In this document: positions 1 to 64,000 of the stretch, piece by piece
Position numbering within the stretch: position 1 is the first letter of the stretch
Layout: each line of letters begins with the position of its first letter
Assembly (NCBI GenBank): GCA_018242725.1
Contig: JAFEBI010000001.1
Location: forward strand, 315,008 to 379,007
Reading direction: 5' to 3'
DNA: 64,000 nt
Source of the DNA: Nitrospira sp.
GTDB taxonomy: Bacteria > Nitrospirota > Nitrospiria > Nitrospirales > Nitrospiraceae
Position numbers and translations under genes: made by a program
The notes under the pieces: generated by a model
What the model saw: only the letters and a program-made list of their open reading frames with translations
What the model was told of the DNA's origin: nothing
Databases searched by the model: none

Positions 1-1
1 G

Positions 2-880
2 CGATTGGGTGAACTGATCTATGAAGCAGGCTTCCCAGACGGCGTCGTCAACATCGTGCCGGGATTCGGCGAGACCGCCGGCGCAGCACTCGCGGCACAT
101 CGGGATGTCGACAAAGTGGCCTTCACCGGCTCCACGGAGGTGGGGAAGCTCATTCTTGGCGCTGCGGCAGGAAATCTCAAGAAAGTGTCATTGGAGTTAG
201 GAGGGAAATCACCGAACATCGTGTGCAAGGATGCCGACGTGGAATCCTGCATCCCGGGAGTGGCAAGCGCGATTTTTTTCAACCACGGCCAATGTTGCTG
301 CGCGGGCTCCCGTTTGTTCATCGAAAAGGGCATCTTCGACGCAGTCGTCGAAGGAGTAGCGGCAGACGCAAAGAAGATCAAAGTCGGGCCGGGGATGGAT
401 CCTACGACTCAAATGGGCCCTCTCGTTTCGGATGAACAACAGCGGCGCGTGCTCAGCTATCTGGAGTCTGGTTTTTCACAAGGAGCAAAGGCCGTGGTGG
501 GCGGACGCAAACTCGGAGACAAGGGCTACTTTGTCGAGCCGACCGTTCTCGTCGATACCAAACAAGACATGAAGGTCATGCAGGAGGAGATCTTTGGGCC
601 GGTCGTCTGCGCGATGCCATTCACGGATATTGAGGAGGTATTGCCCGCCGCGAACAACTCTATTTATGGATTAGCTGCAGCGGTGTGGACCCGCGACATC
701 AGCAAGGCCCACCGTATCGCGGCGGAGCTACGGGCCGGCACGGTCTGGATCAACTGTTACAACATCCTCGACGCGGCCCTACCGTTCGGTGGCTACAAGC
801 AATCGGGCTGGGGGCGGGAAATGGGCCATGACGCGCTGGAACTTTATACGGAGGTCAAGGCCGTCACCGTACGGCTGTGA
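2..880 (+). CDS. aldehyde dehydrogenase, C-terminal part (5' end outside window)
   Basis: NAD(P)-dependent aldehyde dehydrogenase family protein that oxidises an aldehyde to the carboxylate; the substrate cannot be told. The reading frame is open to the left window edge, so the N-terminal part of the nucleotide-binding domain is missing. About 290 of the usual ~490 residues are visible. The cofactor loop FTGSTEVG, the general-base glutamate in LELGGKSPN, the catalytic cysteine in the run GQCCCAGSR and the EEIFGPV motif are all present in the normal order. The C-terminus (GGYKQSGWGREMG) is the standard family ending. It is followed by 600 bases without a clear gene, so no operon partner is visible downstream. 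Confidence 0.95.
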   Translation, partial: RLGELIYEAGFPDGVVNIVPGFGETAGAALAAHRDVDKVAFTGSTEVGKLILGAAAGNLKKVSLELGGKSPNIVCKDADVESCIPGVASAIFFNHGQCCCAGSRLFIEKGIFDAVVEGVAADAKKIKVGPGMDPTTQMGPLVSDEQQRRVLSYLESGFSQGAKAVVGGRKLGDKGYFVEPTVLVDTKQDMKVMQEEIFGPVVCAMPFTDIEEVLPAANNSIYGLAAAVWTRDISKAHRIAAELRAGTVWINCYNILDAALPFGGYKQSGWGREMGHDALELYTEVKAVTVRL

Positions 881-1490
881 AGAACGGTGGCCTTAGCAAT
901 GAACGTTTCTGGAGCGTACGATCATCGAACTGCAGACTTGTACGCATCAGTTCTCCTGATTCGTGACGGATGATGAGACTCGCGCAAAGACATCCTGAGT
1001 CGCTGTAGTCACCGCGTCTTGGCAGTTGTGCGGAATATTCCGTCTGGTGAAATGGAGCGGCAAACCAGGTATTTCTCTGCCATATCGAGCAGACGCACTC
1101 GGTCTTGCTCAGACAGTGCCCCCTGAAACCCGACCTTGCAGTTGAAAACAGTCGCTTCTTAGCTGCTTCGGTAGAAATTCACCATCGTCGCCAGGACGGA
1201 CAGAGCAATTCCTTGCTTGTCTGCGTACATACGCACCGAGAAATTGAGACCCCGTTCCAGTATTGCCTCGAGCAGGTAGCAGATGCAAAACCCTGACTTA
1301 CCACCTCTCCTGTCGCATGTTGTGCCTGAAAGGGTGGAGTGCGTTCCGGCAGTGCGCTGTGGTTGATATCAAACCAATCCGGCCATCGCCTTGACCATCA
1401 CATAACCTCCGTGACAGTACAGTGGGCGATCTGCTGCTGGAGTGAAAATACCGGTGGCTATATTCCCAACGTGACGTGCGTACTCAGCTC
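881..1490. other. intergenic stretch without a supportable gene
   Basis: About 610 bases between the aldehyde dehydrogenase and the next minus-strand gene. Short open frames exist on both strands but none has a ribosome-binding site and recognisable family. On the minus strand a frame ending at the TAA at 1161-1159 reads protein-like over about 35 codons (for example RMYADKQGIALSVLA), which may be the tail of a decayed gene. I could not assign it. Confidence 0.4.
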
Positions 1491-1841
1491 TTAAAACACC
1501 ATCGCATGATCACAGAGGTATCGTCCGTTCTGGTGCACCAATACCATCTCCGCCACAAACTCGCCCTTGGCTTTGGTAAAGCGTTGTTTCCAAATGATCG
1601 CTGCAGACTCAGGTCGCTTGAACACGGCGACCGGTAGGCGCTCGGCGAAGAATCCCTTCTCTGCCTGATAGTGCTGACACACTTTCCGGAGATGCTCTTT
1701 GGTCACGACGTTCTTCATCCGATCACTGAAATCTCGGACATGCGCCTCGTAATCGATCCGGGTAGAAGCCTCCATCAGATGGTCCATGATTGGAGTTGCG
1801 ATCTCGAGAATGTCCTGATCCGACATATCCTCAAAATTCAT
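1491..1841 (-). CDS. hypothetical protein, small soluble
   Basis: A 116-residue soluble protein that I do not recognise with certainty. It starts at ATG with GGAG (tcaaGGAGacagt) upstream. The N-terminal half is acidic and helical (MNFEDMSDQDILEIA), and the C-terminal half looks like beta strands (AEMVLVHQNGRYLCDHAMVF). This resembles the fold pattern of NTF2-like (SnoaL/DUF4440) proteins, but that is inference from pattern only. No signal peptide or membrane segment is seen. It stands alone on the minus strand, 86 bases downstream of a methyltransferase gene in the same orientation, and could be cotranscribed with it. Confidence 0.6.
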   Translation of the reverse strand: MNFEDMSDQDILEIATPIMDHLMEASTRIDYEAHVRDFSDRMKNVVTKEHLRKVCQHYQAEKGFFAERLPVAVFKRPESAAIIWKQRFTKAKGEFVAEMVLVHQNGRYLCDHAMVF

Positions 1842-1927
1842 ACTGTCTCCTTGACGAGTGAACGATTCGGCTCAGCGGGGAAACGCTATCTAGGAAACCC
1901 GCGCTCACACGCCATAGAGGCTTCGCC

Positions 1928-2521
1928 TCACCACACCGCGCTACCGATCTTTTCGGTTTCATAGTAATTATTTTCACCTTCATCGATATGCGTGCGGATC
2001 ACACGAAAGCCGATGTGCTGGAGAGCCCGCGTGTATGCAATCCGACCGAGAGACCAACATTCGAGACCGGTCGTGACATCCTGCCAGGTTCCTGTTTCGA
2101 CAGGTGCCGTGAAGAGGAAACGTCCTTGTGGCTCGAGGATCTCCGATACTCGATGAAAGAGGGCCAGCTGCTCATCCTCGCGAAGAAACGACAGGAGGCC
2201 GATCGAGATGACCGCTTCGAAGGTCTGTCCAAAGTAGTTGCTGCCGAGGGCCGACGCACATTGTGTGGGAATCATGGGAAAGCGTAATCGAAATTGTTTC
2301 AGCAATGTTGGTGATGTATCGATCGCCCATACCGCAAGCCCGGAATCCACAAGGACTTGCGTAATGGGATACCCCCCGCCGCAGGCGATTTCAACGACGG
2401 GAGTACCAAACGGTAGCGATCGTGCCCAGCGCTCAACAATCTCGACTCCGACACGGGATCGATCTCGATCGTCAAGATACTTCAGTGCCTGCATTTCATA
2501 GAAACTGCCCGCATCGATCAT
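1928..2521 (-). CDS. class I SAM-dependent methyltransferase
   Basis: A 197-residue Rossmann-type methyltransferase. The SAM-binding motif I is visible as VVEIACGGGYP near residue 42, an acidic residue after strand 2 in AVWAIDTSP, and motif IV/post-IV in FEAVISIGLLSFL followed by the LEPQGRFLFTAP segment typical of these enzymes. The family transfers a methyl group from SAM; no substrate can be inferred. It has a close neighbour on the same strand, a cupin gene ending 24 bases upstream of its start, and another methyltransferase-like gene beyond that. The three may form a small operon. The length is short but in range for tellurite-resistance/thiopurine-type methyltransferases. Confidence 0.85.
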   Translation of the reverse strand: MIDAGSFYEMQALKYLDDRDRSRVGVEIVERWARSLPFGTPVVEIACGGGYPITQVLVDSGLAVWAIDTSPTLLKQFRLRFPMIPTQCASALGSNYFGQTFEAVISIGLLSFLREDEQLALFHRVSEILEPQGRFLFTAPVETGTWQDVTTGLECWSLGRIAYTRALQHIGFRVIRTHIDEGENNYYETEKIGSAVW

Positions 2522-2545
2522 CCGTCTACTTCCTACAATAAAGAA

Positions 2546-2953
2546 TCACGGGTGAGACGGAGAGTCCTCCGGGTCGATACCCTGACTCTCAACCACGCGA
2601 TTCGGAAATGAAACTTCCAAGACCACACATCCCACATCCGTCTTGAATGGACCATGATGCTCACCGGGAGGGCGGCTGGCGTAATGGCCTGCTTCCAGCC
2701 AGAGGCCAAAAGCGTCGTCATACAGACGTCCGCTCACGATGAACACCTCTTCAGGGTAGGGATGCGTTTTCCCTCCAAACCGCGACGTATCTGCGCCTGG
2801 AAGAAAACGTGTCAACCTAGTGTACTCACCGGCGTTCAGATCGATACTGAGCGTCATTTCCTCCGCCATTCCCTCCAGGCCACGGATAGGCGTCCACCGC
2901 TCTCGATTCTCAGGGCGTAAAGGATTCCAGTAAGTTGTCGTTGATTTCGACAT
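2546..2953 (-). CDS. cupin domain protein (ChrR-like)
   Basis: A 135-residue single cupin domain. The start at 2953 (MSKSTTTYWNPL) is chosen because GGAG lies 8 bases upstream and because the same start is seen in a second, truncated copy at 21320. Cupin motif 1 is partly visible (YPEEVFIVSGRLYDD) and motif 2 as HYASRPPGEHHGPF, with histidines and a glutamate that could bind a metal. The family includes anti-sigma ChrR C-terminal domains and dioxygenase-like proteins; the role here is unknown. It is located between two methyltransferase genes on the same strand. A longer frame opens upstream to 3097 but has no signal for initiation. Confidence 0.8.
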   Translation of the reverse strand: MSKSTTTYWNPLRPENRERWTPIRGLEGMAEEMTLSIDLNAGEYTRLTRFLPGADTSRFGGKTHPYPEEVFIVSGRLYDDAFGLWLEAGHYASRPPGEHHGPFKTDVGCVVLEVSFPNRVVESQGIDPEDSPSHP

Positions 2954-3118
2954 CGGTGAACTCCGAGCTGTGAAGTAGATGCAGATTGCTGAACAGTCCA
3001 CTGACATCCATCCCATAGGGTTTTGGGAGTGAACGTCGTCTGTGGGGGGAGGAGACTCATCGCATCGAGCGAGAGCCAGACTCTGCACCGACAACATAAG
3101 CTACTCTCTTCTGTGTGC

Positions 3119-3877
3119 TCACACAAGTCTAGATTGCCGGCATGGTTCACGAGAACACTGTTCGGAAGGACGATATCCAGCCGCTACAGGAGGCCCTACC
3201 CGCTTAATGCACAGCATCTGGTTTCCACCGCGTTGGAGCTCGTACGGCACGGTTCGGATTTCATGATGATAGCCATCACATGCCAGGTCTTCCAAAAGCG
3301 GCATGAGATAGGGAGACGGCTTCAACGCAAGCGTGAGCAGGGGAAACACTCGAACTTCTCTCGCGATTCGCAACATCTCACGGAGAGCGGCACGGTGAAA
3401 CTCGTAGGAGAAGTGATCCGAGTATAAAAATAAGAAGTGCGAACAAAGGGCGAGCTGAAATCGTTCGTCAGGAAAATTCAGTCGAGGAAGTTCACCGATG
3501 ACGTAACGACCGCCTGTTTTTCCTCCTTCATAGTCCTCGAGAAAATGTGTGAGAGCCTGCACGCGACGCCCCCGGAGCTGCTCGGGTGAGTGATGAAAGG
3601 TCCAGACCCAATCATCCGGCGTCTCATTGATCTGCCGCATAATCCCATCAACGACCGTGTAGAACCGCTGTTCAATCTCAGCCGCGCGGAACGCGTACAA
3701 CGGATCAGCCGAAACCACATGCCTCCCTTGCGCATACATCTCAGCATTGAAACTGGCCGGGCCGTCCGCCACACCGATGATCTTTTTGCCCAGATCATCG
3801 GGAGACAAGGAAAACATTGCCTGATATTCATCGAGCGAACGACCGAAGGGAACCACCTGATCTAACTGCATGGCCAT
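3119..3877 (-). CDS. SAM methyltransferase-like protein
   Basis: A 252-residue protein resembling uncharacterised bacterial proteins with a degenerate class I methyltransferase fold. The segment IIGVADGPASFNAEM near residue 34 sits where motif I is expected (G-x-x-x-G), followed by a conserved acidic stretch VVSADPLYAF. The region RFQLALCSHFLFLYSDHF matches the motif IV position, and LREMLRIAREVRVFPLL follows it. Catalysis and substrate are unknown. The C-terminal 20 residues (rich in Ser, Arg and Cys) look unlike the rest and may be read-through into non-coding sequence. The start overlaps the end of an upstream gene remnant. An internal ATG at 3871 is an equally possible start. Confidence 0.7.
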   Translation of the reverse strand: MAMQLDQVVPFGRSLDEYQAMFSLSPDDLGKKIIGVADGPASFNAEMYAQGRHVVSADPLYAFRAAEIEQRFYTVVDGIMRQINETPDDWVWTFHHSPEQLRGRRVQALTHFLEDYEGGKTGGRYVIGELPRLNFPDERFQLALCSHFLFLYSDHFSYEFHRAALREMLRIAREVRVFPLLTLALKPSPYLMPLLEDLACDGYHHEIRTVPYELQRGGNQMLCIKRVGPPVAAGYRPSEQCSREPCRQSRLV

Positions 3878-4170
3878 GGGTGTCTATCGTCTAGGAACGA
3901 GGCGATATGATTTGAGACAGTAGGTACAACAACAGGAGGCTCATGATCGTAACCAGCAGCCACGTCCATTTCGACCAAAAGACTCCCTGGCGCGATCCAC
4001 AGACCTGAATAGTCATCCATACGCCGCTCATCGATCGCTTGTGTGGAGATCCACTTGACGCCGATGTCCGCGTCCAGGAATCGCGTGGAATGTTCAATCG
4101 CCGCGTCGGTCGCTTGGTGCGGCTGATAGGAAGGTCTGTATTCGCCAAGTATAGCGATCAATCGTCGCAT
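3862..4170 (-). pseudogene. glutamine amidotransferase/CTP synthase-like gene remnant fused to a foreign tail
   Basis: The first about 63 codons read as the N-terminus of the CTP-synthase-like class I glutamine amidotransferase family: an ILGEYRPSY opening, then ATDAAIEHSTRFL, and the segment GLWIAPGS. In intact members the next part carries the GTCGGFQH nucleophile motif; here it is absent. From about 3983 the sequence no longer fits. In another frame the DNA encodes a hydrophobic stretch (WTWLLVTIMSLLLLYLL) that ends at a stop near 3891 and looks like the C-terminus of an unrelated membrane protein. I read this as a deletion that joined two gene fragments. It is not expected to make an active enzyme. 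Confidence 0.65.
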
Positions 4171-4398
4171 AGCGGTTCACCTGATAGGACTGTCTGGCCA
4201 GCACACAGAAGTACTATCTGCAATGTAAGAGAGAAAGTCTAGGCGTTTGCGACGTTCCCAAAACATTGACGAGAGATCCATGCTGAATGACCTCAGCCGT
4301 ATCAGTATGGAATACTGGAACAGGTAACCTGCTCATCAGAGTTCCGATTCGTCATTGACGAGGCACAAGACGAATAGTAGCGTGACACGAGAGGCTCC

Positions 4399-4869
4399 AT
4401 GACAGTCCACATCGCTCACGCCGGAATTGAGGACACGGATACCATTGCCACCATGGTAGGTGAACTCTTGAACGAAATCATGGCTGCCGTGCAAGACAAG
4501 GCCTTTGGGTTTGATCATGCCCGCACCGTAGATCGAGCCGAGTCATGGATGAAGCAGGGCTTGTACATGGTGTTGCTTGCACGGGTAGACAACCAGCCGA
4601 TCGGGTTCCTTGCTCTGTGTGCAAGCTATGCGTTGTACACCGAAGGTGCGTATGGCACGATCCCGGAATTCTATGTCCGATCGGCATACCGTTCCCAGGG
4701 GATCGGATCAGCCCTGCTCACCGAAGCCAAGGCGATCGGTCAGCAACGAGGCTGGAAACGTCTTGAAGTCATAACACCCCCTCTGCCGCAATTCGATCGC
4801 TCTCTGAGTTTCTATCAACGGAACGGGTTTACCATCTCCGGCGGGCGAAAGTTAAAACTGAACCTATGA
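4399..4869 (+). CDS. GNAT family N-acetyltransferase
   Basis: A 156-residue acetyltransferase that would use acetyl-CoA to modify an amino group on a small molecule or protein; the acceptor is unknown. The core GNAT elements are visible: the strand PIGFLALCASYALYTEGAYGTIPEFYV, then the acetyl-CoA pyrophosphate loop RSAYRSQGIGSALL (the R/Q-x-x-G-x-G/A motif), and the final FYQRNGF segment. The stop codon overlaps the ATG of the downstream C39-like peptidase gene (ATGA), so the two are translationally coupled. Fused GNAT/C39 proteins are known in other bacteria; here the two parts are separate genes. Confidence 0.9.
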   Translation: MTVHIAHAGIEDTDTIATMVGELLNEIMAAVQDKAFGFDHARTVDRAESWMKQGLYMVLLARVDNQPIGFLALCASYALYTEGAYGTIPEFYVRSAYRSQGIGSALLTEAKAIGQQRGWKRLEVITPPLPQFDRSLSFYQRNGFTISGGRKLKLNL

Positions 4870-5276
4870 TGAAGCCGGTGACTCAGCTGGAACAAACTGG
4901 ATGTGGGATCGCGAGTGTCGCCGTGCTTGCCGGGGTGAGTTACACCGCTGCGAAGCAAGTAGCCAATCAGATGGGCATCTACGCAACCGACAGTCGCTTG
5001 TGGTCGGATACGAATCATGTGCGTCAACTCTTAAAACAATATCGGCTTCGCGCATCAATAAGAGAAATGCCGTTTGTCTCATGGGATGCGCTTCCAGGCC
5101 GAGCCCTGCTTGCAATCAAGTGGTATCGGGTGAATGGCCGGGCCTTCTGGCATTGGGTGGTCTTTGCCCGTGATGGTGAAGGAGCCTACGTACTGGATTC
5201 AAGGAAACCCTTGAAGCACCACGTGAGGAGAGATTTCCGGCGTATGAAACCGCGGTGGTTTATTGAGGTTCGGTGA
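4866..5276 (+). CDS. peptidase C39-like protein
   Basis: A 136-residue papain-fold protein of the bacteriocin-processing-endopeptidase-like (C39) type. The expected catalytic parts are present in order: the cysteine in LEQTGCGIASVAVLAGV with the oxyanion glutamine three residues before it, a histidine in AFWHWVVFARDG, and the acidic residue in YVLDSRKPL. There is no transporter domain and no signal peptide, so it acts alone in the cytoplasm or with its GNAT partner. Its ATG overlaps the stop of the GNAT gene by 4 bases, showing tight coupling. A double-glycine peptide substrate is not visible nearby. The catalytic assignment is by motif only. Confidence 0.8.
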   Translation: MMKPVTQLEQTGCGIASVAVLAGVSYTAAKQVANQMGIYATDSRLWSDTNHVRQLLKQYRLRASIREMPFVSWDALPGRALLAIKWYRVNGRAFWHWVVFARDGEGAYVLDSRKPLKHHVRRDFRRMKPRWFIEVR

Positions 5277-5292
5277 GAGGCACGTCCTCTCA
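5274..5292 (+). terminator. possible hairpin at the end of the GNAT/C39 operon
   Basis: A perfect 7-bp inverted repeat (TGAGAGG / CCTCTCA) with a 5-base loop overlaps the stop codon of the C39-like gene. There is no clear run of T after it, so it may be only an RNA 3'-end stabiliser. The next gene is convergent, starting its 3' end at 5523. Confidence 0.35.
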
Positions 5293-5522
5293 GCAACCTC
5301 CTCCTGTTCTTTGCTGTCATGCGGGCCATCATTGTTCGTTTACGACAAACGTGATCTCCTACGTACGCGATGCTTTGGCTGATTGCCAAAAAGTCAGGTT
5401 ATGACCAACAGTGCAGCTAGAATTTTCCGTGTGGATAGGTTCTTTTGCCTCCAGTGCCTCTTCTACACGTTGAGTCTCGGAGCGACGCGAGAACGCCGCT
5501 GGTAGGCTTTTTCAGCATCCTG

Positions 5523-6104
5523 CTAGAACAGCGGGTGATGCGGAGCTGACGAGAAGGGAGCCGCAGCCGGCACCTCTCCGGCATTACCCAGGAATCGCCA
5601 GTTCTCGCCTTCTTTGACCAAATAGTGGACCTCGCGGAACCAGCTGTCGAGCGTCACTCGCTTTCCGCTTTGTTCATCGGTGCCATACAACCCCCCCGTG
5701 CAGGTCACCTCAACACGTAGTGCTCCATCTACCTTCAGTATCTTCATATCGGAAAACAAATGGAGCGACTCGAGGGCCCTGTAGTGCTCGAACACTTCGC
5801 TCCAAACCCGCCGGACGTCGGCTTGTTTCAACCCGTGGTAGTCGTACGATGGAGCATAAAACTGCATGAGCCTATCGAGATCTTCTTGTTGTAGCCCGGA
5901 TTCTGCCCGCTGAAATGCCGCAACGACCCCTTTTACCACCGGATGATGCAGCAAACCGCTCTGCTCACTGATCTTCTTGCCTTCTACCAGCAACACCGTC
6001 TCCGGCAACACCTGTACCTTCGCCCACACCAAAACCGGTGCGAGCGCACAGAAGACGATCATACCCGACACAAGCAAGGCCCATGCATTTCGTTCACATG
6101 TCAT
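5523..6104 (-). CDS. exported NTF2-like (SnoaL-type) protein
   Basis: A 193-residue exported protein. The start at 6104 is preferred because a run of G (GGGGGGGG) lies just upstream; a frame opens 10 codons earlier. Residues 7-28 form a signal peptide (WALLVSGMIVFCALAPVLVWA). The mature part has an NTF2-like pattern: VVKGVVAAFQRAESGLQQEDLDRLMQFYAPSYDYHG at the start and a strand-rich C-terminal half ending in ENWRFLGNAGEVP. This fold often serves as a nuclear-transport-factor-like binding cup in cell-envelope proteins (Cif and DUF4440 groups). No catalytic residue can be assigned. The next gene upstream on the same strand starts 98 bases away. Confidence 0.75.
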   Translation of the reverse strand: MTCERNAWALLVSGMIVFCALAPVLVWAKVQVLPETVLLVEGKKISEQSGLLHHPVVKGVVAAFQRAESGLQQEDLDRLMQFYAPSYDYHGLKQADVRRVWSEVFEHYRALESLHLFSDMKILKVDGALRVEVTCTGGLYGTDEQSGKRVTLDSWFREVHYLVKEGENWRFLGNAGEVPAAAPFSSAPHHPLF

Positions 6105-6201
6105 GTTGCCCCCCCCATGAGAACATCTCACCATCTCACTACCGCATGTCGTGTTTCGAAGTGTTGGTTTCAGAACAGGACTATTAGGCGGACGCGCGTA
6201 T

Positions 6202-6483
6202 TCACGAACCCCGGATCATGAAATACGCGATGCCGGCTGCCACAATAAGCACCCCCGCTAACCATCCGATGAATCTCCGCTTCGCCGTTGCCAGCACCTC
6301 GTCGATCTTCTTCTTGAGGGCCGGTTGTGTGCCAATGTACGTGACCACATGCTCCTTGGCCTCCGCCATACCGATCCCCCGCTCTTTGCGCACAATATTG
6401 ATTGCCCCAACCACATTGCCCTGCCACAGGGCCTCAATCGCGGATTTGGAAAGGCGCACTGAACGATCTGTTCTGGTTACCAT
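6202..6483 (-). CDS. small membrane-anchored protein with L7/L12-like domain
   Basis: A 93-residue protein. Residues 10-65 resemble the ribosomal L7/L12 C-terminal fold found in non-ribosomal proteins: LSKSAIEALWQGNVVGAINIVRKERGIGMAEAKEHV, including the KEARGxGLxEAK-like helix. Residues 71-90 are one membrane segment (FIGWLAGVLIVAAGIAYFMI) with a very short tail outside. The family occurs widely in Gram-negative genomes and its role is unknown. The start at 6483 has no strong Shine-Dalgarno sequence. Confidence 0.75.
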   Translation of the reverse strand: MVTRTDRSVRLSKSAIEALWQGNVVGAINIVRKERGIGMAEAKEHVVTYIGTQPALKKKIDEVLATAKRRFIGWLAGVLIVAAGIAYFMIRGS

Positions 6484-6654
6484 ATCAAGTCTATGGATGG
6501 AATAAGTGGGCGATTACCTGCATATGGCCGACCTATGCCATGGCCCCACCCTCTTTTCTGTTCCCTTCTTTCTACGTACACCATGCTGAAGAATCAAGCT
6601 CTCTGAGATATTCCGCCACATATACGTTGTATCTCTCATTGAGAGAACGGCATC

Positions 6655-7593
6655 ATGTCCTTCCGTTCATCCAATATGATGCCACTGTCTCTTCATGTCT
6701 TCATCGCCACGTTTGTCGTCGGGATCTTGTTGCGGTCTCGTGGTATCTTGACCAAAGTCCATGCCGAGCGGTTGGCCACGTTTGTGTTCTCGGTCAGTCT
6801 GCCGACGACGATCCTCATCTCGCTTGATCGTGTCGTACTGACATCGACTGCGTGGAAACTCCCGTTGGCCGCATGCCTGGTCACGCTTCCGATGGTCTTT
6901 TGTTCCTGGCAGATGGCCCGTGTCCTCTCGCTTCCGCGTGCGGCGCAAGGGGGATTCATTCTGGCCACGAGCTCCATCAATTCCGTCTATTTTGCCTTCC
7001 CCGTCATTCTCGCCACCTTCGGTGAAGAAGGGCTGACGTACGCCGTGCTCTTCGATCTCGGTCAAACGACGCTGACCCTCACCGTGCTCTACGGTCTCGC
7101 GTTGTGGCACAGCACTCAGACTGCCGCCCGTCGGTCGGTTGCGATCCGTTTCCTGTCATCGCCGCCTTTGTGGGCCCTGGCTTGCATTCTCGCCATCAAA
7201 CTGTCAGAGCGACATCTACCGCTCTGGCTCATTGACCTACTCAAGCCATTGCACTTCACCACCACACCGCTTGCCAGCCTGGTGCTCGGTCTCTCCATCA
7301 GTTTCTCCACGATCCAGCGAACGGCGCGTCTGGCCACATGGGGTGTGGCAACACGAGTCGGTGGCGGGCTGCTGCTCGGGGCGATCGCCGTATGGGTGTT
7401 GGGTCTGACGGGAGTGGAGCGAGCGGTCGTGCTGCTGATCGCCGCAATGCCTTCGGCGGTCAGCGCGCTGATCATTGCGGCTGAAACGCATCTTGACGAG
7501 GAACTGACGGCCTCGATCGTCGCTCTTTCCGTTGGCCTCGGCGTGCTGATGCTCCCCTGGCTCCCTCGACTGACCGTGATGCTATTGGGATGA
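6655..7593 (+). CDS. AEC family transporter (auxin efflux carrier-like)
   Basis: A 312-residue polytopic inner-membrane protein with about ten hydrophobic helices, of the bile/arsenite/riboflavin (BART) superfamily AEC branch. The two five-helix repeats and the mid-domain break typical of the family can be seen, with helix 5 (ATSSINSVYFAFPVILATFG) carrying the conserved polar N-S pair and the C-terminal half ending in LIAAMPSAVSALIIAAE. These carriers export organic acids or auxin-like compounds; malonate or malate are common bacterial substrates, but nothing here shows which. The gene stands alone, convergent with the CBS-domain gene 11 bases away. Start could also be the ATG at 6676. Confidence 0.88.
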   Translation: MSFRSSNMMPLSLHVFIATFVVGILLRSRGILTKVHAERLATFVFSVSLPTTILISLDRVVLTSTAWKLPLAACLVTLPMVFCSWQMARVLSLPRAAQGGFILATSSINSVYFAFPVILATFGEEGLTYAVLFDLGQTTLTLTVLYGLALWHSTQTAARRSVAIRFLSSPPLWALACILAIKLSERHLPLWLIDLLKPLHFTTTPLASLVLGLSISFSTIQRTARLATWGVATRVGGGLLLGAIAVWVLGLTGVERAVVLLIAAMPSAVSALIIAAETHLDEELTASIVALSVGLGVLMLPWLPRLTVMLLG

Positions 7594-7604
7594 GCGCCTA
7601 CTTC

Positions 7605-8444
7605 CTATGACGGCTTGCCGAGAAACCTGGGACGATCCCGAACCGAGACCATTTTCACGAGATCCCGCACAGAGAGCACCCCGACGATCTTGCCGCTTTC
7701 CGTCACAGTCAAGTGTCGCACCCCCTGTTCGGCCATCACCTTACTGGCGTCACGGACCGTGCGATTGACATCGATACTGAGCAGAGGCGAGCTCATCACA
7801 GCGCTGACGCGCGTATGTGCCGCCGCATGATTGACCGCAAGTCCTTTGCGGACCAGATCACACTCGGTCACAATGCCGACGACCTCGCCTGCCTCAATGG
7901 TCAACAAGGACCCGAGCCGCTTTTCTCGCATCAACTGAGCTGCGACGAGCAGGGACGCGTCGCTCGGGATCGTCGCCAATATCGTTGCCATCAGAACGCT
8001 CAATGGACGGTAGACCTTGACGAGCTCGCTCACTGGGCCGCTTTCCACATCCACAAACGATCGCGCCAGATCCCGCACGGAGATGATCCCGACAATTTCG
8101 TCGGACTCCACCACGCAGAGGTGACGGATATGATTGCTCTCCATCACATGGCTGGCATCCAACATGGTGCGGTCTCCCGGAATCGTCACAATCGGACTGA
8201 CCATCACCTGATTCGCCATCGTCACCATGGGATCGACTCCCGCAGCAAGAACCTTCCGCACAAGATCCGTCTCCGTCAGGATGCCGATCGGCCCTCGGGT
8301 GGGATCATCCGACTCGACCAAGAGACAGCCGATCCGCTTGATGCGCATTCGTTCAGCCACAGCCGTCACCGTCGCCTTCTGTGAGACGATCTCCAGATAG
8401 CGATGCATAAATTCTTGAACGGACCCGCCTTCATGCTCACCCAT
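7605..8444 (-). CDS. protein with four CBS domains
   Basis: A 279-residue protein made only of two tandem CBS pairs (Bateman modules). Each repeat shows the pattern of a T-V-x-x-A segment followed by G-I-V/L-T/S-x-x-D-L-V/A: GPIGILTETDLV, EIVGIISVRDLA, EVVGIVTECDLV and KIVGVLSVRDLV. Such modules bind adenine nucleotides and sense energy charge or redox state for a partner protein. The start at 8444 is chosen for an AAGGAG Shine-Dalgarno sequence 5 bases upstream; six codons earlier an ATG also occurs. No partner gene is next to it. Confidence 0.9.
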   Translation of the reverse strand: MGEHEGGSVQEFMHRYLEIVSQKATVTAVAERMRIKRIGCLLVESDDPTRGPIGILTETDLVRKVLAAGVDPMVTMANQVMVSPIVTIPGDRTMLDASHVMESNHIRHLCVVESDEIVGIISVRDLARSFVDVESGPVSELVKVYRPLSVLMATILATIPSDASLLVAAQLMREKRLGSLLTIEAGEVVGIVTECDLVRKGLAVNHAAAHTRVSAVMSSPLLSIDVNRTVRDASKVMAEQGVRHLTVTESGKIVGVLSVRDLVKMVSVRDRPRFLGKPS

Positions 8445-8462
8445 CTCAACTCCTTGTCTCAT

Positions 8463-8954
8463 GATAGGTTATTCGCTCCATGATGATCTTTGTCAGAAAT
8501 CTCTAATGACGACTATACCCGATTACTGATCGGACTATGAAGGAATACGCGCGTGATCAGTCAGATCGTCTCCACATCCTTCGGGAAGCGGAATCACCTT
8601 GTCACACCTACTATCCATGCTTCGACCAGTTCGGCATGAATAGCGAAGGACCTTCCCTCTTCCCATTCGCCTTGAGTTTCTGCAAAAGAGAACCCCGTGT
8701 TTTGAATCCATTCCTTGTTTTATTTTGAAACAATAGATTCTTTCTCCTTCACCTCCTACACATAGAACGGATTGAATGAAGCCCCTCCAGCCTAGCTTCC
8801 CGAACAGCTCTCACAGCCATAACCTGCTAGATTTACGTACGAATCTACTAATTCTTTGAAACCGTCCAACCTGCTTCTCCGTCTAGGTCGCTCATGGCAC
8901 TTAACTTGCTCTACACCCTTCCTACAAAGGACTTACAGCCGTAAGTCCAAACAT
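8463..8954. other. intergenic stretch, no gene seen
   Basis: About 490 bases between the divergent CBS gene and the next plus-strand gene. The part from 8690 to 8850 is more A/T-rich than its surroundings and contains short complementary runs (TTGTTT/AAACAA near 8713-8731) that could be a weak hairpin. Short open frames here have no start signals or recognisable product. Confidence 0.4.
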
Positions 8955-9272
8955 ATGGGACAATCAATGCCCCCTATCACTGCGCGAATTGAATGGTGTC
9001 GACAACGGTCGAAGCAGGCTCCTAGTGAGCCTGAAGCTGATGGATGGCAAGCCGAAGCGGACGGGCTTCGGGATGCCGTGATGAGGCGAGACCACAGAGA
9101 AGACTATCGGCTCTGCTCCTCGGAAATTCGTGAGCGGTACTTGCTGGGCCTCCAAGACGGCATCGCCATGCTGCAAGCGACACGCGTACAGCATGCGAAT
9201 CATGCTACCGCTCCTGGAATTCCACAAGCAGTTCCACGGATGGAGCTTGGAACACGATCGGGAGGTGAATGA
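8955..9272 (+). CDS. hypothetical protein
   Basis: A protein of about 105 residues that I do not recognise. The frame opens at 8856, but the part before 8955 looks unlike coding sequence (rich in Leu, Arg and Ser without pattern), so I place the start at the ATG at 8955; a second ATG at 8967 is possible. The centre is rich in charged residues and reads like a helical protein (GLRDAVMRRDHREDYRLCSSEIRERYLLGLQDGIAML). Its stop codon overlaps the start of the downstream zinc-ribbon gene, which supports it being real and cotranscribed. Confidence 0.5.
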   Translation: MGQSMPPITARIEWCRQRSKQAPSEPEADGWQAEADGLRDAVMRRDHREDYRLCSSEIRERYLLGLQDGIAMLQATRVQHANHATAPGIPQAVPRMELGTRSGGE

Positions 9273-9463
9273 TGAATTGCCAACGCTGCAATGGGTTCGC
9301 AGTCTCTGACGAGAGTGTCGTCGTACACACTGGTTCGTCCTCGGAAGTTCATGCCTGGCGTTGTGTCAACTGTGGAATGATCGTCGATGAGGTCATCCAC
9401 CGGAATCAGCAAGTCCCTTTGCGGCGAAAGAGATCGGGCGGTTCCAAACTCCGTCACTATTGA
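9269..9463 (+). CDS. small zinc-ribbon protein (paralogue 1)
   Basis: A 64-residue protein with two CxxC pairs, CQRCNGF near residue 4 and CVNCGMIVDEVI near residue 32, which would bind one zinc ion. A paralogue with the same arrangement and the same central segment (AWRCVxCGxIVDxVI) lies at 52847-52596 on the other strand. Starts at ATGATG directly overlapping the end of the upstream hypothetical gene, with GGGAGGTG in front. The C-terminus is basic (RRKRSGGSKLRH). Function unknown; nucleic acid binding is plausible for a zinc ribbon with a basic tail. Confidence 0.75.
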   Translation: MMNCQRCNGFAVSDESVVVHTGSSSEVHAWRCVNCGMIVDEVIHRNQQVPLRRKRSGGSKLRHY

Positions 9464-9611
9464 AATGAGGCTGCGCAACCGGAACCATGTTTCCAGTTGC
9501 CGCATTGTGCCTTGATTCATCGCATCGCCCACTGGCCGTCCGTTTGCGATCGGCGAATAGTCCCCTCTCTCAATTAAATGGGACCCCGAGACTCACCGTG
9601 TTCGTGTGACG

Positions 9612-10097
9612 TCATCCTTCGTTCGCTTGGGCGCCTGGCTGATAGACCGCATACACATAGACTGGAACAGACAAATGGCCGAGATGTTTGTCGATCAACG
9701 GCCTGACGTCCTTCCAATCAAGTCCACCGACACCGGTCGCCAAGCGAGGAAGGGCAACACTTTTGACCTTCTCGCTTTCAACCAACTTAGCAAGGGCCTT
9801 GAGGCAGTGGTTGACGTTCTCAATGGTGGCCTTCCCCGGCTTCGCTCCATGACTGGGAGCAGCCTCCTGCGTGAAGAGACTCACGATTCGAGCTCCACCA
9901 GCACCAGCCCAAGCCCATAACTCCCCGGTCTTCGGCGTAAACGTTTGGCAATAATGCCTGAAATCCTTATACATGGCAGGCCACTGTTGCCTCAGCGACA
10001 ATGCCAGGCCGTTTGCGAACCCGTCGTTCGGAGCTACACCATGCGCCACCAAATCTGCCTTCGATTGTAAAATATCCCCCGCCACTTCCTTGAGCAT
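9612..10097 (-). CDS. macrodomain (ADP-ribose binding/hydrolase) protein
   Basis: A 161-residue single macrodomain. The start at 10097 (MLKEVAGDILQSKAD) is preferred since GGGAGG lies 5 bases upstream; the frame opens 15 codons earlier. ADP-ribose-binding elements are visible: the VAGDIL opening, the VAHGVAPNDGFANGLA loop in place of the usual Asn-rich catalytic loop, and SVALPRLATGVGGLDWKDV, the standard G-x-G-G-L/V loop near the C-terminus. Proteins of this type remove ADP-ribose from modified proteins or nucleic acids, or just bind it. No DarT-like toxin gene lies beside it. Confidence 0.88.
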   Translation of the reverse strand: MLKEVAGDILQSKADLVAHGVAPNDGFANGLALSLRQQWPAMYKDFRHYCQTFTPKTGELWAWAGAGGARIVSLFTQEAAPSHGAKPGKATIENVNHCLKALAKLVESEKVKSVALPRLATGVGGLDWKDVRPLIDKHLGHLSVPVYVYAVYQPGAQANEG

Positions 10098-10251
10098 AGA
10101 ACCTCCCATGATTGCATGAATCCCAACAGCCTGGCACAGCACAACCTACTGTCTCACGCTGTGGGTGTTTAGTGACCGATCAATCACCCTTGCGAATCCC
10201 ATCACATTCCGTTATGAACGTCGAACGTTGTCCCTTAGCCAGAGGCCACCC

Positions 10252-10704
10252 ATGGTGCACATTCGGCCAGCAACCGAGGCGGATTTCCCTGCGATCCTCC
10301 ACGTCCAACAGTCCGCCTTCGGCGAATATGCCTCGGTCCACACCGTGAGCGGCTGGACGACGGAAACCCTTGAGAGCCTTAAAGCGGACGCCAGAGAGAA
10401 ACACATCTTTGTGGCCGTAGAAGACAACACCATCGTCGGCTCCGTGCGGTTCTGGACAGTGGCCGGTGTATGCGTCATCCGCCTGCTCTCTGTGAATCCC
10501 AGCCACCAGCACCAAGGCGTCGGCAAAGCCCTGATACGCGAGATCGAGCGTGTCGTGACCGATGCCCATAAGCTCTACGCCTGCACGATGTTGCGGACGG
10601 CTCGTAATATTCAGTTCTTTATGAGACTGGGATACAAGGCCGAGACCATCCTCCCCGATCACTACGACCATCTCGATCTCATTTGCTTCTCGAAGTATCG
10701 CTGA
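10252..10704 (+). CDS. GNAT family N-acetyltransferase
   Basis: A 150-residue GNAT protein. The start at 10252 (MVHIRPATEADFPAILHVQ) is the canonical GNAT opening; a frame extends to 10165 without support. The acetyl-CoA motif is LLSVNPSHQHQGVGKALIREIE, followed by the segment RNIQFFMRLGYKAE expected before the last strand. Substrate unknown. It lies alone on the plus strand, convergent with the formylglycine-enzyme-like gene 29 bases downstream. Confidence 0.88.
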   Translation: MVHIRPATEADFPAILHVQQSAFGEYASVHTVSGWTTETLESLKADAREKHIFVAVEDNTIVGSVRFWTVAGVCVIRLLSVNPSHQHQGVGKALIREIERVVTDAHKLYACTMLRTARNIQFFMRLGYKAETILPDHYDHLDLICFSKYR

Positions 10705-10732
10705 GCCGCTTCTCCCACGATTCATTCGAAGA

Positions 10733-11992
10733 CTACGGCGTTTTCGCGCAACGGAATCCATATCCGAACTGCCGGTTCATCGGTTGCGCATTGAACCGAT
10801 GCGCAGACCGTAGAAAGTCAGCCACATACAGCCAGGACCCTCCGCGCACGACCTTCTCATCACCTTTTGCCGGACCGATGGGGTTCTTCTCAGGGCTTTT
10901 CTTGTACGAATCGAGCCCGTACCAATCAAACACCCATTCCCACGCATTCCCAGCCATGTCGTAGATCCCGTAAGGGCTCTTCCCTGCCTCGAACGATCCG
11001 ACCGGGGACAAGGCCAGATGATCGTCCCAATCCTTTCTTCCGTAATTCGCGTGGAGCCTGGTCGGGGCTTCATTACCCCAGGGATAGATTCGTCCATCGG
11101 TTCCCCGTGCCGCTTTTTCCCATTCCGCCTCCGTCGGCAGGCGCTTGCCGGCCCATTTGCAGTAATTCACCGCATCCTCCCAACTGACGTTGACGACCGG
11201 ACGTCTCAGGTGTTGCGGTTGATTCATGACGCTCCAATCCGGAGGCTCTTCCATTTCCGTAGCTTCCAAATACCTGGCGTACTGCCCGACCGTCACCTCA
11301 TACTTGTCGATCCGGAACGCATTGAGAGAGATCTGCCGAACCGGCTTTTCATCATCTCCAAGTGTGCTTCCTCGCGTGAACGTCCCCGCCGGAACCAGAA
11401 CCATCTGCAGATCAAGGTTCTCCGAGTCCCCGAGCCCTCCCGACGCCCCGGCAGTGACCGGTTTCTTCGCTCCGGACAGAGACCGTGGAAGTTTGGCCTG
11501 GAGCTGTTGGTGGAGGGCCTGCTGTTCAGTGGTCAAGCCCATTTCATGTGCGCTTTCGAGCGTCTCCTGAGCTTGTTTCATCTTTCCACCGGCCACCAAC
11601 GCCTTAGCTTCGTGTAGCAGCCTCCACGCCGTTGTTTCCTCCCGTAACCGCCAGACCTTCGCTTTGGTCTTGGGCAAATAGGATGTTGTCCGCCCGGACT
11701 TAGTATCCAGATCCAGTGCAGCCTCGTAATGTTCCTCCGCGCAAATCCAAGCCTCTAAGGCTCGGCAGGATTCGGCGAGATAGAAATGTGCCTGAATGTT
11801 CGACGAATCTTTCTGAATACCGGCCTCTAATGCCGTCCGTGCCTCTGCATACTGTTTATTTTTCAATAAGTTCTCCCCTTTGGAGAATTCCTGATCCCCA
11901 GCACCGGCAGCATGTACGGATCCGGATAGTCCACTCACCCCCCAACACAGAAATACACACAGCAAGACCGCCCTCTTCACTTTTCCGTTCAT
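10733..11992 (-). CDS. exported TPR / formylglycine-generating-enzyme-like (SUMF1) protein
   Basis: A 419-residue exported protein. The start at 11992 follows a GGAGGG box and gives a signal peptide (AVLLCVFLCWGVSGLSGSVHA). Residues 30-150 contain tetratricopeptide-like repeats (KNKQYAEARTALEAGIQKD and the following helix pairs). From about residue 195 comes a full FGE-sulfatase domain: MVLVPAGTFTRGS, DKYEVTVGQYARYL, VNVSWEDAVNYCKWAGKRLPTEAEWEKAARG, YDMAGNAWEWVFDWYG and VVRGGSWL. True formylglycine-generating enzymes carry copper-binding cysteines after the GGS segment; here the place reads SWLYVADFLRSAHR with no cysteine. It is therefore probably a binding or structural homologue and not an active sulfatase activator. 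Confidence 0.88.
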   Translation of the reverse strand: MNGKVKRAVLLCVFLCWGVSGLSGSVHAAGAGDQEFSKGENLLKNKQYAEARTALEAGIQKDSSNIQAHFYLAESCRALEAWICAEEHYEAALDLDTKSGRTTSYLPKTKAKVWRLREETTAWRLLHEAKALVAGGKMKQAQETLESAHEMGLTTEQQALHQQLQAKLPRSLSGAKKPVTAGASGGLGDSENLDLQMVLVPAGTFTRGSTLGDDEKPVRQISLNAFRIDKYEVTVGQYARYLEATEMEEPPDWSVMNQPQHLRRPVVNVSWEDAVNYCKWAGKRLPTEAEWEKAARGTDGRIYPWGNEAPTRLHANYGRKDWDDHLALSPVGSFEAGKSPYGIYDMAGNAWEWVFDWYGLDSYKKSPEKNPIGPAKGDEKVVRGGSWLYVADFLRSAHRFNAQPMNRQFGYGFRCAKTP

Positions 11993-12049
11993 GGCAAGAG
12001 CCCTCCCCGATTGATTGTCATCTCCTTCTGGAGTCAACCCCGTCTTCAA

Positions 12050-12664
12050 ACCAGGATCTCTTGCCGTTCCGGCCAGGCAAGCTCATTGAGCATCTCTTAC
12101 AAGATTGATACCCATACCGGTATTGGTTTTTGATTCCCTGATTCATCCCTATCGGACTGGTCAGAGAACGACCTTCCTGTCCCATACCATATGGGCTGTC
12201 ACCTCCACTGGCTCTGTTGAATTGACTCCGATGTAGGTGGGAAATCCACGAGGTGAACGGTTCTTCTCCTGAACCTCTAGAGACAACTCTCATCGCATTC
12301 GGAGAACTGTTCCGGCATCTGTCACAACACCACTATACGTGCGGACAGTGGTGTTTACTTGACAGCCCGCAGATGACCCGAACAAAAACTTTCGCTGGTC
12401 GGTGATTCGATCAGTGATATCCCACGAATCGTGACTCCATGGCATGATGCGCCAAGATCAAGTACATCCCTCCTCCCTTTATCCCTCGTGCACAGGGCGT
12501 GCCCTCCAATCATGTCCCTTTCACGGTGCTTTGCTCCCTGTTCGTCGCCTATTGCTACGGTGCAAAGAAGACGCTGTAGCAAAAAGCGTCAACTTCTCTT
12601 GAAATCGTGTGGCGCTATTGATCGACAAGTGTGAGATACTGAATTGGAAAGGGATCAACTCTGC
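12050..12664. other. intergenic stretch between divergent genes
   Basis: About 600 bases between the start of the SUMF1-like gene and the glutathionyl-hydroquinone reductase. It holds the inverted repeat listed separately at 12326-12355. Open frames on both strands lack start signals and look like chance. Promoters for both flanking genes must lie here but I could not place boxes with confidence. Confidence 0.4.
12326..12355. repeat. 9-bp inverted repeat, hairpin or operator
   Basis: AACACCACT at 12326-12334 and its exact complement AGTGGTGTT at 12347-12355, separated by 12 bases. The plus strand continues with TTACTTG, so a weak terminator is possible, but it lies between divergent genes where no transcript is expected to end; an operator is the other reading. 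Confidence 0.4.
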
Positions 12665-13612
12665 ATGGAAATCCAAGCCCAATTTCCAAATGAACAATTG
12701 CCTACGGGAGAATTTCAACGCCAGGCAGATTCGTTCCGCAACTGGATCACAGCCGATGGCGGCTCAGGCTATCCAGCCGCTGTGGGGCGGTATCATCTCT
12801 ATGTCTCATGGGCTTGCCCTTGGGCGCATCGGACGATCATCGTACGCAAGCTGAAGCGGCTCGAGTCCGTAATCGGCATGACCGTCGTGGATCCGGTTCG
12901 CGATGAGCGAGGATGGGCGTTTCGTGAAGGTCCGGGACATTCCCTGGACCCCATCAATGGATTCCGATTCCTGAGTGAAGCCTATAAAGCGACCGATCCA
13001 CACTACATCGGACGCTTTACGGTTCCGGTACTGTGGGACTCTCTCACCAAACGTATTGTCACCAACTCCGACGACGACCTGATGAGAATCTTCAACGGTG
13101 AATTCAACCGCTACACCGAAAGTCCGATCGACCTGTATCCGGATGGGCTCCGACAAGAGGTCGACGAGCTCAACAGCTTTATTTACGAGAATGTGAACGA
13201 TGGCGTGTATCGAGCAGGCTTCGCCACATCACAACAAGCCTACGAACGAGCGGCACGGCGACTGTTTATCGCACTGGATCAGCTGGATGCGCGCCTCGCC
13301 ACGCGCCGCTATCTCTTCGGGGCCGAATTTGTGGAGACCGACTGGCGGCTCTTCGTGACGCTCATTCGGTTTGATGCGGTATACCACGGACATTTCAAGT
13401 GCAATGTCCGCCGAATTCTCGACTACCCGAACCTCTTCGGGTATCTCAAAGACCTGTACCAAACAGACGGCATCGCAGAGACCGTGAATTTCGACCATAT
13501 CAAGCGGCACTACTACATCACGCACGACGACATTAATCCTACCGGTATCGTCCCAATCGGCCCGGATCAAGACCTCACCTCATTTCATGGGCGAGAACAC
13601 TTATCCGGCTAG
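12665..13612 (+). CDS. glutathionyl-hydroquinone reductase (Xi-class GST)
   Basis: A 315-residue glutathione transferase of the Xi class (YqjG/EcfG, ECM4 type), which reduces glutathionyl-hydroquinones with glutathione. The diagnostic opening is present: residues 40-60 read RYHLYVSWACPWAHRTIIVRK region, where the CPWAHR cysteine is catalytic. Further family segments are RFTVPVLWD, the glutathione-site SDDDLMRIFN stretch, and the C-terminal helical part with FVETDWRLFVTLIRFDAVYHGHFKCN. The chosen ATG at 12665 is preceded by AAGGGA; a TTG at 12644 is an alternative. No operon partner is visible. Confidence 0.93.
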   Translation: MEIQAQFPNEQLPTGEFQRQADSFRNWITADGGSGYPAAVGRYHLYVSWACPWAHRTIIVRKLKRLESVIGMTVVDPVRDERGWAFREGPGHSLDPINGFRFLSEAYKATDPHYIGRFTVPVLWDSLTKRIVTNSDDDLMRIFNGEFNRYTESPIDLYPDGLRQEVDELNSFIYENVNDGVYRAGFATSQQAYERAARRLFIALDQLDARLATRRYLFGAEFVETDWRLFVTLIRFDAVYHGHFKCNVRRILDYPNLFGYLKDLYQTDGIAETVNFDHIKRHYYITHDDINPTGIVPIGPDQDLTSFHGREHLSG

Positions 13613-13941
13613 TGCCTTCGCCGCGCGGCAATCTGCATCGACGTTCCAGTAAACAGTACTCTCAAAGCCGGCTTCCTGTGCAAGAAACTAGACAGCTCTG
13701 AGGATATTCTCCTCATCACCCTGTGCTATCTCAGCCTCATTTGGTAGATCTCCCCTGTTTTTACGTGGCTTTCAGGCGCGCATAAGAGTTGCTGTATCGT
13801 CACATGGGCGAGTGAGGCCTTGTGTGTGCTGTATGAAATTGAAGTAGAGAGCTGATTCTGAAATCAGCGCCCGAACAAGGCAGCAGATGTCGTAGCTACC
13901 CAGGAAGAACCCGGCATTTCACTCATTAAAATGGAGGAGTT

Positions 13942-14025
13942 ATGGAAAGCAGTCTCTTAATATTCGCTGTGGTCATGCTTGCCCTCTTCGTCGGAGGCCT
14001 TATCGTCTACAAGAAGAGTGCATAG
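13942..14025 (+). CDS. 27-residue single-pass membrane peptide
   Basis: A very short gene: ATG at 13942, stop TAG at 14023-14025, 27 codons. A strong Shine-Dalgarno sequence (GGAGGAG) sits 2-3 bases before the ATG in the sequence aaaatGGAGGAGttATG. The product starts MESSLLIFAV, has a hydrophobic core of about 18 residues with a GG pair, and ends in a basic YKKSA tail, giving an N-out/C-in single membrane helix. It has the size and build of small subunits of respiratory oxidases (CydX, CcoS type), but no partner is next to it, so the role is unknown. Flanking 300-400 bases on both sides hold no other gene. Confidence 0.65.
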   Translation: MESSLLIFAVVMLALFVGGLIVYKKSA

Positions 14026-14448
14026 CTGATTGCTTCCTGGTTGCCTCCAGGGAAGTGTCCAACACCTTGTGCAGCGAGCTTGTGCGATAGGGTGAGGCGT
14101 TTCCGAGTAGAGATGTAGCCAGGTGCAGAAACGGCCTTGGATCGACCGGAAGTCCCAGGAGTGGTGATGTGCTCGTTCCGAACCGGAGCGAGCACTCATC
14201 TACCAGCGTGTCGGTGTGCGTGAGCGGCCCATCGCATCAAGAGAATCACGAGGGGCTTGCCGTCGGCCGTGGCCTTGAATCATTTGAGCAGAAACTGAAG
14301 TGCCTTCCTCGATGAGGCAGACCCATCTGTTGCAAACAAGATCCGCCGAAGCGGGTAAGGCGACTCCTTAGGACTGGCTTATCGCAAAAACATCAGAGTA
14401 CCATCCTGCAACCGATCCGAATACCAAAGATTCCAGCATAGGCCCCCT
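14026..14448. other. intergenic stretch, no gene seen
   Basis: About 420 bases downstream of the small membrane peptide. No open frame with a start signal was found. On the minus strand the part 14215-14280 reads protein-like for about 20 codons (ADGKPLVILLMRW) and may be a scrap of an old gene; it cannot be identified. Confidence 0.35.
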
Positions 14449-14754
14449 TCAATAGATGATGGGTGGCCGTTTCTCGTTGATGATCAGCATCAGTCGCCGA
14501 TGTTTGAGTGGTCGTTCAGGGTCTCGTGTATAGTGCGCGAGATCCTCGGACAGTTCCGTGAGCCTGAGCGGAACCGAGATCCGCTGCCTCATGTGAGGCA
14601 CCTTGGTTTCAATCGAGAGATCAACCAGCTCTTCGGTGGTGCCGGTCACTTCGGCGTTCAGGTCTTTCTCATCAAGAAAGTGCACGGTCACTCGTTCTTC
14701 CGGATCGATCCACGGGATGATGGTCTTCCGCTTTTCATGGTTGGTCATCGCCAT
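14449..14754 (-). CDS. hypothetical protein, PilZ-like pattern
   Basis: A 101-residue soluble protein. It opens MAMTNHEKRKTIIPWIDPEERVTV and has a beta-rich middle (VTVHFLDEKDLNAEVTGTTEELVDLSIETKV). The sequence has the alternating pattern of a small barrel and resembles PilZ-type proteins only in general outline; the RxxxR and DxSxxG motifs needed to bind cyclic di-GMP are not present. The start could also be two codons later. It is 170 bases upstream of the 3' end of hypE and points the same way, so it could be at the end of that transcript. Confidence 0.6.
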   Translation of the reverse strand: MAMTNHEKRKTIIPWIDPEERVTVHFLDEKDLNAEVTGTTEELVDLSIETKVPHMRQRISVPLRLTELSEDLAHYTRDPERPLKHRRLMLIINEKRPPIIY

Positions 14755-14927
14755 ATCTTCATCTCTCGTCCTATCAATATCGTCATGATGACGGGGCTAA
14801 AACAGGCTGTCGTGATTGAGCCAACCCGCAGGTATAGAGCAGGACATCAGGACAACCGGCAATGACATCGCACTTCCCCCCTCATCATAACAAAGAGAGT
14901 AGTCGGTTTGCTGTCTTCCGTCACAGC

Positions 14928-15983
14928 TCAGCAGATACGCGGGAGTTGCTCCCCCGAGAGAAGATCAAGGATCCTCTGCGTGCCCAAGACCGTTCGCAGC
15001 ACCACCGGTGGAGCACTTCGATCCGTGACAGTGCCGATAGAAGCTGCCTGTCTTGCGACCTTGTGTCGTCGCATGACAGCCAGAGCAGTCTCGGCCTGCG
15101 ACGCCGGCACCATGGCGACGAAACGTCCCTCATTCGCCACATAGAGAGGATCGAGCCCGAGAAGCTCGCAGGCTCCACGCACCGGTTCGCTCACTGGAAT
15201 GGCTGACTCATCCACTGTCATCCCCACCGCCGCTGCGACGGCCAGTTCGTTCAGTACGCTAGCCAGCCCGCCACGAGTGAGGTCACGCAGGCAATGAATC
15301 TCGATGCCGCTGTCGATCAGGTCAGCGACGATATGATGTAACGGCGCCGAGTCACTTTCGATAGGACCATCAAACGTCAGTCCTTCCCGTACACTGAGCA
15401 CCGCCACACCGTGGGAACCGAGATCACCACTCACCAGAATCGCATCACCCGACTGAATCAACGTCGGCAACACACAAACACCGGTTGGCACCAGCCCAAC
15501 ACCGGACGTATTGATGAAAATCCCGTCACCTTTACCTCGATCCACGACCTTCGTGTCACCGGTCACAATCGGCACACCAGCGGCCCTCGCAGCGTCGGCC
15601 ATCGAGTTCACTACTCGCTGCAACACCTCCATGCTGAGCCCTTCTTCCAGAATAAATCCCGCGCTCAGATAGAGTGGCTTGGCACCGCACATGGCCAGAT
15701 CGTTGATTGTGCCGTTCACCGCCAAGCTTCCGATGTCGCCACCTGGAAAGAACAACGGCCGGACCACATACGAATCCGTCGCGAAAGCGAACGTACCTTT
15801 CTCGACCCGCCAGGTTGCACCATCGTGCAGAGACTCCAGCATGGGATTCTGAAAGGCTTTCACAAAGACGCCTTGGATCAACTCCTGCATGAGCCGCCCA
15901 CCTCCGCCATGAGCCAGCTGAACAGTTTTCTTGGTCGAGATCGGCATAGGGCAGGACGGATCAAATAGCTTAGTGTTGCTCAT
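14928..15983 (-). CDS. hypE: hydrogenase maturation protein HypE
   Basis: HypE accepts the carbamoyl group from HypF onto its C-terminal cysteine and dehydrates it with ATP to a thiocyanate, the source of the CN ligands of the NiFe active site. The 351 residues have the expected parts: the N-terminal [14 protein letters not shown], the ATP-binding segments FATDSYVV and [13 protein letters not shown], the [13 protein letters not shown] loop, and the essential C-terminal end PRIC, with cysteine as the very last residue. It follows hypD by 114 bases on the same strand. These two genes are separated from hypC, hypF and hypA by about 7 kb of foreign-looking DNA, although they normally form one operon. 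Confidence 0.97.
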
Positions 15984-16097
15984 GACATTCTCACATCGTT
16001 CATATCGTGATTCTGAGTTTCTCGTTTCGAATTTCGAGTCATCGACATCCGAAACCTGAAATAAGGAACTCGAAACCCTTGACTGGCAAGACTCGTT

Positions 16098-17207
16098 TCA
16101 CGCTTCACGCACCGCATGGCTTCGATATCGATAATACGCCGCGCAGGCCCCTTCACTCGACACCATCGGCGCCCCCAATGGTCGCTCCGGTGTGCAACGC
16201 ACTCCGAAAGCAGGACAGTCCATCGGTTTCAGCAAGCCCTGGAGAACCAACCCGCTTTGACACTCCGGATCCTCTTTCCCTTCAGCAAGCTCCGCGAGTT
16301 CCCGCTCAAACTTCCGCTCGGCATCGAAAGCACGGTACGCAGCCTTGAGGCGTAAACCGCTCGCAGGAATCTCGCTGATACCTCGCCAGGTCCGAGGCGC
16401 CGGTTCAAAGACTTCGCTGACGATGTTTCTTGCTTGTGGATTCCCCTCCCGGCTGACCGATCGTGCATACTGATTTTCGACCTCGATTCGTCCCTCTTCT
16501 AACTGACTGACCAGCATCGCCACTCCTTCGAGCACATCCAACGGCTCAAACCCGGTCACGACGATCGGGATGCGATATTTCTGTGCGATGGCCTCGTACT
16601 CCTCATAGCCCATTACGGTACAGACATGGCCGGCAGCCAGGAAACCTTGAATCCGATTCTGCGGTGACGACAGGATGGCTTCCATCGCCGGCGGCACCAA
16701 CACATGGGCGATCAGTAGGCTGAAGTTGGTGAGACCCGAATGTTTCGCCTGAGTGACCGCCATGGCCCAGGCAGGAGCGGTGGTTTCAAATCCCACAGCG
16801 AAACACACAACTTCACGATCAGGATTCCTTCGAGCCAGTTTCAGAGCATCCAACGGAGAATAGATGATGCGGACATCTCCGCCGACCGCCTTCACGCCGA
16901 ATAAGTCGCCATGAGAACCAGGCACACGCAGCATGTCGCCGAATGAACAGAAGATCACATTTGGTAAGGATGCGAGACAGACCGCTTGGTCGATCAGCGA
17001 CACCGACGTCACACAGACCGGACAGCCTGGCCCATGGACCAGCGTGAGGTTCTGTGGCAACAAACTATCGATTCCAAACCGGACGATTGAATGAGTCTGC
17101 CCCCCACAAACCTCCATGATCGTCCATGGACGAGTAGCTGCCTTCTTGATCCGCTCCGCCAGCGCCACCGCCACCACCCGATCGCGAAACTCATCCACGT
17201 ATTTCAT
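16098..17207 (-). CDS. hypD: hydrogenase maturation protein HypD
   Basis: HypD, with HypC, holds the Fe(CN)2CO unit while the NiFe cofactor is built. The roughly 370 residues contain the family hallmarks: [15 protein letters not shown], the [13 protein letters not shown] motif, [15 protein letters not shown], and at the C-terminus the 4Fe-4S-cluster region with [25 protein letters not shown]. The chosen start is the ATG at 17207 (MKYVDEFRD); two other in-frame ATGs lie up to 33 bases upstream close to a GAGG box. The upstream neighbour is a divergent toxin-antitoxin pair, not hypC, which is unusual. Confidence 0.97.
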
Positions 17208-17333
17208 GACCATGATCCTCGTTACTCCACAACCCTCCAACGCTGAGTAGAGCGCTTGCTCTGCTTTCTGTCTTATAAACCTCTGGCAGCCTAATAGGAA
17301 TAGGTTGCTCCTTCGCCGGTTCGCGCACGGTTC

Positions 17334-17364
17334 TTGACATGACCATTATAAATGACCATATAAG
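17334..17364 (+). promoter_or_regulatory. probable promoter and operator of the Phd-VapC pair
   Basis: A TTGACA box at 17334-17339 is followed by TATAAG at 17359-17364 (19-base spacing) or CATATA at 17357 (17 bases). Two direct copies of ATGACCAT at 17339-17346 and 17352-17359, spaced 13 bases apart, overlap this promoter; each is followed by an AT-rich TATAA stretch. Phd-family antitoxins usually bind repeated short sites over their own promoter, so this fits an autoregulation site. The next gene starts at 17404 behind an AAGGAG box. Confidence 0.55.
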
Positions 17365-17403
17365 ATTACCAACAGAAGCGAGCTCTGGAAGGAGTACCCT
17401 CAC

Positions 17404-17631
17404 ATGAAAACCATGCCCGTGACAGATTTTAAGGCACACGCATTGAAAGTATTGGGAGAAGTCGCCGAAACACGGGAGCCGGTCGTGGTCACAAAACGAG
17501 GCACGCCACTCGCCGAAATTGTTCCCTTCGCCGGAAAGCGCACGGCACCAGGCAGGTTGGCAGAGGCTCTGGTTTTCGAGGATAATATTGTGGGGTCTCT
17601 CGGCGAAGCCGAGTGGAACGTCTGCCGGTGA
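17404..17631 (+). CDS. antitoxin of the Phd/YefM family
   Basis: A 75-residue antitoxin. The N-terminal half has the Phd DNA-binding fold (MPVTDFKAHALKVLGEVAETREPVVVTKRGTPLAEIVPF), and the C-terminal tail (LAEALVFEDNIVGSLGEAEWN) is the flexible toxin-neutralising part. An AAGGAG box lies 9 bases before the ATG. The stop TGA overlaps the GTG start of the toxin gene (GTGA), which is typical of coupled toxin-antitoxin pairs. The pair sits divergently from hypD. Confidence 0.93.
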   Translation: MKTMPVTDFKAHALKVLGEVAETREPVVVTKRGTPLAEIVPFAGKRTAPGRLAEALVFEDNIVGSLGEAEWNVCR

Positions 17632-18116
17632 AGTATGTCCTGGATACGCATGTGTGGATCTGGTGGCAGATGAACCCGAAAAAGCTATCCTCTCGCGTCC
17701 GCACCATTCTCAACAATCCAGATCACTATTCGGAATTGCTCCTCTCAGTGATATCGGCATGGGAGTTTAGTAAGTTGTTGGAGAAAAAAAGAATAGGGAT
17801 TTCCTGCGATCCCGAAGAGTGGTTTCGTGTCGCACTCGAGATGCCCAAGCTCCGACCCGTGCCCCTCACCCCCACACTCAGCTACCGGTCGACCACTTTG
17901 CCTCAGCCGTTTCACGGAGATCCAGCGGATCAATTCATTGTCGCGACCGCCAGAGAAGAGAATGCGACCGTGCTGACCAAAGACACCCTCATCCGGCAAT
18001 ACAAGCACGTGCGCACACTTTGGCAAATATCCATCCGATTGCCGGCTTTCCACATCAATAATCTCTTCACATTCGGACCCGAGCGAGTGGGTCTGTCTGC
18101 CACGATGACCAGATGA
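17628..18116 (+). CDS. vapC: PIN-domain toxin VapC with abnormal C-terminal extension
   Basis: A ribonuclease toxin. The GTG at 17628 gives the canonical opening KYVLDTHVWIWW with the first catalytic aspartate; further acidic residues are in LLSVISAWEFSKLL and HGDPADQFIVATAREENATVLTKD. Normal VapC proteins of this type end about ten residues after VLTKD, near YKHVRTLW. Here the reading frame continues about 30 residues more with sequence unlike any PIN protein. That extra part lies on the opposite strand of a transposase remnant, so the natural stop codon seems to have been lost at the junction. The catalytic core is complete and the protein may still work. Confidence 0.88.
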   Translation: MKYVLDTHVWIWWQMNPKKLSSRVRTILNNPDHYSELLLSVISAWEFSKLLEKKRIGISCDPEEWFRVALEMPKLRPVPLTPTLSYRSTTLPQPFHGDPADQFIVATAREENATVLTKDTLIRQYKHVRTLWQISIRLPAFHINNLFTFGPERVGLSATMTR

Positions 18117-18244
18117 TAGTGGTTGTCCACAGACAATGGGCGTGGCGATCCACATCGTCATCGAAGATGTCTTCCCGCCCATTGCCCCGGGACGTTACTA
18201 TGGTAGAGCGCACCGTCAAATTGCAGCCGAAGAGGACGCGCCAT
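18062..18244 (-). pseudogene. remnant of a Y1 (REP-associated) transposase
   Basis: The minus strand from an ATG at 18244 reads MARPLRLQFDGALYH, the standard N-terminus of REP-associated tyrosine transposases. In shifted frames it continues with RGNGREDIFDDDVDR-like sequence, then HAHCL and VDNHYHLVI, the HUH nuclease motif with its histidine pair. At least two frameshifts and a large internal deletion are needed to read these parts together, and the catalytic tyrosine region is missing. The gene is dead. It abuts and partly overlaps, in antisense, the 3' end of vapC. Confidence 0.7.
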
Positions 18245-18330
18245 ACCTTATACGGGTACTACACAGAGGCGAGGAACATCACTATACAAGACTTGACCCC
18301 ATCTTATTTCCATCTTATTCCGTGCATGTT

Positions 18331-18681
18331 CTATGTCTGGAAGGCTGGCGTACTGCCAAAAATTAGTGGAGTGTCGCAGAGGCTCGTTCGTGGTGAGTCT
18401 GTCGAACCATGAAGGGAATTTCTTGGAATGGTCGATTGTAACGATGGGCGCTTCACGCGCTTATTTTGCCAGGGTGTATGTTGAAGGGCGTTGCCCTTAT
18501 GGGCCGCGATATGATCGATCCTGTCGCTTTTGATTTCGTATTGAGGATCGTCTGCCGATGCATGATGGACACGGCCCTTATAATTGAAGTCGGAGGTGGG
18601 GATGGCGATAATGATTCCCGACACGCGGCTGGCTTTGGAATTCCAGCTTACATGATCGCCGACCTTAAACGTCTTAGCCAT
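18331..18681 (-). CDS. DUF2945 (hypervirulence-associated TUDOR-like) protein, 3' end altered
   Basis: The first ~65 codons match the small DUF2945 family: MAKTFKVGDHVSWNSKASRVSG, then KGRVHHASADDPQYEIKSD and HIAAHKGNAL. Family members are usually about 70 residues and stop soon after the HKxxAL segment. Here the frame runs 45 residues further with low-quality sequence that includes an intergenic repeat (18386-18413 on the other strand). The normal stop seems lost, so the product is either longer than usual or the gene is in decay. The family has a small SH3/TUDOR-like fold of unknown function. Confidence 0.7.
   Translation of the reverse strand: MAKTFKVGDHVSWNSKASRVSGIIIAIPTSDFNYKGRVHHASADDPQYEIKSDRIDHIAAHKGNALQHTPWQNKRVKRPSLQSTIPRNSLHGSTDSPRTSLCDTPLIFGSTPAFQT
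18386..18413 (+). repeat. dispersed repeat of the GTTCGTGGTGAG..TGTCGAACCA type
   Basis: The stretch GTTCGTGGTGAGTCTGTCG followed by AACCATG matches from memory a short sequence found dispersed between genes in many bacterial genomes. Its ends are partly complementary (TTCG / CGAA; GTTCG / CGAAC), so the RNA can form a hairpin. Only one copy was noticed in this window. Confidence 0.5.
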
Positions 18682-18861
18682 CTTGCGTCCTCCTCACTTC
18701 TTCCGGTCGCGCATTTTTCAATGCGATCGCATCATCGGGGTCTTCAGCTTGCGTGCCGAACAGCGTCGACGAGATGCTCATCGCCGGCGACGATGCGCCG
18801 CCGGTTTCATGATGAAGAAGTATGTCAGGACACCTGAGAATACAAGAGTTTTTCACAGCCG

Positions 18862-19743
18862 CTAGAAGGTCTTGGAGAAGCGAACCTTGTAAAAGTCTCC
18901 GGATGGATTGGCATTAAGGGAGCCTCTCACCCCATTCGGACCTATCGTATGCACCTGCTCGGCGAAGTCCTTTCCCGCTGCGAACAGGAACGACATCCCC
19001 ATCGGCATCCGGAGTTCAACGTAGCCGCCGAGCCAGGCGATCATCCCCTGCGCCAGCAGAACGGATGCGTCCTGACCATTTGCGAGACAGCCCGTGCAGG
19101 GATGTCCTCCGCTGCCATACTGATGAATGTCTTCATAGTAGCCACCCACGATGAATTTCGTGCCACCTTCGGTCTTGATGACCGGGACTCCGGCATAGAG
19201 CCAATGATGGGTGAACGAACTCTGGGTCGGTCCCTGTGCCCTGACATCTTGGACAAGCACAAAGTACCCATCCACATCCAGTATGTCTCCGGCATAGTGG
19301 CCCTGGAACAGGAATAGGAACGCGTCAAAGGCATTGGCGTGGCATCCGCCGTTGCTCCCCAACTGTGCGGCACCGCAGGAGTTGACCTGGCCGTTCGTGA
19401 ACCCGACTTGAGGACGGATCACGAGTTTGCCGTCCAGAAAGGACTTGTGGATGCCGCCATAGATCCAGGTCCAGGGGTTGCTCCAGTCCGGCCGAGGGTT
19501 GGACAAGTGTCCATAGAGCGTAGAGCCGAAGGCGATGCCAAAATCCTGTCGTATGTAGTAGGTGCCCTGAATGATCGGATAGAATCCGAAGAACTTATCT
19601 TGGTTCAGAGACACCGAGACAGAGAAAGAGTCGAATCCCTTTTTGTCATCAGCTCTCGCCTGCGACAGAGTGAGATACAGGAGCCCGACAATGCACGCAG
19701 TCGTAAAGACAACCACTTGTCTGAAGGTGCGTTCCCAATTCAT
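18862..19743 (-). CDS. putative outer-membrane beta-barrel protein
   Basis: A 293-residue exported protein. The start at 19743 follows AGGAGG and gives a signal peptide (VVVFTTACIVGLLYLTLSQARA). The mature part is rich in alternating aromatic and small residues (SVSVSLNQDKFFGFYPIIQGTY, FIVGGYYEDIHQYG) and ends in phenylalanine (KVRFSKTF), the usual C-terminal signal for BAM-mediated insertion in the outer membrane. The two CxxC-like cysteine pairs (SCGAAQ..GGCH and CTGC) may form disulfides. Substrate or role unknown. No close partner gene; it lies inside the accessory island. Confidence 0.75.
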   Translation of the reverse strand: MNWERTFRQVVVFTTACIVGLLYLTLSQARADDKKGFDSFSVSVSLNQDKFFGFYPIIQGTYYIRQDFGIAFGSTLYGHLSNPRPDWSNPWTWIYGGIHKSFLDGKLVIRPQVGFTNGQVNSCGAAQLGSNGGCHANAFDAFLFLFQGHYAGDILDVDGYFVLVQDVRAQGPTQSSFTHHWLYAGVPVIKTEGGTKFIVGGYYEDIHQYGSGGHPCTGCLANGQDASVLLAQGMIAWLGGYVELRMPMGMSFLFAAGKDFAEQVHTIGPNGVRGSLNANPSGDFYKVRFSKTF

Positions 19744-19975
19744 GAGGAACCTCCTGTACTGACGCATGGGGAAGAGTTTATGAGGATGAATAACCTTCTA
19801 GTCGACTAATTACCTCCCGGGGCTGCAAGCTGTGAACAATTTGCGCGCACCGTCAATCGATTCTTCATCAGTGCTCATCTTATGGATGAGCGTCGATCTT
19901 TAAGCAACGTCACTCGCACATACCTTCATTGCGCCACTTTTGTTGTTGGCAGACATGTATGCGCGAGCCAGGCCG

Positions 19976-20875
19976 TTACTGTTTTAGCGGAGATTTTGTG
20001 GGCTCTTGCGCACGCGCTTTGTTCGCAATCTGGTCCTGAAGACGCTTCACCTCTGCCTTGACCGACTCCAATTCACCGGCATGCCTTGTCACTTTGGCAT
20101 GCACATCTTTAAGGGTGGTCGTGAGGTCCTCGACTTGCCGCTGCAGCGTCTTGTAGCCGTTTTCACGATCTGTGTCGATGTTTGTCGATTCCTTACCCGA
20201 CTGAGCATCGCCGAGTTCACGTGGAAGCTCATCCGGGATTTTCAACGAAATATGCATCGTCTCCGACTTGGACCACAGCCGGTCTCCCGAACCTTTGTCG
20301 AAGACCTCCTGCGCCGGTTCAAGAGCCTTGATGGTCATCAGCCCGGCCATTTGTGACGGTTCTCCGTCGACCGGGAGCACAAATGGATTGAGGGCCACGT
20401 GCATGTGGTGGTGCCGTACAAATATGGTTCCCGTGGTCTTGCCCTGGCCGGGGGAAAAGGGAGTGGAGTTGAGAGAAAAAAACAACCGATCCGTGCTGGT
20501 CGCGCGTCTGAACGCGGGAACCAACAACGGAACGAGCTTGCTCAACTCATCCGGACTGAAGAGCGGAGCATCGAGTTGTTTGCTTCGCTGTGCATCATCG
20601 GGCGCCGTGACGACAAGCGATCCGAGAAGCGGTCGCAGTTGAGAGACGTCACAATCGTGGGGGTGATCATTGCGGGGGGGCGCCGATCCGGTTCCCATCT
20701 CGCCGACCCCTACGACGTTCGTAGTGGGGTCATGTTGAAGGCCGACCTGGAGACCAACCCCATGGTAGAGGATCTGCTGATCCAGGGTGCAGGCCGTTTG
20801 GAGGAAGATAGCCATGAGCAAGATCGGACCGACCCCGGTCCATACGATGTCGTTTCGTAAGGACTTCATCATCAT
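19976..20875 (-). CDS. lipoprotein with C-terminal coiled coil
   Basis: A 299-residue putative lipoprotein. The N-terminal hydrophobic stretch (VGPILLMAIFLQTAC) ends in a lipobox with the acylated cysteine at about residue 29. The middle contains HHHMHVALNPFVLP, and the C-terminal 80 residues form a heptad-type helix (TLQRQVEDLTTTLKDVHAKVTRHAGELESVKAEVKRLQDQIANK). I do not recognise the family. The start is one of three adjacent ATG codons. The neighbouring genes share no evident function. Confidence 0.7.
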   Translation of the reverse strand: MMMKSLRNDIVWTGVGPILLMAIFLQTACTLDQQILYHGVGLQVGLQHDPTTNVVGVGEMGTGSAPPRNDHPHDCDVSQLRPLLGSLVVTAPDDAQRSKQLDAPLFSPDELSKLVPLLVPAFRRATSTDRLFFSLNSTPFSPGQGKTTGTIFVRHHHMHVALNPFVLPVDGEPSQMAGLMTIKALEPAQEVFDKGSGDRLWSKSETMHISLKIPDELPRELGDAQSGKESTNIDTDRENGYKTLQRQVEDLTTTLKDVHAKVTRHAGELESVKAEVKRLQDQIANKARAQEPTKSPLKQ

Positions 20876-21047
20876 GGCCCTCCATCAGTTCGGAGTAACT
20901 ACCCGGCAGCGCTCGTCTCAACAATCGAAGACTCATCGTCAGATTCGTTATGCGTACATCATGCATATCGATGCCATCAACTCGTAATATTGCTGGATTT
21001 GCAATGAATGATTACCTATTGAAATATACAAAATTACGTTATTCTAG

Positions 21048-21320
21048 CTAAGCGAACATAGCCAATCCTACACTTACGGATGGACAGGGGAGCCGCCCAC
21101 TAACAATGAAGACCTCTTCCGGGTACGCATGGGTCTTTCCCCCGAAGGCCGACGTATCCGCGCCAGGCAGGAAACGAGTCAGTCTGGTGTATTCGCCCGT
21201 CACTGGATCGATACTCAGGGTGATCTCCTCAGCCATCCCTTCCAACTCTTTGATGGGAGTCCAGCGGGTTCGCTGGTCTGGAACCAATGAATTCCAGTAG
21301 GTTGTAGTCGATTTCGACAT
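21048..21320 (-). pseudogene. truncated duplicate of the cupin gene at 2546-2953
   Basis: From the ATG at 21320 the first 77 codons are nearly the same as the cupin protein at 2953 (MSKSTTTYWNSLVPDQRTRW versus MSKSTTTYWNPLRPENRERW, then LSIDPVTGEYTRLTRFLPGADTS). After VSGRL the identity stops abruptly at about 21104 and about 13 unrelated residues follow to a stop. The second cupin motif with the metal-binding histidines is missing. The IS630-family element begins only 37 bases upstream of its start. Confidence 0.75.
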
Positions 21321-21392
21321 TCCCGTCCCCGGCAAGATGTGATGTATGGCGGCTATAGCTAAGCCGAGAATTACTGATGAACATAGGGATAG

Positions 21393-21740
21393 GTGTTGAG
21401 CCATGATGAGCGCATGCGATGCTCATCCGACTTGCGGCAACGGGTGGTGAAGTTTGTTCAGAGCGGTGTAAGCAAAGCCGAAGCGGCTCGGCGGTTCCAG
21501 GTCGGAGAGGCCAACGTCTACCGCTGGCTCAGGCCTGGCGGCATGGCCTACAAGCGCCCCGGCCCGCGCCGTACCCACAAGCTGGATTGGGACGCGTTGC
21601 GCCGTCATGTGGAGGCTCATCCGGATCGGACCCAAGCGGAGCGGGCGCGACAGTTGCCGGTGTCTCGCCCTTGCATCTGGTACGCGCTGCAGCGACTGCA
21701 GATCACCCATCAAAAAAAGGATCGGGTACCAAGAACGTGA
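21393..21740 (+). CDS. IS630-family transposase, first frame (N-terminal HTH part)
   Basis: The N-terminal 115 codons of the transposase. The helix-turn-helix is clear (CSSDLRQRVVKFVQSGVSKAEAARRF, then QVGEANVYRWLRPGG), followed by a second basic region (RPGPRRTHKLDWDALRRHVEAHPDRTQAERARQL) that binds the terminal repeats. Translation in this frame ends at 21740. A run of seven A followed by G at 21712-21719 lies just where the second frame takes over, so a translational frameshift of +1 (or -2) would join the two. The start could also be the ATG at 21414. Confidence 0.85.
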   Translation: MLSHDERMRCSSDLRQRVVKFVQSGVSKAEAARRFQVGEANVYRWLRPGGMAYKRPGPRRTHKLDWDALRRHVEAHPDRTQAERARQLPVSRPCIWYALQRLQITHQKKDRVPRT

Positions 21741-22242
21741 TCCTTGCCAACGCAGACAGTTCTTGCGCCGGCGCGAACGGTTGCTTCGCCATGGCAAACA
21801 GCCCGTCCATATCGATGAATGTGGCGTTGCCTCTTCGACGGCACGGCGCGATGGGTACGCCCCAAAGGGCCAGCGCGTGGACGGCCTCGTCTCCGGGCAT
21901 CGGCGACCACGCACCTCGTTGAGTGCGGCCCGGGTGGATGGGCGACTCGAAGAACCGCTTCTGTTCGAGGGCACCTGCGATACCGTCGTCTTCAACGCCT
22001 GGCTGAAGACACAACTGTGCCCTCGCCTGACGGCCCAGCATCTTGTGATCATGGACAAGGCGGCCTTTCACAAATCTCCGGAAACGGCGGAGCTCATCAA
22101 GGCCACCGGTGCCACGGTGTTGTTCCTCCCGCCATACTCTCCTGACTTCAATCCGATTGAACAGGATTTCTCCGCGCTCAAGAAACACAGGGAATACCAC
22201 GAAACCGCTTCGCTTGATGAAATCGTCAAGGCCTGTCAATAA
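21709..22242 (+). CDS. IS630-family transposase, second frame (DDE catalytic part)
   Basis: The catalytic part of the transposase. It has no start of its own and would be made by frameshifting at the A7G run at 21712-21719. The DDE residues are in VHIDECGVASS, HLVIMDKAAFHKS and SPDFNPIEQDFSALKK, in the normal order and spacing. The conserved LFEGTCDTVVFNAWL and FLPPYSP segments are intact. No stop codon interrupts the frame. Whether the frame break is programmed or an ordinary indel in the homopolymer cannot be told from one copy. Confidence 0.85.
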   Translation: MKKRIGYQERDPCQRRQFLRRRERLLRHGKQPVHIDECGVASSTARRDGYAPKGQRVDGLVSGHRRPRTSLSAARVDGRLEEPLLFEGTCDTVVFNAWLKTQLCPRLTAQHLVIMDKAAFHKSPETAELIKATGATVLFLPPYSPDFNPIEQDFSALKKHREYHETASLDEIVKACQ

Positions 22243-22312
22243 TTATCGTCTTAGCTATGATTCTTCTGGCCGAGGAAGGAAGTCAGGAATGACTCTAAGG
22301 TCTCCGAGTGGT

Positions 22313-22561
22313 TCATCGGTGTATCTGATTTTCTTGCTCATAGATACGTCTGCTTTTCCGCCAGTAGCCGGCTCCAAAAATCAGAATGACATCATGCCGA
22401 AACGTAAATCGAACGGTCAGGACTCCGCCGTCGACCCAGCCAAAGCAGTAGTGCCGCGTCTCACTTGAGCTATGAGACAGATCTTCCACGATCACGCGGC
22501 GTGGATCCGCAAAGGCTAACTGCGCTCTTTCGAAAGAGACTCCGTACAGGTTGGATGTCGC
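22313..22561 (-). pseudogene. BrnT-type (DUF497) toxin lacking its N-terminus
   Basis: The frame reads GVSFERAQLAFADPRRVIVED, then HYCFGWVDGGVLTVRFTFR, and ends in FGAGYWRKSRRIYEQENQ, which is the BrnT toxin family from about residue 15 to the end. The first ~15 residues, including the usual start, are missing: directly upstream, in the same frame, is the TGA stop of the membrane-protein gene at 22562. The normal partner antitoxin BrnA is not found; the IS630 element starts about 55 bases past the brnT stop. A GTG at 22495 is the only internal start. Probably not functional. Confidence 0.75.
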
Positions 22562-23011
22562 TCAGGACTTCTGATTTCGAATAACCAGACGGACGATAAC
22601 AGGAAAGACCATGACATAAAACAAGAGGAACCCTCCGACCAAGAGCTGCCCACGCAGTTGGGCGGGATCCACGACGACGTCATGCCCCGGCATCCACAGA
22701 TGCCTCGTCATGAGGTCGCACGCAAACCCTGCAATGAGCAACGCATACCAGAAGCGCCACCGTCGTCCCGTGTAGAGTGCCCGCTCGCGTCGATGAATCA
22801 GAAGGACCTGAGCCAGAATTCCGACGAGGGCCAAGTATTGGGTCCAAGTCGGGATCCCGAGGAACCCGGCCAGGATGATCCAGGCGAAGATTGCGACCAA
22901 AACCAGGATGGTCCCAAACAGAAACCCTCGTCGCGATTCCAGGAGACTCGTACCAACTCCAGCCAATCCACTCCTTAAAGGGCTTTTCTCTTGTTCGAGA
23001 CGCTGGATCAT
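22562..23011 (-). CDS. hypothetical membrane protein, four helices
   Basis: A 149-residue membrane protein. Four hydrophobic segments are visible at about residues 29-52, 56-72, 86-102 and 122-144 (for example GFLFGTILVLVAIFAWIILAG and LLVGGFLLFYVMVFPVIVRLV). The ATG at 23011 has a GAGGA box 3 bases upstream. The second loop is arginine-rich (HRRERALYTGRRWRFW) and should be cytoplasmic. I do not recognise the family. The gene stop is directly followed in frame by the truncated BrnT, which suggests a recombination joint at its 3' end. It follows the lipoprotein gene at 23062 by about 50 bases and may be in one transcript with it. Confidence 0.65.
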   Translation of the reverse strand: MIQRLEQEKSPLRSGLAGVGTSLLESRRGFLFGTILVLVAIFAWIILAGFLGIPTWTQYLALVGILAQVLLIHRRERALYTGRRWRFWYALLIAGFACDLMTRHLWMPGHDVVVDPAQLRGQLLVGGFLLFYVMVFPVIVRLVIRNQKS

Positions 23012-23061
23012 TGTCCTCACCTGATCTTCCTTTACGGCAACGTGGGCTCCGGCCAGCCTGC

Positions 23062-23451
23062 CTACTCCACCACTTCAACCTTATCGGACTCGTTCAGAAG
23101 ATAGAGGGCTTCGTTCTTGATAAAGAATCGACGCGGTTTCTCACCTCCATACTCGCCCATCAGATTCTTGGCCGTAATCCCCACGTGCACAATGTAACCA
23201 AACTCCGGAGGTTTTCTCCTACCTGAGAGATAGGCATAGCCTTTTTGTGGCTCTCCTATGAATCGAAGGCGGGCCGGGAACGGTTCAAGCAGCGACTGTT
23301 GCACAAGATCTTGTATGGCCTTCTGATAGACTGAGGATTCCGGGACTGTTCCATAGTCGGCACTCGCGATTTGTTCAGGCGTCACAGGGGTGACACACCC
23401 CGCTACGAGGAGTAGAAGCAAGATAAGGAGACTTCTGGGATAGACCTTCAC
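23062..23451 (-). CDS. small lipoprotein
   Basis: A 129-residue lipoprotein. The signal is clear: MKVYPRSLLILLLLLVAGC with the lipobox LVAGC at residue 19. The mature domain (LQQSL/LARLRFIGEPQKGYAYL-type strands, then FGYIVHVGITAKNLMGEYGG) is small and beta-rich, resembling periplasmic proteins of unknown function that occur in many Gram-negative bacteria. There is no aspartate at position +2 after the cysteine (valine is present), so sorting to the outer membrane is expected. A putative start signal is weak. Confidence 0.75.
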   Translation of the reverse strand: MKVYPRSLLILLLLLVAGCVTPVTPEQIASADYGTVPESSVYQKAIQDLVQQSLLEPFPARLRFIGEPQKGYAYLSGRRKPPEFGYIVHVGITAKNLMGEYGGEKPRRFFIKNEALYLLNESDKVEVVE

Positions 23452-23684
23452 CAGGGAATCCTGAGTAATTCTTCACGATCGTTCGCTGGTGCCATTCTAT
23501 GAGCCGGGACGTTAGATGCACAAGATAGTAATAGGTACCCGTTATCCAAACCATGGGTCGATTGGTTACGCTGTACAGTCTTACCATGCGACATCCGGGT
23601 GAGACGATGGGATACGCATCTTGATGGCGCTGGACATTTCTCACATCGACACGTACGGTAACATGTACATTCTTGGAGGACGCC

Positions 23685-23936
23685 ATGGATGCAATGACCT
23701 ACACCACCGTTCGTGCCAATCTTGCTAGCGCAATGGATCGCGTGTGCAATGACCACGAAGCCTTGATTATTACCCGCAACGGCGAACAGTCTGTTGTAAT
23801 GCTATCGCTCGAGGATTACAAAGCGCTTGAAGAAACCGCCTATCTGCTACGAACGCCTGCCAACGCCAAGAGACTGCTCTCAGCCGCTGCACAATTGAAC
23901 GCAGGAAAAGGCGTTGAGCGGAAACTGGCCAAGTGA
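23685..23936 (+). CDS. yefM: antitoxin YefM
   Basis: An 83-residue antitoxin of the Phd/YefM family, opening MDAMTYTTVRANLASAMDRVCNDHEALIITRNGEQSVVMLSLEDYKALEETAYLL region (read 23685 onward). This is the classical YefM N-terminus. The GGAGGA box lies 5 bases before the chosen ATG. The C-terminal tail (AKRLLSAAAQLNAGKGVERKLAK) binds the toxin. Its stop TGA overlaps the GTG start of yoeB. The pair transcribes towards the 3' end of hypC. Confidence 0.93.
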   Translation: MDAMTYTTVRANLASAMDRVCNDHEALIITRNGEQSVVMLSLEDYKALEETAYLLRTPANAKRLLSAAAQLNAGKGVERKLAK

Positions 23937-24175
23937 AGTTGGTATTTGCAGACGAAGCATGGGAAGACTATCTCTATCGGCAAAAGCAAGACAAACGTAT
24001 GACGGAACGGATTAACAAGCTCATCCGCGACACACAACGCGAACCTTTCGGTGGCGTCGGCAAACCAGAACCCTTGAAGCATGCGCTCTCGGGGTTTTGG
24101 TCGCGGCGAATCACCGATGAACATCGCGTGGTGAATGATGCGCTAGAAATTGTGCAACTCAGGTTCCACTACTGA
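23933..24175 (+). CDS. yoeB: toxin YoeB, slightly shortened
   Basis: An 80-residue mRNA interferase of the YoeB/Txe family that cuts mRNA on the ribosome. The start is GTG, overlapping the antitoxin stop. The family features are present: FADEAWEDYLYRQKQDK, the catalytic glutamate and arginine region in GVGKPEPLKHALSGFWSRRI, and the C-terminal histidine-tyrosine pair. Compared with usual members, the segment between DEHR and DAL is about three residues shorter (normal form close to HRLVYRVEDDAL; here HRVVNDAL). This could weaken the toxin. The gene ends 15 bases before the end of hypC on the other strand. Confidence 0.9.
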   Translation: MKLVFADEAWEDYLYRQKQDKRMTERINKLIRDTQREPFGGVGKPEPLKHALSGFWSRRITDEHRVVNDALEIVQLRFHY

Positions 24176-24189
24176 TCCACACTCGACGC

Positions 24190-24438
24190 TCACCCCTCGG
24201 CCCCATCCGGCGATCCTGATCCTGCCAACTCGGCATAGGTCTCCAACGTTCGCCGCGCTGCCTTTTCATCCAACCGACTGATCGCAAAGCCGACGTGGAC
24301 GATGACATAGTCGCCGACTCCGGCTTCCGGCACCAATGCCAAGGAGACGGATTTCGTCACGCCACCGAACGACACCGTCGCCGTGCGAAGCGCATCGTCT
24401 TCAATATTCAAAACCTGTCCTGGAACCGCAAGACACAT
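24190..24438 (-). CDS. hypC: hydrogenase assembly chaperone HypC
   Basis: HypC binds HypD and the large hydrogenase subunit and carries the iron unit between them. The 82-residue protein starts at MCLAVPGQVLNIE, where cysteine 2 is the essential residue, and contains VGDYVIVHVGFAISRLDE, the family core. It starts 1 base after the hypF stop, on the same strand, so it belongs to the hydrogenase operon and is its last gene. hypD should follow but lies 7 kb further on behind the toxin-antitoxin island. Confidence 0.97.
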   Translation of the reverse strand: MCLAVPGQVLNIEDDALRTATVSFGGVTKSVSLALVPEAGVGDYVIVHVGFAISRLDEKAARRTLETYAELAGSGSPDGAEG

Positions 24439-24439
24439 C

Positions 24440-26830
24440 TTATGCGTCACCTTCCTTGCCAGCGAAGAGTTGATGGGCAGCCACGATCGCCTGTCCCAAC
24501 GATAATCCACCATCATTGGGTGGAACCAATGAGTGGCTGTACACCGTAAATCCCGCCTCCTCCAGGCGACTTCTTACCAGTGACAGAAGCAGCCGATTCT
24601 GAAAACAGCCACCGGTCAACACGACGCGAGGCAAGCCAGCTTCTTGAGCCGCACGGACCGTCGCATCAGCGAGACACGCATGAAATCGTGCGGCAATGTG
24701 GTCAAGACAACACTCACTACGAAGGTCATCGAGCATAGCACTGATCATAGGTCGCCAGTCGACCATCCATTTTGCATCTGAATTCTCACTCTGCACGAGA
24801 TTGATCGGATAGCCTTGTACCCTCCCTCTTCCTGCCTCCCATTCTCGCTCCGCAGCAAACTGAACCGCCATAGCTGCCTGGCCTTCAAAAGACGTTTGTG
24901 TACTTAGACCTGTGATCGAGGCTACAGCATCAAACAGTCGCCCCATGCTTGTTGTCCGAGGCGACGCAATACCGGACCTGAGCAATGTTGCCAACTGCCC
25001 ACGTCGATCACCGGTCTCCTTCCAAGAAGGAAGGTCGTGCCCCAGCATCTCTTCTCCCATCAGTTCCCACAGGACTGCTGCAGCAGACCGATTTGGATCT
25101 CGCATCGCTGCTTCTCCACCAGGCAAGCAAAAGGGTTTGAGAGAGGCAAACCGAACGACCTGTCGATAGCTCGCGATCAAGAATTCTCCGCCCCAGATCT
25201 GACCGTCTCCTCCATAGCCGGCCCCGTCCCAGGCGATACCCAGCACCTCACCGTCGAGTTTATGTTCTGCCATGCAGGAGGCCACGTGAGCATGGTGATG
25301 CTGTACGGGGACCAATGGGACTGAGAGGCTCGCCGCCAGTTGTCTCGCAAAACTGGTCGAACGATAGTCCGGGTGCCGATCGCAGGCAATGGCCTGTGGC
25401 GTCACGTGCAACAGTCGCTGGAGATCCTCAATGGCTTGGCGGAAAGCCTGATCCGCCTCAACAGTGGAAAGATCACCAAGATGCTGACTGAGCACGACAT
25501 GATGGCCTGTCAGGAGCGCAACCGTGTTCTTGAGATGTCCTCCCACGGCAAGAATCCGACCTTGCCCCTTTCCATCCAAGGAGTCGTCTCCCCAGCGGAT
25601 CATCTGGGGCACATAGCCTCGCGCCCGCCGAAGGATCATCCAGTCAGGTTTTCGCTGGTCTGCCCCACACCTTTTGTTGTGCTCCGGCGTAGATTCAACC
25701 ACCAACACCACCGAATCATCGACCGGCCTTGCGATAGGTCTATCATGCACGAGCAGTGCATCGGCAATCCCCTTCAGTCGACTCAGCGCCTCATGTTCGT
25801 TGATCACGATCGGCTCCTCAGATCGGTTGCCGCTCGTCGCGACCATGGGACGCTGCAGCGACGCCATCAAGAGATGATGGAGCGGCGTCGCCGGTACCAT
25901 CACGCCGAGGTAAGGATTGCCCGGTGCCACGGCTTCAACAAGAGCCGCATCTCGCCGCTTCCGCACCAGAACGATCGGCGCTTGGGGCGAGCAAAGCAAG
26001 GATTCTTCGTGAGAGGACAGGACGCAGTAGTCTTTCACTGCGGCAACGGAAGGGAACAGCACAGCAAAGGGCTTCTCCGATCGTCGTTTCCGATCCCGTA
26101 GCCGCTGCACGGCTTCTTCTGATTCTGCATCGACCCAGAGCTGGAACCCGCCCAATCCTTTCACTGCGACAATGAGTCCTTGCCGAAGCAGTGCCACTGC
26201 CTGCTGCAAGGCCTCCTCACCACTCGCAGTTTCCTGTCCCCGCTCGTCCCAGAAAGATGCACGCGGACCACAGTCTGAGCACGCGATCGGTTCCGCATGG
26301 AATCGTCGTTCGGCTTCAGCTTCATACTCAGCGAGACAGGTCGAGCAGAGTCCGAACCCGGCCATCGTCGTGTTGGACCGCTGATACGGAATCGCCGTGA
26401 GCAGGCTATAGCGCGGACCACATTGTGTGCAGGTGAGAAATGGGTATCGAAAGCGATGATCCTGTGGATCGTTGAGTTCGCGAAGACAGTCTTCGCAAGT
26501 AGCAAGGTCCGGTGCAATGACAAGGGTTCGTTCACCTGGTTCGGGACTCGTGACGATCGCAAAGCTCGTGTCGCCACATGCCGGAATGAGGCTGGTATGC
26601 ATCTCCTCAGTGCATGACGAGGCCGGCGCATCGGCTCGCAGCCGTTCGAGGAATGTCTCGATCACCTCCGCACTCCCTTCTGCTTCGATCACGACACCGT
26701 CCCTGCTGTTTCGAACCCACCCGGTCAGCCCCAACTCGCAGGCCAGTCGATAGATCCAGGGGCGGAACCCCACCCCTTGCACCGTTCCCTTCACAGTGAC
26801 CTGCACACGCTGAGCGAGGACCTTCCTCAT
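24440..26830 (-). CDS. hypF: carbamoyltransferase HypF
   Basis: HypF uses carbamoyl phosphate and ATP to make a carbamoyl adenylate and passes the carbamoyl group to HypE for the cyanide ligands. All domains are present in order over 796 residues: acylphosphatase-like (VTVKGTVQGVGFRPWIYRL), two Zn-finger pairs (CEDC..CTQCG, CSTC..CSDCG), a YrdC-like domain, and the Kae1-like C-terminal domain with VPVQHHHAHVASCM. The ATG at 26830 overlaps the stop of hypA (ATGA). It is the longest gene of the operon. Confidence 0.98.
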   Translation of the reverse strand: MRKVLAQRVQVTVKGTVQGVGFRPWIYRLACELGLTGWVRNSRDGVVIEAEGSAEVIETFLERLRADAPASSCTEEMHTSLIPACGDTSFAIVTSPEPGERTLVIAPDLATCEDCLRELNDPQDHRFRYPFLTCTQCGPRYSLLTAIPYQRSNTTMAGFGLCSTCLAEYEAEAERRFHAEPIACSDCGPRASFWDERGQETASGEEALQQAVALLRQGLIVAVKGLGGFQLWVDAESEEAVQRLRDRKRRSEKPFAVLFPSVAAVKDYCVLSSHEESLLCSPQAPIVLVRKRRDAALVEAVAPGNPYLGVMVPATPLHHLLMASLQRPMVATSGNRSEEPIVINEHEALSRLKGIADALLVHDRPIARPVDDSVVLVVESTPEHNKRCGADQRKPDWMILRRARGYVPQMIRWGDDSLDGKGQGRILAVGGHLKNTVALLTGHHVVLSQHLGDLSTVEADQAFRQAIEDLQRLLHVTPQAIACDRHPDYRSTSFARQLAASLSVPLVPVQHHHAHVASCMAEHKLDGEVLGIAWDGAGYGGDGQIWGGEFLIASYRQVVRFASLKPFCLPGGEAAMRDPNRSAAAVLWELMGEEMLGHDLPSWKETGDRRGQLATLLRSGIASPRTTSMGRLFDAVASITGLSTQTSFEGQAAMAVQFAAEREWEAGRGRVQGYPINLVQSENSDAKWMVDWRPMISAMLDDLRSECCLDHIAARFHACLADATVRAAQEAGLPRVVLTGGCFQNRLLLSLVRSRLEEAGFTVYSHSLVPPNDGGLSLGQAIVAAHQLFAGKEGDA

Positions 26831-27180
26831 TCGGCGACCACCAATTCGTGGAGTACCACTTCCGGTTCGGTAGATTCGGCCATCGCGGCTCCTCCGCAAA
26901 CCGAACAGGCCTGATCCGCCCCTGTCACCATGATGCTGTGGTTACAACCAGGACACCAGGCGTTCGCTGGAACAGAGATGATCTCCAACGTCGCACCTTC
27001 GGCCTTCGTGCCCCGGGATGCCGCCGCAAATGCCGTCTGTAAAACGAAATGGTCATGCGTCAGCAGATGAGAGAGTGCGCTGACTTTCAGGCGTACTGTA
27101 GAAAGTCGAACCTCTCCCGTTTCCAGCAACTTGGTTTCTACGGCTTTGACGACTTGCGTCATCAGCTGGAATTCATGCAT
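26827..27180 (-). CDS. hypA: nickel-insertion protein HypA
   Basis: HypA delivers nickel to the hydrogenase large subunit, normally with the GTPase HypB. The start is chosen at 27180 because the mature protein must begin MHE: histidine 2 and glutamate 3 bind nickel. The zinc site is formed by CPGC and CSVC near residues 75-93. Length 117 residues, normal for the family. It overlaps the maturation protease gene by 8 bases upstream and hypF by 4 bases downstream. HypB, the usual partner, is not in this operon. Confidence 0.96.
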   Translation of the reverse strand: MHEFQLMTQVVKAVETKLLETGEVRLSTVRLKVSALSHLLTHDHFVLQTAFAAASRGTKAEGATLEIISVPANAWCPGCNHSIMVTGADQACSVCGGAAMAESTEPEVVLHELVVAE

Positions 27181-27655
27181 GACGATTCTCACACTCTTGG
27201 ACGATCTGGTCCACGATCTGCTCCAATGCCTTGGCGACGGGAAGGGACAAGGGTTGGCCTACATTAGTGTTCCCTACTTCAATGCCGTAGACGATGACCG
27301 TAGCCGGAAGGACACCCATTGTGCGCGCCAGCTCCATCGCATCTACGGGACCGATCGCATGAGTTGAGCATGGGAAAAGTTGCTTACTGATCGGGCTATC
27401 CGACGCATCGAATCGGTGAACCGTGCCAGGATCCAGCCCACTGCACGTCGCATCGATAAGAATCACAACCCGTGCGCCCTTCATCAACTCGATGAGGTCC
27501 ACCCCCGCCATCTCCGCCTCGATCGCGTCGACTCGGTCACCGATTTCCTGTCGAAGTCGTCGCGCCGCTAAAATTCCGACCGCATCGTCCCCTCTCATGA
27601 CATTGCCCAGGCCAATGACACGGATGGAGGAAGGGCGAGGATCAATAGCCTTCAT
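27173..27655 (-). CDS. hydrogenase maturation protease (HyaD/HybD family)
   Basis: The endopeptidase that removes the C-terminal peptide of the hydrogenase large subunit once nickel is in place. Family residues are visible: [15 protein letters not shown] with the nickel-binding acidic residues, the [13 protein letters not shown] region, [16 protein letters not shown] and the ending with [13 protein letters not shown]. The length of 160 residues is normal. The ATG overlaps the stop of the large-subunit gene (ATGA), so enzyme and substrate are translationally coupled. The cleavage site in the large subunit lies after the DPCISCATH motif. Confidence 0.94.
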
Positions 27656-28971
27656 ACGCCCTCTCGCTCGATCTCCAGATTGAGAAAGTGCGTCGCGCAG
27701 GAAATGCAGGGATCATAACAACGGATCACCCGCTCGCAAGCCAGCGACGCCTCCTTATCGGAACGATCCAAAACACGGGGCAGGAATAGACGAAGATCCT
27801 GCTCAATACGGCCTTGATTCTGCGAGGTGGGCGGGACGATCTTGGCCTTCCGGATCACACCATCGGCATCCACTTCATACCGATGGTACAGGATACCTCT
27901 GGGCGCTTCGGTACAAGCCATTCCGACACCCGGACGCACGACGATCGGCGATGCCGATGCAGGTGGAGGTTCATACCGCTCGATGAGGTGCAACGATTCT
28001 TCCAGTGCGAACAAGATTTCGACCGAGCGCGCGATGATTCCATGAAACGGATTCCGCAACGGCAGCGGAATCCTCCTGTCGGCCAAGACCTGCTTGGCCA
28101 GCGGCGTCAAACGCTCGTGATTCAGATTCAGTCGAGCCAGCGGTCCGACCAGATAGGGCGAACCATGTAACGTACAGTGAAGGGCGTTCGAGTAACTGAC
28201 CTGATGTTCGGTGAAATGCCGTTCAAACTCGTCAGCAGAAATCTGCAGGCCACCGGAGGCGACGACGTCTCCTTCATTGAAGGGGTACTCATCGGGATGA
28301 GCAAGCGCGACATAATTGTAGTCCGGCGAAAAATCAGGATAGTCGAACCCGGCAACCCAACGCACAGTTTCTACTGCCGCATCGCGAGCCCAGAGCAGCT
28401 CATCTCTCAACCGTTCCAGGTCGCGGCGGAATGGAACCCGAGAGAAACCGCCGACTTTGACCGACACCGGATGCACGGACCGACCACCGAGCAACGTCAT
28501 AATCGCATTGCCGGCCTTCTTGATTCGCAAGCCACGGGCCACCAGAGCTCCGTGATCCTTTGCCATGGCAATGCCGCTCTCATAGCCGAGAAAGTCCGGT
28601 GCCTGCAGCATATAGACGTGCAGCGCATGGCTTTCGATCCACTCGCCGCAGTAGATCAGCCGCCGCAGATCCCGCAGTGCTCCGTCGACACGCAGACCGA
28701 AAATCTGCTCGATCGCATGAACCGCGCTCATCTGATACGCGACAGGGCAGATGCCGCAGATTCTTGCAACGATGTCCGGCACTTCGTCGTAATGTCGCCC
28801 TTGCAAGAAGGCTTCGAAAAACCTCGGCGGCTCGAAAATCTTCAGTTCCACATCCTGGACGCCGCCGTCTTTCACCGTGACGCGAAGCGCACCCTCCCCC
28901 TCAACACGCGCAATCGTGCCGACGGCGATGGTTCTCGTTTTCTTTTCTCCCTCAGACTTTGTCTGTCCCAT
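27652..28971 (-). CDS. group 3b NiFe hydrogenase, large (alpha) subunit
   Basis: The catalytic subunit that carries the NiFe site. The N-terminal nickel motif is [23 protein letters not shown] and the C-terminal one is [11 protein letters not shown], followed by a short peptide ([11 protein letters not shown]) that the protease in the next gene would cut off after the histidine. Cytoplasmic: no signal sequence here or on the small subunit. Together with the diaphorase-type gamma and beta subunits this is the NAD(P)-linked group 3b (HyhBGSL, sulfhydrogenase) type. Start is uncertain by a few codons; ATG at 28971 is used with GAAAGGG in front. Confidence 0.96.
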
Positions 28972-29039
28972 CCCTTTCACTTCTCACGTTTCATCTCTCC
29001 AGCTTCACGTTTGACGTCTGACCCTTCACCCCTTACCCC
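28972..29039 (-). repeat. quasi-repetitive spacer between alpha and delta subunits
   Basis: On the minus strand this spacer is a run of similar short words built on ACGTGA and AGTGAAA (for example acgtgaggggtaaggggtga, then agacgtcaaacgtgaagc, atgaaacgtgagaagtgaaa). Similar word-like spacers occur between the delta and gamma genes (29870-29970) and between hypD and hypE (15985-16090), with variants of CGAAACCTGAAA. I read them as one type of filler sequence within otherwise tight operons. Confidence 0.45.
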
Positions 29040-29864
29040 TCACGTCTTCTTGTCCCATCGCGCGCTTTCTTCCTTGAACGAGGAGGTATACCCATTGATC
29101 CCCCGAAATCTCCGCATGACGTCGACCGGAATCAGTTGCAGCTCGTTATGGAAACAGCTTGCGAGCGAGGCCGTGTTCGGTGGAACTCCCGGCCCTTTTC
29201 GTGCGCCTTCGCTGGGTCCGAAGCAACCATAACAGTCCCGTCCCATGCCGGGACAAATGGCACCGCAGCCTGCACGAGTGACGGGCCCCAGACAAGCCAG
29301 GCCCTTGGCCACCATCACACAGACATTCCCGCGACGCTTGCATTCCAGGCAGACACTTTCAGCCTGCAAGTGAGGCCGAACACCGGCCAACAGGTCCGTG
29401 ATGACCCGCAGCAACTGGCCCTTGTCGATGGGGCACCCCCACAATTCGAAATCTACCGGCACATGTTCTGAGATCGGGGTAGAGGTCTGGAGACTCTGGA
29501 TGTACTGCGGACTGGGATACACTGCCTGCTTGAACGATTCGAGGTCGGCCCAGTTGCGCAAGGCTTGAATCCCGCCGGCCGTGGCGCAGGCACCGATCGT
29601 GATCAAGACCTTCACCTGCTCTCGTACGGACCGGATGCGATGCGCGTCCTCTTCCGTGGTAATCGACCCCTCGACCAGCGCAAGATCGTACGGGCCTGGA
29701 TTCATATGGCTCGAGGCTTCAGGGAAATACGCGATATCCAGCGCCTGCCCCAACGCGAGCAGGTCGTCCTCCAGATTCAAGACGCTAAGCTGGCAGCCAT
29801 CGCAGGAGGCAAACTTGAACACCGCCAACTTGGGCCGAGTGTTCTCCGCATCACGCGTTGACAA
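29040..29864 (-). CDS. group 3b NiFe hydrogenase, small (delta) subunit
   Basis: The electron-transfer subunit next to the NiFe site. Its cysteines for the proximal Fe-S cluster are in FASCDGCQLSVLNLEDD and the LITIGACATAGGIQ segment; further clusters are bound by the C-terminal cysteines (CLECKRRGNVC, CGAICPGMGRDCYGCFG). There is no twin-arginine signal peptide, which confirms a cytoplasmic enzyme. The start codon is TTG at 29864 with a strong GGAGGAGG box about 7 bases before it. No ATG fits. Spaced by 108 bases of filler from the gamma gene. Confidence 0.95.
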   Translation of the reverse strand: MSTRDAENTRPKLAVFKFASCDGCQLSVLNLEDDLLALGQALDIAYFPEASSHMNPGPYDLALVEGSITTEEDAHRIRSVREQVKVLITIGACATAGGIQALRNWADLESFKQAVYPSPQYIQSLQTSTPISEHVPVDFELWGCPIDKGQLLRVITDLLAGVRPHLQAESVCLECKRRGNVCVMVAKGLACLGPVTRAGCGAICPGMGRDCYGCFGPSEGARKGPGVPPNTASLASCFHNELQLIPVDVMRRFRGINGYTSSFKEESARWDKKT

Positions 29865-29972
29865 CCTGTTCCTCCTCCTGTAATGCGGCCACAGGTTTTG
29901 TGTTACGAATTGCGCGTTTCCAGGGATTTCTTTCTCGTTGCCTGAAATCAGAAACCCGAAACCGCTTCTGTT

Positions 29973-30806
29973 TCACACTCCCGTCCGTCCTAACCAAGGC
30001 TCGACGCGGTCGTAGCGCATGACGGGACCATCTTTACACAGAAAGTACGGACCCATCTGGCAATGGCCGCAGAGGCCGATTCCGCACTCCATGTGTCGCT
30101 CCAGTGAGACATAAATGGCTGTTGCCGGAATGCCGCGCCTCATCAAGATCGGCACACCCAGACGCATCATGATCTCGGGGCCACACATAAACACCACGGT
30201 CTTCGCTGGATCAATCGACACGCGTTCGAAGAGTTCCGTCACCACACCGATATGATAGCGCCAGGTCTTGTCCGGACGATCGCTGGCCAACAGAACCTCC
30301 GTGTCGGGCTGTGTGCTCCAAGCCTCAAACCGCCCATGAAAGAGCAGGTCGCGCGGAGTCTTCACGCCATGGATGATCTTGACGGAACCATAGTGCCGAC
30401 GCCGCCGAAACACATATTCGATCGCCCCCACCACCGGAGCGCAGCCTAGACCTCCGGTCGCGATGATAATCTCTTGACCGCGCGCCACATCGAGCGGCCA
30501 GCCTTGTCCGAATGGGCCTCGGATACCCAGAGCCTCGCCGGCTTGCAGTTGCGCGATCGCGGACGTCACTCGCCCCACAGATCTGATGGTATGGTCCAGA
30601 TGCTCCGGCTTATCCGGATCTGAGACGATCGAGATTGCCACCTCGCCGACGCCAAATAGATAGACCATGTTGAACTGGCCGGCAGTGAAGCGAAAATTTC
30701 TCCGCGCATCCTCGTTATTGAGCCGTAGCCGGTAGGTGTAGATGTCGTCGGCCTCCTGAATCTTCTCCATGATTGTGGCAGCCTGGATCAGGTAGGGGTT
30801 GGCCAT
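29973..30806 (-). CDS. group 3b hydrogenase gamma (diaphorase-type FAD/NAD(P) and 2Fe-2S) subunit
   Basis: The subunit that takes electrons to NAD(P). It has a ferredoxin-NADP reductase-type fold: FAD binding (FRFTAGQFNMVYLFGVGEVAISI), the NAD(P) site (EIIIATGGLGCAPVVGAI), and a C-terminal 2Fe-2S site made by cysteines in HMECGIGLCGHCQMGPYFLC. Length 277 residues. The start is taken at 30806 (MANPYLIQA, with GAGGA 13 bases upstream); an ATG at 30830 overlapping the beta stop is an alternative. A longer frame further upstream is only the beta gene in another frame. Confidence 0.93.
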   Translation of the reverse strand: MANPYLIQAATIMEKIQEADDIYTYRLRLNNEDARRNFRFTAGQFNMVYLFGVGEVAISIVSDPDKPEHLDHTIRSVGRVTSAIAQLQAGEALGIRGPFGQGWPLDVARGQEIIIATGGLGCAPVVGAIEYVFRRRRHYGSVKIIHGVKTPRDLLFHGRFEAWSTQPDTEVLLASDRPDKTWRYHIGVVTELFERVSIDPAKTVVFMCGPEIMMRLGVPILMRRGIPATAIYVSLERHMECGIGLCGHCQMGPYFLCKDGPVMRYDRVEPWLGRTGV

Positions 30807-30822
30807 TTTGATCAGCTTGTCC

Positions 30823-31944
30823 TCATGCATGCGAGCGGCTGCTCGACGCCAACAAAGAAGACAACTCCTCCGTGAGATCGATCCCGACCGGGCACCAGGT
30901 GATGCACCGGCCGCAGCCGACGCAGCCGGATGTTCCGAATTGATCGATCCATGAAGCAAACTTATGCGTCATCCACATCCGGTACCGATCCGTAATGGTC
31001 GGGCGGAGATTCTTGCCATGAATGTAGCCATGCTCTTGCGTGAAACAGGAATCCCACAATCTGGCGTGCTCGGCGTTCTGCCGGGAGAGATCCGGTATCT
31101 CCTCGACCTTATGGCAGAAACACGTCGGACAGACCATCGTGCAATTCGCACAGGCCAGACAACGTGCCGCAACATCGTCCCAACGTGGATGCTCATGGGC
31201 ATCATAGAGCGCCTGTGGTAAGCCGGTACGATCCACTCGTCGGATTTGGCTCTGGGCACAGGCGTCCACACACGCCGCTGCTTCACTGATTACTTTTTGT
31301 GAAGCGGGAGACAACGCGAGATCAGAAAGAAGATCCGCTCCGGCCTCACTGCCCGCTTCGACCAAGAGCTGATCATCCACTTCGGTCAGTACGAGATCGA
31401 AGCCGTTCTTAGCGCGTGGGCCGGTGTCCATGGATGCACAAAAGCAGGTCTGCAACGCTCTTGTACAGTTCACAGCAATAATGAACAACCCCTCACGGCG
31501 AGTCGCGTAGTAGGGGTCGTGATACTCGCTTTGTAGAAAAACCTGATCCTGGATGGCCAATCCTGCGAGGTCACAGGCACGAGCACCGATGACGGCGACT
31601 TTCCTCTGTTGAGGAAGCGTCGGGCGTGCGGTGAACCCTTCCTTACACCGCTCAATCTGTAAGAGCGGTTCACGCGGCGCAAAGGCGAAGGGTTTCAGTG
31701 ATTGCGGCCCATGCACGACCCCGAAGATGTCTCTGGAACCAGTCTGCTCCAACCGATAGCGTCCCGGCTCTTGATGATCGCGCCACCCGCTCGGCAGATC
31801 CGATACGAACTGGATGGTCTCCCACATGACCGATCCATCGCGCACGGAGGGGCCGACAATCCTATATCCCTTTGAACCCAGGATGTCGAAGAATCGTTGG
31901 AGGTCGGATCGTGACAGAACATCAATTTTACCGGCCACTGCCAT
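30823..31944 (-). CDS. group 3b hydrogenase beta (4Fe-4S) subunit
   Basis: An electron-transfer subunit with two 4Fe-4S ferredoxin motifs at the C-terminus: CLACANCTMVCPTCFC and CVGCGRCITWCPVGID. The N-terminal two thirds match the anaerobic sulfite reductase A / sulfhydrogenase beta family (for example AVIGARACDLAGLAIQD and the segment CTRALQTCFCASMDTGP). The start at 31944 follows GAGGGGAATTGGAG. It is the first gene of the hydrogenase operon, so the promoter must be between about 31945 and 32300. Overlap with the gamma gene depends on the start chosen there. Confidence 0.93.
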   Translation of the reverse strand: MAVAGKIDVLSRSDLQRFFDILGSKGYRIVGPSVRDGSVMWETIQFVSDLPSGWRDHQEPGRYRLEQTGSRDIFGVVHGPQSLKPFAFAPREPLLQIERCKEGFTARPTLPQQRKVAVIGARACDLAGLAIQDQVFLQSEYHDPYYATRREGLFIIAVNCTRALQTCFCASMDTGPRAKNGFDLVLTEVDDQLLVEAGSEAGADLLSDLALSPASQKVISEAAACVDACAQSQIRRVDRTGLPQALYDAHEHPRWDDVAARCLACANCTMVCPTCFCHKVEEIPDLSRQNAEHARLWDSCFTQEHGYIHGKNLRPTITDRYRMWMTHKFASWIDQFGTSGCVGCGRCITWCPVGIDLTEELSSLLASSSRSHA

Positions 31945-32104
31945 AGCTCCAATTCCCCTCATTCTTGACACGAGTCTCACGACATCGTACGGGCTCCTTA
32001 CATGCGGTGCAAGATGAGAGCCGCCCAGTCGACACAAGACAAGGTCCCCGCTTATCCTTCACAAGACTGAGGCTGACCATGCGCACTCCCTATTGACTTG
32101 CCTG

Positions 32105-32125
32105 ACTGTTGAAAGAGGCAACAGT
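32105..32125. promoter_or_regulatory. inverted repeat upstream of the hydrogenase operon
   Basis: A perfect 7-bp inverted repeat, ACTGTTG at 32105-32111 and CAACAGT at 32119-32125, with a 7-base spacer. It lies 160 bases upstream of the hydrogenase beta start and 200 bases upstream of the divergent hsp20 gene. The spacing and place fit an operator for either gene. A TTGACT box at 32093-32098 is next to it on the plus strand. No known consensus was recognised. Confidence 0.35.
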
Positions 32126-32322
32126 TCTTTGGAAGTCATTGCCCCGTAATGCTACAGCCTCATCCGACAACCTTCCTGCACCCTCGTACTCCAACTATGC
32201 TCTAACTCTCCGCATTTTCTAGAGGACGCCCACGCCTACCGTCTCATAGTTCTTTGGCACCGTCGATGCACAGGCTGAGGGTACGGAGCATCCTGCGCTA
32301 CTTACAAAGGAGGTAGGGGGTC

Positions 32323-32796
32323 ATGAGCGGACCGACAAGATGGGAGCCGACGGCAAGATGGAATCCTTTCAAAGAACTCGAAGAAATGGAAAAACGACTC
32401 TCAGGGTACTTGGGGCGTACACCAACTCCAGCCGGCAGCGACAAGAAGGAGGCCATCTCGGTTGCCGAATGGGCACCGTTGGTGGATATCTCGGAAGATG
32501 ACAAGGAGTACGTCATTAAGGCGGAACTTCCGGAGATGAAGAAAGAAGAGATCAAGATCAACGTCCATGACGATGTCCTTGCGATCAGCGGGGATCGGAA
32601 ATACGAGAAGGAAGAAAAGGGTAAAAAATATCATCGCGTCGAGCGCGCCTATGGCAGTTTCATGCGAAGCTTTACGCTTCCTGAAGACGCCGACGGGTCC
32701 AAGGTCAATGCTGAGTATAAGGACGGTGTGCTGAAGGTCCACTTACCAAAGACTGAAAAAGCCAAACCCAAAGCGATCGAAATAAAGGTGTCGTAA
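32323..32796 (+). CDS. small heat-shock protein (Hsp20/alpha-crystallin)
   Basis: A 157-residue chaperone that binds unfolding proteins. It opens MSGPTRWEPTARWNPFKELEEMEKRL, has the alpha-crystallin domain from about residue 45 to 140 (PLVDISEDDKEYVIKAELPEMKKEEIKI), and ends in the A/G-x-x-x-G-VLKVHLPK strand, followed by the C-terminal I-x-I type ending (KAIEIKVS). An AAGGAGGTAG box lies about 9 bases before the ATG. It is the first of a run of plus-strand genes with stress functions and points away from the hydrogenase operon. Confidence 0.95.
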   Translation: MSGPTRWEPTARWNPFKELEEMEKRLSGYLGRTPTPAGSDKKEAISVAEWAPLVDISEDDKEYVIKAELPEMKKEEIKINVHDDVLAISGDRKYEKEEKGKKYHRVERAYGSFMRSFTLPEDADGSKVNAEYKDGVLKVHLPKTEKAKPKAIEIKVS

Positions 32797-32897
32797 GGCA
32801 GGGTTAGGTTTGGGTTATGGCTGAGGGACAATTCGTTACCGCTGATGACTCGACTCCGGCCTTAACTTGAACGCAGACACACGGAGGTTCGTGTGAC

Positions 32898-33023
32898 GTT
32901 AAGAATCGCGAAGAGGCCGGTCGACGGCTCGCGGACCGGCTACTCCGGTATCGTACAGATCCAGCAACGCTCATCCTGGCACTTCCTCGTGGAGGGGTCG
33001 CAGTCGGTTATCAGCTGAGCTAG
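32898..33023 (+). pseudogene. remnant of a phosphoribosyltransferase gene
   Basis: About 40 codons read like the N-terminus of the phosphoribosyltransferase family of the FtsJ/PRTase type found with stress genes: NREEAGRRLADRLL, then RTDPATLILALPRGGVAVGY. After QLS a TAG stop at 33021-33023 ends the frame, and the PRPP-binding domain that should follow is missing. No start codon or start signal is present. It lies between hsp20 and the universal stress protein gene. Confidence 0.6.
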
Positions 33024-33055
33024 GATGAACACATGAAGATGGGAAAGGCTATGGT

Positions 33056-33913
33056 ATGAGAGTCATCATCGGTGTCGATTGGTCGGATCAGGCGTTCGCT
33101 GCGGTCTCCCAAACGTTCCAACTCTATCATCCCGCGGATGTCACGTTGGTCCACGGCGTCGAATTAGGAATTCTGGAGCATCCGTTCGTGGCCCAAGCGG
33201 GTAACGTGCAAGGATACGATGATTTCCGCCATGCGATGGTCGACTCGGGACGACAAGTCGTGGAGCGCGCTGCCGCCATGGTCTCGGCCGAAACGACATC
33301 GATCAGGAAGGTCAACAAAATCGGCAACCCTGCTCAGCTTATCCTCGATAGTGCGAACAATGTCTCAGCCGATCTGGTCGTGATCGGGGCACGTGGACGA
33401 AGCCGTCTGTCCGAAGTTGTTCTTGGCAGCGTGTCCCATCGGATACTGATGCACAGCTCCCATCCGACGTTAATCGTCAAGGGGGCGGCCCGCAAGGTTC
33501 AACGGGTGCTCGTCGCCATTGAAGATCGAGACGACGCCGACCGAGTTGTCCGATGGCTGATGCAGCATCCATTCGCCGATCCCGTCGAACTGCAAGTGAT
33601 CCACGCCGTCGTCCCGATCGGAGTCAATGGGCCCTATGCTGGACCGGAAATCAGCGCCTGGGTGGAGGATGTGCAGCGTTACGCGGAAGAACTCGTGCGA
33701 TCGACCGCCGGCAAACTTGTGGGCGCTCAACATACGGTGGCTACGAAGGTCGTCCAGGGGAATCCCGCCGCCATGATCGAACAGGAGGCGAAGGATATGG
33801 ATTTAGTGGTTGTGACCTCTCACGGACGAAAGGGAATTTCTCGCTTCCTCTTAGGCAGTGTCTCCCATGCGGTTGTGCATCATGTCACCTGTCCGGTCTT
33901 GGTCCTGCGATGA
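33056..33913 (+). CDS. universal stress protein with two UspA domains
   Basis: A 285-residue tandem UspA protein. Each half begins with a hydrophobic strand (MRVIIGVDWSDQAF and VQRVLVAIEDRDDAD) and ends with the ATP-binding motif: GARGRSRLSEVVLGSVSHRIL and TSHGRKGISRFLLGSVSHAVV, each followed by the PxLIV/LVL strand. Such proteins bind ATP and protect against stress or energy limitation. Its stop TGA overlaps an ATG (cgATGA), though translation of the following cytochrome is more likely from the ATG 12 bases further. Confidence 0.94.
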   Translation: MRVIIGVDWSDQAFAAVSQTFQLYHPADVTLVHGVELGILEHPFVAQAGNVQGYDDFRHAMVDSGRQVVERAAAMVSAETTSIRKVNKIGNPAQLILDSANNVSADLVVIGARGRSRLSEVVLGSVSHRILMHSSHPTLIVKGAARKVQRVLVAIEDRDDADRVVRWLMQHPFADPVELQVIHAVVPIGVNGPYAGPEISAWVEDVQRYAEELVRSTAGKLVGAQHTVATKVVQGNPAAMIEQEAKDMDLVVVTSHGRKGISRFLLGSVSHAVVHHVTCPVLVLR

Positions 33914-33924
33914 AAGGATTGAAG

Positions 33925-34284
33925 ATGAAAACGATAGTGATCCTTGCGATGATACTCATTCCCGTCTGGACATCAGTGCTCTTCGCCCAGGTGATCCGAG
34001 GGGATTCAAAGACCGGACGACACCTGTATGAGCAACAGTGTCTCCGCTGCCATGGAGCTAACCTCGACGGGAACGGTTCGGACAGCAAGGACTTGGTCAT
34101 CCCGCCGGCTAACCTCCAATCTCAAAAAAGTCGGTCCAAGACCGATTGGGAACTTCTGGTAGCTATCTCGAACGGCGTGCTGTTCAGCCCCATGCACGGC
34201 TTTCGCGGCAAGCTGACGGATCAGCAGATGTTGGATGTACTGTCCTACATCAGGTCTGTGGCGCCACACGACATTACCAGCTAG
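33925..34284 (+). CDS. small monoheme cytochrome c
   Basis: A 119-residue exported cytochrome c. Residues 1-20 are a signal peptide (MKTIVILAMILIPVWTSVLFA). The heme motif is CLRCHGANLDGNG at about residue 39, and the methionine ligand is in VLFSPMHGFRGKLT. It ends with the DVLSYIRSVAP helix. It is very similar in the C-terminal half to the cytochrome at 39088-39447 (SKTDWEL/SKTDMEL, SPMHG). It follows the universal stress protein gene closely, so both may be in one transcript. Confidence 0.93.
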   Translation: MKTIVILAMILIPVWTSVLFAQVIRGDSKTGRHLYEQQCLRCHGANLDGNGSDSKDLVIPPANLQSQKSRSKTDWELLVAISNGVLFSPMHGFRGKLTDQQMLDVLSYIRSVAPHDITS

Positions 34285-34309
34285 AGTACGGTGTCTTCTC
34301 ACCGCACAG

Positions 34310-34621
34310 TGTGCGCGATACTGCTTTGGTCGAATCGCGACGTGTCTCTTGGTCGTTCTCCTCTTCAGCGGAACATCGGGGCACGCGAAAGCACTTGGTC
34401 CAGACATCGACGTGCTCGTCCGAATCGGATGTCCGCATTGCAAAGCAGCGAAGGTTTTTCTCGACAAGCTTCGAGTGAGGGGCCTCGGCTTTCCGCTGTC
34501 CGTCGTCGCGATCGGGGTGCTGGACGGTTTCAATCTCTGCGCGATGAGAGTCCTGCTTTTTCTGTTGTCATGGCTCGTTAATTTCCAAGGTCGGAGAAAG
34601 ACGATCCTTGTCGAGGAGTAA
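34310..34621 (+). pseudogene. remnant of a glutaredoxin-like membrane protein
   Basis: The frame reads a signal-like segment (LLVVLLFSGTSGHAKA), then VLVRIGCPHCKAAKVFLDKL with the thioredoxin-type CPHC, and jumps straight to GLGFPLSVVAIGVLDGFNLCAMRVLLFLLSWLVN. This last part matches the membrane half of a known glutaredoxin-membrane fusion family, which goes on for four or more helices. The rest of the thioredoxin fold and most of the membrane part are missing and no start codon is found. I treat it as a decayed gene with an internal deletion. Confidence 0.6.
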
Positions 34622-34688
34622 TGGCAATAAGCCTGGGCATCGTTTTGATATTGAAACCGGAACGGCTGACGTTTTAGATACATATACG

Positions 34689-37436
34689 ATGAGAACCGTT
34701 CGTCCTCTCTACGTTCCGCCCCTGGAAACCGATCGCACCGAGTGCGGTTCGCTCATCATGCGTGATGGATCGACCGCCGCCATCCGAACCGCCGAGCCGG
34801 CTGATGCGACACTGTTGCAACAGTTCGTCAGCCGCTTGTCACCGGAATCGAGACGTCACAGATTCTTTTCGGAAAGCATCCCACCGACCGAGGCCGTCGC
34901 GGTCTTATGTGATTCTTCCAATCCCCGTACACAGTTCACCTTGGTCGTAACACGGACATTGGACGGGCAGCAGCGCATTATTGCCGCCGGCTCCTACTGG
35001 GCAAAGGATGTGCGTACAGCCGAAGTGGCCATGGCCGTCGATGACGGATTCCATGGGAAAGGCCTCGGGACGTTGCTGCTCGAACGACTTGCCTTGGTTG
35101 CTATCCGATATAATTTTATTCACCTGTGGGCCGTCACTCACTCAGACAATCTGGCCATGCGTGAAGTCTTTCGAGAATCAGGATTCACGTTCCACGAAGC
35201 ATACGAAGGCGACGATATGGAAGTGGAGCTGTCTTTGATCCCCACGGAGAAGACTGTCATCCGTGCCGAGCTTCGAGAACGGCTCGCCACCACCGCCTCA
35301 CTCCGGCCGCTTTTCCATCCAAGGTCCGTAGCCCTCATTGGGGCGTCGCGCGATCCCACGAGCATCGGCCATCGACTTCTCGAAGCTCTTCGAATCAATC
35401 AATTTCAGGGTACCATCTACCCTGTTAATCCACATGCTTCAGAGATTGCCGGAGTCCGCGTCCATCCTTCAGTCCACACGATCCCCGAGTCCGTAGATCT
35501 GGCGATCATCGCTGTACCGCGGCAACAGGTCTTATCCGTCGTCGATGACTGTGCGGGTAAGGGTGTCCGGGCATCGGTGGTCATTACGGCAGGCTTTGCC
35601 GAGGTGGGAGCTGAAGGGGCGGCGCTCCAAAGGGAGCTTGTTGAAAAGATCCGCCAGTACGGGATGCGCATGGTCGGGCCCAATTGCTTCGGGATCTTAA
35701 ACACGGACTCCGACGTCCAACTGAACGCGACCTTCACCACGCTGTTCCCCCCTCAAGGTCGTGCCGCCATGTCGTCGCAAAGCGGCGCCATCGGGATTGC
35801 CACCCTTTCCGGCGCACACCGGTTCCACCTGGGGATCTCTTCCTTTGTGAGCGTGGGAAACAAAGCCGATGTGTCCGCCAACGATCTCTTGCAATATTGG
35901 GAAGAAGACCCCTCTACGAATGTCATCCTGCTCTATATGGAGTCCCTGGGTAATCCTCGAAAATTTTCCCGCATCGCGCGACGCGTGAGCCGTCGCAAAC
36001 CGATCATCGCCGTCAAAGCCGGACGATCACAATCGGGGCGACGAGCGGCCAGTTCTCACACCGCGGCCCTCGCAGCCAGCGATGTCGCCGTTGACGCCTT
36101 GTTTCGTCAAGCCGGCATCATTCGCGCCGAATCGCTCGAGGAATTATTGAACGCGGCCTCCGGTCTCTCGAATCAATCCCTTCCCCAGGGACGACGGGTC
36201 GGAATTATCACCAACGCGGGAGGACCTGCGGTTCTCTGTACCGATGCGTGCGAGCAATGCGAGTTGGTGGTTCCGGAATTGTCTTCCCAGACCAAAGCCG
36301 CGCTCGCCTCCTTTCTCCCCTCAGCCGCCGCTCTGGGCAATCCCGTCGATTTAATCGCGTCTGCGACCGCAGATCAGTATGCCAAAGGCATCGAAACGCT
36401 TCTCCTCGCGAATGAAATTGATGCATTGATCATTCTGTATATGGCCGTCACCATCACGGACACGGCTGACATCGCTCATGGCATCCTGACCGGCATTGAA
36501 AATGGTCGAAACGCAGGCGCGAAAACCAAGCCTGTCCTCATCGGCTGGATGGCAGAAGGTGATCGAGATCGTGCATTTTATTCCGCAACGGAAACCATCC
36601 CTTCCTACCCTCTGCCGGAAACCCCAGCCCTCGTGCTCAGCAAAGCGGCGACGTACGCGGAGTGGCGACAGCAACCGGCCGGCATGGTGCCTGACTTCGA
36701 CGATCTCGATCTTGCCGCCGCACGAACGACTTGTGCCACTGCACTCTCACAACGTGGCGCCGGTTGGTTGACGACGGAGGAAACCAGAAACGTCCTGAGC
36801 GCGATGAAGCTCCCCGTTCAGCCTGGTGGAGTGGCGAGGACGGCCTATGAAGCCGGCGTGTTGGCTCGGCGAGCCGGCTATCCGGTCGCCGTCAAACTGG
36901 CCTCGCATCAGATTGTGCACAAGACCGAGATCGGCGGAGTGCAACTGAATCTCAGGGACGAACAAGCAGTGCGCAAGGCATTCGACTCGATCAGGGCGAA
37001 ACTCGCCGAAACCAATCAGCTCGATGCCATGGAAGGCGTGCTCGTGCAATCGATGGTGACCGGTGGTGTCGAGGTCATGATCGGGGTCACCGAGGACCCG
37101 TTATTTGGTCCGTTGATTGCGTTCGGCCTGGGTGGAATTCATGTCGAGATTCTCGGTGATGTGCAGTTCCGTCTCGCGCCGCTCACCGACCGTGACGCGG
37201 CAGAGATGATCCGAGGAATCAAAGGCTATCGGCTGCTGACCGGCTATCGCGGACATTCACCGGCCGATCTAGAAGCCCTGGAAGAAACCTTGCTGCGGGT
37301 CTCTCGTCTCGTCGAAGAAATTCCGGAGATCAGCGAACTCGACTTGAACCCGATCTTCGCCCTCTCACCAGGCCAAGGCTGCCGAATCGTGGATGCGAGA
37401 ATACGAATCGATCATCACAACCTGCAACCTTCTTAA
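34689..37436 (+). CDS. GNAT domain fused to ADP-forming acyl-CoA synthetase
   Basis: A 915-residue two-part protein. Residues ~20-185 are a GNAT acetyltransferase (VAMAVDDGFHGKGLGTLLLERL motif). The rest is an ADP-forming acyl-CoA synthetase of the Pat type: CoA-binding domain (PRSVALIGASRDPTSIG), the phosphohistidine in SSHTAALAAS, and a C-terminal ATP-grasp domain (KLASHQIVHKTEIGGVQLNL). In E. coli Pat the acetyltransferase part is at the C-terminus; here it is at the N-terminus. Such proteins acetylate lysines of other proteins, often acetyl-CoA synthetase. The start could also be the TTG at 34608, but the ATG at 34689 suits better. Confidence 0.9.
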   Translation: MRTVRPLYVPPLETDRTECGSLIMRDGSTAAIRTAEPADATLLQQFVSRLSPESRRHRFFSESIPPTEAVAVLCDSSNPRTQFTLVVTRTLDGQQRIIAAGSYWAKDVRTAEVAMAVDDGFHGKGLGTLLLERLALVAIRYNFIHLWAVTHSDNLAMREVFRESGFTFHEAYEGDDMEVELSLIPTEKTVIRAELRERLATTASLRPLFHPRSVALIGASRDPTSIGHRLLEALRINQFQGTIYPVNPHASEIAGVRVHPSVHTIPESVDLAIIAVPRQQVLSVVDDCAGKGVRASVVITAGFAEVGAEGAALQRELVEKIRQYGMRMVGPNCFGILNTDSDVQLNATFTTLFPPQGRAAMSSQSGAIGIATLSGAHRFHLGISSFVSVGNKADVSANDLLQYWEEDPSTNVILLYMESLGNPRKFSRIARRVSRRKPIIAVKAGRSQSGRRAASSHTAALAASDVAVDALFRQAGIIRAESLEELLNAASGLSNQSLPQGRRVGIITNAGGPAVLCTDACEQCELVVPELSSQTKAALASFLPSAAALGNPVDLIASATADQYAKGIETLLLANEIDALIILYMAVTITDTADIAHGILTGIENGRNAGAKTKPVLIGWMAEGDRDRAFYSATETIPSYPLPETPALVLSKAATYAEWRQQPAGMVPDFDDLDLAAARTTCATALSQRGAGWLTTEETRNVLSAMKLPVQPGGVARTAYEAGVLARRAGYPVAVKLASHQIVHKTEIGGVQLNLRDEQAVRKAFDSIRAKLAETNQLDAMEGVLVQSMVTGGVEVMIGVTEDPLFGPLIAFGLGGIHVEILGDVQFRLAPLTDRDAAEMIRGIKGYRLLTGYRGHSPADLEALEETLLRVSRLVEEIPEISELDLNPIFALSPGQGCRIVDARIRIDHHNLQPS

Positions 37437-37474
37437 CCTCACTCACGCCAAGTATAGTGATCGTTGGACCTGTG

Positions 37475-37924
37475 TTACTGCTCCGGGTGGGGATCTTTTC
37501 GGATCAGCGCGAGGTAGAGCAGCGTGTCGGCGAGGTCTTGATCGGTCATTGTGGGGTTGGGGAACATACCGGTTCCAGGATGACCTTCTCGGATAGCGCG
37601 GGCTCGTTCCTGGTTGGTTTTCAAATGCAATACGTCGGGGTTGCGCAAATCCGAGGGAGGCGGATTCAGTTTGGCGATAAGCTTAGCCGTGTCCGCTTCC
37701 ACTCGTGGTGTCCTATACAAGTACCCATCGATCCCATGACAGTAGTAGCACACACCCTTGCCGTTGAAAATGTCCCGCCCTCGCAGAATATTTCCTTTTA
37801 ACTTCCCGCTCGGTGGACTGGTTGGAGTGTCGGCCCACGCCTCATGGGTTAGGGGTACAGTCTCCATTCCCAACCAACCTGCGAACAGGACATTGGATAT
37901 GTTCAGCCAGATCTTCTTGTTCAT
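37475..37924 (-). CDS. small monoheme cytochrome c
   Basis: A 149-residue exported protein. From the ATG at 37924 (MNKKIWLNIS) a signal peptide runs to about AWA. The heme motif is CYYCHGIDGYL at about residue 59, and a methionine in HPGTGMFPNPTM is the likely second ligand. The frame upstream of the ATG is open only because it runs through low-complexity DNA (37925-38040) and should not be translated. Alone on this strand; the next gene upstream is a hemerythrin. Confidence 0.85.
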   Translation of the reverse strand: MNKKIWLNISNVLFAGWLGMETVPLTHEAWADTPTSPPSGKLKGNILRGRDIFNGKGVCYYCHGIDGYLYRTPRVEADTAKLIAKLNPPPSDLRNPDVLHLKTNQERARAIREGHPGTGMFPNPTMTDQDLADTLLYLALIRKDPHPEQ

Positions 37925-38040
37925 TTGGTTTGTTTGGTCTATCTCGTCTGTCTCGTTGTCTTGGCCGTTTGGTTTCCCCGAGTCACGCAATACGCCAAAC
38001 CAGATAGACCGAACAGACAAGACAGACCGGGCTTGTGTAA
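37925..38040 (-). repeat. low-complexity spacer of CAAAC/GACAGA words
   Basis: On the minus strand a run of related words (gacagaccgg, cttgtctgttcgg, agacgagatagacc, aaacaaaccaaatg) upstream of the cytochrome c start. The composition and the short near-repeats differ from flanking coding DNA. It may give an extended leader region for the cytochrome mRNA. Confidence 0.5.
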
Positions 38041-38044
38041 CTCG

Positions 38045-38524
38045 TCAGTGCCCACTACAGCAGGCATTGTACCGGTCTTCCGGAATCGTTTTCATGGTGT
38101 TGAAAATCGTGGTGCGTTCATCCGCATCGGTGACGTTATCAATGGCAGGATAGAGCGCCTTCTCTTCCTTTCGGTTGTGAGAGCCCAAGAGATTGATCAG
38201 CGACTGCTCCTCTTGATCACTATTGAGATCCTGGCTTTCTATTTTCCGGTGAATCGCGTCAAGCAGCTGTTTGATCTGCTCATGCTCAAATCGCATCACC
38301 GGTGTCGGCCCGTCCTCGATCATCCCGGTTTTCTCTTCCCACATTGGAAACAGCAGCTCCTCTTCCCAGACGATATGCCGCTGGAGCCCAATCTTGAATT
38401 CCTTGAACGCGTCCTTCGCCTTGGTAAAGTCCGTCCGTTTCGATGTCTGAAAGGTCTTGAACAATTCATCCAGCCGGTCATGATCCTCCGCGTACAATGC
38501 CGTAATCGTGTTCTGCTCGCTCAT
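38045..38524 (-). CDS. hemerythrin-type oxygen/iron-binding protein
   Basis: A 159-residue four-helix protein of the hemerythrin HHE cation-binding family. The start at 38524 is preceded by GGGGGA. Iron ligands are visible at the usual places: H in YAEDHDRLDELFKTF, the pair in GLQRHIVWEEELLFPMWE (H..E), and H/E in RFEHEQIKQLLDAI and GSHNRKEEKALYPAID. It may bind oxygen, NO or iron as a diiron centre. It ends CCSGH. It lies in a minus-strand run of redox genes. Confidence 0.92.
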   Translation of the reverse strand: MSEQNTITALYAEDHDRLDELFKTFQTSKRTDFTKAKDAFKEFKIGLQRHIVWEEELLFPMWEEKTGMIEDGPTPVMRFEHEQIKQLLDAIHRKIESQDLNSDQEEQSLINLLGSHNRKEEKALYPAIDNVTDADERTTIFNTMKTIPEDRYNACCSGH

Positions 38525-38595
38525 TGATTCCCCCGTCGTACCCACACAAGTGCCTTTATCTCATTCTCTATCGCGCACCATCAGACTCGAGAGTC

Positions 38596-38898
38596 CTATC
38601 GCTCTCGCCTCTCCCGTATCGCGTCTTTGCCTGCTTGCAAAGCCGCTTCAACATCAGCCCGGCGCTCATCGACGAATTGCCTGCCCCGGTTAATGACGTC
38701 ATCAAGAGCCGCCCGAGCTTCTTTGGCTTTCTCGATCACCTCTTCCTCCGTCTTTCTTGCATAACCTTTGATCTCTCGCCTTGTGTCCTCGCCGGACCTC
38801 GGAGCCAGAAGAAATCCCGTCATGATCCCCATCATGGCTCCACCGAGAAATGCCATTGCCACTACCAATCCTGAATCTTCATCATTGTGAGTCGTCAT
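38596..38898 (-). CDS. YtxH-domain membrane-associated protein
   Basis: A 100-residue protein of the YtxH type. The start at 38898 is preceded by AGGGAGGG. A short hydrophobic stretch (VVAMAFLGGAMMGIMTGFLLAPRSG) is followed by the charged helical part (DTRREIKGYARKTEEEVIEKAKEARAALDDVINRGRQFVDERRADVEAALQAG), a long amphipathic helix with apolipoprotein-like repeats. Many bacteria have several copies, linked to general stress. Function unknown. Confidence 0.88.
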   Translation of the reverse strand: MTTHNDEDSGLVVAMAFLGGAMMGIMTGFLLAPRSGEDTRREIKGYARKTEEEVIEKAKEARAALDDVINRGRQFVDERRADVEAALQAGKDAIRERRER

Positions 38899-39087
38899 GA
38901 TCGACCCTCCCTGCTTAATACATGGTTTGTTTATAGCAACGCGCTGTGCCGGACGAGGCTCGTCACGGCACGTCACCCACAGCTTACTAAACGAATCAGT
39001 CGGAATACCACCCCCCACACACAAGATCTCACGACGACTCCGCCTCGCTGAGCAGCGTTGAGTTCCGGAGGAAGAGATAGAGGAGAG

Positions 39088-39447
39088 TTAGCCAAGTGGG
39101 TTGAATGGCGCGAACGTCCGAATATAGTTCAGCACATCCCGAATTTCTTGATCAGACAACCGATCAGCCCACCCATGCATCGGACTGAACAGCACTCCTT
39201 GTTTAATCGCGAGATACAATTCCATGTCGGTCTTCGTGCGCGATTTCACTGCCCGAAAATCAGCGGGAGGCACGATCAACTCCTTGATATCAGGACCCAG
39301 CCCGTCACCAACGGTTCCGTGGCAACCGGCACAGTGCTGTTGGAATATTTTCTCCCCACGCTTCGTATTTCCAGAGTGGGTCTGCGCCAGAGTCCACGAT
39401 ACTGACAAACCGACTAAGACAACACTCAACACCAGACGCACGAACAT
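39088..39447 (-). CDS. small monoheme cytochrome c
   Basis: A 119-residue exported cytochrome c. The start at 39447 follows AGGGAGAGG and the signal peptide is FVRLVLSVVLVGLSVSWTLA. The heme site is CAGCHGTVGDGLG and the methionine ligand lies in VLFSPMHGWADRLS. It is a close paralogue of the cytochrome at 33925-34284 (same SRTKTD/SRSKTD and SPMHG segments), and less close to those at 47783 and 37475. The next gene upstream on the strand starts 240 bases away. Confidence 0.93.
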   Translation of the reverse strand: MFVRLVLSVVLVGLSVSWTLAQTHSGNTKRGEKIFQQHCAGCHGTVGDGLGPDIKELIVPPADFRAVKSRTKTDMELYLAIKQGVLFSPMHGWADRLSDQEIRDVLNYIRTFAPFNPLG

Positions 39448-39686
39448 ATCCTCTCCCTCAATAGCCGACACACACGAACCCGAACGACAAGATGACCGAA
39501 TTAACCGTTACGTGTTTCCCTCACCGATCAATCGTTTGATACTGACCGCACCGCGTTCAGTTGACCCGTTGAGTGCAATACCGGTAGGTGCAGGCATGAG
39601 AAGCCAGGCATACGCCACCACGCTCAGCTTCGGTTCACGGCTCCAAAATATCGTGCCACCTCCCGGATGATCTCAATACGCGACTT

Positions 39687-40331
39687 TCAATGCTGATGTT
39701 GTTGTTCTCCGCCGGCTCCTCTACTCCCGTGATCGCCGCCGTCATGTCCGCTCTGCCCGCCACCGCTCATGCCACCCATCATTCCACCCATTCCTCCTCG
39801 CCCGCCCATCATCCCACCATGGCCCATCCCTCCTGATCCGGCTCCGTGCTGACCATGACTCTTCATCTGCTCATGGACAGTACGTTCCTTTTCCCGTTGA
39901 TCCGGACTCAACAGCGTCGTGGCGCTGCGCTTACTTTTGATGGCCGCGAAGAGGCAGGCTGCTTCCGACTTTTTCAGCTGATCGATCTTTGCCTGAATGG
40001 CACTGAGGTCGGCCTGTTCATCTTCCATCAGCGCATGCAGCTCAAGTTTGGCAATTTTGGCATCGGCTTCCAACCGGGCTTCAGTACGCTTGAAGTCCAG
40101 CTGCAGGCCTTTGAGTTTGCCGATTTGTTCCGGCGTCAGGCCTATCTCTTTGGCATGTTTCAGCAAGTGCTTCAGGTAGTGCCCGCTATGCTCATCCTGT
40201 TCCTCTTGATCGTGGCCCCCATGCCCTGTCTTCCCATGGCCCTCGTCGGCAAAGGCAGAACCCATTGCCATGACGATGGCCAATGCGGTTACGCCAATTC
40301 CAGCGACCCACTGCATCTTCAGCTTCGTCAT
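39687..40331 (-). CDS. Spy/CpxP-like periplasmic protein with metal-binding tails
   Basis: A 214-residue exported protein. Signal peptide: MQWVAGIGVTALAIVMAMGSAFA region. A first His-rich stretch (DEGHGKTGHGGHDQEE) precedes a helical domain of the LTxxQ type (EIGLTPEQIGKLKGLQLDFKRTEARLEAD, then LLSPDQREKERTVHEQM), as in Spy, CpxP and ZraP. The last 55 residues are a glycine-methionine-histidine-rich tail (MGHGGMMGG-type repeats). The family binds unfolded proteins or metals in the periplasm; the tails suggest copper or zinc binding. The cytochrome at 41561 has a similar tail. Confidence 0.85.
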   Translation of the reverse strand: MTKLKMQWVAGIGVTALAIVMAMGSAFADEGHGKTGHGGHDQEEQDEHSGHYLKHLLKHAKEIGLTPEQIGKLKGLQLDFKRTEARLEADAKIAKLELHALMEDEQADLSAIQAKIDQLKKSEAACLFAAIKSKRSATTLLSPDQREKERTVHEQMKSHGQHGAGSGGMGHGGMMGGRGGMGGMMGGMSGGGQSGHDGGDHGSRGAGGEQQHQH

Positions 40332-40561
40332 ACCCAGTACCTCCAGCGTTAGAATAATCAGAAATCCTGTATCCCGAATACCCTGTCCCGTTGCAACGCG
40401 CCGAACAATCGAGCCGTTCCACCGAAAATCGTCTCGCTATGCCGGCCATGTATGATTCCCGCCGCTACGAGAGACCGACCGATCCATAAACGCAGATGTG
40501 TCCGACCGTTTCTTCTTGGTAATCGCCCCTCAATGTCCACTTACGTGATGACGCCAGGCGA

Positions 40562-41146
40562 TCATTCCGGTACCCGAATTGAAATCAGGACTCCGCCAAG
40601 CACATCGTTGAGCTTATAGTCATGCTTTGCACTCCGGGGGTCGGCGTTATGGCAGGTCACGCAATTTTGCGAAACGGCATGGTCTGCGTAGACGGCTTGG
40701 AAATATCGTGCGTCTCCCTCCTTGACGAGCCCCTTGTACGGCTGCTCCGGATGCGCCGTCACCGCTTCGAGCGCTTTCTGCTCAAACTCGGTCCGCGAGC
40801 CGTTCTGCTTGTTGATCGGGTTGAGACTGATCAATCGATACCGCACGTTGCTTCCCGTCAGTGCCGCCAAGCTCGACGACTCTTGAAAGAATTGAGCCGG
40901 GATGGGAAGCGCACTTTCCGAACGCCACTTCTCAGACGATCCGATCACGCCCCTCCGCTGCATTCGTTCCACCACATGGACCGTGTAAAACGTTCTATCC
41001 GCCTCAAGCACCGAATGGATATAGTCGACGACCGTTTCCAACGGGACACTGCCGGCCGATTCCTTGCCGGCCTGACCTGTTCCCCAACTCCCGATCACGT
41101 AAATCGCGACGCTCACGACTCCGACAAACCATCTTCTTGCCGACAT
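40562..41146 (-). CDS. exported heme protein, DUF3365/Tll0287-like
   Basis: A 194-residue exported protein with a signal peptide (FVGVVSVAIYVIGSWGTGQA, from the ATG at 41146). The DUF3365-type domain contains FYTVHVVERMQ, RYRLISLNPINKQN, and near the C-terminus NCVTCHN, a single CxxCH heme site. Proteins of this type (Tll0287) hold a c-type heme and are often sensor or redox modules. A longer frame opens 16 codons upstream but the ATG at 41146 fits the signal peptide better. No partner gene is adjacent. Confidence 0.85.
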   Translation of the reverse strand: MSARRWFVGVVSVAIYVIGSWGTGQAGKESAGSVPLETVVDYIHSVLEADRTFYTVHVVERMQRRGVIGSSEKWRSESALPIPAQFFQESSSLAALTGSNVRYRLISLNPINKQNGSRTEFEQKALEAVTAHPEQPYKGLVKEGDARYFQAVYADHAVSQNCVTCHNADPRSAKHDYKLNDVLGGVLISIRVPE

Positions 41147-41159
41147 GACGTCCTCCCTT

Positions 41160-41560
41160 CGACAGGACCTTACGTAGTCCGGACAGCGGGACATGATAAA
41201 GAACGGAGCATTCCACTTTTTCCCTTATGGGACGATGAATTTCCCTGTTCTATTGGACCGCGGCGACTTCGACAACGTTTCAGATAAACAGGCACTGCAA
41301 TCATCTGAGCTTCTATTGAATGGGAGCCACTTCCGAAACAATTGGATTCAGGAAAAATTGATACGATTCCGGTGCCGTTACAGCATGTCAAGGCATGCGC
41401 GGCCGATGGTCAGTGAATCAACGACGTGAGGCGGTTAGACCTTGCGAGAGCAACGTTGATGTGCCACAGACATACTCAGAGTGAGAAGGTGAGATGAGGA
41501 AAAGCGCGACGACACGCGCATCCTTCTTTGATGGATCTGATAGATAATCATGTCGATCAC
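41160..41560. other. intergenic stretch, no gene seen
   Basis: About 400 bases between the Tll0287-like gene and the cytochrome at 41561. No frame with a start signal or family was found on either strand. It may hold the promoter of the gene at 41146. Confidence 0.4.
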
Positions 41561-42121
41561 TCATCGTGCACAGGCCTCACCTTCGCATTCGCTCATTCCA
41601 CCTTTTTGCCCGCGATGCCCCATGCCTTCTCTGCCACCCATACCCATACCGCCGCCAGGTCCCATCCCCTCTCGATGCCCCATCATACCATGCCTCCCCG
41701 AGAAGGTTTCCTCATAGCGAATGAGGGCCCAGATTTCGTTGTCGGATAAGACTGAACCAAATGCGATCATGGCAGTCCCGGGTGATCCATACTTGATGGC
41801 CCAGAAGACTTCGCCCTCGGTTCGATGCCGCCAAAAGCCATGATGCTGAAAGTTACGCGGCGCAGGATTCATACTCACCGCCCCCGGCCCTTTACCGTCT
41901 CCATCTATTCCGTGACAGGTGACGCACCCACCCTTACCGTTATACAGCGACTTACCGTTCTCAATGACTTCAGGAGTATTCGACAAAGGGTTCTTGAGAG
42001 CCCTCGCTTCAGCCAACTTATCGGCCGGTACGACCGGTTGCATCATGTGCCGTTCAGCGGCATCAGCAGACACCGCGAAGTACAGCAAAGCGACCATCAT
42101 CGTCAACAGACTCGTTTTCAT
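41561..42121 (-). CDS. monoheme cytochrome c with Met/Gly-rich tail
   Basis: A 186-residue exported cytochrome c. Signal peptide MKTSLLTMMVALLYFAVSADA. The heme site is CVTCHGIDGDGKGPGA at about residue 66; the methionine ligand is in GSPGTAMIAFG. This part resembles the last quarter of the tetraheme protein at 43643 (GSPGTGMMSF). The C-terminal 40 residues are Gly-Met-His-Arg-rich (HGMMGHREGMGPGGGMGMG type) and end in CEGEACAR, which could bind copper. It follows PPK2 by 42 bases. Confidence 0.9.
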   Translation of the reverse strand: MKTSLLTMMVALLYFAVSADAAERHMMQPVVPADKLAEARALKNPLSNTPEVIENGKSLYNGKGGCVTCHGIDGDGKGPGAVSMNPAPRNFQHHGFWRHRTEGEVFWAIKYGSPGTAMIAFGSVLSDNEIWALIRYEETFSGRHGMMGHREGMGPGGGMGMGGREGMGHRGQKGGMSECEGEACAR

Positions 42122-42163
42122 CCTCTTATTCCTTTCGTCGATGGGGCCAACGGCCTCCCGACG

Positions 42164-43225
42164 TTACAGATCCAGTTCCACCATCTTGCGATGGAATCGA
42201 GTAATGACGTTCGGATCAGGTGTCAACCTGATCTGAGCTTCGTCTTTTCCTTTGTAGGGCAGCAGGTTTAGGACATAGCGCAAGCTTTCCAGCCGCGCAG
42301 CCTGCTTGTCGTTCGCTTGCACGATGATCCAGGGGCTGAAGGTCGAGTGCGTTTTGCTGAACATTTCCTCTTTGCAGCGGGTATACGCGTCCCATAGCTC
42401 CTGCGCCTTTTCATCGACCGGACTCAGCTTCCACTGCTTGAGTGGATTCTGCCGTCTTGCTTCGAATCGCCTGGCTTGTTCATCTTTGGAGATAGAAAAC
42501 CAGAACTTGATGATGGTGACCCCGTCTTCATAGAGCATGTGCTCAAATTCGGGAACCTGCTGGAGAAATCGCTGGTGTTCCTTTTTTGTGCAAAATCCCA
42601 TGACCGGCTCGACCACGGCGCGGTTGTACCAACTCCGGTCGAAGAAGACGATCTCACCTTTGTTCGGCAGCTGGTGAATATAACGTTGGAAATACCACTG
42701 GCCCCGTTCTGCGTCGGTCGGCTTCGGCAGCGCCACGACTCGCATCGCGCGAGGATTCAGATGTTCGGTGAACCGGCGGATCGTGCCGCCCTTTCCGGCC
42801 GCATCCCGTCCTTCGACCAAAATGGCGATGCGCTCTCCACTGCTCTGAATCCACCGCTGCAGCCTGACCAATTCAACCTGCAATTGTCGCAAGTCCTGTT
42901 CATAGAGCAGCGTCTTGCGCACTTCCTCAATATCGACGGCTTTGTTTGCAAGGAGTTTCAGAAACCCTTTCCTTGTGTTGACCCTTCGAAGATCATCCGC
43001 GGTCAAGACGTAGCCCGGCTCACCGATGCGTCCGAGCCCCTGGGCGATCATGGCGCTGCGCGGAACCTGGTACCCATCTCCCTCTCTCGGGACCTTCGTG
43101 GGAATCGTCTCCAGCTCGTTTGCATCCGTACCGGATGCGGACGGCACGAGGTCATCGATGCCCTCTGTATCCGTCTGCCCCTTGCGATCTCGTGACTTTC
43201 TCGACGATTCTCCGCTCGCTGCCAT
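42164..43225 (-). CDS. ppk2: polyphosphate kinase 2 (PPK2)
   Basis: PPK2 moves phosphate between polyphosphate and nucleotides. The 353 residues include the Walker A segment VEGRDAAGKGGTIRRFTEHLNPR, the Walker B region EIVFFDRSWYNRAVVEPVMGFC and the lid (SKDEQARRFEARRQNPLKQWKLSPVD). The N-terminal about 75 residues are an extension beyond the catalytic core with no recognised motif. AAGGAGG lies 8 bases before the ATG at 43225. It is embedded in the redox operon between a cytochrome and a DsrE gene. Confidence 0.95.
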   Translation of the reverse strand: MAASGESSRKSRDRKGQTDTEGIDDLVPSASGTDANELETIPTKVPREGDGYQVPRSAMIAQGLGRIGEPGYVLTADDLRRVNTRKGFLKLLANKAVDIEEVRKTLLYEQDLRQLQVELVRLQRWIQSSGERIAILVEGRDAAGKGGTIRRFTEHLNPRAMRVVALPKPTDAERGQWYFQRYIHQLPNKGEIVFFDRSWYNRAVVEPVMGFCTKKEHQRFLQQVPEFEHMLYEDGVTIIKFWFSISKDEQARRFEARRQNPLKQWKLSPVDEKAQELWDAYTRCKEEMFSKTHSTFSPWIIVQANDKQAARLESLRYVLNLLPYKGKDEAQIRLTPDPNVITRFHRKMVELDL

Positions 43226-43249
43226 GAGAAACCTCCTTGGCCCAAAAAA

Positions 43250-43609
43250 TCAAAACATCACGTTCCGGTCTCGCTCAGCCACGGCCTTGATGTAGTCCGG
43301 CATACCTTTGATCGAAGCACCGGCCACCAGATCCGCCACATTGACCTGACGAGCCACCGCACAGGCCCCACAGACCCAGATCTGCACACCAGCCGCCTGG
43401 ACTGCGGCGAGCAAATCTTTCAGCGGGGTCAAATTCACGCCGACCACATGATCCGCCACGCCTTTCCGTCCCAACGTCACCGCTTCATTCCATAACCAGA
43501 GCACCACGTCGTGTCCTTGCTCTTTGGCCGTCTTCGCGGCCATGAAGGGTAGGGTCGCCATGGTGGGATCGTCGGTTCCTCGACTGCCGGAGATAATGAA
43601 CGTTGCCAT
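43250..43609 (-). CDS. DsrE family protein (cytoplasmic)
   Basis: A 119-residue DsrE/DsrF-like protein. It opens MATFIISGSRGTDDPTMATLPFMAA and has the expected order of strands and helices, with a cysteine pair in QIWVCGACAVARQVNV in the place where persulfide-carrying DsrE proteins keep their active cysteine. A strong AAGGAG lies before the ATG at 43609. Such proteins carry sulfur between enzymes in sulfur oxidation or relay. It lies just downstream of the tetraheme cytochrome. Confidence 0.9.
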   Translation of the reverse strand: MATFIISGSRGTDDPTMATLPFMAAKTAKEQGHDVVLWLWNEAVTLGRKGVADHVVGVNLTPLKDLLAAVQAAGVQIWVCGACAVARQVNVADLVAGASIKGMPDYIKAVAERDRNVMF

Positions 43610-43642
43610 ATGTAACTCCTTAGACAAACCGATAGCTGTCGG

Positions 43643-45052
43643 CTATCGCGCCAATGATCGGATATAATGAATCAACTGCCACACCTGCTCGTCCGGCAGC
43701 GAAGCAAACGACATCATTCCGGTTCCCGGAGAGCCATTCTTGATGATCCAGAACAATTGACCGTCCGAAATGTCCCGCATCATCGTTCCGCACGTAAAGT
43801 TTCTCGGTGGTGGTACCAAGGCAGCTCCCATGAGGCCCTTGCCGTCGCCTTGCTCTCCATGGCACATCACACAGGCAACAGGCTGCGCCGTTTTGAGAAA
43901 CAGTTCTTTCCCCGCCTTGATGGCCCCTGCTGAAGACGAAAGCGGATTGGTCTTGGTCAAGAAGTCGTCCGGTGCCTTGGCCGTCTTGCGTGACTGCACA
44001 CAGACACCACCCTGCCCTCCTGCCGATGCCGGGACATCCGGAACTCCCTTGAATGTTACCTTCAAATAGGCGATCACATCCGCAACCCCCTGCTGGCCGA
44101 TCGTGAGCCCCCAGTAGGGCATATTGGGTGATTTCCCGACGGCCACTCCACCATGGTTGATGACGGTATAGAGGTACTCCATCGGCAATTTATCAAACGG
44201 CATGTTGGCGTGAATGGCGGGCTTAGGCTCCAGTCCCGATGCGGCTGGTCCGTCACCCTTGCCGGTCAATCCGTGGCATTGGGCGCAGTATTCTTTATAG
44301 AGCACTTTGCCGCGCCCGGCGTCGGCCCGACTGAACTCGGGACTCGTCCAGGGCTCGTAATACTGGAAGTCGGGAACACCCTGAACCATCAGATAGCCGA
44401 TCACGGCGCGAAGCTGTGGCTCCGTCGCGTCCGCTAGAAACTCGCCGCTGTGCGGTACAAAGTCTTGCGGATTGAGGCCGAAACGAAACAGCCAATCCTT
44501 GTCGTATCGCTGACCTGATTTCTGCAGCGCCGCGCTCTGCTGTCCTCCGATCAGTTTGCCGTTTTCTTCGATCGTATGGCAGCCGAGACACGCATGGGCC
44601 TTATAAGCCATTCCCCCGAAGGCCGCGTCGAACTTGGTGACCTTCGACAGATCGAAGGCCCCGACTGTGACGCGCGGGTCTTTGTTATGTTCGGCGAAGT
44701 AATCGGCAATCGCATCGGCTTCTCCCTCGGTGACGACCGGGTGTTTCGCCGGAACATCGGTCAGGTCCCATCGGTAGCTTTTGGTATAGAGCGGCGCCTC
44801 TTTTCCGGTCAGCCAGCGAATGAGCCAGGACCGCTGGTATTTGCTGCCGGCCCACATCAGGTCGGGGGCTCGAAGATTGAACCGAGAATCGGCCGTTCCT
44901 TCCAGCCGGTGACACTGCACACACGCTTGTTGGAGGAGATCCTTGGCCCGAGACTGATCACTCGCAAGAGAAGGATCTTGAAATAGGACCAGCAGTCCTG
45001 CCGCCAGCGTCACTGCGGTTGCAATCCTCCTTCTCATTCCCTGCAGACCCAT
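43643..45052 (-). CDS. exported tetraheme cytochrome c
   Basis: A 469-residue exported protein. From the ATG at 45052 (AGAAGGAGGGGG upstream) a signal peptide follows (IATAVTLAAGLLVLFQDPSLA). Four heme-binding motifs are visible: CVQCHRLEGT, CLGCHTIEENGK, CAQCHGLTGKGDG and CVMCHGEQGDGKG. The methionine ligands appear in NMPYWGLT and GSPGTGMMSFASLP. The last quarter resembles the single-heme cytochrome at 41561. The protein probably transfers electrons from a periplasmic oxidation to the respiratory chain. Its neighbours (OsmC, YeeE, DsrE) suggest the electron donor is a sulfur compound. Confidence 0.9.
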   Translation of the reverse strand: MGLQGMRRRIATAVTLAAGLLVLFQDPSLASDQSRAKDLLQQACVQCHRLEGTADSRFNLRAPDLMWAGSKYQRSWLIRWLTGKEAPLYTKSYRWDLTDVPAKHPVVTEGEADAIADYFAEHNKDPRVTVGAFDLSKVTKFDAAFGGMAYKAHACLGCHTIEENGKLIGGQQSAALQKSGQRYDKDWLFRFGLNPQDFVPHSGEFLADATEPQLRAVIGYLMVQGVPDFQYYEPWTSPEFSRADAGRGKVLYKEYCAQCHGLTGKGDGPAASGLEPKPAIHANMPFDKLPMEYLYTVINHGGVAVGKSPNMPYWGLTIGQQGVADVIAYLKVTFKGVPDVPASAGGQGGVCVQSRKTAKAPDDFLTKTNPLSSSAGAIKAGKELFLKTAQPVACVMCHGEQGDGKGLMGAALVPPPRNFTCGTMMRDISDGQLFWIIKNGSPGTGMMSFASLPDEQVWQLIHYIRSLAR

Positions 45053-45084
45053 CTCCCCCTCCTTCTGTTGTCTTGATTGTTCGC

Positions 45085-45504
45085 TCACGATCCCTCGGAT
45101 TTGTGATGCGTGTGTGGATTAAGTTTGATCTCAATGTTCGGTGCCGCGGCGATGGACTGATGCACCGTACAACCGTGTGCAACCTTCAGCAGCCGATCCC
45201 GTTGGTCTGCCGTGACGCGATGGGGAAGATGGATGGCAATGTCGATACGACCGACACGATGTGGCCCTTCCGTCATCGCCCATTCCGCCTCGACCGCCAA
45301 GCCTTCTTGGGCGATACCGTGTCGCCCACAGAATTGCCCGACAAAGTAAGCCACACAGCTCGCGACAGATCCGACATAGAGTTCGACCGGGGTCATGCCG
45401 GCATCCTGCCCTCCATCCTCGACCGGTTGGTCGGTGATGATTCGATGCTTTCCGCTCACAATGTCGTACCGTGTCCCGCCGTGAAAGGTCGCTGTGAGTT
45501 TCAT
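45085..45504 (-). CDS. OsmC family protein
   Basis: A 139-residue OsmC/Ohr-like protein. The ATG at 45504 overlaps the stop of the upstream YeeE gene (ATGA). Catalytic cysteines of OsmC are expected in two positions: VGSVASCVAYFVGQFCG is one, and HGCTVHQSI the other, both with cysteine present. OsmC and Ohr reduce peroxides; in sulfur gene clusters OsmC-like proteins may handle persulfides. Its place in a chain of overlapping genes with the two YeeE proteins points to a shared role. Confidence 0.9.
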   Translation of the reverse strand: MKLTATFHGGTRYDIVSGKHRIITDQPVEDGGQDAGMTPVELYVGSVASCVAYFVGQFCGRHGIAQEGLAVEAEWAMTEGPHRVGRIDIAIHLPHRVTADQRDRLLKVAHGCTVHQSIAAAPNIEIKLNPHTHHKSEGS

Positions 45505-46028
45505 GTCGCTCTTCCCTCCGGAAGTTTTACCGCCCCCCATAGACAGAGCACACCAAGCGGCAACGCAATGACCAGTCCGTTGATCCCGAGTGATTCATGA
45601 ATGGTGACCGGCCCAAACCCTCCAAGCGAGGCTAACGACGATTCGAGATCCGGCCAGAGGAAAGCAAACGTCAACGCACCGCACAGCCCTCCGACTATCG
45701 TCATCCACGCGTCCGGTTTTCCCTCAGCCGCAGCAGCGAGAGCCGTCCCTGGACAGTAGCCCGTGACGGCAAAACCCACGCCGAAGATCAAGCCTGCGAC
45801 CACGATCCCCGGCACATAGAGGTCTTTCACCTTCATATGGGCCACGCCGACCGCATCCAATGCATGCACCCCAATCAACCCTACGCCGATGGCGGTTATG
45901 ATGAGCTTCATAATCGTGAAGTCTCTCAACCGCAATGTGCCGATGATCTTCGTGTAGCTCGACGCACCCGACAGTTGAAGGATCGCACCGAATACTGCGC
46001 CGAGGACCAGGCCCAGGAGTAATGTCAT
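45501..46028 (-). CDS. YeeE/YedE family half-transporter (second)
   Basis: A 175-residue inner-membrane protein with about five helices. It has the family motif with cysteine in VGFAVTGYCPGTALAAAAEG, followed by WMTIVGGLCGALTFAFLW. YeeE/YedE proteins (such as thiosulfate importer TsuA) pass thiosulfate through conserved cysteines. Here the transporter is split into two genes; this is the half with the GYCPGT cysteine. It overlaps the first half by 4 bases and the OsmC gene by 4 bases. Confidence 0.9.
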   Translation of the reverse strand: MTLLLGLVLGAVFGAILQLSGASSYTKIIGTLRLRDFTIMKLIITAIGVGLIGVHALDAVGVAHMKVKDLYVPGIVVAGLIFGVGFAVTGYCPGTALAAAAEGKPDAWMTIVGGLCGALTFAFLWPDLESSLASLGGFGPVTIHESLGINGLVIALPLGVLCLWGAVKLPEGRAT

Positions 46029-46588
46029 CGTTCTTCTCGTTCAGGGTAGAGCCACCGAGCCGTAAGAATCGCGCTCGCGAAAAGGGCGGCGGAAAATGCG
46101 AACGAACTCACGGCTAACTGCGACACGCCGCTGATCATGTGGCCGGAGGTACATCCTCCCCCGAAACGGGCACCGAACAGTAAGAGGAACCCTCCAACAA
46201 ACGACCAGATCAGACGCTTCACCGGAGCCGGTCCGAAGCGCTCTGCCCAGATGGAAGGAACGACTCTCATACTGAATCGGTTTGTGACCGTCGCCGCCAG
46301 AAAAGCCCCGATTGGAATCCCTACGACGAAAAGAAATTCGTACGTGGCCAAAGTCCATTCTTTACCGGCTGCTTTCAGGTACGGGCTGTTTTCGGCCGCT
46401 TCGGGAAACAACGAATGTAAGAGTACGCCATCCAACACCACATACTGCGTGGAGACTCCGATCGGCTGGATGAGAGCCACCGCGACTAACAAGACGACGC
46501 CGACTGCAAGACCTCCTGCCCACCAGGGTAGAATTGGAATGATCGCTTTCTTGTGATCAGTCACCTGTTGTCGCATGCGAGTCGGCAC
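46025..46588 (-). CDS. YeeE/YedE family half-transporter (first)
   Basis: A 187-residue membrane protein with about five helices. The family cysteine motif is GARFGGGCTSGHMISG. Together with the following gene it forms a complete two-part YeeE/YedE unit, a likely thiosulfate or sulfite/polysulfide channel. The ATG overlaps neighbouring genes as in a tightly packed operon; the start may be a few codons later (second Met, MRQQ). The next gene upstream is a TsdA-like cytochrome, 8 bases away. Confidence 0.9.
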   Translation of the reverse strand: MPTRMRQQVTDHKKAIIPILPWWAGGLAVGVVLLVAVALIQPIGVSTQYVVLDGVLLHSLFPEAAENSPYLKAAGKEWTLATYEFLFVVGIPIGAFLAATVTNRFSMRVVPSIWAERFGPAPVKRLIWSFVGGFLLLFGARFGGGCTSGHMISGVSQLAVSSFAFSAALFASAILTARWLYPEREER

Positions 46589-46596
46589 TCATGAAG

Positions 46597-47451
46597 TCAA
46601 TAGGGTACATCCGCCGGCTTACCCCCCTTCGGCCAATCATGAATCTTGTCGGGAAAGTCCGGTCGAGGCTGCGTATTGATGTAGGCTGCCGTATCGAGGG
46701 CTTCATCGTCCGTCACCGTCCAGCCCCAACCTCGAGGCATGTTGGCTTTGATAAAACCGGCAGCCACGCTGACTCGCGCCATTCCCGCGCCGATATTGTA
46801 CGAATGCGGTCCCCATACCGGCGGCGCCGCCCTGGTGCCTTGTCCGTCGGAACCATGGCAGAAGACACATTTTTTCTCAAAGACCTTTTTGCCGTTGACA
46901 GCGTCCGGTTGATGAGTCGAGGTCAGGCGCGGAATTCCTCGCCACGGCACCGTACTACCGGCCGGCAAAGTTTTGGACAACCATTCGATGTAGGCCACGA
47001 TACCCGTCAGTTTCACACTGTCCGGTGGGAGAGGCGTCCCGTTCATACTGCGTTCGAAACATTCGTTGATCCGATCGGCCAATGTCATCTGACGACCGGC
47101 TCGCTCACGATACCGCGGATAGAGCGTACTGATGCCGACGAATGACGCGGCATTCGGGTTAAGCCCTCCGTCCAAATGACAATTCGTGCAGTTGAGCGCA
47201 TTACCGATATACCGCTTTCCGTACACTTGCGTATTGACGACCATCTCATAGCCCAGTCGAATCTGTTCGCCTCGCAAGTCACCTGGTATGCTTTCCGGGG
47301 AAGGCGGGGCGAATAACGCATACGCCGTCGACTCCGTACTCGGGCGACTGGTCTCCTCCTCACTCTCCGTCACCCGTGGAGGCGGGACACAACTGATCAC
47401 CCCACCAAGCGTACACACCAGCACGGCCCAGGCGGCGACTGGTCGGTTCAT
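46597..47451 (-). CDS. diheme cytochrome c, thiosulfate dehydrogenase (TsdA)-like lipoprotein
   Basis: A 284-residue lipoprotein (lipobox GGVISC at residue 21). It shows the TsdA pattern. Heme 1 motif CTNCHLDGG is followed by TLADRINECFERSMNG, where the cysteine in RINECFERS matches the axial cysteine ligand of heme 1 in TsdA. Heme 2 motif is CVFCHGSDGQG. TsdA oxidises two thiosulfate to tetrathionate (or the reverse) in the periplasm. It ends 8 bases before the YeeE genes, which would supply or remove thiosulfate. Substrate is inferred from the family. Confidence 0.88.
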   Translation of the reverse strand: MNRPVAAWAVLVCTLGGVISCVPPPRVTESEEETSRPSTESTAYALFAPPSPESIPGDLRGEQIRLGYEMVVNTQVYGKRYIGNALNCTNCHLDGGLNPNAASFVGISTLYPRYRERAGRQMTLADRINECFERSMNGTPLPPDSVKLTGIVAYIEWLSKTLPAGSTVPWRGIPRLTSTHQPDAVNGKKVFEKKCVFCHGSDGQGTRAAPPVWGPHSYNIGAGMARVSVAAGFIKANMPRGWGWTVTDDEALDTAAYINTQPRPDFPDKIHDWPKGGKPADVPY

Positions 47452-47461
47452 CGATTCCCCC

Positions 47462-47695
47462 TCATTTCTTCGAACCGGACACAGGAGGACAGGTACTGAT
47501 CCCCAGCACTGAGAACAGGGGGCAATACCCGACCGCCCCAGTGAGCAGCAATATAGTTCCTACGGCAATAGCTCCTACGGTAAGCGCGCCCCCCGCCGCA
47601 CCGGTCGAAAACCCTGCAAAGAGGCCTATCATGATTGCCACCACCCCGGCTCCGATCCGTATCGGTCGTTCGATTCCCCCCACATTACATGTCAT
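47462..47695 (-). CDS. DUF2892 (YgaP-type) membrane protein
   Basis: A 77-residue membrane protein of the DUF2892 type, starting MTCNVGGIERPIRIGAGVVA, with two helices and a GAVGYCPLFSVLGISTC ending. This is the short membrane part often found next to rhodanese domains (YgaP). The cysteines at the start and in GYCPL may bind a metal or carry sulfur. It lies 10 bases upstream of the TsdA-like gene. Confidence 0.92.
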   Translation of the reverse strand: MTCNVGGIERPIRIGAGVVAIMIGLFAGFSTGAAGGALTVGAIAVGTILLLTGAVGYCPLFSVLGISTCPPVSGSKK

Positions 47696-47782
47696 GCCCA
47701 TCCCTCCTCATCGCATCAATGACAACCATTCCATTTCCGCAACTGGCTCGTATGAGACACCTTCCGGCGATTGGATTCATTT

Positions 47783-48172
47783 TTATGGCCGGCCAGGAGA
47801 CTCGATCTTGAATGTGCGCACATAGGCCAACACATCCCAGATTTCTTCATCCGAGAGCGCATGTTTCCACGCACCCATGACCGTGTTCGGTTTGCCGTCG
47901 TGAATTCGACGAAACAACGCCCCATCCAGCCGGCTCTGAACGGCAAGCGATGTGAGGTCTGCCGGAGGTGGAACGAATTGTAGTCCTCGTACGCCTTTGC
48001 CGTCGATTCCATGACAGAGTATACAGGTGTTCACGTAAATCTCCCGTCCGGTCACTGCGTCGCCTTCTTTGGCAAGAACCTCAGGCTCTTTGAATCCAAA
48101 ATTACTGAACCCCAGTCCACACAGCCCACCTACCACTGCGCACAACACCATCCCTTGTACCGTCATACGCAT
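47783..48172 (-). CDS. small monoheme cytochrome c
   Basis: A 129-residue protein with a signal/anchor (MVLCAVVGGLCGLGFSNF region) and a heme site CILCHGIDGKGVRG. The methionine ligand is probably in KPNTVMGAWKHALS, followed by EIWDVLAYVRTF at the end. It resembles the other small cytochromes of the window. It is the last short gene before the DUF2892/TsdA/YeeE part of the operon, 82 bases upstream. Confidence 0.9.
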   Translation of the reverse strand: MRMTVQGMVLCAVVGGLCGLGFSNFGFKEPEVLAKEGDAVTGREIYVNTCILCHGIDGKGVRGLQFVPPPADLTSLAVQSRLDGALFRRIHDGKPNTVMGAWKHALSDEEIWDVLAYVRTFKIESPGRP

Positions 48173-48467
48173 AGCTTGTCCCTTCTCTTGATAAGACCTT
48201 GCGATGACTGTGCCACTCTGTCGCAGAGCAGAAAGAGAGCTTTTTCTCGATTCGTCGAGAAGTTACCGGACAGATTCTCGGTAGCGAGAGGAGCGATAAC
48301 GAAGATTGCAGACAAATGCCACAATGCCTCCATACCCACTGGCGCAGGATGCTACAGTGTTCAGTCAACAATCGTCGCTTGGGTCTCGAACGTGAGTCCC
48401 AAGTTTCGAGTTTCAGGTTCTGGAGGCGGTTATCAGGAGCCTGAAACACGAAGCTCGCAATTGTGAA

Positions 48468-48902
48468 TCAACAAATCGTGGGTTCCAGTGTGACCTTGGC
48501 TTTCATCGAGTTGGAAATCAGACAATTATGCTCTGCTTTTTCGATGAGTTCCTTGGCTTTGGCTGCATCACCGCCGGGCGTCAACGTAATTGAAGGCCTG
48601 ATGGTGATCGCCGTGAATTGAAATTTCCCCTCCACGATCTCCAGCCGTCCTTCCGCCGTACTCTCGTACGAAGAAAAGGCAAGACCGGCTCGTTCCGCGA
48701 CGGCGAGAAACGTCGTCATCAAACAGATGTTGGCGGACGCCACAAAGAGGTCTTCGGGAGACCAGATATTCTCATGCCCTTTGAATTCCGGTGGGGTCGC
48801 CACCTGCACATCGGGTTTTCCTGCGCACGAGATCATGCCCTTGCGTTGCTCTGTCCACTTCACCGAGGTCTGATACAGATACACTTTACTCTTGGATTCC
48901 AT
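48468..48902 (-). CDS. OsmC family protein
   Basis: A 144-residue OsmC-like protein. It starts MESKSKVYLYQTSVKWTEQRKGMI, and the family core includes the FVASANICLMTTFLAVAERAG helix, with a cysteine in the place of the first OsmC cysteine, and the second at ELIEKAEHNCLISNSM. It is a second OsmC-type protein in the sulfur cluster. It is 48 bases downstream of a DsrE gene. Confidence 0.9.
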   Translation of the reverse strand: MESKSKVYLYQTSVKWTEQRKGMISCAGKPDVQVATPPEFKGHENIWSPEDLFVASANICLMTTFLAVAERAGLAFSSYESTAEGRLEIVEGKFQFTAITIRPSITLTPGGDAAKAKELIEKAEHNCLISNSMKAKVTLEPTIC

Positions 48903-48949
48903 TCACCCTCCTTTTTTCTTCCGTCTTCAGCTAACGGCTGTCCACTCCA

Positions 48950-49414
48950 TCACGGCTTGATATAGGCCCACCCTTGCTCCTGTCTCTCCAGCAGTCTCAC
49001 CATTGCCGGCACGGTGTCGCCGACTTCGTCGACCAAATCCTCTCGTGTCACCTTCATGGTCTTCATGGTATTTGAACAAGCCGTGTAGTTCACACCGTAT
49101 GCGTGCCGCAGCTCGGTCAGCTCCGCGGCAAACGGCGTACCCTTCTTGATGAGAAGTGGAAGTCCGGCCCCATGTACGACCAGCTCAACCCTGAGACTCT
49201 GCGGCGAAAACTCCTGGTAGAGATTCTTGATATTGTTAAGCGCGCCACGTTGGACTTTTTCATCACCGGAATTCAGATGGAGAACGACACGGTGCGGCCG
49301 ACTGTTTTCCGGTGCCACGTCGGCGCCTGCACCCCATGGTGGTTGCCCAAGCACCATGCCTGCGGTGCACGCGAGAGAGAGCAGCATCCATCTCAACTTC
49401 TGAGAATGCCTCAT
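48950..49414 (-). CDS. exported DsrE family protein
   Basis: A 154-residue DsrE-like protein with a signal peptide (LRWMLLSLACTAGMVLG, cleavage about residue 23-31), which is unusual since most DsrE proteins are cytoplasmic. The mature part follows the family (VVLHLNSGDEKVQRGALNNIKNLYQEF, then LRVELVVHGAGLPLLIKKGTPF) and keeps a single cysteine in NYTACSNTMKTMK, where the sulfur-carrying cysteine sits. Together with the TsdA-like and OsmC proteins it suggests periplasmic handling of persulfides. It is the first gene of the run. Confidence 0.9.
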   Translation of the reverse strand: MRHSQKLRWMLLSLACTAGMVLGQPPWGAGADVAPENSRPHRVVLHLNSGDEKVQRGALNNIKNLYQEFSPQSLRVELVVHGAGLPLLIKKGTPFAAELTELRHAYGVNYTACSNTMKTMKVTREDLVDEVGDTVPAMVRLLERQEQGWAYIKP

Positions 49415-49933
49415 CGCTGGTTCATCCCTCAGTTACTCCATCCTATTCACCGAATCACCGATCACGATCACCTGGGAATGCGTGCCGGAGTGTCGTCCCA
49501 CCATCAACCCAAGGGTGGTAATGGCCCCCTGGCGTCAGACCGTACCCGATCCCCGTTTCCCACGCCGTCTTCATGTTGCCATATCGGCTCCTCATCAGTG
49601 CACTGAGTATCAGAACCGAGTCGACGGCGGTATGAACCGTCCCATCCACGGAGATACATCCCTCCTCACTCGCTCTTGCGATTGGCGTGCCACATTTTCT
49701 CTCGCGTACGAGGGAGGCTATCCGTGTGAAGCGGAGATTTCCTGCTTAGGCAGGTGAACCATGGAGATCCACAGACGGCACACGGAAGAGCTGGGCACTC
49801 CACCCCCTGCCGACGACACAATTTCGTGTATACTTCGCGGTATTGCTGAAGGTTACTCCGGATGCGTCAGTCCATGCTTTTCTAGAGCCTGATAGAACCG
49901 CATAACGATTTTTGCCTTCATTGGGACTGCACC
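49415..49933. other. intergenic stretch with a possible small ORF
   Basis: About 520 bases between the exported DsrE gene (minus) and the phosphopantetheinyl transferase (plus). On the minus strand a frame from 49649 to 49455 reads 64 codons with a protein-like middle (SVLILSALMRSRYGNMKTAWETG) but no ribosome-binding site; it may be a decayed gene. The promoter of the sulfur operon must be here. Confidence 0.4.
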
Positions 49934-50698
49934 GTGCTGATCTCCTTCCAGTCGATAGACCATCTCACAGACAGGTACATCCAGAATTCCGTCAGCCTTG
50001 AGCCGCATGCCGTTCATCTATGGGGGATTGAACTTGAGGGGTCGTCAGGCTGTGCCGAGCGATGCTTGGAGTGGTTGGATGAAGCAGAGCGTCAGCGCGC
50101 ATCCCGGTTGGTTCGTGAGCAAGACCGGCGGCACTACGTGCTGGCTCACGGAGGCCTCAGGGCAATACTGAGCCGATACCTTGGAGTCAGCCCCTGTGAG
50201 GTATCACTGGGACGTACGGAAGCCGGCAAGCCTTTCCTGACGAAGGATGCCGGGAAGCAGGCCGGGATTACCTTCAATCTATCTCATGCCCATACCCGTG
50301 CGCTCGTTGCAATCTCGAATGCCCAGGAGGTCGGAGTCGACCTTGAATGGGTTCGTTCGAAAGTCGACGTGGTAAACCTATCCGAACGCTACTTTTCCCC
50401 CTCCGAACATACCGTGATCATGCGGACAGCCGAAGATCAGCGCGCCATGACGTTCTTCCGTTACTGGGTCGCGAAGGAAGCGCTGCTCAAGGCACAAGGC
50501 ATCGGTCTCCAGGGACTGTCCGACTGCGAGATCTTCCTTGAGCCGGACAGAGCCGACATGGAAGTTCGGACCCGACTGGGTTCTCGGTTCCCGAATACGT
50601 TGCGGGTTCGTCTTCTCCTTTGTGACAAAGGATGGACGGCAGCGGTCGCTGCGCAGAGGTTGGACTCAGTGATGCAGTGCGGCCTCGAACAGCAGTAA
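49934..50698 (+). CDS. 4'-phosphopantetheinyl transferase (Sfp type)
   Basis: Transfers the phosphopantetheine arm of CoA to carrier proteins. The 254 residues contain the acyl-transferase-like core motifs VGVDLEWVRSKVD (magnesium-binding aspartate and glutamate) and FFRYWVAKEALLKAQGIGL (the W-x-x-K-E-A motif). The start is GTG at 49934. No polyketide, nonribosomal or fatty-acid synthase gene lies beside it, so its carrier protein is elsewhere. Confidence 0.93.
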   Translation: MLISFQSIDHLTDRYIQNSVSLEPHAVHLWGIELEGSSGCAERCLEWLDEAERQRASRLVREQDRRHYVLAHGGLRAILSRYLGVSPCEVSLGRTEAGKPFLTKDAGKQAGITFNLSHAHTRALVAISNAQEVGVDLEWVRSKVDVVNLSERYFSPSEHTVIMRTAEDQRAMTFFRYWVAKEALLKAQGIGLQGLSDCEIFLEPDRADMEVRTRLGSRFPNTLRVRLLLCDKGWTAAVAAQRLDSVMQCGLEQQ

Positions 50699-51046
50699 CG
50701 GTGCTCAGTTGACCATGACTTCAATGACCGGTCATGAGCCTTCATCGCATTGGATCGAAAACAATACGAACGATCTCGTCATTGCCGAACATAGCGTGGG
50801 ACGGGAGAACTGAATCGGCGGAAACATTCACGAGCCTCTTGGCCCACCGGCACGGTGCGCTGCAGCTTGGAGTGGCACAAGTCGCAAGATCTCAAGTCTC
50901 AATAGAAAGACGAATGGGTGCACGAGAGTTAGCCGCCACGGAAGTGTCGAAAACTCCCGCTGCCGGAATCCGGACAGTTCCTGGGTTTCTGGGTACCACG
51001 AGAACGGCGGCGCCTTCTCCTGAGCGAGCAACGACCGGATAGCCGG
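50699..51046. other. intergenic stretch, no gene seen
   Basis: About 350 bases between the plus-strand transferase and the minus-strand DUF2934 gene. An open frame of about 100 codons is present on the plus strand, but it has no start signal and no family, and I consider it chance. Confidence 0.4.
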
Positions 51047-51313
51047 TTAAGGCCTTCGCTCCTCGATTGTCTGAAAATCTCTATCGGTGAGCACTCGTTG
51101 CTCGGCCATGACCCAGTCCTCTATGTCATGACCATCCAGGCAGCCTCGTTGTTCATAGAACTCATAGGCCAGCACCGCGATGCGCGCCTGGACGTCCGTT
51201 GTCTCGCGGTCATTGGACGACCCAGAGGGTGTTGCATCCGCAGCGATCGGATCACAGATCGACGAGTCGACCGAGGATTTGCCGCGCGGTTTTGATGTGG
51301 AAAGCAGTTTCAT
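51047..51313 (-). CDS. DUF2934 protein
   Basis: An 88-residue protein. Residues 43-80 match DUF2934: ARIAVLAYEFYEQRGCLDGHDIEDWVMAEQRVL, a short helical domain known only as an uncharacterised family. The N-terminal 40 residues are Ser/Asp-rich and look disordered. An AAGGAG box (agaAAGGAGaatga) precedes the ATG. It is followed by the nucleotidyltransferase gene on the same strand at a distance of about 50 bases. Confidence 0.85.
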   Translation of the reverse strand: MKLLSTSKPRGKSSVDSSICDPIAADATPSGSSNDRETTDVQARIAVLAYEFYEQRGCLDGHDIEDWVMAEQRVLTDRDFQTIEERRP

Positions 51314-51366
51314 CGGTTCATTCTCCTTTCTTGTTCGAACGTGTCATGGTTCTTGTCATCTGTGGA

Positions 51367-52356
51367 CTAGCAGGCCGGTTTACACAACACACCGCCGGCG
51401 ATCGGTGCAAAGGGTCTGTTGAGACAGGTCAGGGGAAAAGCCGGCTTCCGTCCGATTCGTCGCAGCGTGTTCGCAATTCGCTCGGGCCTGCCCCAATCGC
51501 TCCACAGCACTCCGGTCATCTCCACCAGTACGAGTTGCTCGGGAATCCTGTGAAGCAGCTTCGATGAGAAGTTATAGGCGGGTAGATGCTCATAGATCGC
51601 CTCGATCGTCTTCGATTCATAGGAAGTCCCGATCACACCAAGGAGCCGTTCAAACGCCGACATCAGTTCGGGAAAACACTGCCACCCCGCTTGCCATAAC
51701 GCCTCCACTTTGGCCGCCACGATCGACGTATCCCATAGTGCCCCCACGGCGAGTGCCGCATCGGCCTCCTCTACCGTCGGTTCATTGACGAGCGCCTTGA
51801 CCGCTCGAATCCGATCGCTCAACGACCAATCAAACCGCTCGCCGGGCTGTATCCACCTATAGTCCAGATCGAGACCGTCCGGAGTCACGCCGAGCAGCAC
51901 GAGTCGATCCGAAAGGCGTTCGGCCGTCCGGATGACACACCGGATCGAGTCTAGAAAGCGACGCTCCGGATACACGAAATGATCCGATGGGTAAACCACG
52001 ACAGTCGCTTGAGCGTCTCGCGCCTTGATATAGGTCAGCGGGAAGAAGATCTCGGCTGCCGTGTCGCGATCGGCGGGCTGAAGGACGACCGTGCCCGAAG
52101 GTCGCCGTCCGAGCTGCGGCCACGCCTGCCATGCATGTGATCGCCCAATGACAACCATTTTCCGATCCGCGGCGGTGAGCTGATCGGCTCGATCCAGAGT
52201 ATGCTGAAGCAACGATCTGGTCCCGACGAAGGTGCAATATTGCTTCGGCTTCCCATAGCCCAGCCACCGTTGAACCAACGGCTGAACCCGCGCACCTTCG
52301 CCCCCCGCCAGCACGATCGACCAGACTCGATTCTGATTGTTCACAGGAGTATCCAC
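51367..52356 (-). CDS. nucleotidyltransferase, mannose-1-phosphate guanylyltransferase-like
   Basis: A 329-residue sugar-nucleotide synthesis enzyme. The start is GTG at 52356 behind AAGGAG, giving VDTPVNNQNRVWSIVLAGG. The nucleotide-binding motif GGEGARVQPLVQRWLGYGKPKQYC has the G-x-G-x-R and K-P-K-Q core, and further segments VVYPSDHF and EMTGVLWSDWGRPE fit GDP-mannose pyrophosphorylases. It makes an activated sugar for polysaccharides. Length is short for ManC (no C-terminal isomerase domain). No sugar-transferase neighbours are seen. Confidence 0.88.
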   Translation of the reverse strand: MDTPVNNQNRVWSIVLAGGEGARVQPLVQRWLGYGKPKQYCTFVGTRSLLQHTLDRADQLTAADRKMVVIGRSHAWQAWPQLGRRPSGTVVLQPADRDTAAEIFFPLTYIKARDAQATVVVYPSDHFVYPERRFLDSIRCVIRTAERLSDRLVLLGVTPDGLDLDYRWIQPGERFDWSLSDRIRAVKALVNEPTVEEADAALAVGALWDTSIVAAKVEALWQAGWQCFPELMSAFERLLGVIGTSYESKTIEAIYEHLPAYNFSSKLLHRIPEQLVLVEMTGVLWSDWGRPERIANTLRRIGRKPAFPLTCLNRPFAPIAGGVLCKPAC

Positions 52357-52366
52357 GATTCTCTCC

Positions 52367-52570
52367 TTACCCCGCCGTCCGAACAGTCCAGCTCCTCCAC
52401 CTGCAATCAGGACAACAGGTATGCGAAAACCACACGTCATCGGGCAGCAAGTTATGCTTGGTGTAATAGGTCTTGAGATCGATCCATCGGCCTTGTCCGA
52501 CGTCCGTCCCGTCGTCATCACGAACCTTTTCGCAAAAGCAACAGCGGGGAACGAGAACCTGCACGACCAT
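52367..52570 (-). CDS. small zinc-binding protein
   Basis: A 67-residue protein with cysteines in VPRCCFCEKVRDDDG and THTCCPDC-like HTCCPDCRW, i.e. two CxxC pairs. Middle part WIDLKTYYTKHNLLPDDVWFSH. This matches the short C-terminal zinc module (CxxCKxIRDxxG..WxxVExY..SHGxCPxC) that often ends response-regulator proteins in this group of bacteria; here it is a separate protein. Function unknown. It ends 10 bases before the nucleotidyltransferase gene. Confidence 0.75.
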   Translation of the reverse strand: MVVQVLVPRCCFCEKVRDDDGTDVGQGRWIDLKTYYTKHNLLPDDVWFSHTCCPDCRWRSWTVRTAG

Positions 52571-52595
52571 CTCCTTCGGGTTTCGGTCTCGGGCT

Positions 52596-52847
52596 TCAGA
52601 AGGGAGAGCGGCTCACTTCGGATCGATCAGGATGGGCCGGAAGGGTCCGAGCATAGTGCCTCCCTCGTTTCATGCGCCCGTCGAGCCCAACCTCCTGCAT
52701 CTTCTTTCGATTGTCCCTGATCACCGAGTCGACGATTTCCCCGCACATCACACAGCGCCACGCATAGGAGCAGTCGTATCCCCGTCCGCTCATCCCATCA
52801 CGCAGATCTTCCGAGACCATCATGCCCTGACATCGAGAACAGATCAC
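52596..52847 (-). CDS. small zinc-ribbon protein (paralogue 2)
   Basis: An 83-residue protein with CSRCQGMMVSED and CVMCGEIVDSVIRDNR, the two zinc CxxC pairs. It is a paralogue of the protein at 9269-9463 (AWRCVMCGEIVDSVI versus AWRCVNCGMIVDEVI). Its ATG overlaps the stop of the upstream gene (ATGA). The C-terminal tail is basic (RMKRGRHYARTLPAHPDR) and longer than in the other copy. Confidence 0.78.
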   Translation of the reverse strand: MICSRCQGMMVSEDLRDGMSGRGYDCSYAWRCVMCGEIVDSVIRDNRKKMQEVGLDGRMKRGRHYARTLPAHPDRSEVSRSPF

Positions 52848-53155
52848 GAGTAGATTTGCTCCTCGCTCGCCTGAGAATCGGAGTCACGGTGACCACACAG
52901 CATGTCACCTTCGGCAGCCCATCTCGCACGGATCAGTTCCAGATCCGGCTGCGTCAGACCGATCGACACTTCATAGTCGAATCGGGTCGTATGGCGGAGG
53001 ACAAGTCGTCCGTCGCGACTCAGTTGGTCGACTGCGGCAAACACTTCATTCCAGGAAAACGGAGACAGCCGTTGAACCAAAGCCTCGAACATACAGGGGC
53101 CATGGTTGATCAGCTCGGCTCGAATCGCGGACTCCACGGTAATTGCATAAGCCAT
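52844..53155 (-). CDS. hypothetical protein, winged-helix-like
   Basis: A 103-residue protein. The pattern ITVESAIRAELINHGPCMFEALVQRLSPFSWNEVFAAVDQLSRDGRLVLRHTTRFDYEVSIGL reads like a winged helix-turn-helix (helices, then a beta hairpin). The start follows AAGGAG (tgAAAGGAGattccc). Function unknown; a DNA-binding regulator of its zinc-ribbon neighbour is possible. Its stop overlaps the zinc-ribbon start, so they are coupled. Confidence 0.7.
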   Translation of the reverse strand: MAYAITVESAIRAELINHGPCMFEALVQRLSPFSWNEVFAAVDQLSRDGRLVLRHTTRFDYEVSIGLTQPDLELIRARWAAEGDMLCGHRDSDSQASEEQIYS

Positions 53156-53514
53156 GGGAATCTCCTTTCAGCTCAGCCTGATGATGGGACGGCGCGGACG
53201 CACCACCAGAAGTCGAAACGTGCGGCGATCCGCCCTCAGTTCTTTGCAACACAGGTGTCATTAACGACTTTCGCGGATGAAATATATAGGTGAGCGAACC
53301 AATCGATACCATCGTCGAGTGTGCCATTCTGGTGTCAGAGCTTCTTGCGTGCATCTGTCATTCTTAGTACGACACACAGAGAAGGATCTACCTGTCGCGC
53401 GTGGCCCGTCCGTCTCGTTCTTCTCGCGAGAAACGCTTCACGAACGATGAGCGACAACTAGCGGAACAGCGGCGTCTCGGCAGGTGCAATAGGAATGCTC
53501 ATGGCTAATGCCGG
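53156..53514. other. intergenic stretch, no gene seen
   Basis: About 360 bases between the winged-helix-like gene and the end of the response-regulator gene. No supported frame on either strand. The promoter of the winged-helix/zinc-ribbon operon should be here. Confidence 0.4.
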
Positions 53515-54150
53515 CTAGACCAACTTGCTCTGGATGGCGTAGCGCATGAGCTCGGCATTGTGCTTAAGATTCAGTTTGGCGAGAATGCGGGCGCGGTATG
53601 TGCTGATCGTCGTAACCCCTAAATGCATATCACCGGAGATTTCCGAGACGGTCTTTCCCGAAGCCAAGAGGAGCATCACTTCATACTCACGATCGGACAA
53701 GAGGTCGTGCGGCATCCGGTCGTTTGATTGGTGCATGAGACACACCAATTTCTCACCGAGAGAGGCGCTGACATACTGTCCGCCCTTGAGCACCTTCGTC
53801 ACGGCCTTCACCAGCTCATCGGACGCGCTGGCCTTCGTCAGATATGCGTTTGCGCCGGCTTTGAACATGCGGACGGCGTATTGATCTTCCGAGTGCATGC
53901 TCAGGATGATGACCGGCAAGGAGGGCCTTTCTCTCTTCACCTGCATGAGTGCGTCCGTCCCAGTGGTGCCGGGCATGCCGATGTCCAGAATCAGGACGTC
54001 CCATTTCTTGTTCTTGCGCCGGACCAGCTCCAGCAACTCGTAGGCATCACCGCACTCCTCGATCGTCGCGGCTCCGAATTCGTCGGACAACAAGTCCTTG
54101 ACTCCTCGCCGAAAGATTGCGTGGTCGTCAGCGATAAGAATGTTCAGCAT
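53515..54150 (-). CDS. LuxR-family (NarL-type) response regulator
   Basis: A 211-residue response regulator. The receiver domain has the acidic pair in LIADDHAIF, the phospho-acceptor aspartate 56 in VLILDIGMPG, and lysine in YLTKASASDE. The C-terminal LuxR helix-turn-helix is LSDREYEVMLLLASGKTVSEISGDMHLGVTTISTYRARIL. It is the last gene of a three-gene signalling operon with the histidine kinase and CheB-CheR hybrid upstream. Confidence 0.95.
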   Translation of the reverse strand: MLNILIADDHAIFRRGVKDLLSDEFGAATIEECGDAYELLELVRRKNKKWDVLILDIGMPGTTGTDALMQVKRERPSLPVIILSMHSEDQYAVRMFKAGANAYLTKASASDELVKAVTKVLKGGQYVSASLGEKLVCLMHQSNDRMPHDLLSDREYEVMLLLASGKTVSEISGDMHLGVTTISTYRARILAKLNLKHNAELMRYAIQSKLV

Positions 54151-54265
54151 CGGAATCCGGTTTGCTTGAGGTGTACGGTTTTTCTGATTTACGTAGTTGT
54201 TTCATTCGTCGGATGGTCGCGGTACGGTTGACCCAATCCGAATAAACCAGACAACCCGTCGTGGC

Positions 54266-55891
54266 TTACCTCAAGGGCAAATGCACGGTCACGGTCGTCC
54301 CCTTCCCGATCCCGCTGACGATCTCAACATCCCCTCCAAAACCGCTCGCGCGCTCGCGCATGCCCAAGAGACCCAACGCATCCGGATTGTTCAGCTCCTC
54401 GGTGGAAATCCCCTTCCCATCATCCTGAATTTCGAGCAGCAGATCGCTCTGGGTCTGGGTCACCAGCACGCGGACAAACGTCGCCTTGGCATGGCGCATG
54501 ACGTTCGTGAGCGCCTCCTGGCAGATCCGGAACGCCGCCGTGGCGCATGACGGATCGAGCGTGATATCTTGGCTGCTTTCACAAAGGCAGCGAATCCCGC
54601 TTCGCCGCTCAAAATCCTCGCATTGCCATTCAACCGCCGCCACCAGCCCGAGATCGTCCAAAATTCCAGGCCTCAGCTCCGACACCAGCCGCTGAATCGA
54701 CTCAATCGTGGCATCCACTTCGGCAATCATCTTGCAAATCTTGTCTTCGATCTGCGCATCAGCACACTGCAACGGGCTCTTCATGGACTGGAAGCGGGAC
54801 AGGTCCAGCTTCAGACAGGTCAGTCGGACACCGAGCTCATCGTGCAGCTCCCGGGCAATCCGAATCCGCTCCTCTTCCTGCGCGGCGTTCAGTCGTTGGC
54901 TAAGAATCCGCACACGGCTCACCGTGTCCTGCAACTGTTCCTCCGTCTGCTTCTGTTCGGTGATGTCCACATGGGTTCCCAATAAACGCACTCGCCGGCC
55001 GGTCGTCCCCGTCACAAACGAGGCCCGAGCCTCAATCCATCGATAGTTTCCGTCTTTATGGCGGAGGCGAATCTCTTGGCGATAGGGTCCTTGAGGATTG
55101 GCGAGATAATCGCGTATATAGACGAGAACCCGATCGCGATCCTCCGGATGCAGTCGAGACTCCAAAGTCTCAAAGACCTCCGGCAGGTCACCGCCGTCAT
55201 AGCCAAGCTGGTGTTTCCACTCTGGGGAGAACGACATCTCGTTCGTCTCCGTGTTCCAATCCCACAAGCCGGTACCGGAGGCTTCGACGGCTTGCCGGAG
55301 TTTCTCCTTGGACATCCATGCCAGCGCCTCCGTTCGTTTGTGTTCGGTGACATCGAAGAGGGCGAAGCGGCAGTAGGTTCGCGCTCCTGTCTCATCGGGA
55401 AACGCCTGGATCACGAGATGGATCACCGAAGCGGCGCTCTCGGGATGAAACAACGAGAGGTCGCATGACTGTTTCGCTCCGGTTCGGAAGGCATCATGAA
55501 AGCGGCGCACAAACAGGCTCTGCTCGTCCGGCGCAATGAATCGAACGAACGGTTGACGAATCAGGTCTCCTCTCTGGACCCTCAACAGGACTTCCGTCTG
55601 GATATTGGCCTCCTGAATGACCCCGTGGCGGTCCAGGGTCAACAGTCCTGCCGGAGAAAACCTGTACAATTCCGCATACCGGTCATGAGCCGCCTGTAGT
55701 TCCAATCGGTTTCGGCGGAGTTCTTCGTTCTGCACCTCCAACTCGATCTGTCGGACCTCCAATTCATGCACAAGCCGCTGCATGTCCTTCAGAGGCGTGG
55801 ACGCCTGCTTGCCGAACCGTGCACCAGCGACTGATCCAGCGCATTTCCGTTCATCGCTCCGTACCGGCATGTCAGGTTTTCGTTTTTTCAT
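54266..55891 (-). CDS. PAS-domain histidine kinase (HisKA_3 type)
   Basis: A 541-residue soluble kinase with no membrane helix. It has an N-terminal coil (LVHELEVRQIELEVQNEELRRNRLELQAAHDRY), two PAS domains (RHGVIQEANIQ and the PAS/PAC pair ending in LGTHVDITEQKQTEEQL), then the HisKA_3 region IARELHDELGVRLTCLKLDLSRF with the phospho-acceptor histidine, and the ATPase end with DDGKGISTEELNNPDALGLLGMRERA. It pairs with the LuxR-type regulator 115 bases downstream and with the CheB-CheR protein 58 bases upstream. Confidence 0.93.
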   Translation of the reverse strand: MKKRKPDMPVRSDERKCAGSVAGARFGKQASTPLKDMQRLVHELEVRQIELEVQNEELRRNRLELQAAHDRYAELYRFSPAGLLTLDRHGVIQEANIQTEVLLRVQRGDLIRQPFVRFIAPDEQSLFVRRFHDAFRTGAKQSCDLSLFHPESAASVIHLVIQAFPDETGARTYCRFALFDVTEHKRTEALAWMSKEKLRQAVEASGTGLWDWNTETNEMSFSPEWKHQLGYDGGDLPEVFETLESRLHPEDRDRVLVYIRDYLANPQGPYRQEIRLRHKDGNYRWIEARASFVTGTTGRRVRLLGTHVDITEQKQTEEQLQDTVSRVRILSQRLNAAQEEERIRIARELHDELGVRLTCLKLDLSRFQSMKSPLQCADAQIEDKICKMIAEVDATIESIQRLVSELRPGILDDLGLVAAVEWQCEDFERRSGIRCLCESSQDITLDPSCATAAFRICQEALTNVMRHAKATFVRVLVTQTQSDLLLEIQDDGKGISTEELNNPDALGLLGMRERASGFGGDVEIVSGIGKGTTVTVHLPLR

Positions 55892-55949
55892 GGTCGTGGG
55901 CTCAAATATTCTGCGACTCTCCGTCGATTGGCGAAGTCTCCTCTTGCCG

Positions 55950-58900
55950 TCAACTTTCCTTGCTTCGCTGACGGTCGGTGATATCTTCCAGGACCAGCAG
56001 AATTCTCGCCGGCAATGTCGACTCCGGTCGAAGACGCCACGCCTTGAGCGCGAGTACCCTTCTTCCGATCGCTGGGAAGTCTTGATCGATCATAAAGTCC
56101 TCGAAGGAGGCGTCGTGAGGCAAGATTTCCTCGAGGAGTTGGCGCAATTTCTGGATATTGAACATGCCGTTGCCGACGTTGTAGATAAGCTGCTGCTCGG
56201 TCTTCTGGGCCGTCAGATGGAAGGTCTCATAAAACGACTGGTTCGCCGACAGCGCTCGCAGCTCCTCGTCCAGGACCAACAAGGGCACTCCGATGGTTTC
56301 CACGATGTTCTGCGCAGAGTCCAGGGCTGCCTGAGAAGTCTGTTCGGCCCGCTTCATCTTCGTGATGTTCAAGAAAGTGAGCACGAGCCCCTCAATGGTG
56401 TTCTTCGCCGTGCGATAGGGAAAGATCCGCATAAAGTACCAGATTCCGTCGGTGGTCTGGACTTCGCGCTCTTTGAAGATGAGCGTGTCCAATACGTCTC
56501 GGGTATCCTCCAGTATCTGATCGGAGACAATCCTCGAGGAAATATCCGAGAGCGGGCGTCCGACGTCCGAGACGATCAGGTTGACCACCTTTTTGGCCTC
56601 CGGCGTGAACCGCTTGATACAGAGCAGGTTATCCACAAAAATCGTGGCCACTTCCGTGCTGTTCAACAGATTGGTCAAATCGTCGTTCACGCCGGACAGC
56701 TCATCGAGCTTGCCTTGGAGCTCGGCATTGACGGTCACCAATTCTTCATTCAGGGATTGCAACTCCTCTTTGGCCGTCTCCAACTCCTCGTTGGTACTTT
56801 GCAACTCTTCGTTGGTGGACTGCAATTCTTCATTCGCGGACTTCAGTTCTTCATTGGAGGTTTGCACCTCTTCGATGGTGTGCTGCAGCCGCTGTTTCGT
56901 TTCCTCCAGTTCCCGGTGCAGTCCGGTCTGGACCTTCCTCACTGAGGGCGTCGAACGGCTTTCCTCTTGCTTGCGAGCTGCAGGCACCGGCTCAAAGATC
57001 ACCCAGAAAAGCCCTTGGAGCGAGTCCGGCTCCGCAATCCGTCGGACCGTCACGGTCACCACATTGACGGCACCGTTGGCCCTGACTCGAATCCCACGGC
57101 GGACGATCTCGGTCTGACGACCTGCCGCCTGCTGAAGCATGGCGGAGAGTTCGTGTTTCAACCCTTCGCGTGCCATATCGAGGAGATGTTGCGGCTGCGG
57201 ACCGGGCGCCGGTTCCAGATAGGCGCCGGTGTGTCCGTGAATATACACGACTTCGCCTTGCGTATCGGCAACGACCGAGGCCGGAACATAGCGTCCCATC
57301 AAGAGTTGTTCGACCAACGCCGGAACCTTCCGAGCAGCGGCCCTTCTGTCGACGTCACCGATCGGGACCGTGTCTACTCCCGTGTGCGTGAGTCCGATCG
57401 CAAACCGTTCCAGGTACGGCAAGACGCCGGAGGTCGCGTCTCGCGTGAACAGCTTCCACTTCTTGTCGACCGACATGAAGCGTTCTTCAAAACCACTGTT
57501 CGTTTCCGAGGGCCCCAGCCACAGCAAGCCCTTCGGTTTGAGTGCATAGTGAAACGTGGCAAGGAGATTCTGTTGCGCCTTGGTTTCCAGATAGATCAGG
57601 GTGTTCCTGCAGGACACAAGATTCAACTTGGTGAACGGCGGATCCGTGAGGAGATTGTGGACGGCAAAGATCACCAGATCCCGTATCTCCTTCTTCACGC
57701 GGTACCAACCGTCTTCTTTCGTAAAAAACCGCTGCAGCCGAACCGGTGTGATGTCATCGGAAATACCGGCCGGATAGAGGCCGGTGCGGGCGGTCGCGAT
57801 GGCCTGACCGTCGATATCGGTCGCGAAAATCTCTACTCTGCGGCGGCTCTTTCGCTCCATCAGGAATTCGCGCAACAGGATCGCGAGGGAATAGGCTTCC
57901 TCTCCGGTCGAACAACCGGTCACCCAGATGCGGAGAGGGGCTCCATCCGCTTTGTCGTCGAAGAGGAACGGGAGGCCTTTCTGCTCAAAAACCTCAAAGG
58001 CCTGACGGTCCCGGAAAAAGCTGGTGACGCCGATGAGCAGCTCATGAAAGAGGGCATCGATCTCCTCCTGATTCGATTGGAGGAACCGCACGTACTGACC
58101 GAGATCTTCGATCTGATGGACGTTCATCCGCCGTTCGATGCGGCGACTGCTCGTATTCGCCTTGTAGAGCGAGAAGTCGCAACCGGTCCGGTCGCGCAAC
58201 AACACGAAGAGCTTCTGTAAGATTTCGGCTCGGTCGAGCTCTGTGGAAGCCAGATCCGAGATCGGTGTCGTCTTGAAGAGACCCTTCGCATAGGCGATCA
58301 GTTGCCCCGGCATGTGCGCCACCGGGCGGATCACGTCGATAGCCCCGGCGGCGATCGCACTGCGGGGCATCCCGCCATATTTGGCCGACTCGACTTCTTG
58401 CGCCATAGTCATGCCGGATTCGCCCTTGATCGCCTTCAGTCCGAGCGTCCCGTCCGTCCCTGTTCCCGAGAGTATAATGCCGATGACCTTGTGCTTCTGG
58501 TCCTCCGCCAGCGAACGGAAAAAATAATCAATGGGCAACGGAACACGGTCGCGCTGATCCAGCTCCATCAGATGGAACACGCCTTGCAGCAAGGCCAGAT
58601 TCTTCCCCGCCGGCGCGAGATACACGTGATTCGGCTCCACCGTGATCCCGTCGGTGACTTCGAGGAGTGGCATGGTGGTGCACTGCATAAGCAAGCCGGG
58701 TAGGAGACTGGTGCGGCCTGTGGGCTGATGCGACACAACGACGAACGCCATCCCGCTGTCCGGCGACATGTGCCGAAAAAACTCTTCCAGCGCTTCCAGC
58801 CCCCCGGCAGACGCACCGATCCCGACGATGGGGAACCCTGCTTGGTCTGAATAGATTTCGGTTGGCCTGGTCTGCTTGGTTCGAGCGACGGGAGAATCGG

Positions 58901-58988
58901 TTGAGGCGGATGGACGGTGTTTGGGTTTTGTCTTGGAAGAACTCTTCGGCGCGATACGTTGTCGCGACGGCTTTCGCCTAACGGCCAT
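55950..58988 (-). CDS. CheB-CheR-PAS hybrid protein
   Basis: A 1012-residue hybrid. Residues 45-240: CheB methylesterase (GIGASAGGLEALEEFF with the active serine, SHQPTG with the histidine, GIILSGTGTDGTLGLKAIKGE with the aspartate), without a receiver domain. Residues 255-520: CheR methyltransferase with its SAM site (RIWVTGCSTGEEAYSLAILLREF). Residues ~690-790: a coiled coil of repeats based on TNEELQS. Then two PAS domains (DLTNLLNSTEVATIFVDNLL; AQNIVETIGVPLLVLDEELRAL). Hybrids like this modify and sense other signalling proteins; the kinase and regulator downstream are the likely partners. No chemoreceptor is in the window. Confidence 0.93.
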   Translation of the reverse strand: MAVRRKPSRQRIAPKSSSKTKPKHRPSASTDSPVARTKQTRPTEIYSDQAGFPIVGIGASAGGLEALEEFFRHMSPDSGMAFVVVSHQPTGRTSLLPGLLMQCTTMPLLEVTDGITVEPNHVYLAPAGKNLALLQGVFHLMELDQRDRVPLPIDYFFRSLAEDQKHKVIGIILSGTGTDGTLGLKAIKGESGMTMAQEVESAKYGGMPRSAIAAGAIDVIRPVAHMPGQLIAYAKGLFKTTPISDLASTELDRAEILQKLFVLLRDRTGCDFSLYKANTSSRRIERRMNVHQIEDLGQYVRFLQSNQEEIDALFHELLIGVTSFFRDRQAFEVFEQKGLPFLFDDKADGAPLRIWVTGCSTGEEAYSLAILLREFLMERKSRRRVEIFATDIDGQAIATARTGLYPAGISDDITPVRLQRFFTKEDGWYRVKKEIRDLVIFAVHNLLTDPPFTKLNLVSCRNTLIYLETKAQQNLLATFHYALKPKGLLWLGPSETNSGFEERFMSVDKKWKLFTRDATSGVLPYLERFAIGLTHTGVDTVPIGDVDRRAAARKVPALVEQLLMGRYVPASVVADTQGEVVYIHGHTGAYLEPAPGPQPQHLLDMAREGLKHELSAMLQQAAGRQTEIVRRGIRVRANGAVNVVTVTVRRIAEPDSLQGLFWVIFEPVPAARKQEESRSTPSVRKVQTGLHRELEETKQRLQHTIEEVQTSNEELKSANEELQSTNEELQSTNEELETAKEELQSLNEELVTVNAELQGKLDELSGVNDDLTNLLNSTEVATIFVDNLLCIKRFTPEAKKVVNLIVSDVGRPLSDISSRIVSDQILEDTRDVLDTLIFKEREVQTTDGIWYFMRIFPYRTAKNTIEGLVLTFLNITKMKRAEQTSQAALDSAQNIVETIGVPLLVLDEELRALSANQSFYETFHLTAQKTEQQLIYNVGNGMFNIQKLRQLLEEILPHDASFEDFMIDQDFPAIGRRVLALKAWRLRPESTLPARILLVLEDITDRQRSKES

Positions 58989-59490
58989 GAGACACCCTTG
59001 CGCAAACCAGACGCCCGACCAATGGCACTGTTGAGCGCTTACTCACATGATCCATGAACACATCTGCTACAATCGCCGATCCGCTGTTGCGACACGTCGT
59101 GTCTCACACCGTTCCGTTGGTTCGGCAACACCTCGGTGCCCTTGTCAGAAGCGTATGCTCTTCTTGTTCGTTAAACAAGTAGACAGCCGCAAGCGTTGAT
59201 GTCCAGAGGACAAAGGAGGGGCCTACTGGATTGTTTCAGGACCGGATCGGTGAATCGTTACAGCGGAACAACGATTCCGATGCTTTTTACGGATATAATG
59301 ATGCCCATCGAGTCTTCTTCATCAGGCTTTTCCCCGGCGGTGAATATTTCATCATGTGCGACGGCTGTCTTGCGTCGCAACGGCGATGTCGTGATGCACG
59401 GAGCCGGCTCATTGCGGAGATGACGCACAGAAGCTGAAGACCGTTGTTCTTCATTGGATGCTCGTTCCGCCGGATTCTCCGCACGTTCCC
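58989..59490. other. intergenic stretch, with a doubtful small ORF
   Basis: About 500 bases upstream of the CheB-CheR gene. On the plus strand a frame starting TTG at 59231 and ending at 59437 has an AAAGGAGG box 12 bases upstream and reads 68 residues (VFFIRLFPGGEYFIMCDGC in the middle). I do not recognise it and its start spacing is poor, so I list it as doubtful only. Confidence 0.3.
59091..59103. promoter_or_regulatory. 13-base palindrome upstream of the CheB-CheR operon
   Basis: A perfect palindrome, GACACG-T-CGTGTC, at 59091-59103, 103 bases before the start of the CheB-CheR gene on the minus strand. Its position fits an operator for that operon or for the opposite direction. The protein is not known. 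Confidence 0.4.
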
Positions 59491-60126
59491 TCAGCGGGTG
59501 CAAGTCGTCGAGCGCTTCACGCACTGCCGCAGCCATGGAACGATTTGATCGAGCAGACCGGCCACGGCCCGATTGGCCGCGATCACGCCGCCATAGGCAT
59601 TCTCGCTCGGTGCAGGTTCCATGGTCTCAAATCGCTGCATCCCCACAATCATCGATAGTTTAAGGTCCACCAACTGAGCACGCGCCGTCACCCTGACGCG
59701 GCTCGGCTGCTGAAAAAATTCCTGCTGCAAGGCAAACCCATAGATATCGAGCCGGTAATCACCCGGCACCACGCTCGGCAACAGCACGACATCCCGCAAG
59801 ATACCGCTCTGGCTCAAGCTTTGGACCAACAAGGGGGCAACCATGTTCGCCGGCGTGTCGGCCCATTGATTCGCAGCGAAATACTCCAACTCGTAGGGTC
59901 GCTTGAGGTACACCATCCGAGGGGTTTCAAATCCAGGCTCCGCTTGAGGAGGACTCAGGTGAAGGACCGGGCCATTCCCGTCGACAGCGTGGACCTCCTT
60001 CTGCGCTCCTTCAAGACTCAATTGATAGGTGTGGGTCGCTTCAGATCCACCGCGGAATGAGATGCAACCAGCCGTGACCAACACCAAGAACATACAGCTT
60101 GCGTGGACTACCCGATAAGAGATCAT
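59491..60126 (-). CDS. ABC-transport auxiliary lipoprotein (PqiC-like)
   Basis: A 211-residue lipoprotein. The start at 60126 has GAAGGAG 3 bases upstream. The lipobox LVTAGC is at about residue 21. The domain (VYLKRPYELEYFAANQWADTPANMVAPLLVQSLSQSGILRDVVL) matches the ABC-type transport auxiliary lipoprotein family (YajG/PqiC/YmbA-like), which works with MCE proteins. It is the last gene of the Mla-type operon and ends with FETMEPAPSENAYGGVIAANRAVAGLLDQ. Confidence 0.92.
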   Translation of the reverse strand: MISYRVVHASCMFLVLVTAGCISFRGGSEATHTYQLSLEGAQKEVHAVDGNGPVLHLSPPQAEPGFETPRMVYLKRPYELEYFAANQWADTPANMVAPLLVQSLSQSGILRDVVLLPSVVPGDYRLDIYGFALQQEFFQQPSRVRVTARAQLVDLKLSMIVGMQRFETMEPAPSENAYGGVIAANRAVAGLLDQIVPWLRQCVKRSTTCTR

Positions 60127-60160
60127 TGACTCCTTCACAGCTTCCCGTTCCCTAGTCGAC

Positions 60161-61123
60161 TCATTCTCCAGGCCCCCGCGATGGAGTCTTTCGCCCGAAC
60201 ACCAGTGAACTCGGCTCCCGTTCCAACTCCCGCGCCACGCGCGTCAACGTACTGGTCAGCTGCCGAAGCTCCGTCACCAATTGCCCGGCTTCCGGAAGAG
60301 TTCGTTTGGTAAATTGCTGCAACTCTGGGCGGGCTTCATTGACGACTGTCCCTACGGTTTTCGTGGTCTTCGCAAGCTCCTCGGTCACCGCGTCCATGGC
60401 ACCCACGCTCTTGTTGATCCCCGCGAGCAAGGGAGGAACCTGGGCATTCAGCGACGTCGTCAACTTGGATAAATTCTCAGCGCTCCTGGCCGCATTGTTT
60501 AAGCTTTGCTCAATCTGAGCCTTGTGGCTGACAATGGTCTGGGCCACCTCTTCCAGATCCTTGATGGTCTTCGTCAGTGTGGTTCGATTGTCTTCATCCA
60601 GCACCTTCGCCACCCCTTTGGCCGCCAGATCGAGATCCGCCAGCAGCTGGGCCAGCCCTTCTTCCGCGAGTAGACGGGAGGCTGTTTTGTCCAATCGAGA
60701 AAATAAGGATGGACCCGTCTTGATCATCGGATAGGTCTGCCCGGCTTGAGTCTGCAACGAAGGAGCCTCGCGGCTTCCCCCGGTCAGATTGATCGTGGCA
60801 AGACCGGTCAACCCCTGAGTTTCAAGCACGGCAATGGTATCGGTCTTCACCGGGGTGCCGCGCACAATGTCCAACGTCAACAGGACTTCCTCAGGATTAT
60901 CAGGGCGCAACGCAACAGCCTTCACCCGACCCACATCGACCCCGCGATACTTCACGCTGGAATCGACGCTGAGTCCTGCAACGGATTCCGTCATATAGGC
61001 TTCGTACCGGTCGTACGACCCCCGATAATCGCTCTTTCCCAGCCACAAAACCCCGACGAGGATCGCCGCGCCCAGAAGCGCCACGAACGAACCGACGACG
61101 ATGTAATTGACTTTGGGTTCCAT
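60161..61123 (-). CDS. MlaD-like substrate-binding protein with MCE domain
   Basis: A 320-residue protein with one N-terminal membrane helix (NYIVVGSFVALLGAAILVGVLWLG) and an MCE domain (YEAYMTESVAGLSVDSSVKYRGVDVGRVKAVAL, then GLTGLATINLTGG). The C-terminal part is a long helical stalk (LLADLDLAAKGVAKVLDEDN... AGINKSVGAMDAVTEELAKTTK). MlaD binds phospholipids or other lipids and passes them between the membranes. Operon with MlaE, MlaF and the lipoprotein. Confidence 0.93.
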   Translation of the reverse strand: MEPKVNYIVVGSFVALLGAAILVGVLWLGKSDYRGSYDRYEAYMTESVAGLSVDSSVKYRGVDVGRVKAVALRPDNPEEVLLTLDIVRGTPVKTDTIAVLETQGLTGLATINLTGGSREAPSLQTQAGQTYPMIKTGPSLFSRLDKTASRLLAEEGLAQLLADLDLAAKGVAKVLDEDNRTTLTKTIKDLEEVAQTIVSHKAQIEQSLNNAARSAENLSKLTTSLNAQVPPLLAGINKSVGAMDAVTEELAKTTKTVGTVVNEARPELQQFTKRTLPEAGQLVTELRQLTSTLTRVARELEREPSSLVFGRKTPSRGPGE

Positions 61124-61263
61124 TGGGCGTTCGTCTATTTAATGACCGGAATCCGGCTCTGCGCGGTGACGAATGTTTCGGATTTCAGATTTGATCATGA
61201 ACCGTGCCGTTCGAAGCAAGAGAGGCATAACGTGCAGCCTGAAACTCTCCGGCGAAACACGCG

Positions 61264-62106
61264 TCATGCATCACGTCCTGCGGCGCGCCGTCCCGCCTGT
61301 TTGCGTGCGTCACGCCCGCGGTCGCCTTGAAAATATTCACGGATATATTGATCGTCTGATTGAAAAAGCTCCTCCATCGTTCCGATTCCCAGGACCTTCC
61401 CATACCCCAACACCGCCACACGATCGGTGATTTGCCACAGGGAATCCAAATCGTGTGTCACCATGACGACGGTCAGCCCCAAGAGATGTTTCAACGACTT
61501 CACCAGCTCATCAAACCCCGAAGCGATGATCGGATCCAACCCAGCCGTCGGTTCGTCGAGAAACAACAACTCAGGATCCATGACGAGGGCTCGCGCGAGC
61601 GCGGCCCGCCTTCTCATGCCGCCGCTGAGTTCGTTCGGATATTTCGCGGCACTCTCGGGCGGGAGTTCCACCATCGCTATTTTGGCGGCTACAATATCAT
61701 GGATCAGCGCCTCACTCAGCGTCGTATGCTCGCGCAGCGGCACGGCGACATTCTCAGCCAACGTGAGCGAGCTGAAGAGGCCTCCCTGCTGGAACATGAC
61801 GCCGAATCGGCGATGGACGGGGTGGCCGTCGCTCATGACCAATTGTCGGCTATCGATGCCAAATAGCCGTATCGTCCCGGACGACGGCGCAATCAGGCCG
61901 ATGATCTCGCGCAGCAAGGTCGTCTTTCCGCAGCCGTTTCCTCCGGCGATCGCAAAAATTTCTCCCCGGTGAATGGACAGACTGATGTCTTCGTGCACCA
62001 CCGCCTGTCCATACTTCGTCGAAACGTGGCTCACATCGATCACCGGCGCGCTGATGTCGTCGGATCCCCCTCGGAACTCGGCCCCGCTCCGTCTGCTGAT
62101 CTCCAT
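61264..62106 (-). CDS. ABC transporter ATPase, MlaF-like
   Basis: The ATP-driven motor. Walker A is FAIAGGNGCGKTTLLREI, Q-loop QQGGLFSSLTL, signature LSGGMRRRAALARAL, Walker B ELLFLDEPTAGLDP, and the switch histidine is in VVMVTHDLDSL. The 280-residue protein starts at 62106; an upstream GTG at 62157 that overlaps the permease stop is also possible. The last 15 residues are basic (RDARKQAGRRAAGRDA). It partners the MlaE-like permease and MlaD. Confidence 0.95.
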   Translation of the reverse strand: MEISRRSGAEFRGGSDDISAPVIDVSHVSTKYGQAVVHEDISLSIHRGEIFAIAGGNGCGKTTLLREIIGLIAPSSGTIRLFGIDSRQLVMSDGHPVHRRFGVMFQQGGLFSSLTLAENVAVPLREHTTLSEALIHDIVAAKIAMVELPPESAAKYPNELSGGMRRRAALARALVMDPELLFLDEPTAGLDPIIASGFDELVKSLKHLLGLTVVMVTHDLDSLWQITDRVAVLGYGKVLGIGTMEELFQSDDQYIREYFQGDRGRDARKQAGRRAAGRDA

Positions 62107-62144
62107 TTTTTCTGTACTCGCGCCTATCCTGCCGGTCCCACGCC

Positions 62145-63257
62145 TCACAGGTCCCACCAGTTGAGCAGAATGCTGCAGATCGCATCGAACACGATCACGA
62201 GGAAAATCCCCTGGACCACGCTGGTGGTGGTATGTCGGCCCACGTCGTCCACACCGCCTCTGATCTGAAATCCTTGATAACAGCCGACCAACGCAATGAG
62301 TGCCGCAAAGAACGGAGCCTTTCCCAACCCGATGAGAAAATGTCGAACGGGAACGGCTTCCTCAAATCGCGCGACAAACTCGACGAAACTGACGTTCAGT
62401 TCCCCCAGCGCAATCAGCATGCCGCCGAAGACACCCACGACATCCGCATAGACCGTCAACAGCGGGAGAGCGATGGTCAGCCCAAGCGCTCGCGGCACCA
62501 CGAGCAAATTCATGGGCGAGATACCCAAGGTCCGCACCGCGTCCAATTCTTCCGTGACCTTCATCGTACCGATCTGGGCCGCATAGGCAGATCCCGAGCG
62601 GCCGGCGATGAGGATCGCAACGATCAACGGCGCAATTTCACGCAAGAGCGAGATGCCGACCAAATCCACGATAAAAATGTTCGTGCCGAACTTTCGCAAT
62701 TGTTCCGCACCCTGATAGGCGATGACGACACCGACCAGGAACGTCAAGAGACCGGTGATCGGCAGCGCTCGCACACCATCCAATTCCACGAACCGCATCA
62801 GCGATTTCCATCGAATAGATCGGGGCTGCGCGATGGAACGGCAAAAGGCGAGCGTACTTTCCCCGATGAAGGCGAGGGCACGAAGAGCGGAAGTTTGTCG
62901 GGAGTGGATCACACGTAGAGGACTGTCGGCCCACTTCACTTTGCGGGCGGCAGCGTTCCCGCCGCCGTGAGTCGGCTGCGTTTGCACTCGTTGAAGCAGT
63001 TGCGCAAACTCGGGTTTCAACCCTTGGAGGGACGTCTGATGCCCCTTGTATTGCAGGCCGGTGATGCAGCGCCGCAGCAGGAGCGCACCACCTGTATCCA
63101 TGGCAGTCACTTCGGCGGCATTATAGAGAATGGTAGGAGCATCAGGCCATCGAAGCGTTTGTCCTCCTCGCTCCAGCTGAGGCAGGTTCGGAAGCGTCCA
63201 CGCTCCCCGGCAGTACACCACATTATTCTCAACTGAGATGGTTGCCTGCCGTTCCAC
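62145..63257 (-). CDS. MlaE-like permease with N-terminal STAS-like domain
   Basis: A 370-residue permease. Residues 1-100 look like a STAS (MlaB/sulfate transporter and anti-sigma antagonist) domain: ATISVENNVVYCRGAWTLPNLPQLERG and AAEVTAMDTGGALLLRRCITGL. The C-terminal two thirds are the MlaE fold with five to six helices (ITGLLTFLVGVVIAYQGAEQLRKFG, the EQLRKFGTNIFIVDLVGISLLREI segment). In E. coli the STAS protein MlaB is separate; here it is fused to the permease. First gene of the Mla operon. Confidence 0.92.
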   Translation of the reverse strand: MERQATISVENNVVYCRGAWTLPNLPQLERGGQTLRWPDAPTILYNAAEVTAMDTGGALLLRRCITGLQYKGHQTSLQGLKPEFAQLLQRVQTQPTHGGGNAAARKVKWADSPLRVIHSRQTSALRALAFIGESTLAFCRSIAQPRSIRWKSLMRFVELDGVRALPITGLLTFLVGVVIAYQGAEQLRKFGTNIFIVDLVGISLLREIAPLIVAILIAGRSGSAYAAQIGTMKVTEELDAVRTLGISPMNLLVVPRALGLTIALPLLTVYADVVGVFGGMLIALGELNVSFVEFVARFEEAVPVRHFLIGLGKAPFFAALIALVGCYQGFQIRGGVDDVGRHTTTSVVQGIFLVIVFDAICSILLNWWDL

Positions 63258-63341
63258 TTCACTCCATCGGATGATTCAGTTCCCCGGAGAACTCAGTCTG
63301 CGGTCCATGACAAGCAACAAGGAGAAGTCCTCTTGTCCGGG

Positions 63342-64000
63342 TCAGGCGTTCTCCATGATGGCCTTCAGCTCCGCTCCTGTAATCACCTCACGCTCCAACA
63401 AGAGCGTGGCACCTTGCTGCAACAAGGGCTTCTTGTCTTCCAGCAATCGCCGCACCCGTCCATACTGCTCATCGACGATCCGACGTACTTCGCAATCGAT
63501 TTCACGGGCGGTCTCTTCGGAATAATCACCTTTTTCAGACGCGACAGGGAGCTGAAGGAATTGCGGTTGTCGTTCTCGCTCAAGCGTGATCGTGCCGAGT
63601 TTCTCGCTCATGCCGTAGGCCTTCACCATGCTTTTGGCGATGTCCGTGGCTTTCACGAGATCATTCTGCGCTCCCGTGGAGGCCTCGCCGAAAATCGTTT
63701 CTTCCGCGATTCGCCCACCGAGTAACACCGCCACTTTATTCTCCAATTCCGTTTTCGTCATCAGAAACCGGTCTTCCGTCGGCAGCTGCAACGTATACCC
63801 GAGCGCCGCGACACCTCGAGGAATGATCGAGATCTTCTGCACCTGATCGGAGCCTGGGATGGAAAGGGCCACCAGCGCGTGGCCGGTTTCATGATACGCG
63901 ACCCGTTCCTTCTCCATTTTATTCAGGACGCGATTCTTCTTTTCCAATCCCGCGATGACACGCTCGACCGCTTCCTGCAATTCAGAGAGATGAACTTGGT
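63342..64000 (-). CDS. ftsH: FtsH-type ATP-dependent zinc metalloprotease, C-terminal part
   Basis: The frame is open to the right window edge, so only the protease end of FtsH is in the window (about 219 residues). The zinc-binding motif is HETGHALVAL (HExxH), with the third ligand region ASTGAQNDLVKATDIAKSMVKAYGMSEKLGTI. The protease degrades membrane and soluble proteins after unfolding by its AAA domain, which is outside this window. The C-terminus is short (ELKAIMENA). The upstream part matches the family (QVHLSELQEAVERVIAGLEKKNRVL). Confidence 0.96.
   Translation of the reverse strand, partial: QVHLSELQEAVERVIAGLEKKNRVLNKMEKERVAYHETGHALVALSIPGSDQVQKISIIPRGVAALGYTLQLPTEDRFLMTKTELENKVAVLLGGRIAEETIFGEASTGAQNDLVKATDIAKSMVKAYGMSEKLGTITLERERQPQFLQLPVASEKGDYSEETAREIDCEVRRIVDEQYGRVRRLLEDKKPLLQQGATLLLEREVITGAELKAIMENA

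Follow-up and report, generated by a model that had tools for sequence, protein, structure and literature searches.

We report that a locus of a Nitrospira sp. is best read as a sulfite dehydrogenase/tetrahaem cytochrome unit that has been joined by TsdA, and that would serve nitrifiers as an accessory entry of electrons from thiosulfate, or also sulfite, into cytochrome c. It lies in a window of 64,000 nucleotides, which is the whole stretch of DNA analysed. The locus is probably an accessory sulfur-oxidation operon of Nitrospira, in which TsdA oxidises thiosulfate and the electrons pass through the tetrahaem and small cytochromes to cytochrome c, with SorAB adding a sulfite branch in relatives.

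Gene arrangement and conservation of the locus

Open reading frames, the sequence itself and profile searches recovered all ten genes named by the original prediction and confirmed its two ATGA overlaps and its gap of 8 bases. All are on the minus strand, and two further genes follow them.

48950-49414, minus strand: periplasmic DsrE-family protein with a hydrophobic signal-like N-terminal segment (PF02635, E 2.7e-7)
48468-48902, minus strand: OsmC/Ohr-family protein, OsmC2 (PF02566, E 2.5e-18)
47783-48172, minus strand: small monohaem c-type cytochrome with a single CxxCH (PF13442, E 1.4e-11)
47462-47701, minus strand: small membrane protein of PF11127 (formerly DUF2892, now YgaP-like TM), lacking a rhodanese domain (E 3.1e-17)
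46597-47451, minus strand: TsdA-type dihaem cytochrome, putative lipoprotein (PF21342 SoxA-TsdA, E 3.2e-13, plus a cytochrome c domain)
46025-46588, minus strand: PmpA/YedE-type half transporter, YeeE C-terminal half (PF04143 profile positions 170-309)
45501-46028, minus strand: PmpB/YedE-type half transporter, YeeE N-terminal half (PF04143 profile positions 15-150)
45085-45504, minus strand: OsmC-family protein, OsmC1 (PF02566, E 9e-13)
43643-45052, minus strand: exported tetrahaem c-type cytochrome, cyt4 (four conserved CxxCH)
43250-43609, minus strand: cytoplasmic DsrE/YchN-type protein with a conserved CxxC (PF02635, E 6.9e-20)
42164-43225, minus strand: polyphosphate kinase 2, PPK2 (PF03976, E 6e-96)
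41561-42121, minus strand: monohaem cytochrome cytX with a His/Met-rich C-terminus (PF13442, E 1.2e-10)

The two YeeE halves overlap by four bases (ATGA at 46025-46028), and so do the YeeE N-terminal half and OsmC1 (45501-45504). The gaps measure 10 bases between the YgaP-like gene and TsdA, 8 between TsdA and YeeE, 32 between OsmC and cyt4, 33 between cyt4 and DsrE, 24 between DsrE and PPK2, and 42 between PPK2 and cytX. The module had been taken to end at 43250; its close-spaced run in fact continues into PPK2 and cytX. At the other end, 295 bases separate OsmC2 from the small cytochrome, and the DsrE-OsmC2 pair may therefore be a unit of its own. Two start codons were reassigned. The better start of cyt4 is at 45052, with the Shine-Dalgarno sequence AGGAGGGGG just 5' of it, and that of the last DsrE is at 43609, giving 119 residues, which matches the homologue length.

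Conservation of the gene order in related genomes had been set as a test, and it was found: the core genes tsdA, osmC, cyt4 and dsrE keep one order and one strand in all 42 named Nitrospira loci that have the four. A chance cluster is excluded by this conservation across genomes. TsdA occurs in 35 of the 40 genomes sampled from the genus, is rarer outside it, and has a single copy in the window's own genome. PPK2 and cytX are conserved followers of the module, at 38 and 41 of the 61 named Nitrospira loci, respectively; across these 61 loci the gene content differs between genomes.

The TsdA-type cytochrome and the direction of its reaction

The best PDB match of the dihaem protein is Allochromatium vinosum TsdA, AvTsdA (4wqc, E 7.9e-56; 4wq7, E 5.1e-55), and its top Foldseek matches are all TsdA. 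It has the two-domain dihaem architecture of TsdA, with PF21342 covering residues 86-163 and PF13442 covering residues 184-258, and both CxxCH motifs are invariant in all homologues covering them. Cys131 aligns with the haem-1 Cys of AvTsdA and is found in all 73 sequences covering the position, so that the cysteine expected as axial ligand of haem 1 is in place at the sequence level. Met238, at haem 2, is present in 74 of 74 homologues. The equivalents are Cys96 in AvTsdA and Cys138 in Campylobacter jejuni TsdA (CjTsdA) for the former, and AvTsdA Met209 for the latter (PMC5146829, PMC6879331). With AvTsdA and CjTsdA (PDB 4wq7, 4v2k; E ~1e-55) the protein shares both domains, both CxxCH motifs, the His/Cys haem-1 ligands, a conserved Arg, the CFERS motif and the haem-2 Met. 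It passes every sequence test for TsdA. It differs in being a putative lipoprotein, in having Asn in place of Lys208 at haem 2, and in its operon partners, which comprise OsmC, DsrE, a tetrahaem cytochrome and, in many cases, SorAB, but not TsdB.

Asn237 precedes the haem-2 Met in 70 of 74 homologues, and the Lys of the AvTsdA ligand switch is absent. This Lys does not define TsdA, as CjTsdA has Asn254 (PMC5146829). The whole haem-2 motif KxNM, including the preceding Lys, is of the CjTsdA type, and the C. jejuni enzyme is bidirectional, biased to tetrathionate reduction and a tetrathionate reductase in vivo (PMC5146829). Because the Asn-Met pair is shared with this bidirectional enzyme, thiosulfate oxidation versus tetrathionate reduction is not fixed by sequence. 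The Nitrospira enzyme might accordingly run reductively under low oxygen with electrons from the cytochrome pool. We consider this unlikely, since the residue before the haem-2 Met varies among TsdAs and its swap in CjTsdA left the enzyme bias unconverted (PMC5146829). That relatives pair the enzyme with a sulfite dehydrogenase is a further pointer to oxidation, and the cytochrome c pool of a nitrite oxidiser has a high potential. The nitrite/nitrate potential is about +420 mV, and nitrite oxidation uses a high-potential cytochrome c. The thiosulfate/tetrathionate potential, given as +198 mV in PMC9562282, is below that of this cytochrome c, and oxidation is therefore favoured.

Electron partners and other sulfur enzymes

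tsdA lies at most 7 kb from cyt4 in 54 of 55 genomes, and because the genes adjoin in this way, an electron path from TsdA to cyt4 fits. The proposed delivery of electrons to the tetrahaem cytochrome thus holds as far as gene neighbourhood suggests it, but not with TsdA as the only donor: SorA and cyt4 occur without TsdA in 12 genomes, which also rules out cyt4 as a private TsdB. The AlphaFold model of cyt4 has a pLDDT of 32. The CxxCH of the small monohaem cytochrome is invariant (51/51 homologues).

In N. defluvii and N. moscoviensis a SorA-like molybdenum enzyme (NF052245, E 7.6e-97; PF00174 and PF03404) is inserted between osmC and cyt4 and is followed by a SorB-like dihaem cytochrome with two CxxCH. 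SorA is near cyt4 in 41 of 44 genomes, and tsdA is near SorA in 31 of 34. Relatives' loci carry a SorA-like protein and a dihaem cytochrome, as in the SorAB of Nitrospirales (PMC12342949; PMC7078480), directly upstream of cyt4. According to the published survey, SorAB is almost confined to lineage IV, and TsdA goes unmentioned in the survey's sulphur section (PMC12342949; PMC7078480). At the window locus, genes for the molybdenum subunit (PF00174 and PF03404) and the SorB-like cytochrome are absent. The sole related molybdenum enzyme of the window genome is of SoxC type (37%), scoring 569.6 bits to TIGR04555, while the enzyme that relatives carry at the locus has its best score to SorA. The SoxC-type enzyme belongs to an orphan SoxCD, as known from Nitrospirales (PMC11033732), which lies about 11 kb outside the window, in a locus separate from the TsdA module.

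The window genome, which has SoxCD and a second cyt4 copy but no SorA, and the 12 genomes with SorA and cyt4 alone would also suit a decaying sulfite dehydrogenase/cytochrome unit, with TsdA as a bystander and cyt4 serving another dehydrogenase such as the orphan SoxCD. TsdA and cyt4 are nevertheless kept together without an adjacent SorA in 26 genomes, and the catalytic residues are intact across homologues, which makes decay the least probable of the readings considered here.

SoxB had no match in the window genome, and TsdA therefore does not act as an accessory to a complete Sox system. A search of the same genome for SoxY gave no match, and its control was also silent. No DsrA scored above the cut-off, and a cytoplasmic reverse-Dsr pathway downstream was rejected; the weak match seen could be an ordinary sulfite/nitrite reductase. 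As to comammox status, no AMO was found in this genome, although the assembly is 96% complete and amo genes may be missing, so that the organism may or may not be comammox.

The split transporter, OsmC and DsrE

Of the two adjacent, ATGA-overlapping transporter genes, one aligns to the C-terminal half of YeeE and the other to its N-terminal half. In alignments with TsuA, PmpA Cys146 corresponds to Cys293 (6leo/8k1r) and PmpB Cys92 to Cys91 (6leo), and each is found in 17 of 17 homologues. TsuA Cys91 and Cys293 are essential, and so are the conserved cysteines of YedE1E2 (PMC11582611, PMC10812762). By alignment, the split YeeE is of the known PmpAB/YedE1E2 type (PMC11582611, PMC10812762), with which it shares two adjacent halves having one conserved Cys each. 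The Nitrospira halves are longer (175 and 187 versus about 130 residues), and their neighbours are TsdA and OsmC with no persulfide dioxygenase among them, unlike in PmpAB/YedE1E2. SoxT1A/TsuA, found with Sox or TsuB, belongs to the same superfamily beside sulfur genes, but is a single protein of 330-350 residues with three Cys and nine helices. For PmpAB/YedE1E2, import of zero-valent sulfur rather than thiosulfate transport has been demonstrated (PMC10812762, PMC11582611), and only with the proteins of C. pinatubonensis and S. meliloti (PMC10812762). Where a family genome has PmpB (>65% identity), its gene adjoins TsdA or cyt4, but PmpAB is optional, and most Nitrospira copies of the locus lack it. 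TsuA-type thiosulfate uptake, which the original prediction had assigned to the pair, was rejected as the default on both grounds.

Both OsmC proteins combine PF02566 with a Cys pair about 60-67 residues apart, and both fall below the NCBIfam cut-offs for named subfamilies. OsmC1 has three invariant Cys (49, 58 and 111, numbered in an alignment copy lacking the first residue; 58/58), with Cys49/Cys111 as the pair; OsmC2, near E. coli OsmC (1nye/1qwi), has invariant Cys60 and Cys127 (26/26). The periplasmic DsrE has one invariant Cys, Cys113 (16/16 homologues), and its nearest solved relative is MTH1491 (E 1.4e-14). Of 51 homologues of the cytoplasmic DsrE, at least 50 have both Cys of the CxxC, and YchN (1jx7) is a weak match (E 0.004).

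With two OsmC genes, of a peroxide-reductase family, and two DsrE genes, the operon might mainly detoxify peroxide and sulfite as well as thiosulfate and persulfide; levels of sulfane sulfur and peroxides would then be limited by TsdA, OsmC, DsrE and PmpAB, and the electrons reaching the cytochrome pool would not serve growth. In cells, a transporter of the YedE1E2 type leads to more persulfide and less ROS (PMC10812762), the SoxB and DsrA searches found no downstream sulfur-oxidation enzymes, and the gene set varies between genomes. The strict association with exported, haem-rich cytochromes and with a sulfite dehydrogenase, however, fits electron harvest, and OsmC chemistry with sulfane sulfur or persulfide did not turn up in the searched literature. 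We regard protection as a rather doubtful main role, though a better candidate than tetrathionate reduction.

Proposed function and its meaning for Nitrospira

For the preferred reading, an accessory sulfur-oxidation operon, we infer the reaction direction, the electron partners and the roles of OsmC, DsrE and PmpAB as follows. TsdA, a putative periplasmic lipoprotein, would couple two thiosulfates to tetrathionate at the Cys131-ligated haem 1. Haem 2 (Met238) would hand the electrons on to the exported cyt4 and the small cytochromes, from where they would reach the cytochrome c pool and a terminal oxidase. In many relatives, the SorA-like enzyme and dihaem SorB-like cytochrome would deliver sulfite electrons to the same cyt4. 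The window's copy, without SorA and SorB genes, has PmpAB, of a type that imports zero-valent (sulfane) sulfur, and the two OsmC and two DsrE proteins may bind or reduce the per- and polysulfides that arise. No enzyme that consumes tetrathionate was identified, and with no DsrA above the cut-off, any sulfur that PmpAB imports lacks an evident oxidative fate. A more far-reaching and tentative possibility, which we hold to be less likely than not to apply, is that thiosulfate, and in many species sulfite, is facultatively oxidised by canonical nitrite oxidisers as well as comammox Nitrospira, with TsdA and SorAB feeding one dedicated tetrahaem cytochrome, and OsmC, DsrE and PmpAB forming an as yet undescribed kind of relay that passes persulfide from periplasm to cytoplasm.

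In soils, waters and treatment plants, few nitrifiers are as widespread as Nitrospira. The searchable papers that deal with Nitrospira sulfur metabolism mention SorAB, sulfide:quinone reductase, orphan SoxCD, and Sox genes of comammox MAGs from clade B; TsdA is unreported there, and an entry of thiosulfate electrons, with sulfite too in many relatives, is undescribed in the searchable published surveys. A series of about a dozen genes is kept in order across many nitrite- and ammonia-oxidising Nitrospira. With the conserved TsdA/SorAB/tetrahaem operon present in the cultured N. moscoviensis and N. defluvii, life of nitrite oxidisers on reduced sulfur would be directly testable, and the operon would link the thiosulfate/tetrathionate cycle with nitrification where oxic and anoxic zones meet.

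Gene run and its conservation

The ten genes named in the original prediction all lie on the minus strand of the window (C11:315008-379007 of the 4.0 Mb assembly G000), and profile searches bore out their families. Both ATGA overlaps and the 8-base gap between tsdA and the first YeeE half are real in the sequence. Refined starts place the second DsrE at 43609 and osmC1 at 45504, while 45052, preceded by a strong Shine-Dalgarno sequence, is the most probable start of the tetrahaem cytochrome cyt4. The run had been thought to end at 43250, but two close-spaced genes continue it, with gaps of 24 and 42 bases:

42164-43225, minus strand, polyphosphate kinase PPK2
41561-42121, minus strand, monohaem cytochrome CytX

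At the other end, the DsrE-OsmC2 pair is set apart from the remaining genes by 295 bases. Consensus promoter and terminator scans of the locus gave numbers near those of shuffled sequence. The position of PPK2 behind the sulfur genes is conserved. Long His/Met-rich C-terminal tails on both CytX and a Spy/heavy-metal-resistance-like protein (39687-40331) suggest metal binding adjoining the sulfur operon.

The TsdA-like query matched 88 of 296 Nitrospirota genomes (E <= 1e-20), among them 35 of the 40 sampled from the window's genus. We fetched 74 named loci with a TsdA-like protein, 61 of them from Nitrospira, and the recurrent order is cytS-ygaP-tsdA-(pmpAB)-osmC1-(insert)-cyt4-dsrE-ppk2-cytX. 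The predicted conservation of gene order was borne out: tsdA, osmC1, cyt4 and dsrE are all present in 42 of the 61 Nitrospira loci, with order and strand kept in every one (42/42). Counted over whole genomes, tsdA lies <=7 kb from cyt4 in 54 of 55 having both. The TsdA loci fetched for other phyla (Burkholderia, Gemmatimonadetes, Bacillaceae and Aliidiomarina) have no other window genes nearby.

TsdA-like protein and its probable reaction

The best solved relatives are Allochromatium vinosum TsdA entries (4wqc, E 7.9e-56; 4wq7, 5.1e-55), with SoxA far behind (8e-6). Both CxxCH motifs, Arg117, Met238 (AvTsdA Met209) and Cys131 are invariant among homologues, and Cys131 aligns with AvTsdA Cys96, in keeping with the expected cysteine ligand of haem 1. 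A lipobox-like VISC lies at the N-terminus. The AlphaFold model is moderate (pLDDT 65); its nine best PDB matches are all TsdA entries and mostly repeat the sequence result. The residue preceding Met238 is Asn, not Lys, in 70/74 homologues, an Asn-Met pair shared with Campylobacter jejuni TsdA. The latter also has a Lys two residues ahead of the Asn and is biased towards tetrathionate reduction; in its published description the haem-2 Met is called strictly conserved and the Lys position variable (PMC5146829; PMC6879331). Hence, judged from sequence, membership in the TsdA family is well supported, and the direction is not fixed by these residues. Tetrathionate reduction, to which the shared pair could point, is improbable here. 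We infer that TsdA probably oxidises thiosulfate to tetrathionate; its electrons would pass to cyt4 and the small cytochromes, and those from sulfite would take the same route through SorAB in genomes having it.

Transporter and accessory proteins

One YeeE half aligns with the N-terminal and the other with the C-terminal half of TsuA, and each keeps one cysteine, at the Cys91 and Cys293 positions (17/17). They correspond to the described PmpAB/YedE1E2 form (PMC11582611), for which zero-valent sulfur import requiring one Cys in each half was demonstrated; the full-length YedE3 proteins tested showed no such import (PMC10812762). High-identity (>65%) PmpAB occurs in 14 sampled genomes of the family, always beside tsdA or cyt4, and is an optional part of the operon.

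Both OsmC proteins keep the family Cys pair, and both DsrE proteins also keep cysteines. These proteins may act on persulfides; a literature search for OsmC with persulfide gave no support. That the operon serves sulfur-stress protection is a reading we consider rather unlikely.

All four CxxCH motifs of cyt4 are conserved. In some relatives (e.g. G009, G110, G295, G153) cyt4 is truncated to ~350 aa and lacks its fourth haem domain, chiefly in genomes that carry SorA. The window genome holds a second paralogue (~76%; L121 879-2423, G000:C25:1035-2420), followed by two cupredoxin-like exported ORFs (L121 2570-3094 and 3306-3773). The first of these ORFs has a close relative between cyt4 and dsrE in another locus (L044 11833-12369).

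SorA-like insert and novelty

In N. defluvii (L081) and N. moscoviensis (L076), a molybdenum enzyme (PF00174 and PF03404) lies between osmC1 and cyt4, together with a ~211-aa cytochrome with two CxxCH. The best NCBIfam model for the enzyme is SorA (E 7.6e-97), with SorT and SoxC ranking behind. This SorA and TsdA lie close together in 31 of the 34 genomes that have both; SorA and cyt4 do so in 41 of 44, 12 of these without TsdA. SorA-SorB-cyt4 thus seems able to stand alone, with TsdA as a joiner. The window locus has no SorA, and the only related enzyme in its genome is SoxC (569.6 bits to TIGR04555, above cut-off). That the window run is a decaying sulfite unit is very improbable. SoxC and its own c-type cytochrome form an orphan SoxCD pair (C11 ~389,600-391,400; L122 10577-12410) ~11 kb outside the window; SoxB was not found in this genome. 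Among TsdA-bearing genomes of the genus, adjacent SorA occurs in 10/13 without AMO versus 1/12 with AMO (Fisher p 0.001), a split that shared ancestry may explain as well as function. Its rarity beside TsdA in AMO-bearing genomes gives the impression of a loss in comammox lines.

Sulfur genes given by a 2025 Nitrospirales comparison are SQR and SorAB, the latter described as almost confined to lineage IV (PMC12342949). Other papers name a comammox sulfite dehydrogenase (PMC7078480), the sulfite:cytochrome c oxidoreductase of N. marina (PMC8115632), orphan soxCD (PMC11033732) and, in MAGs of clade B comammox, sox genes assigned to thiosulfate oxidation (PMC10504367). TsdA is reported from 'Ca. 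Nitrotoga', a nitrite oxidiser unrelated to Nitrospira (PMC9239080), and we found no open-access paper naming TsdA or the present operon in Nitrospira. Every enzyme is of a known kind; what is new is the combination and the host.
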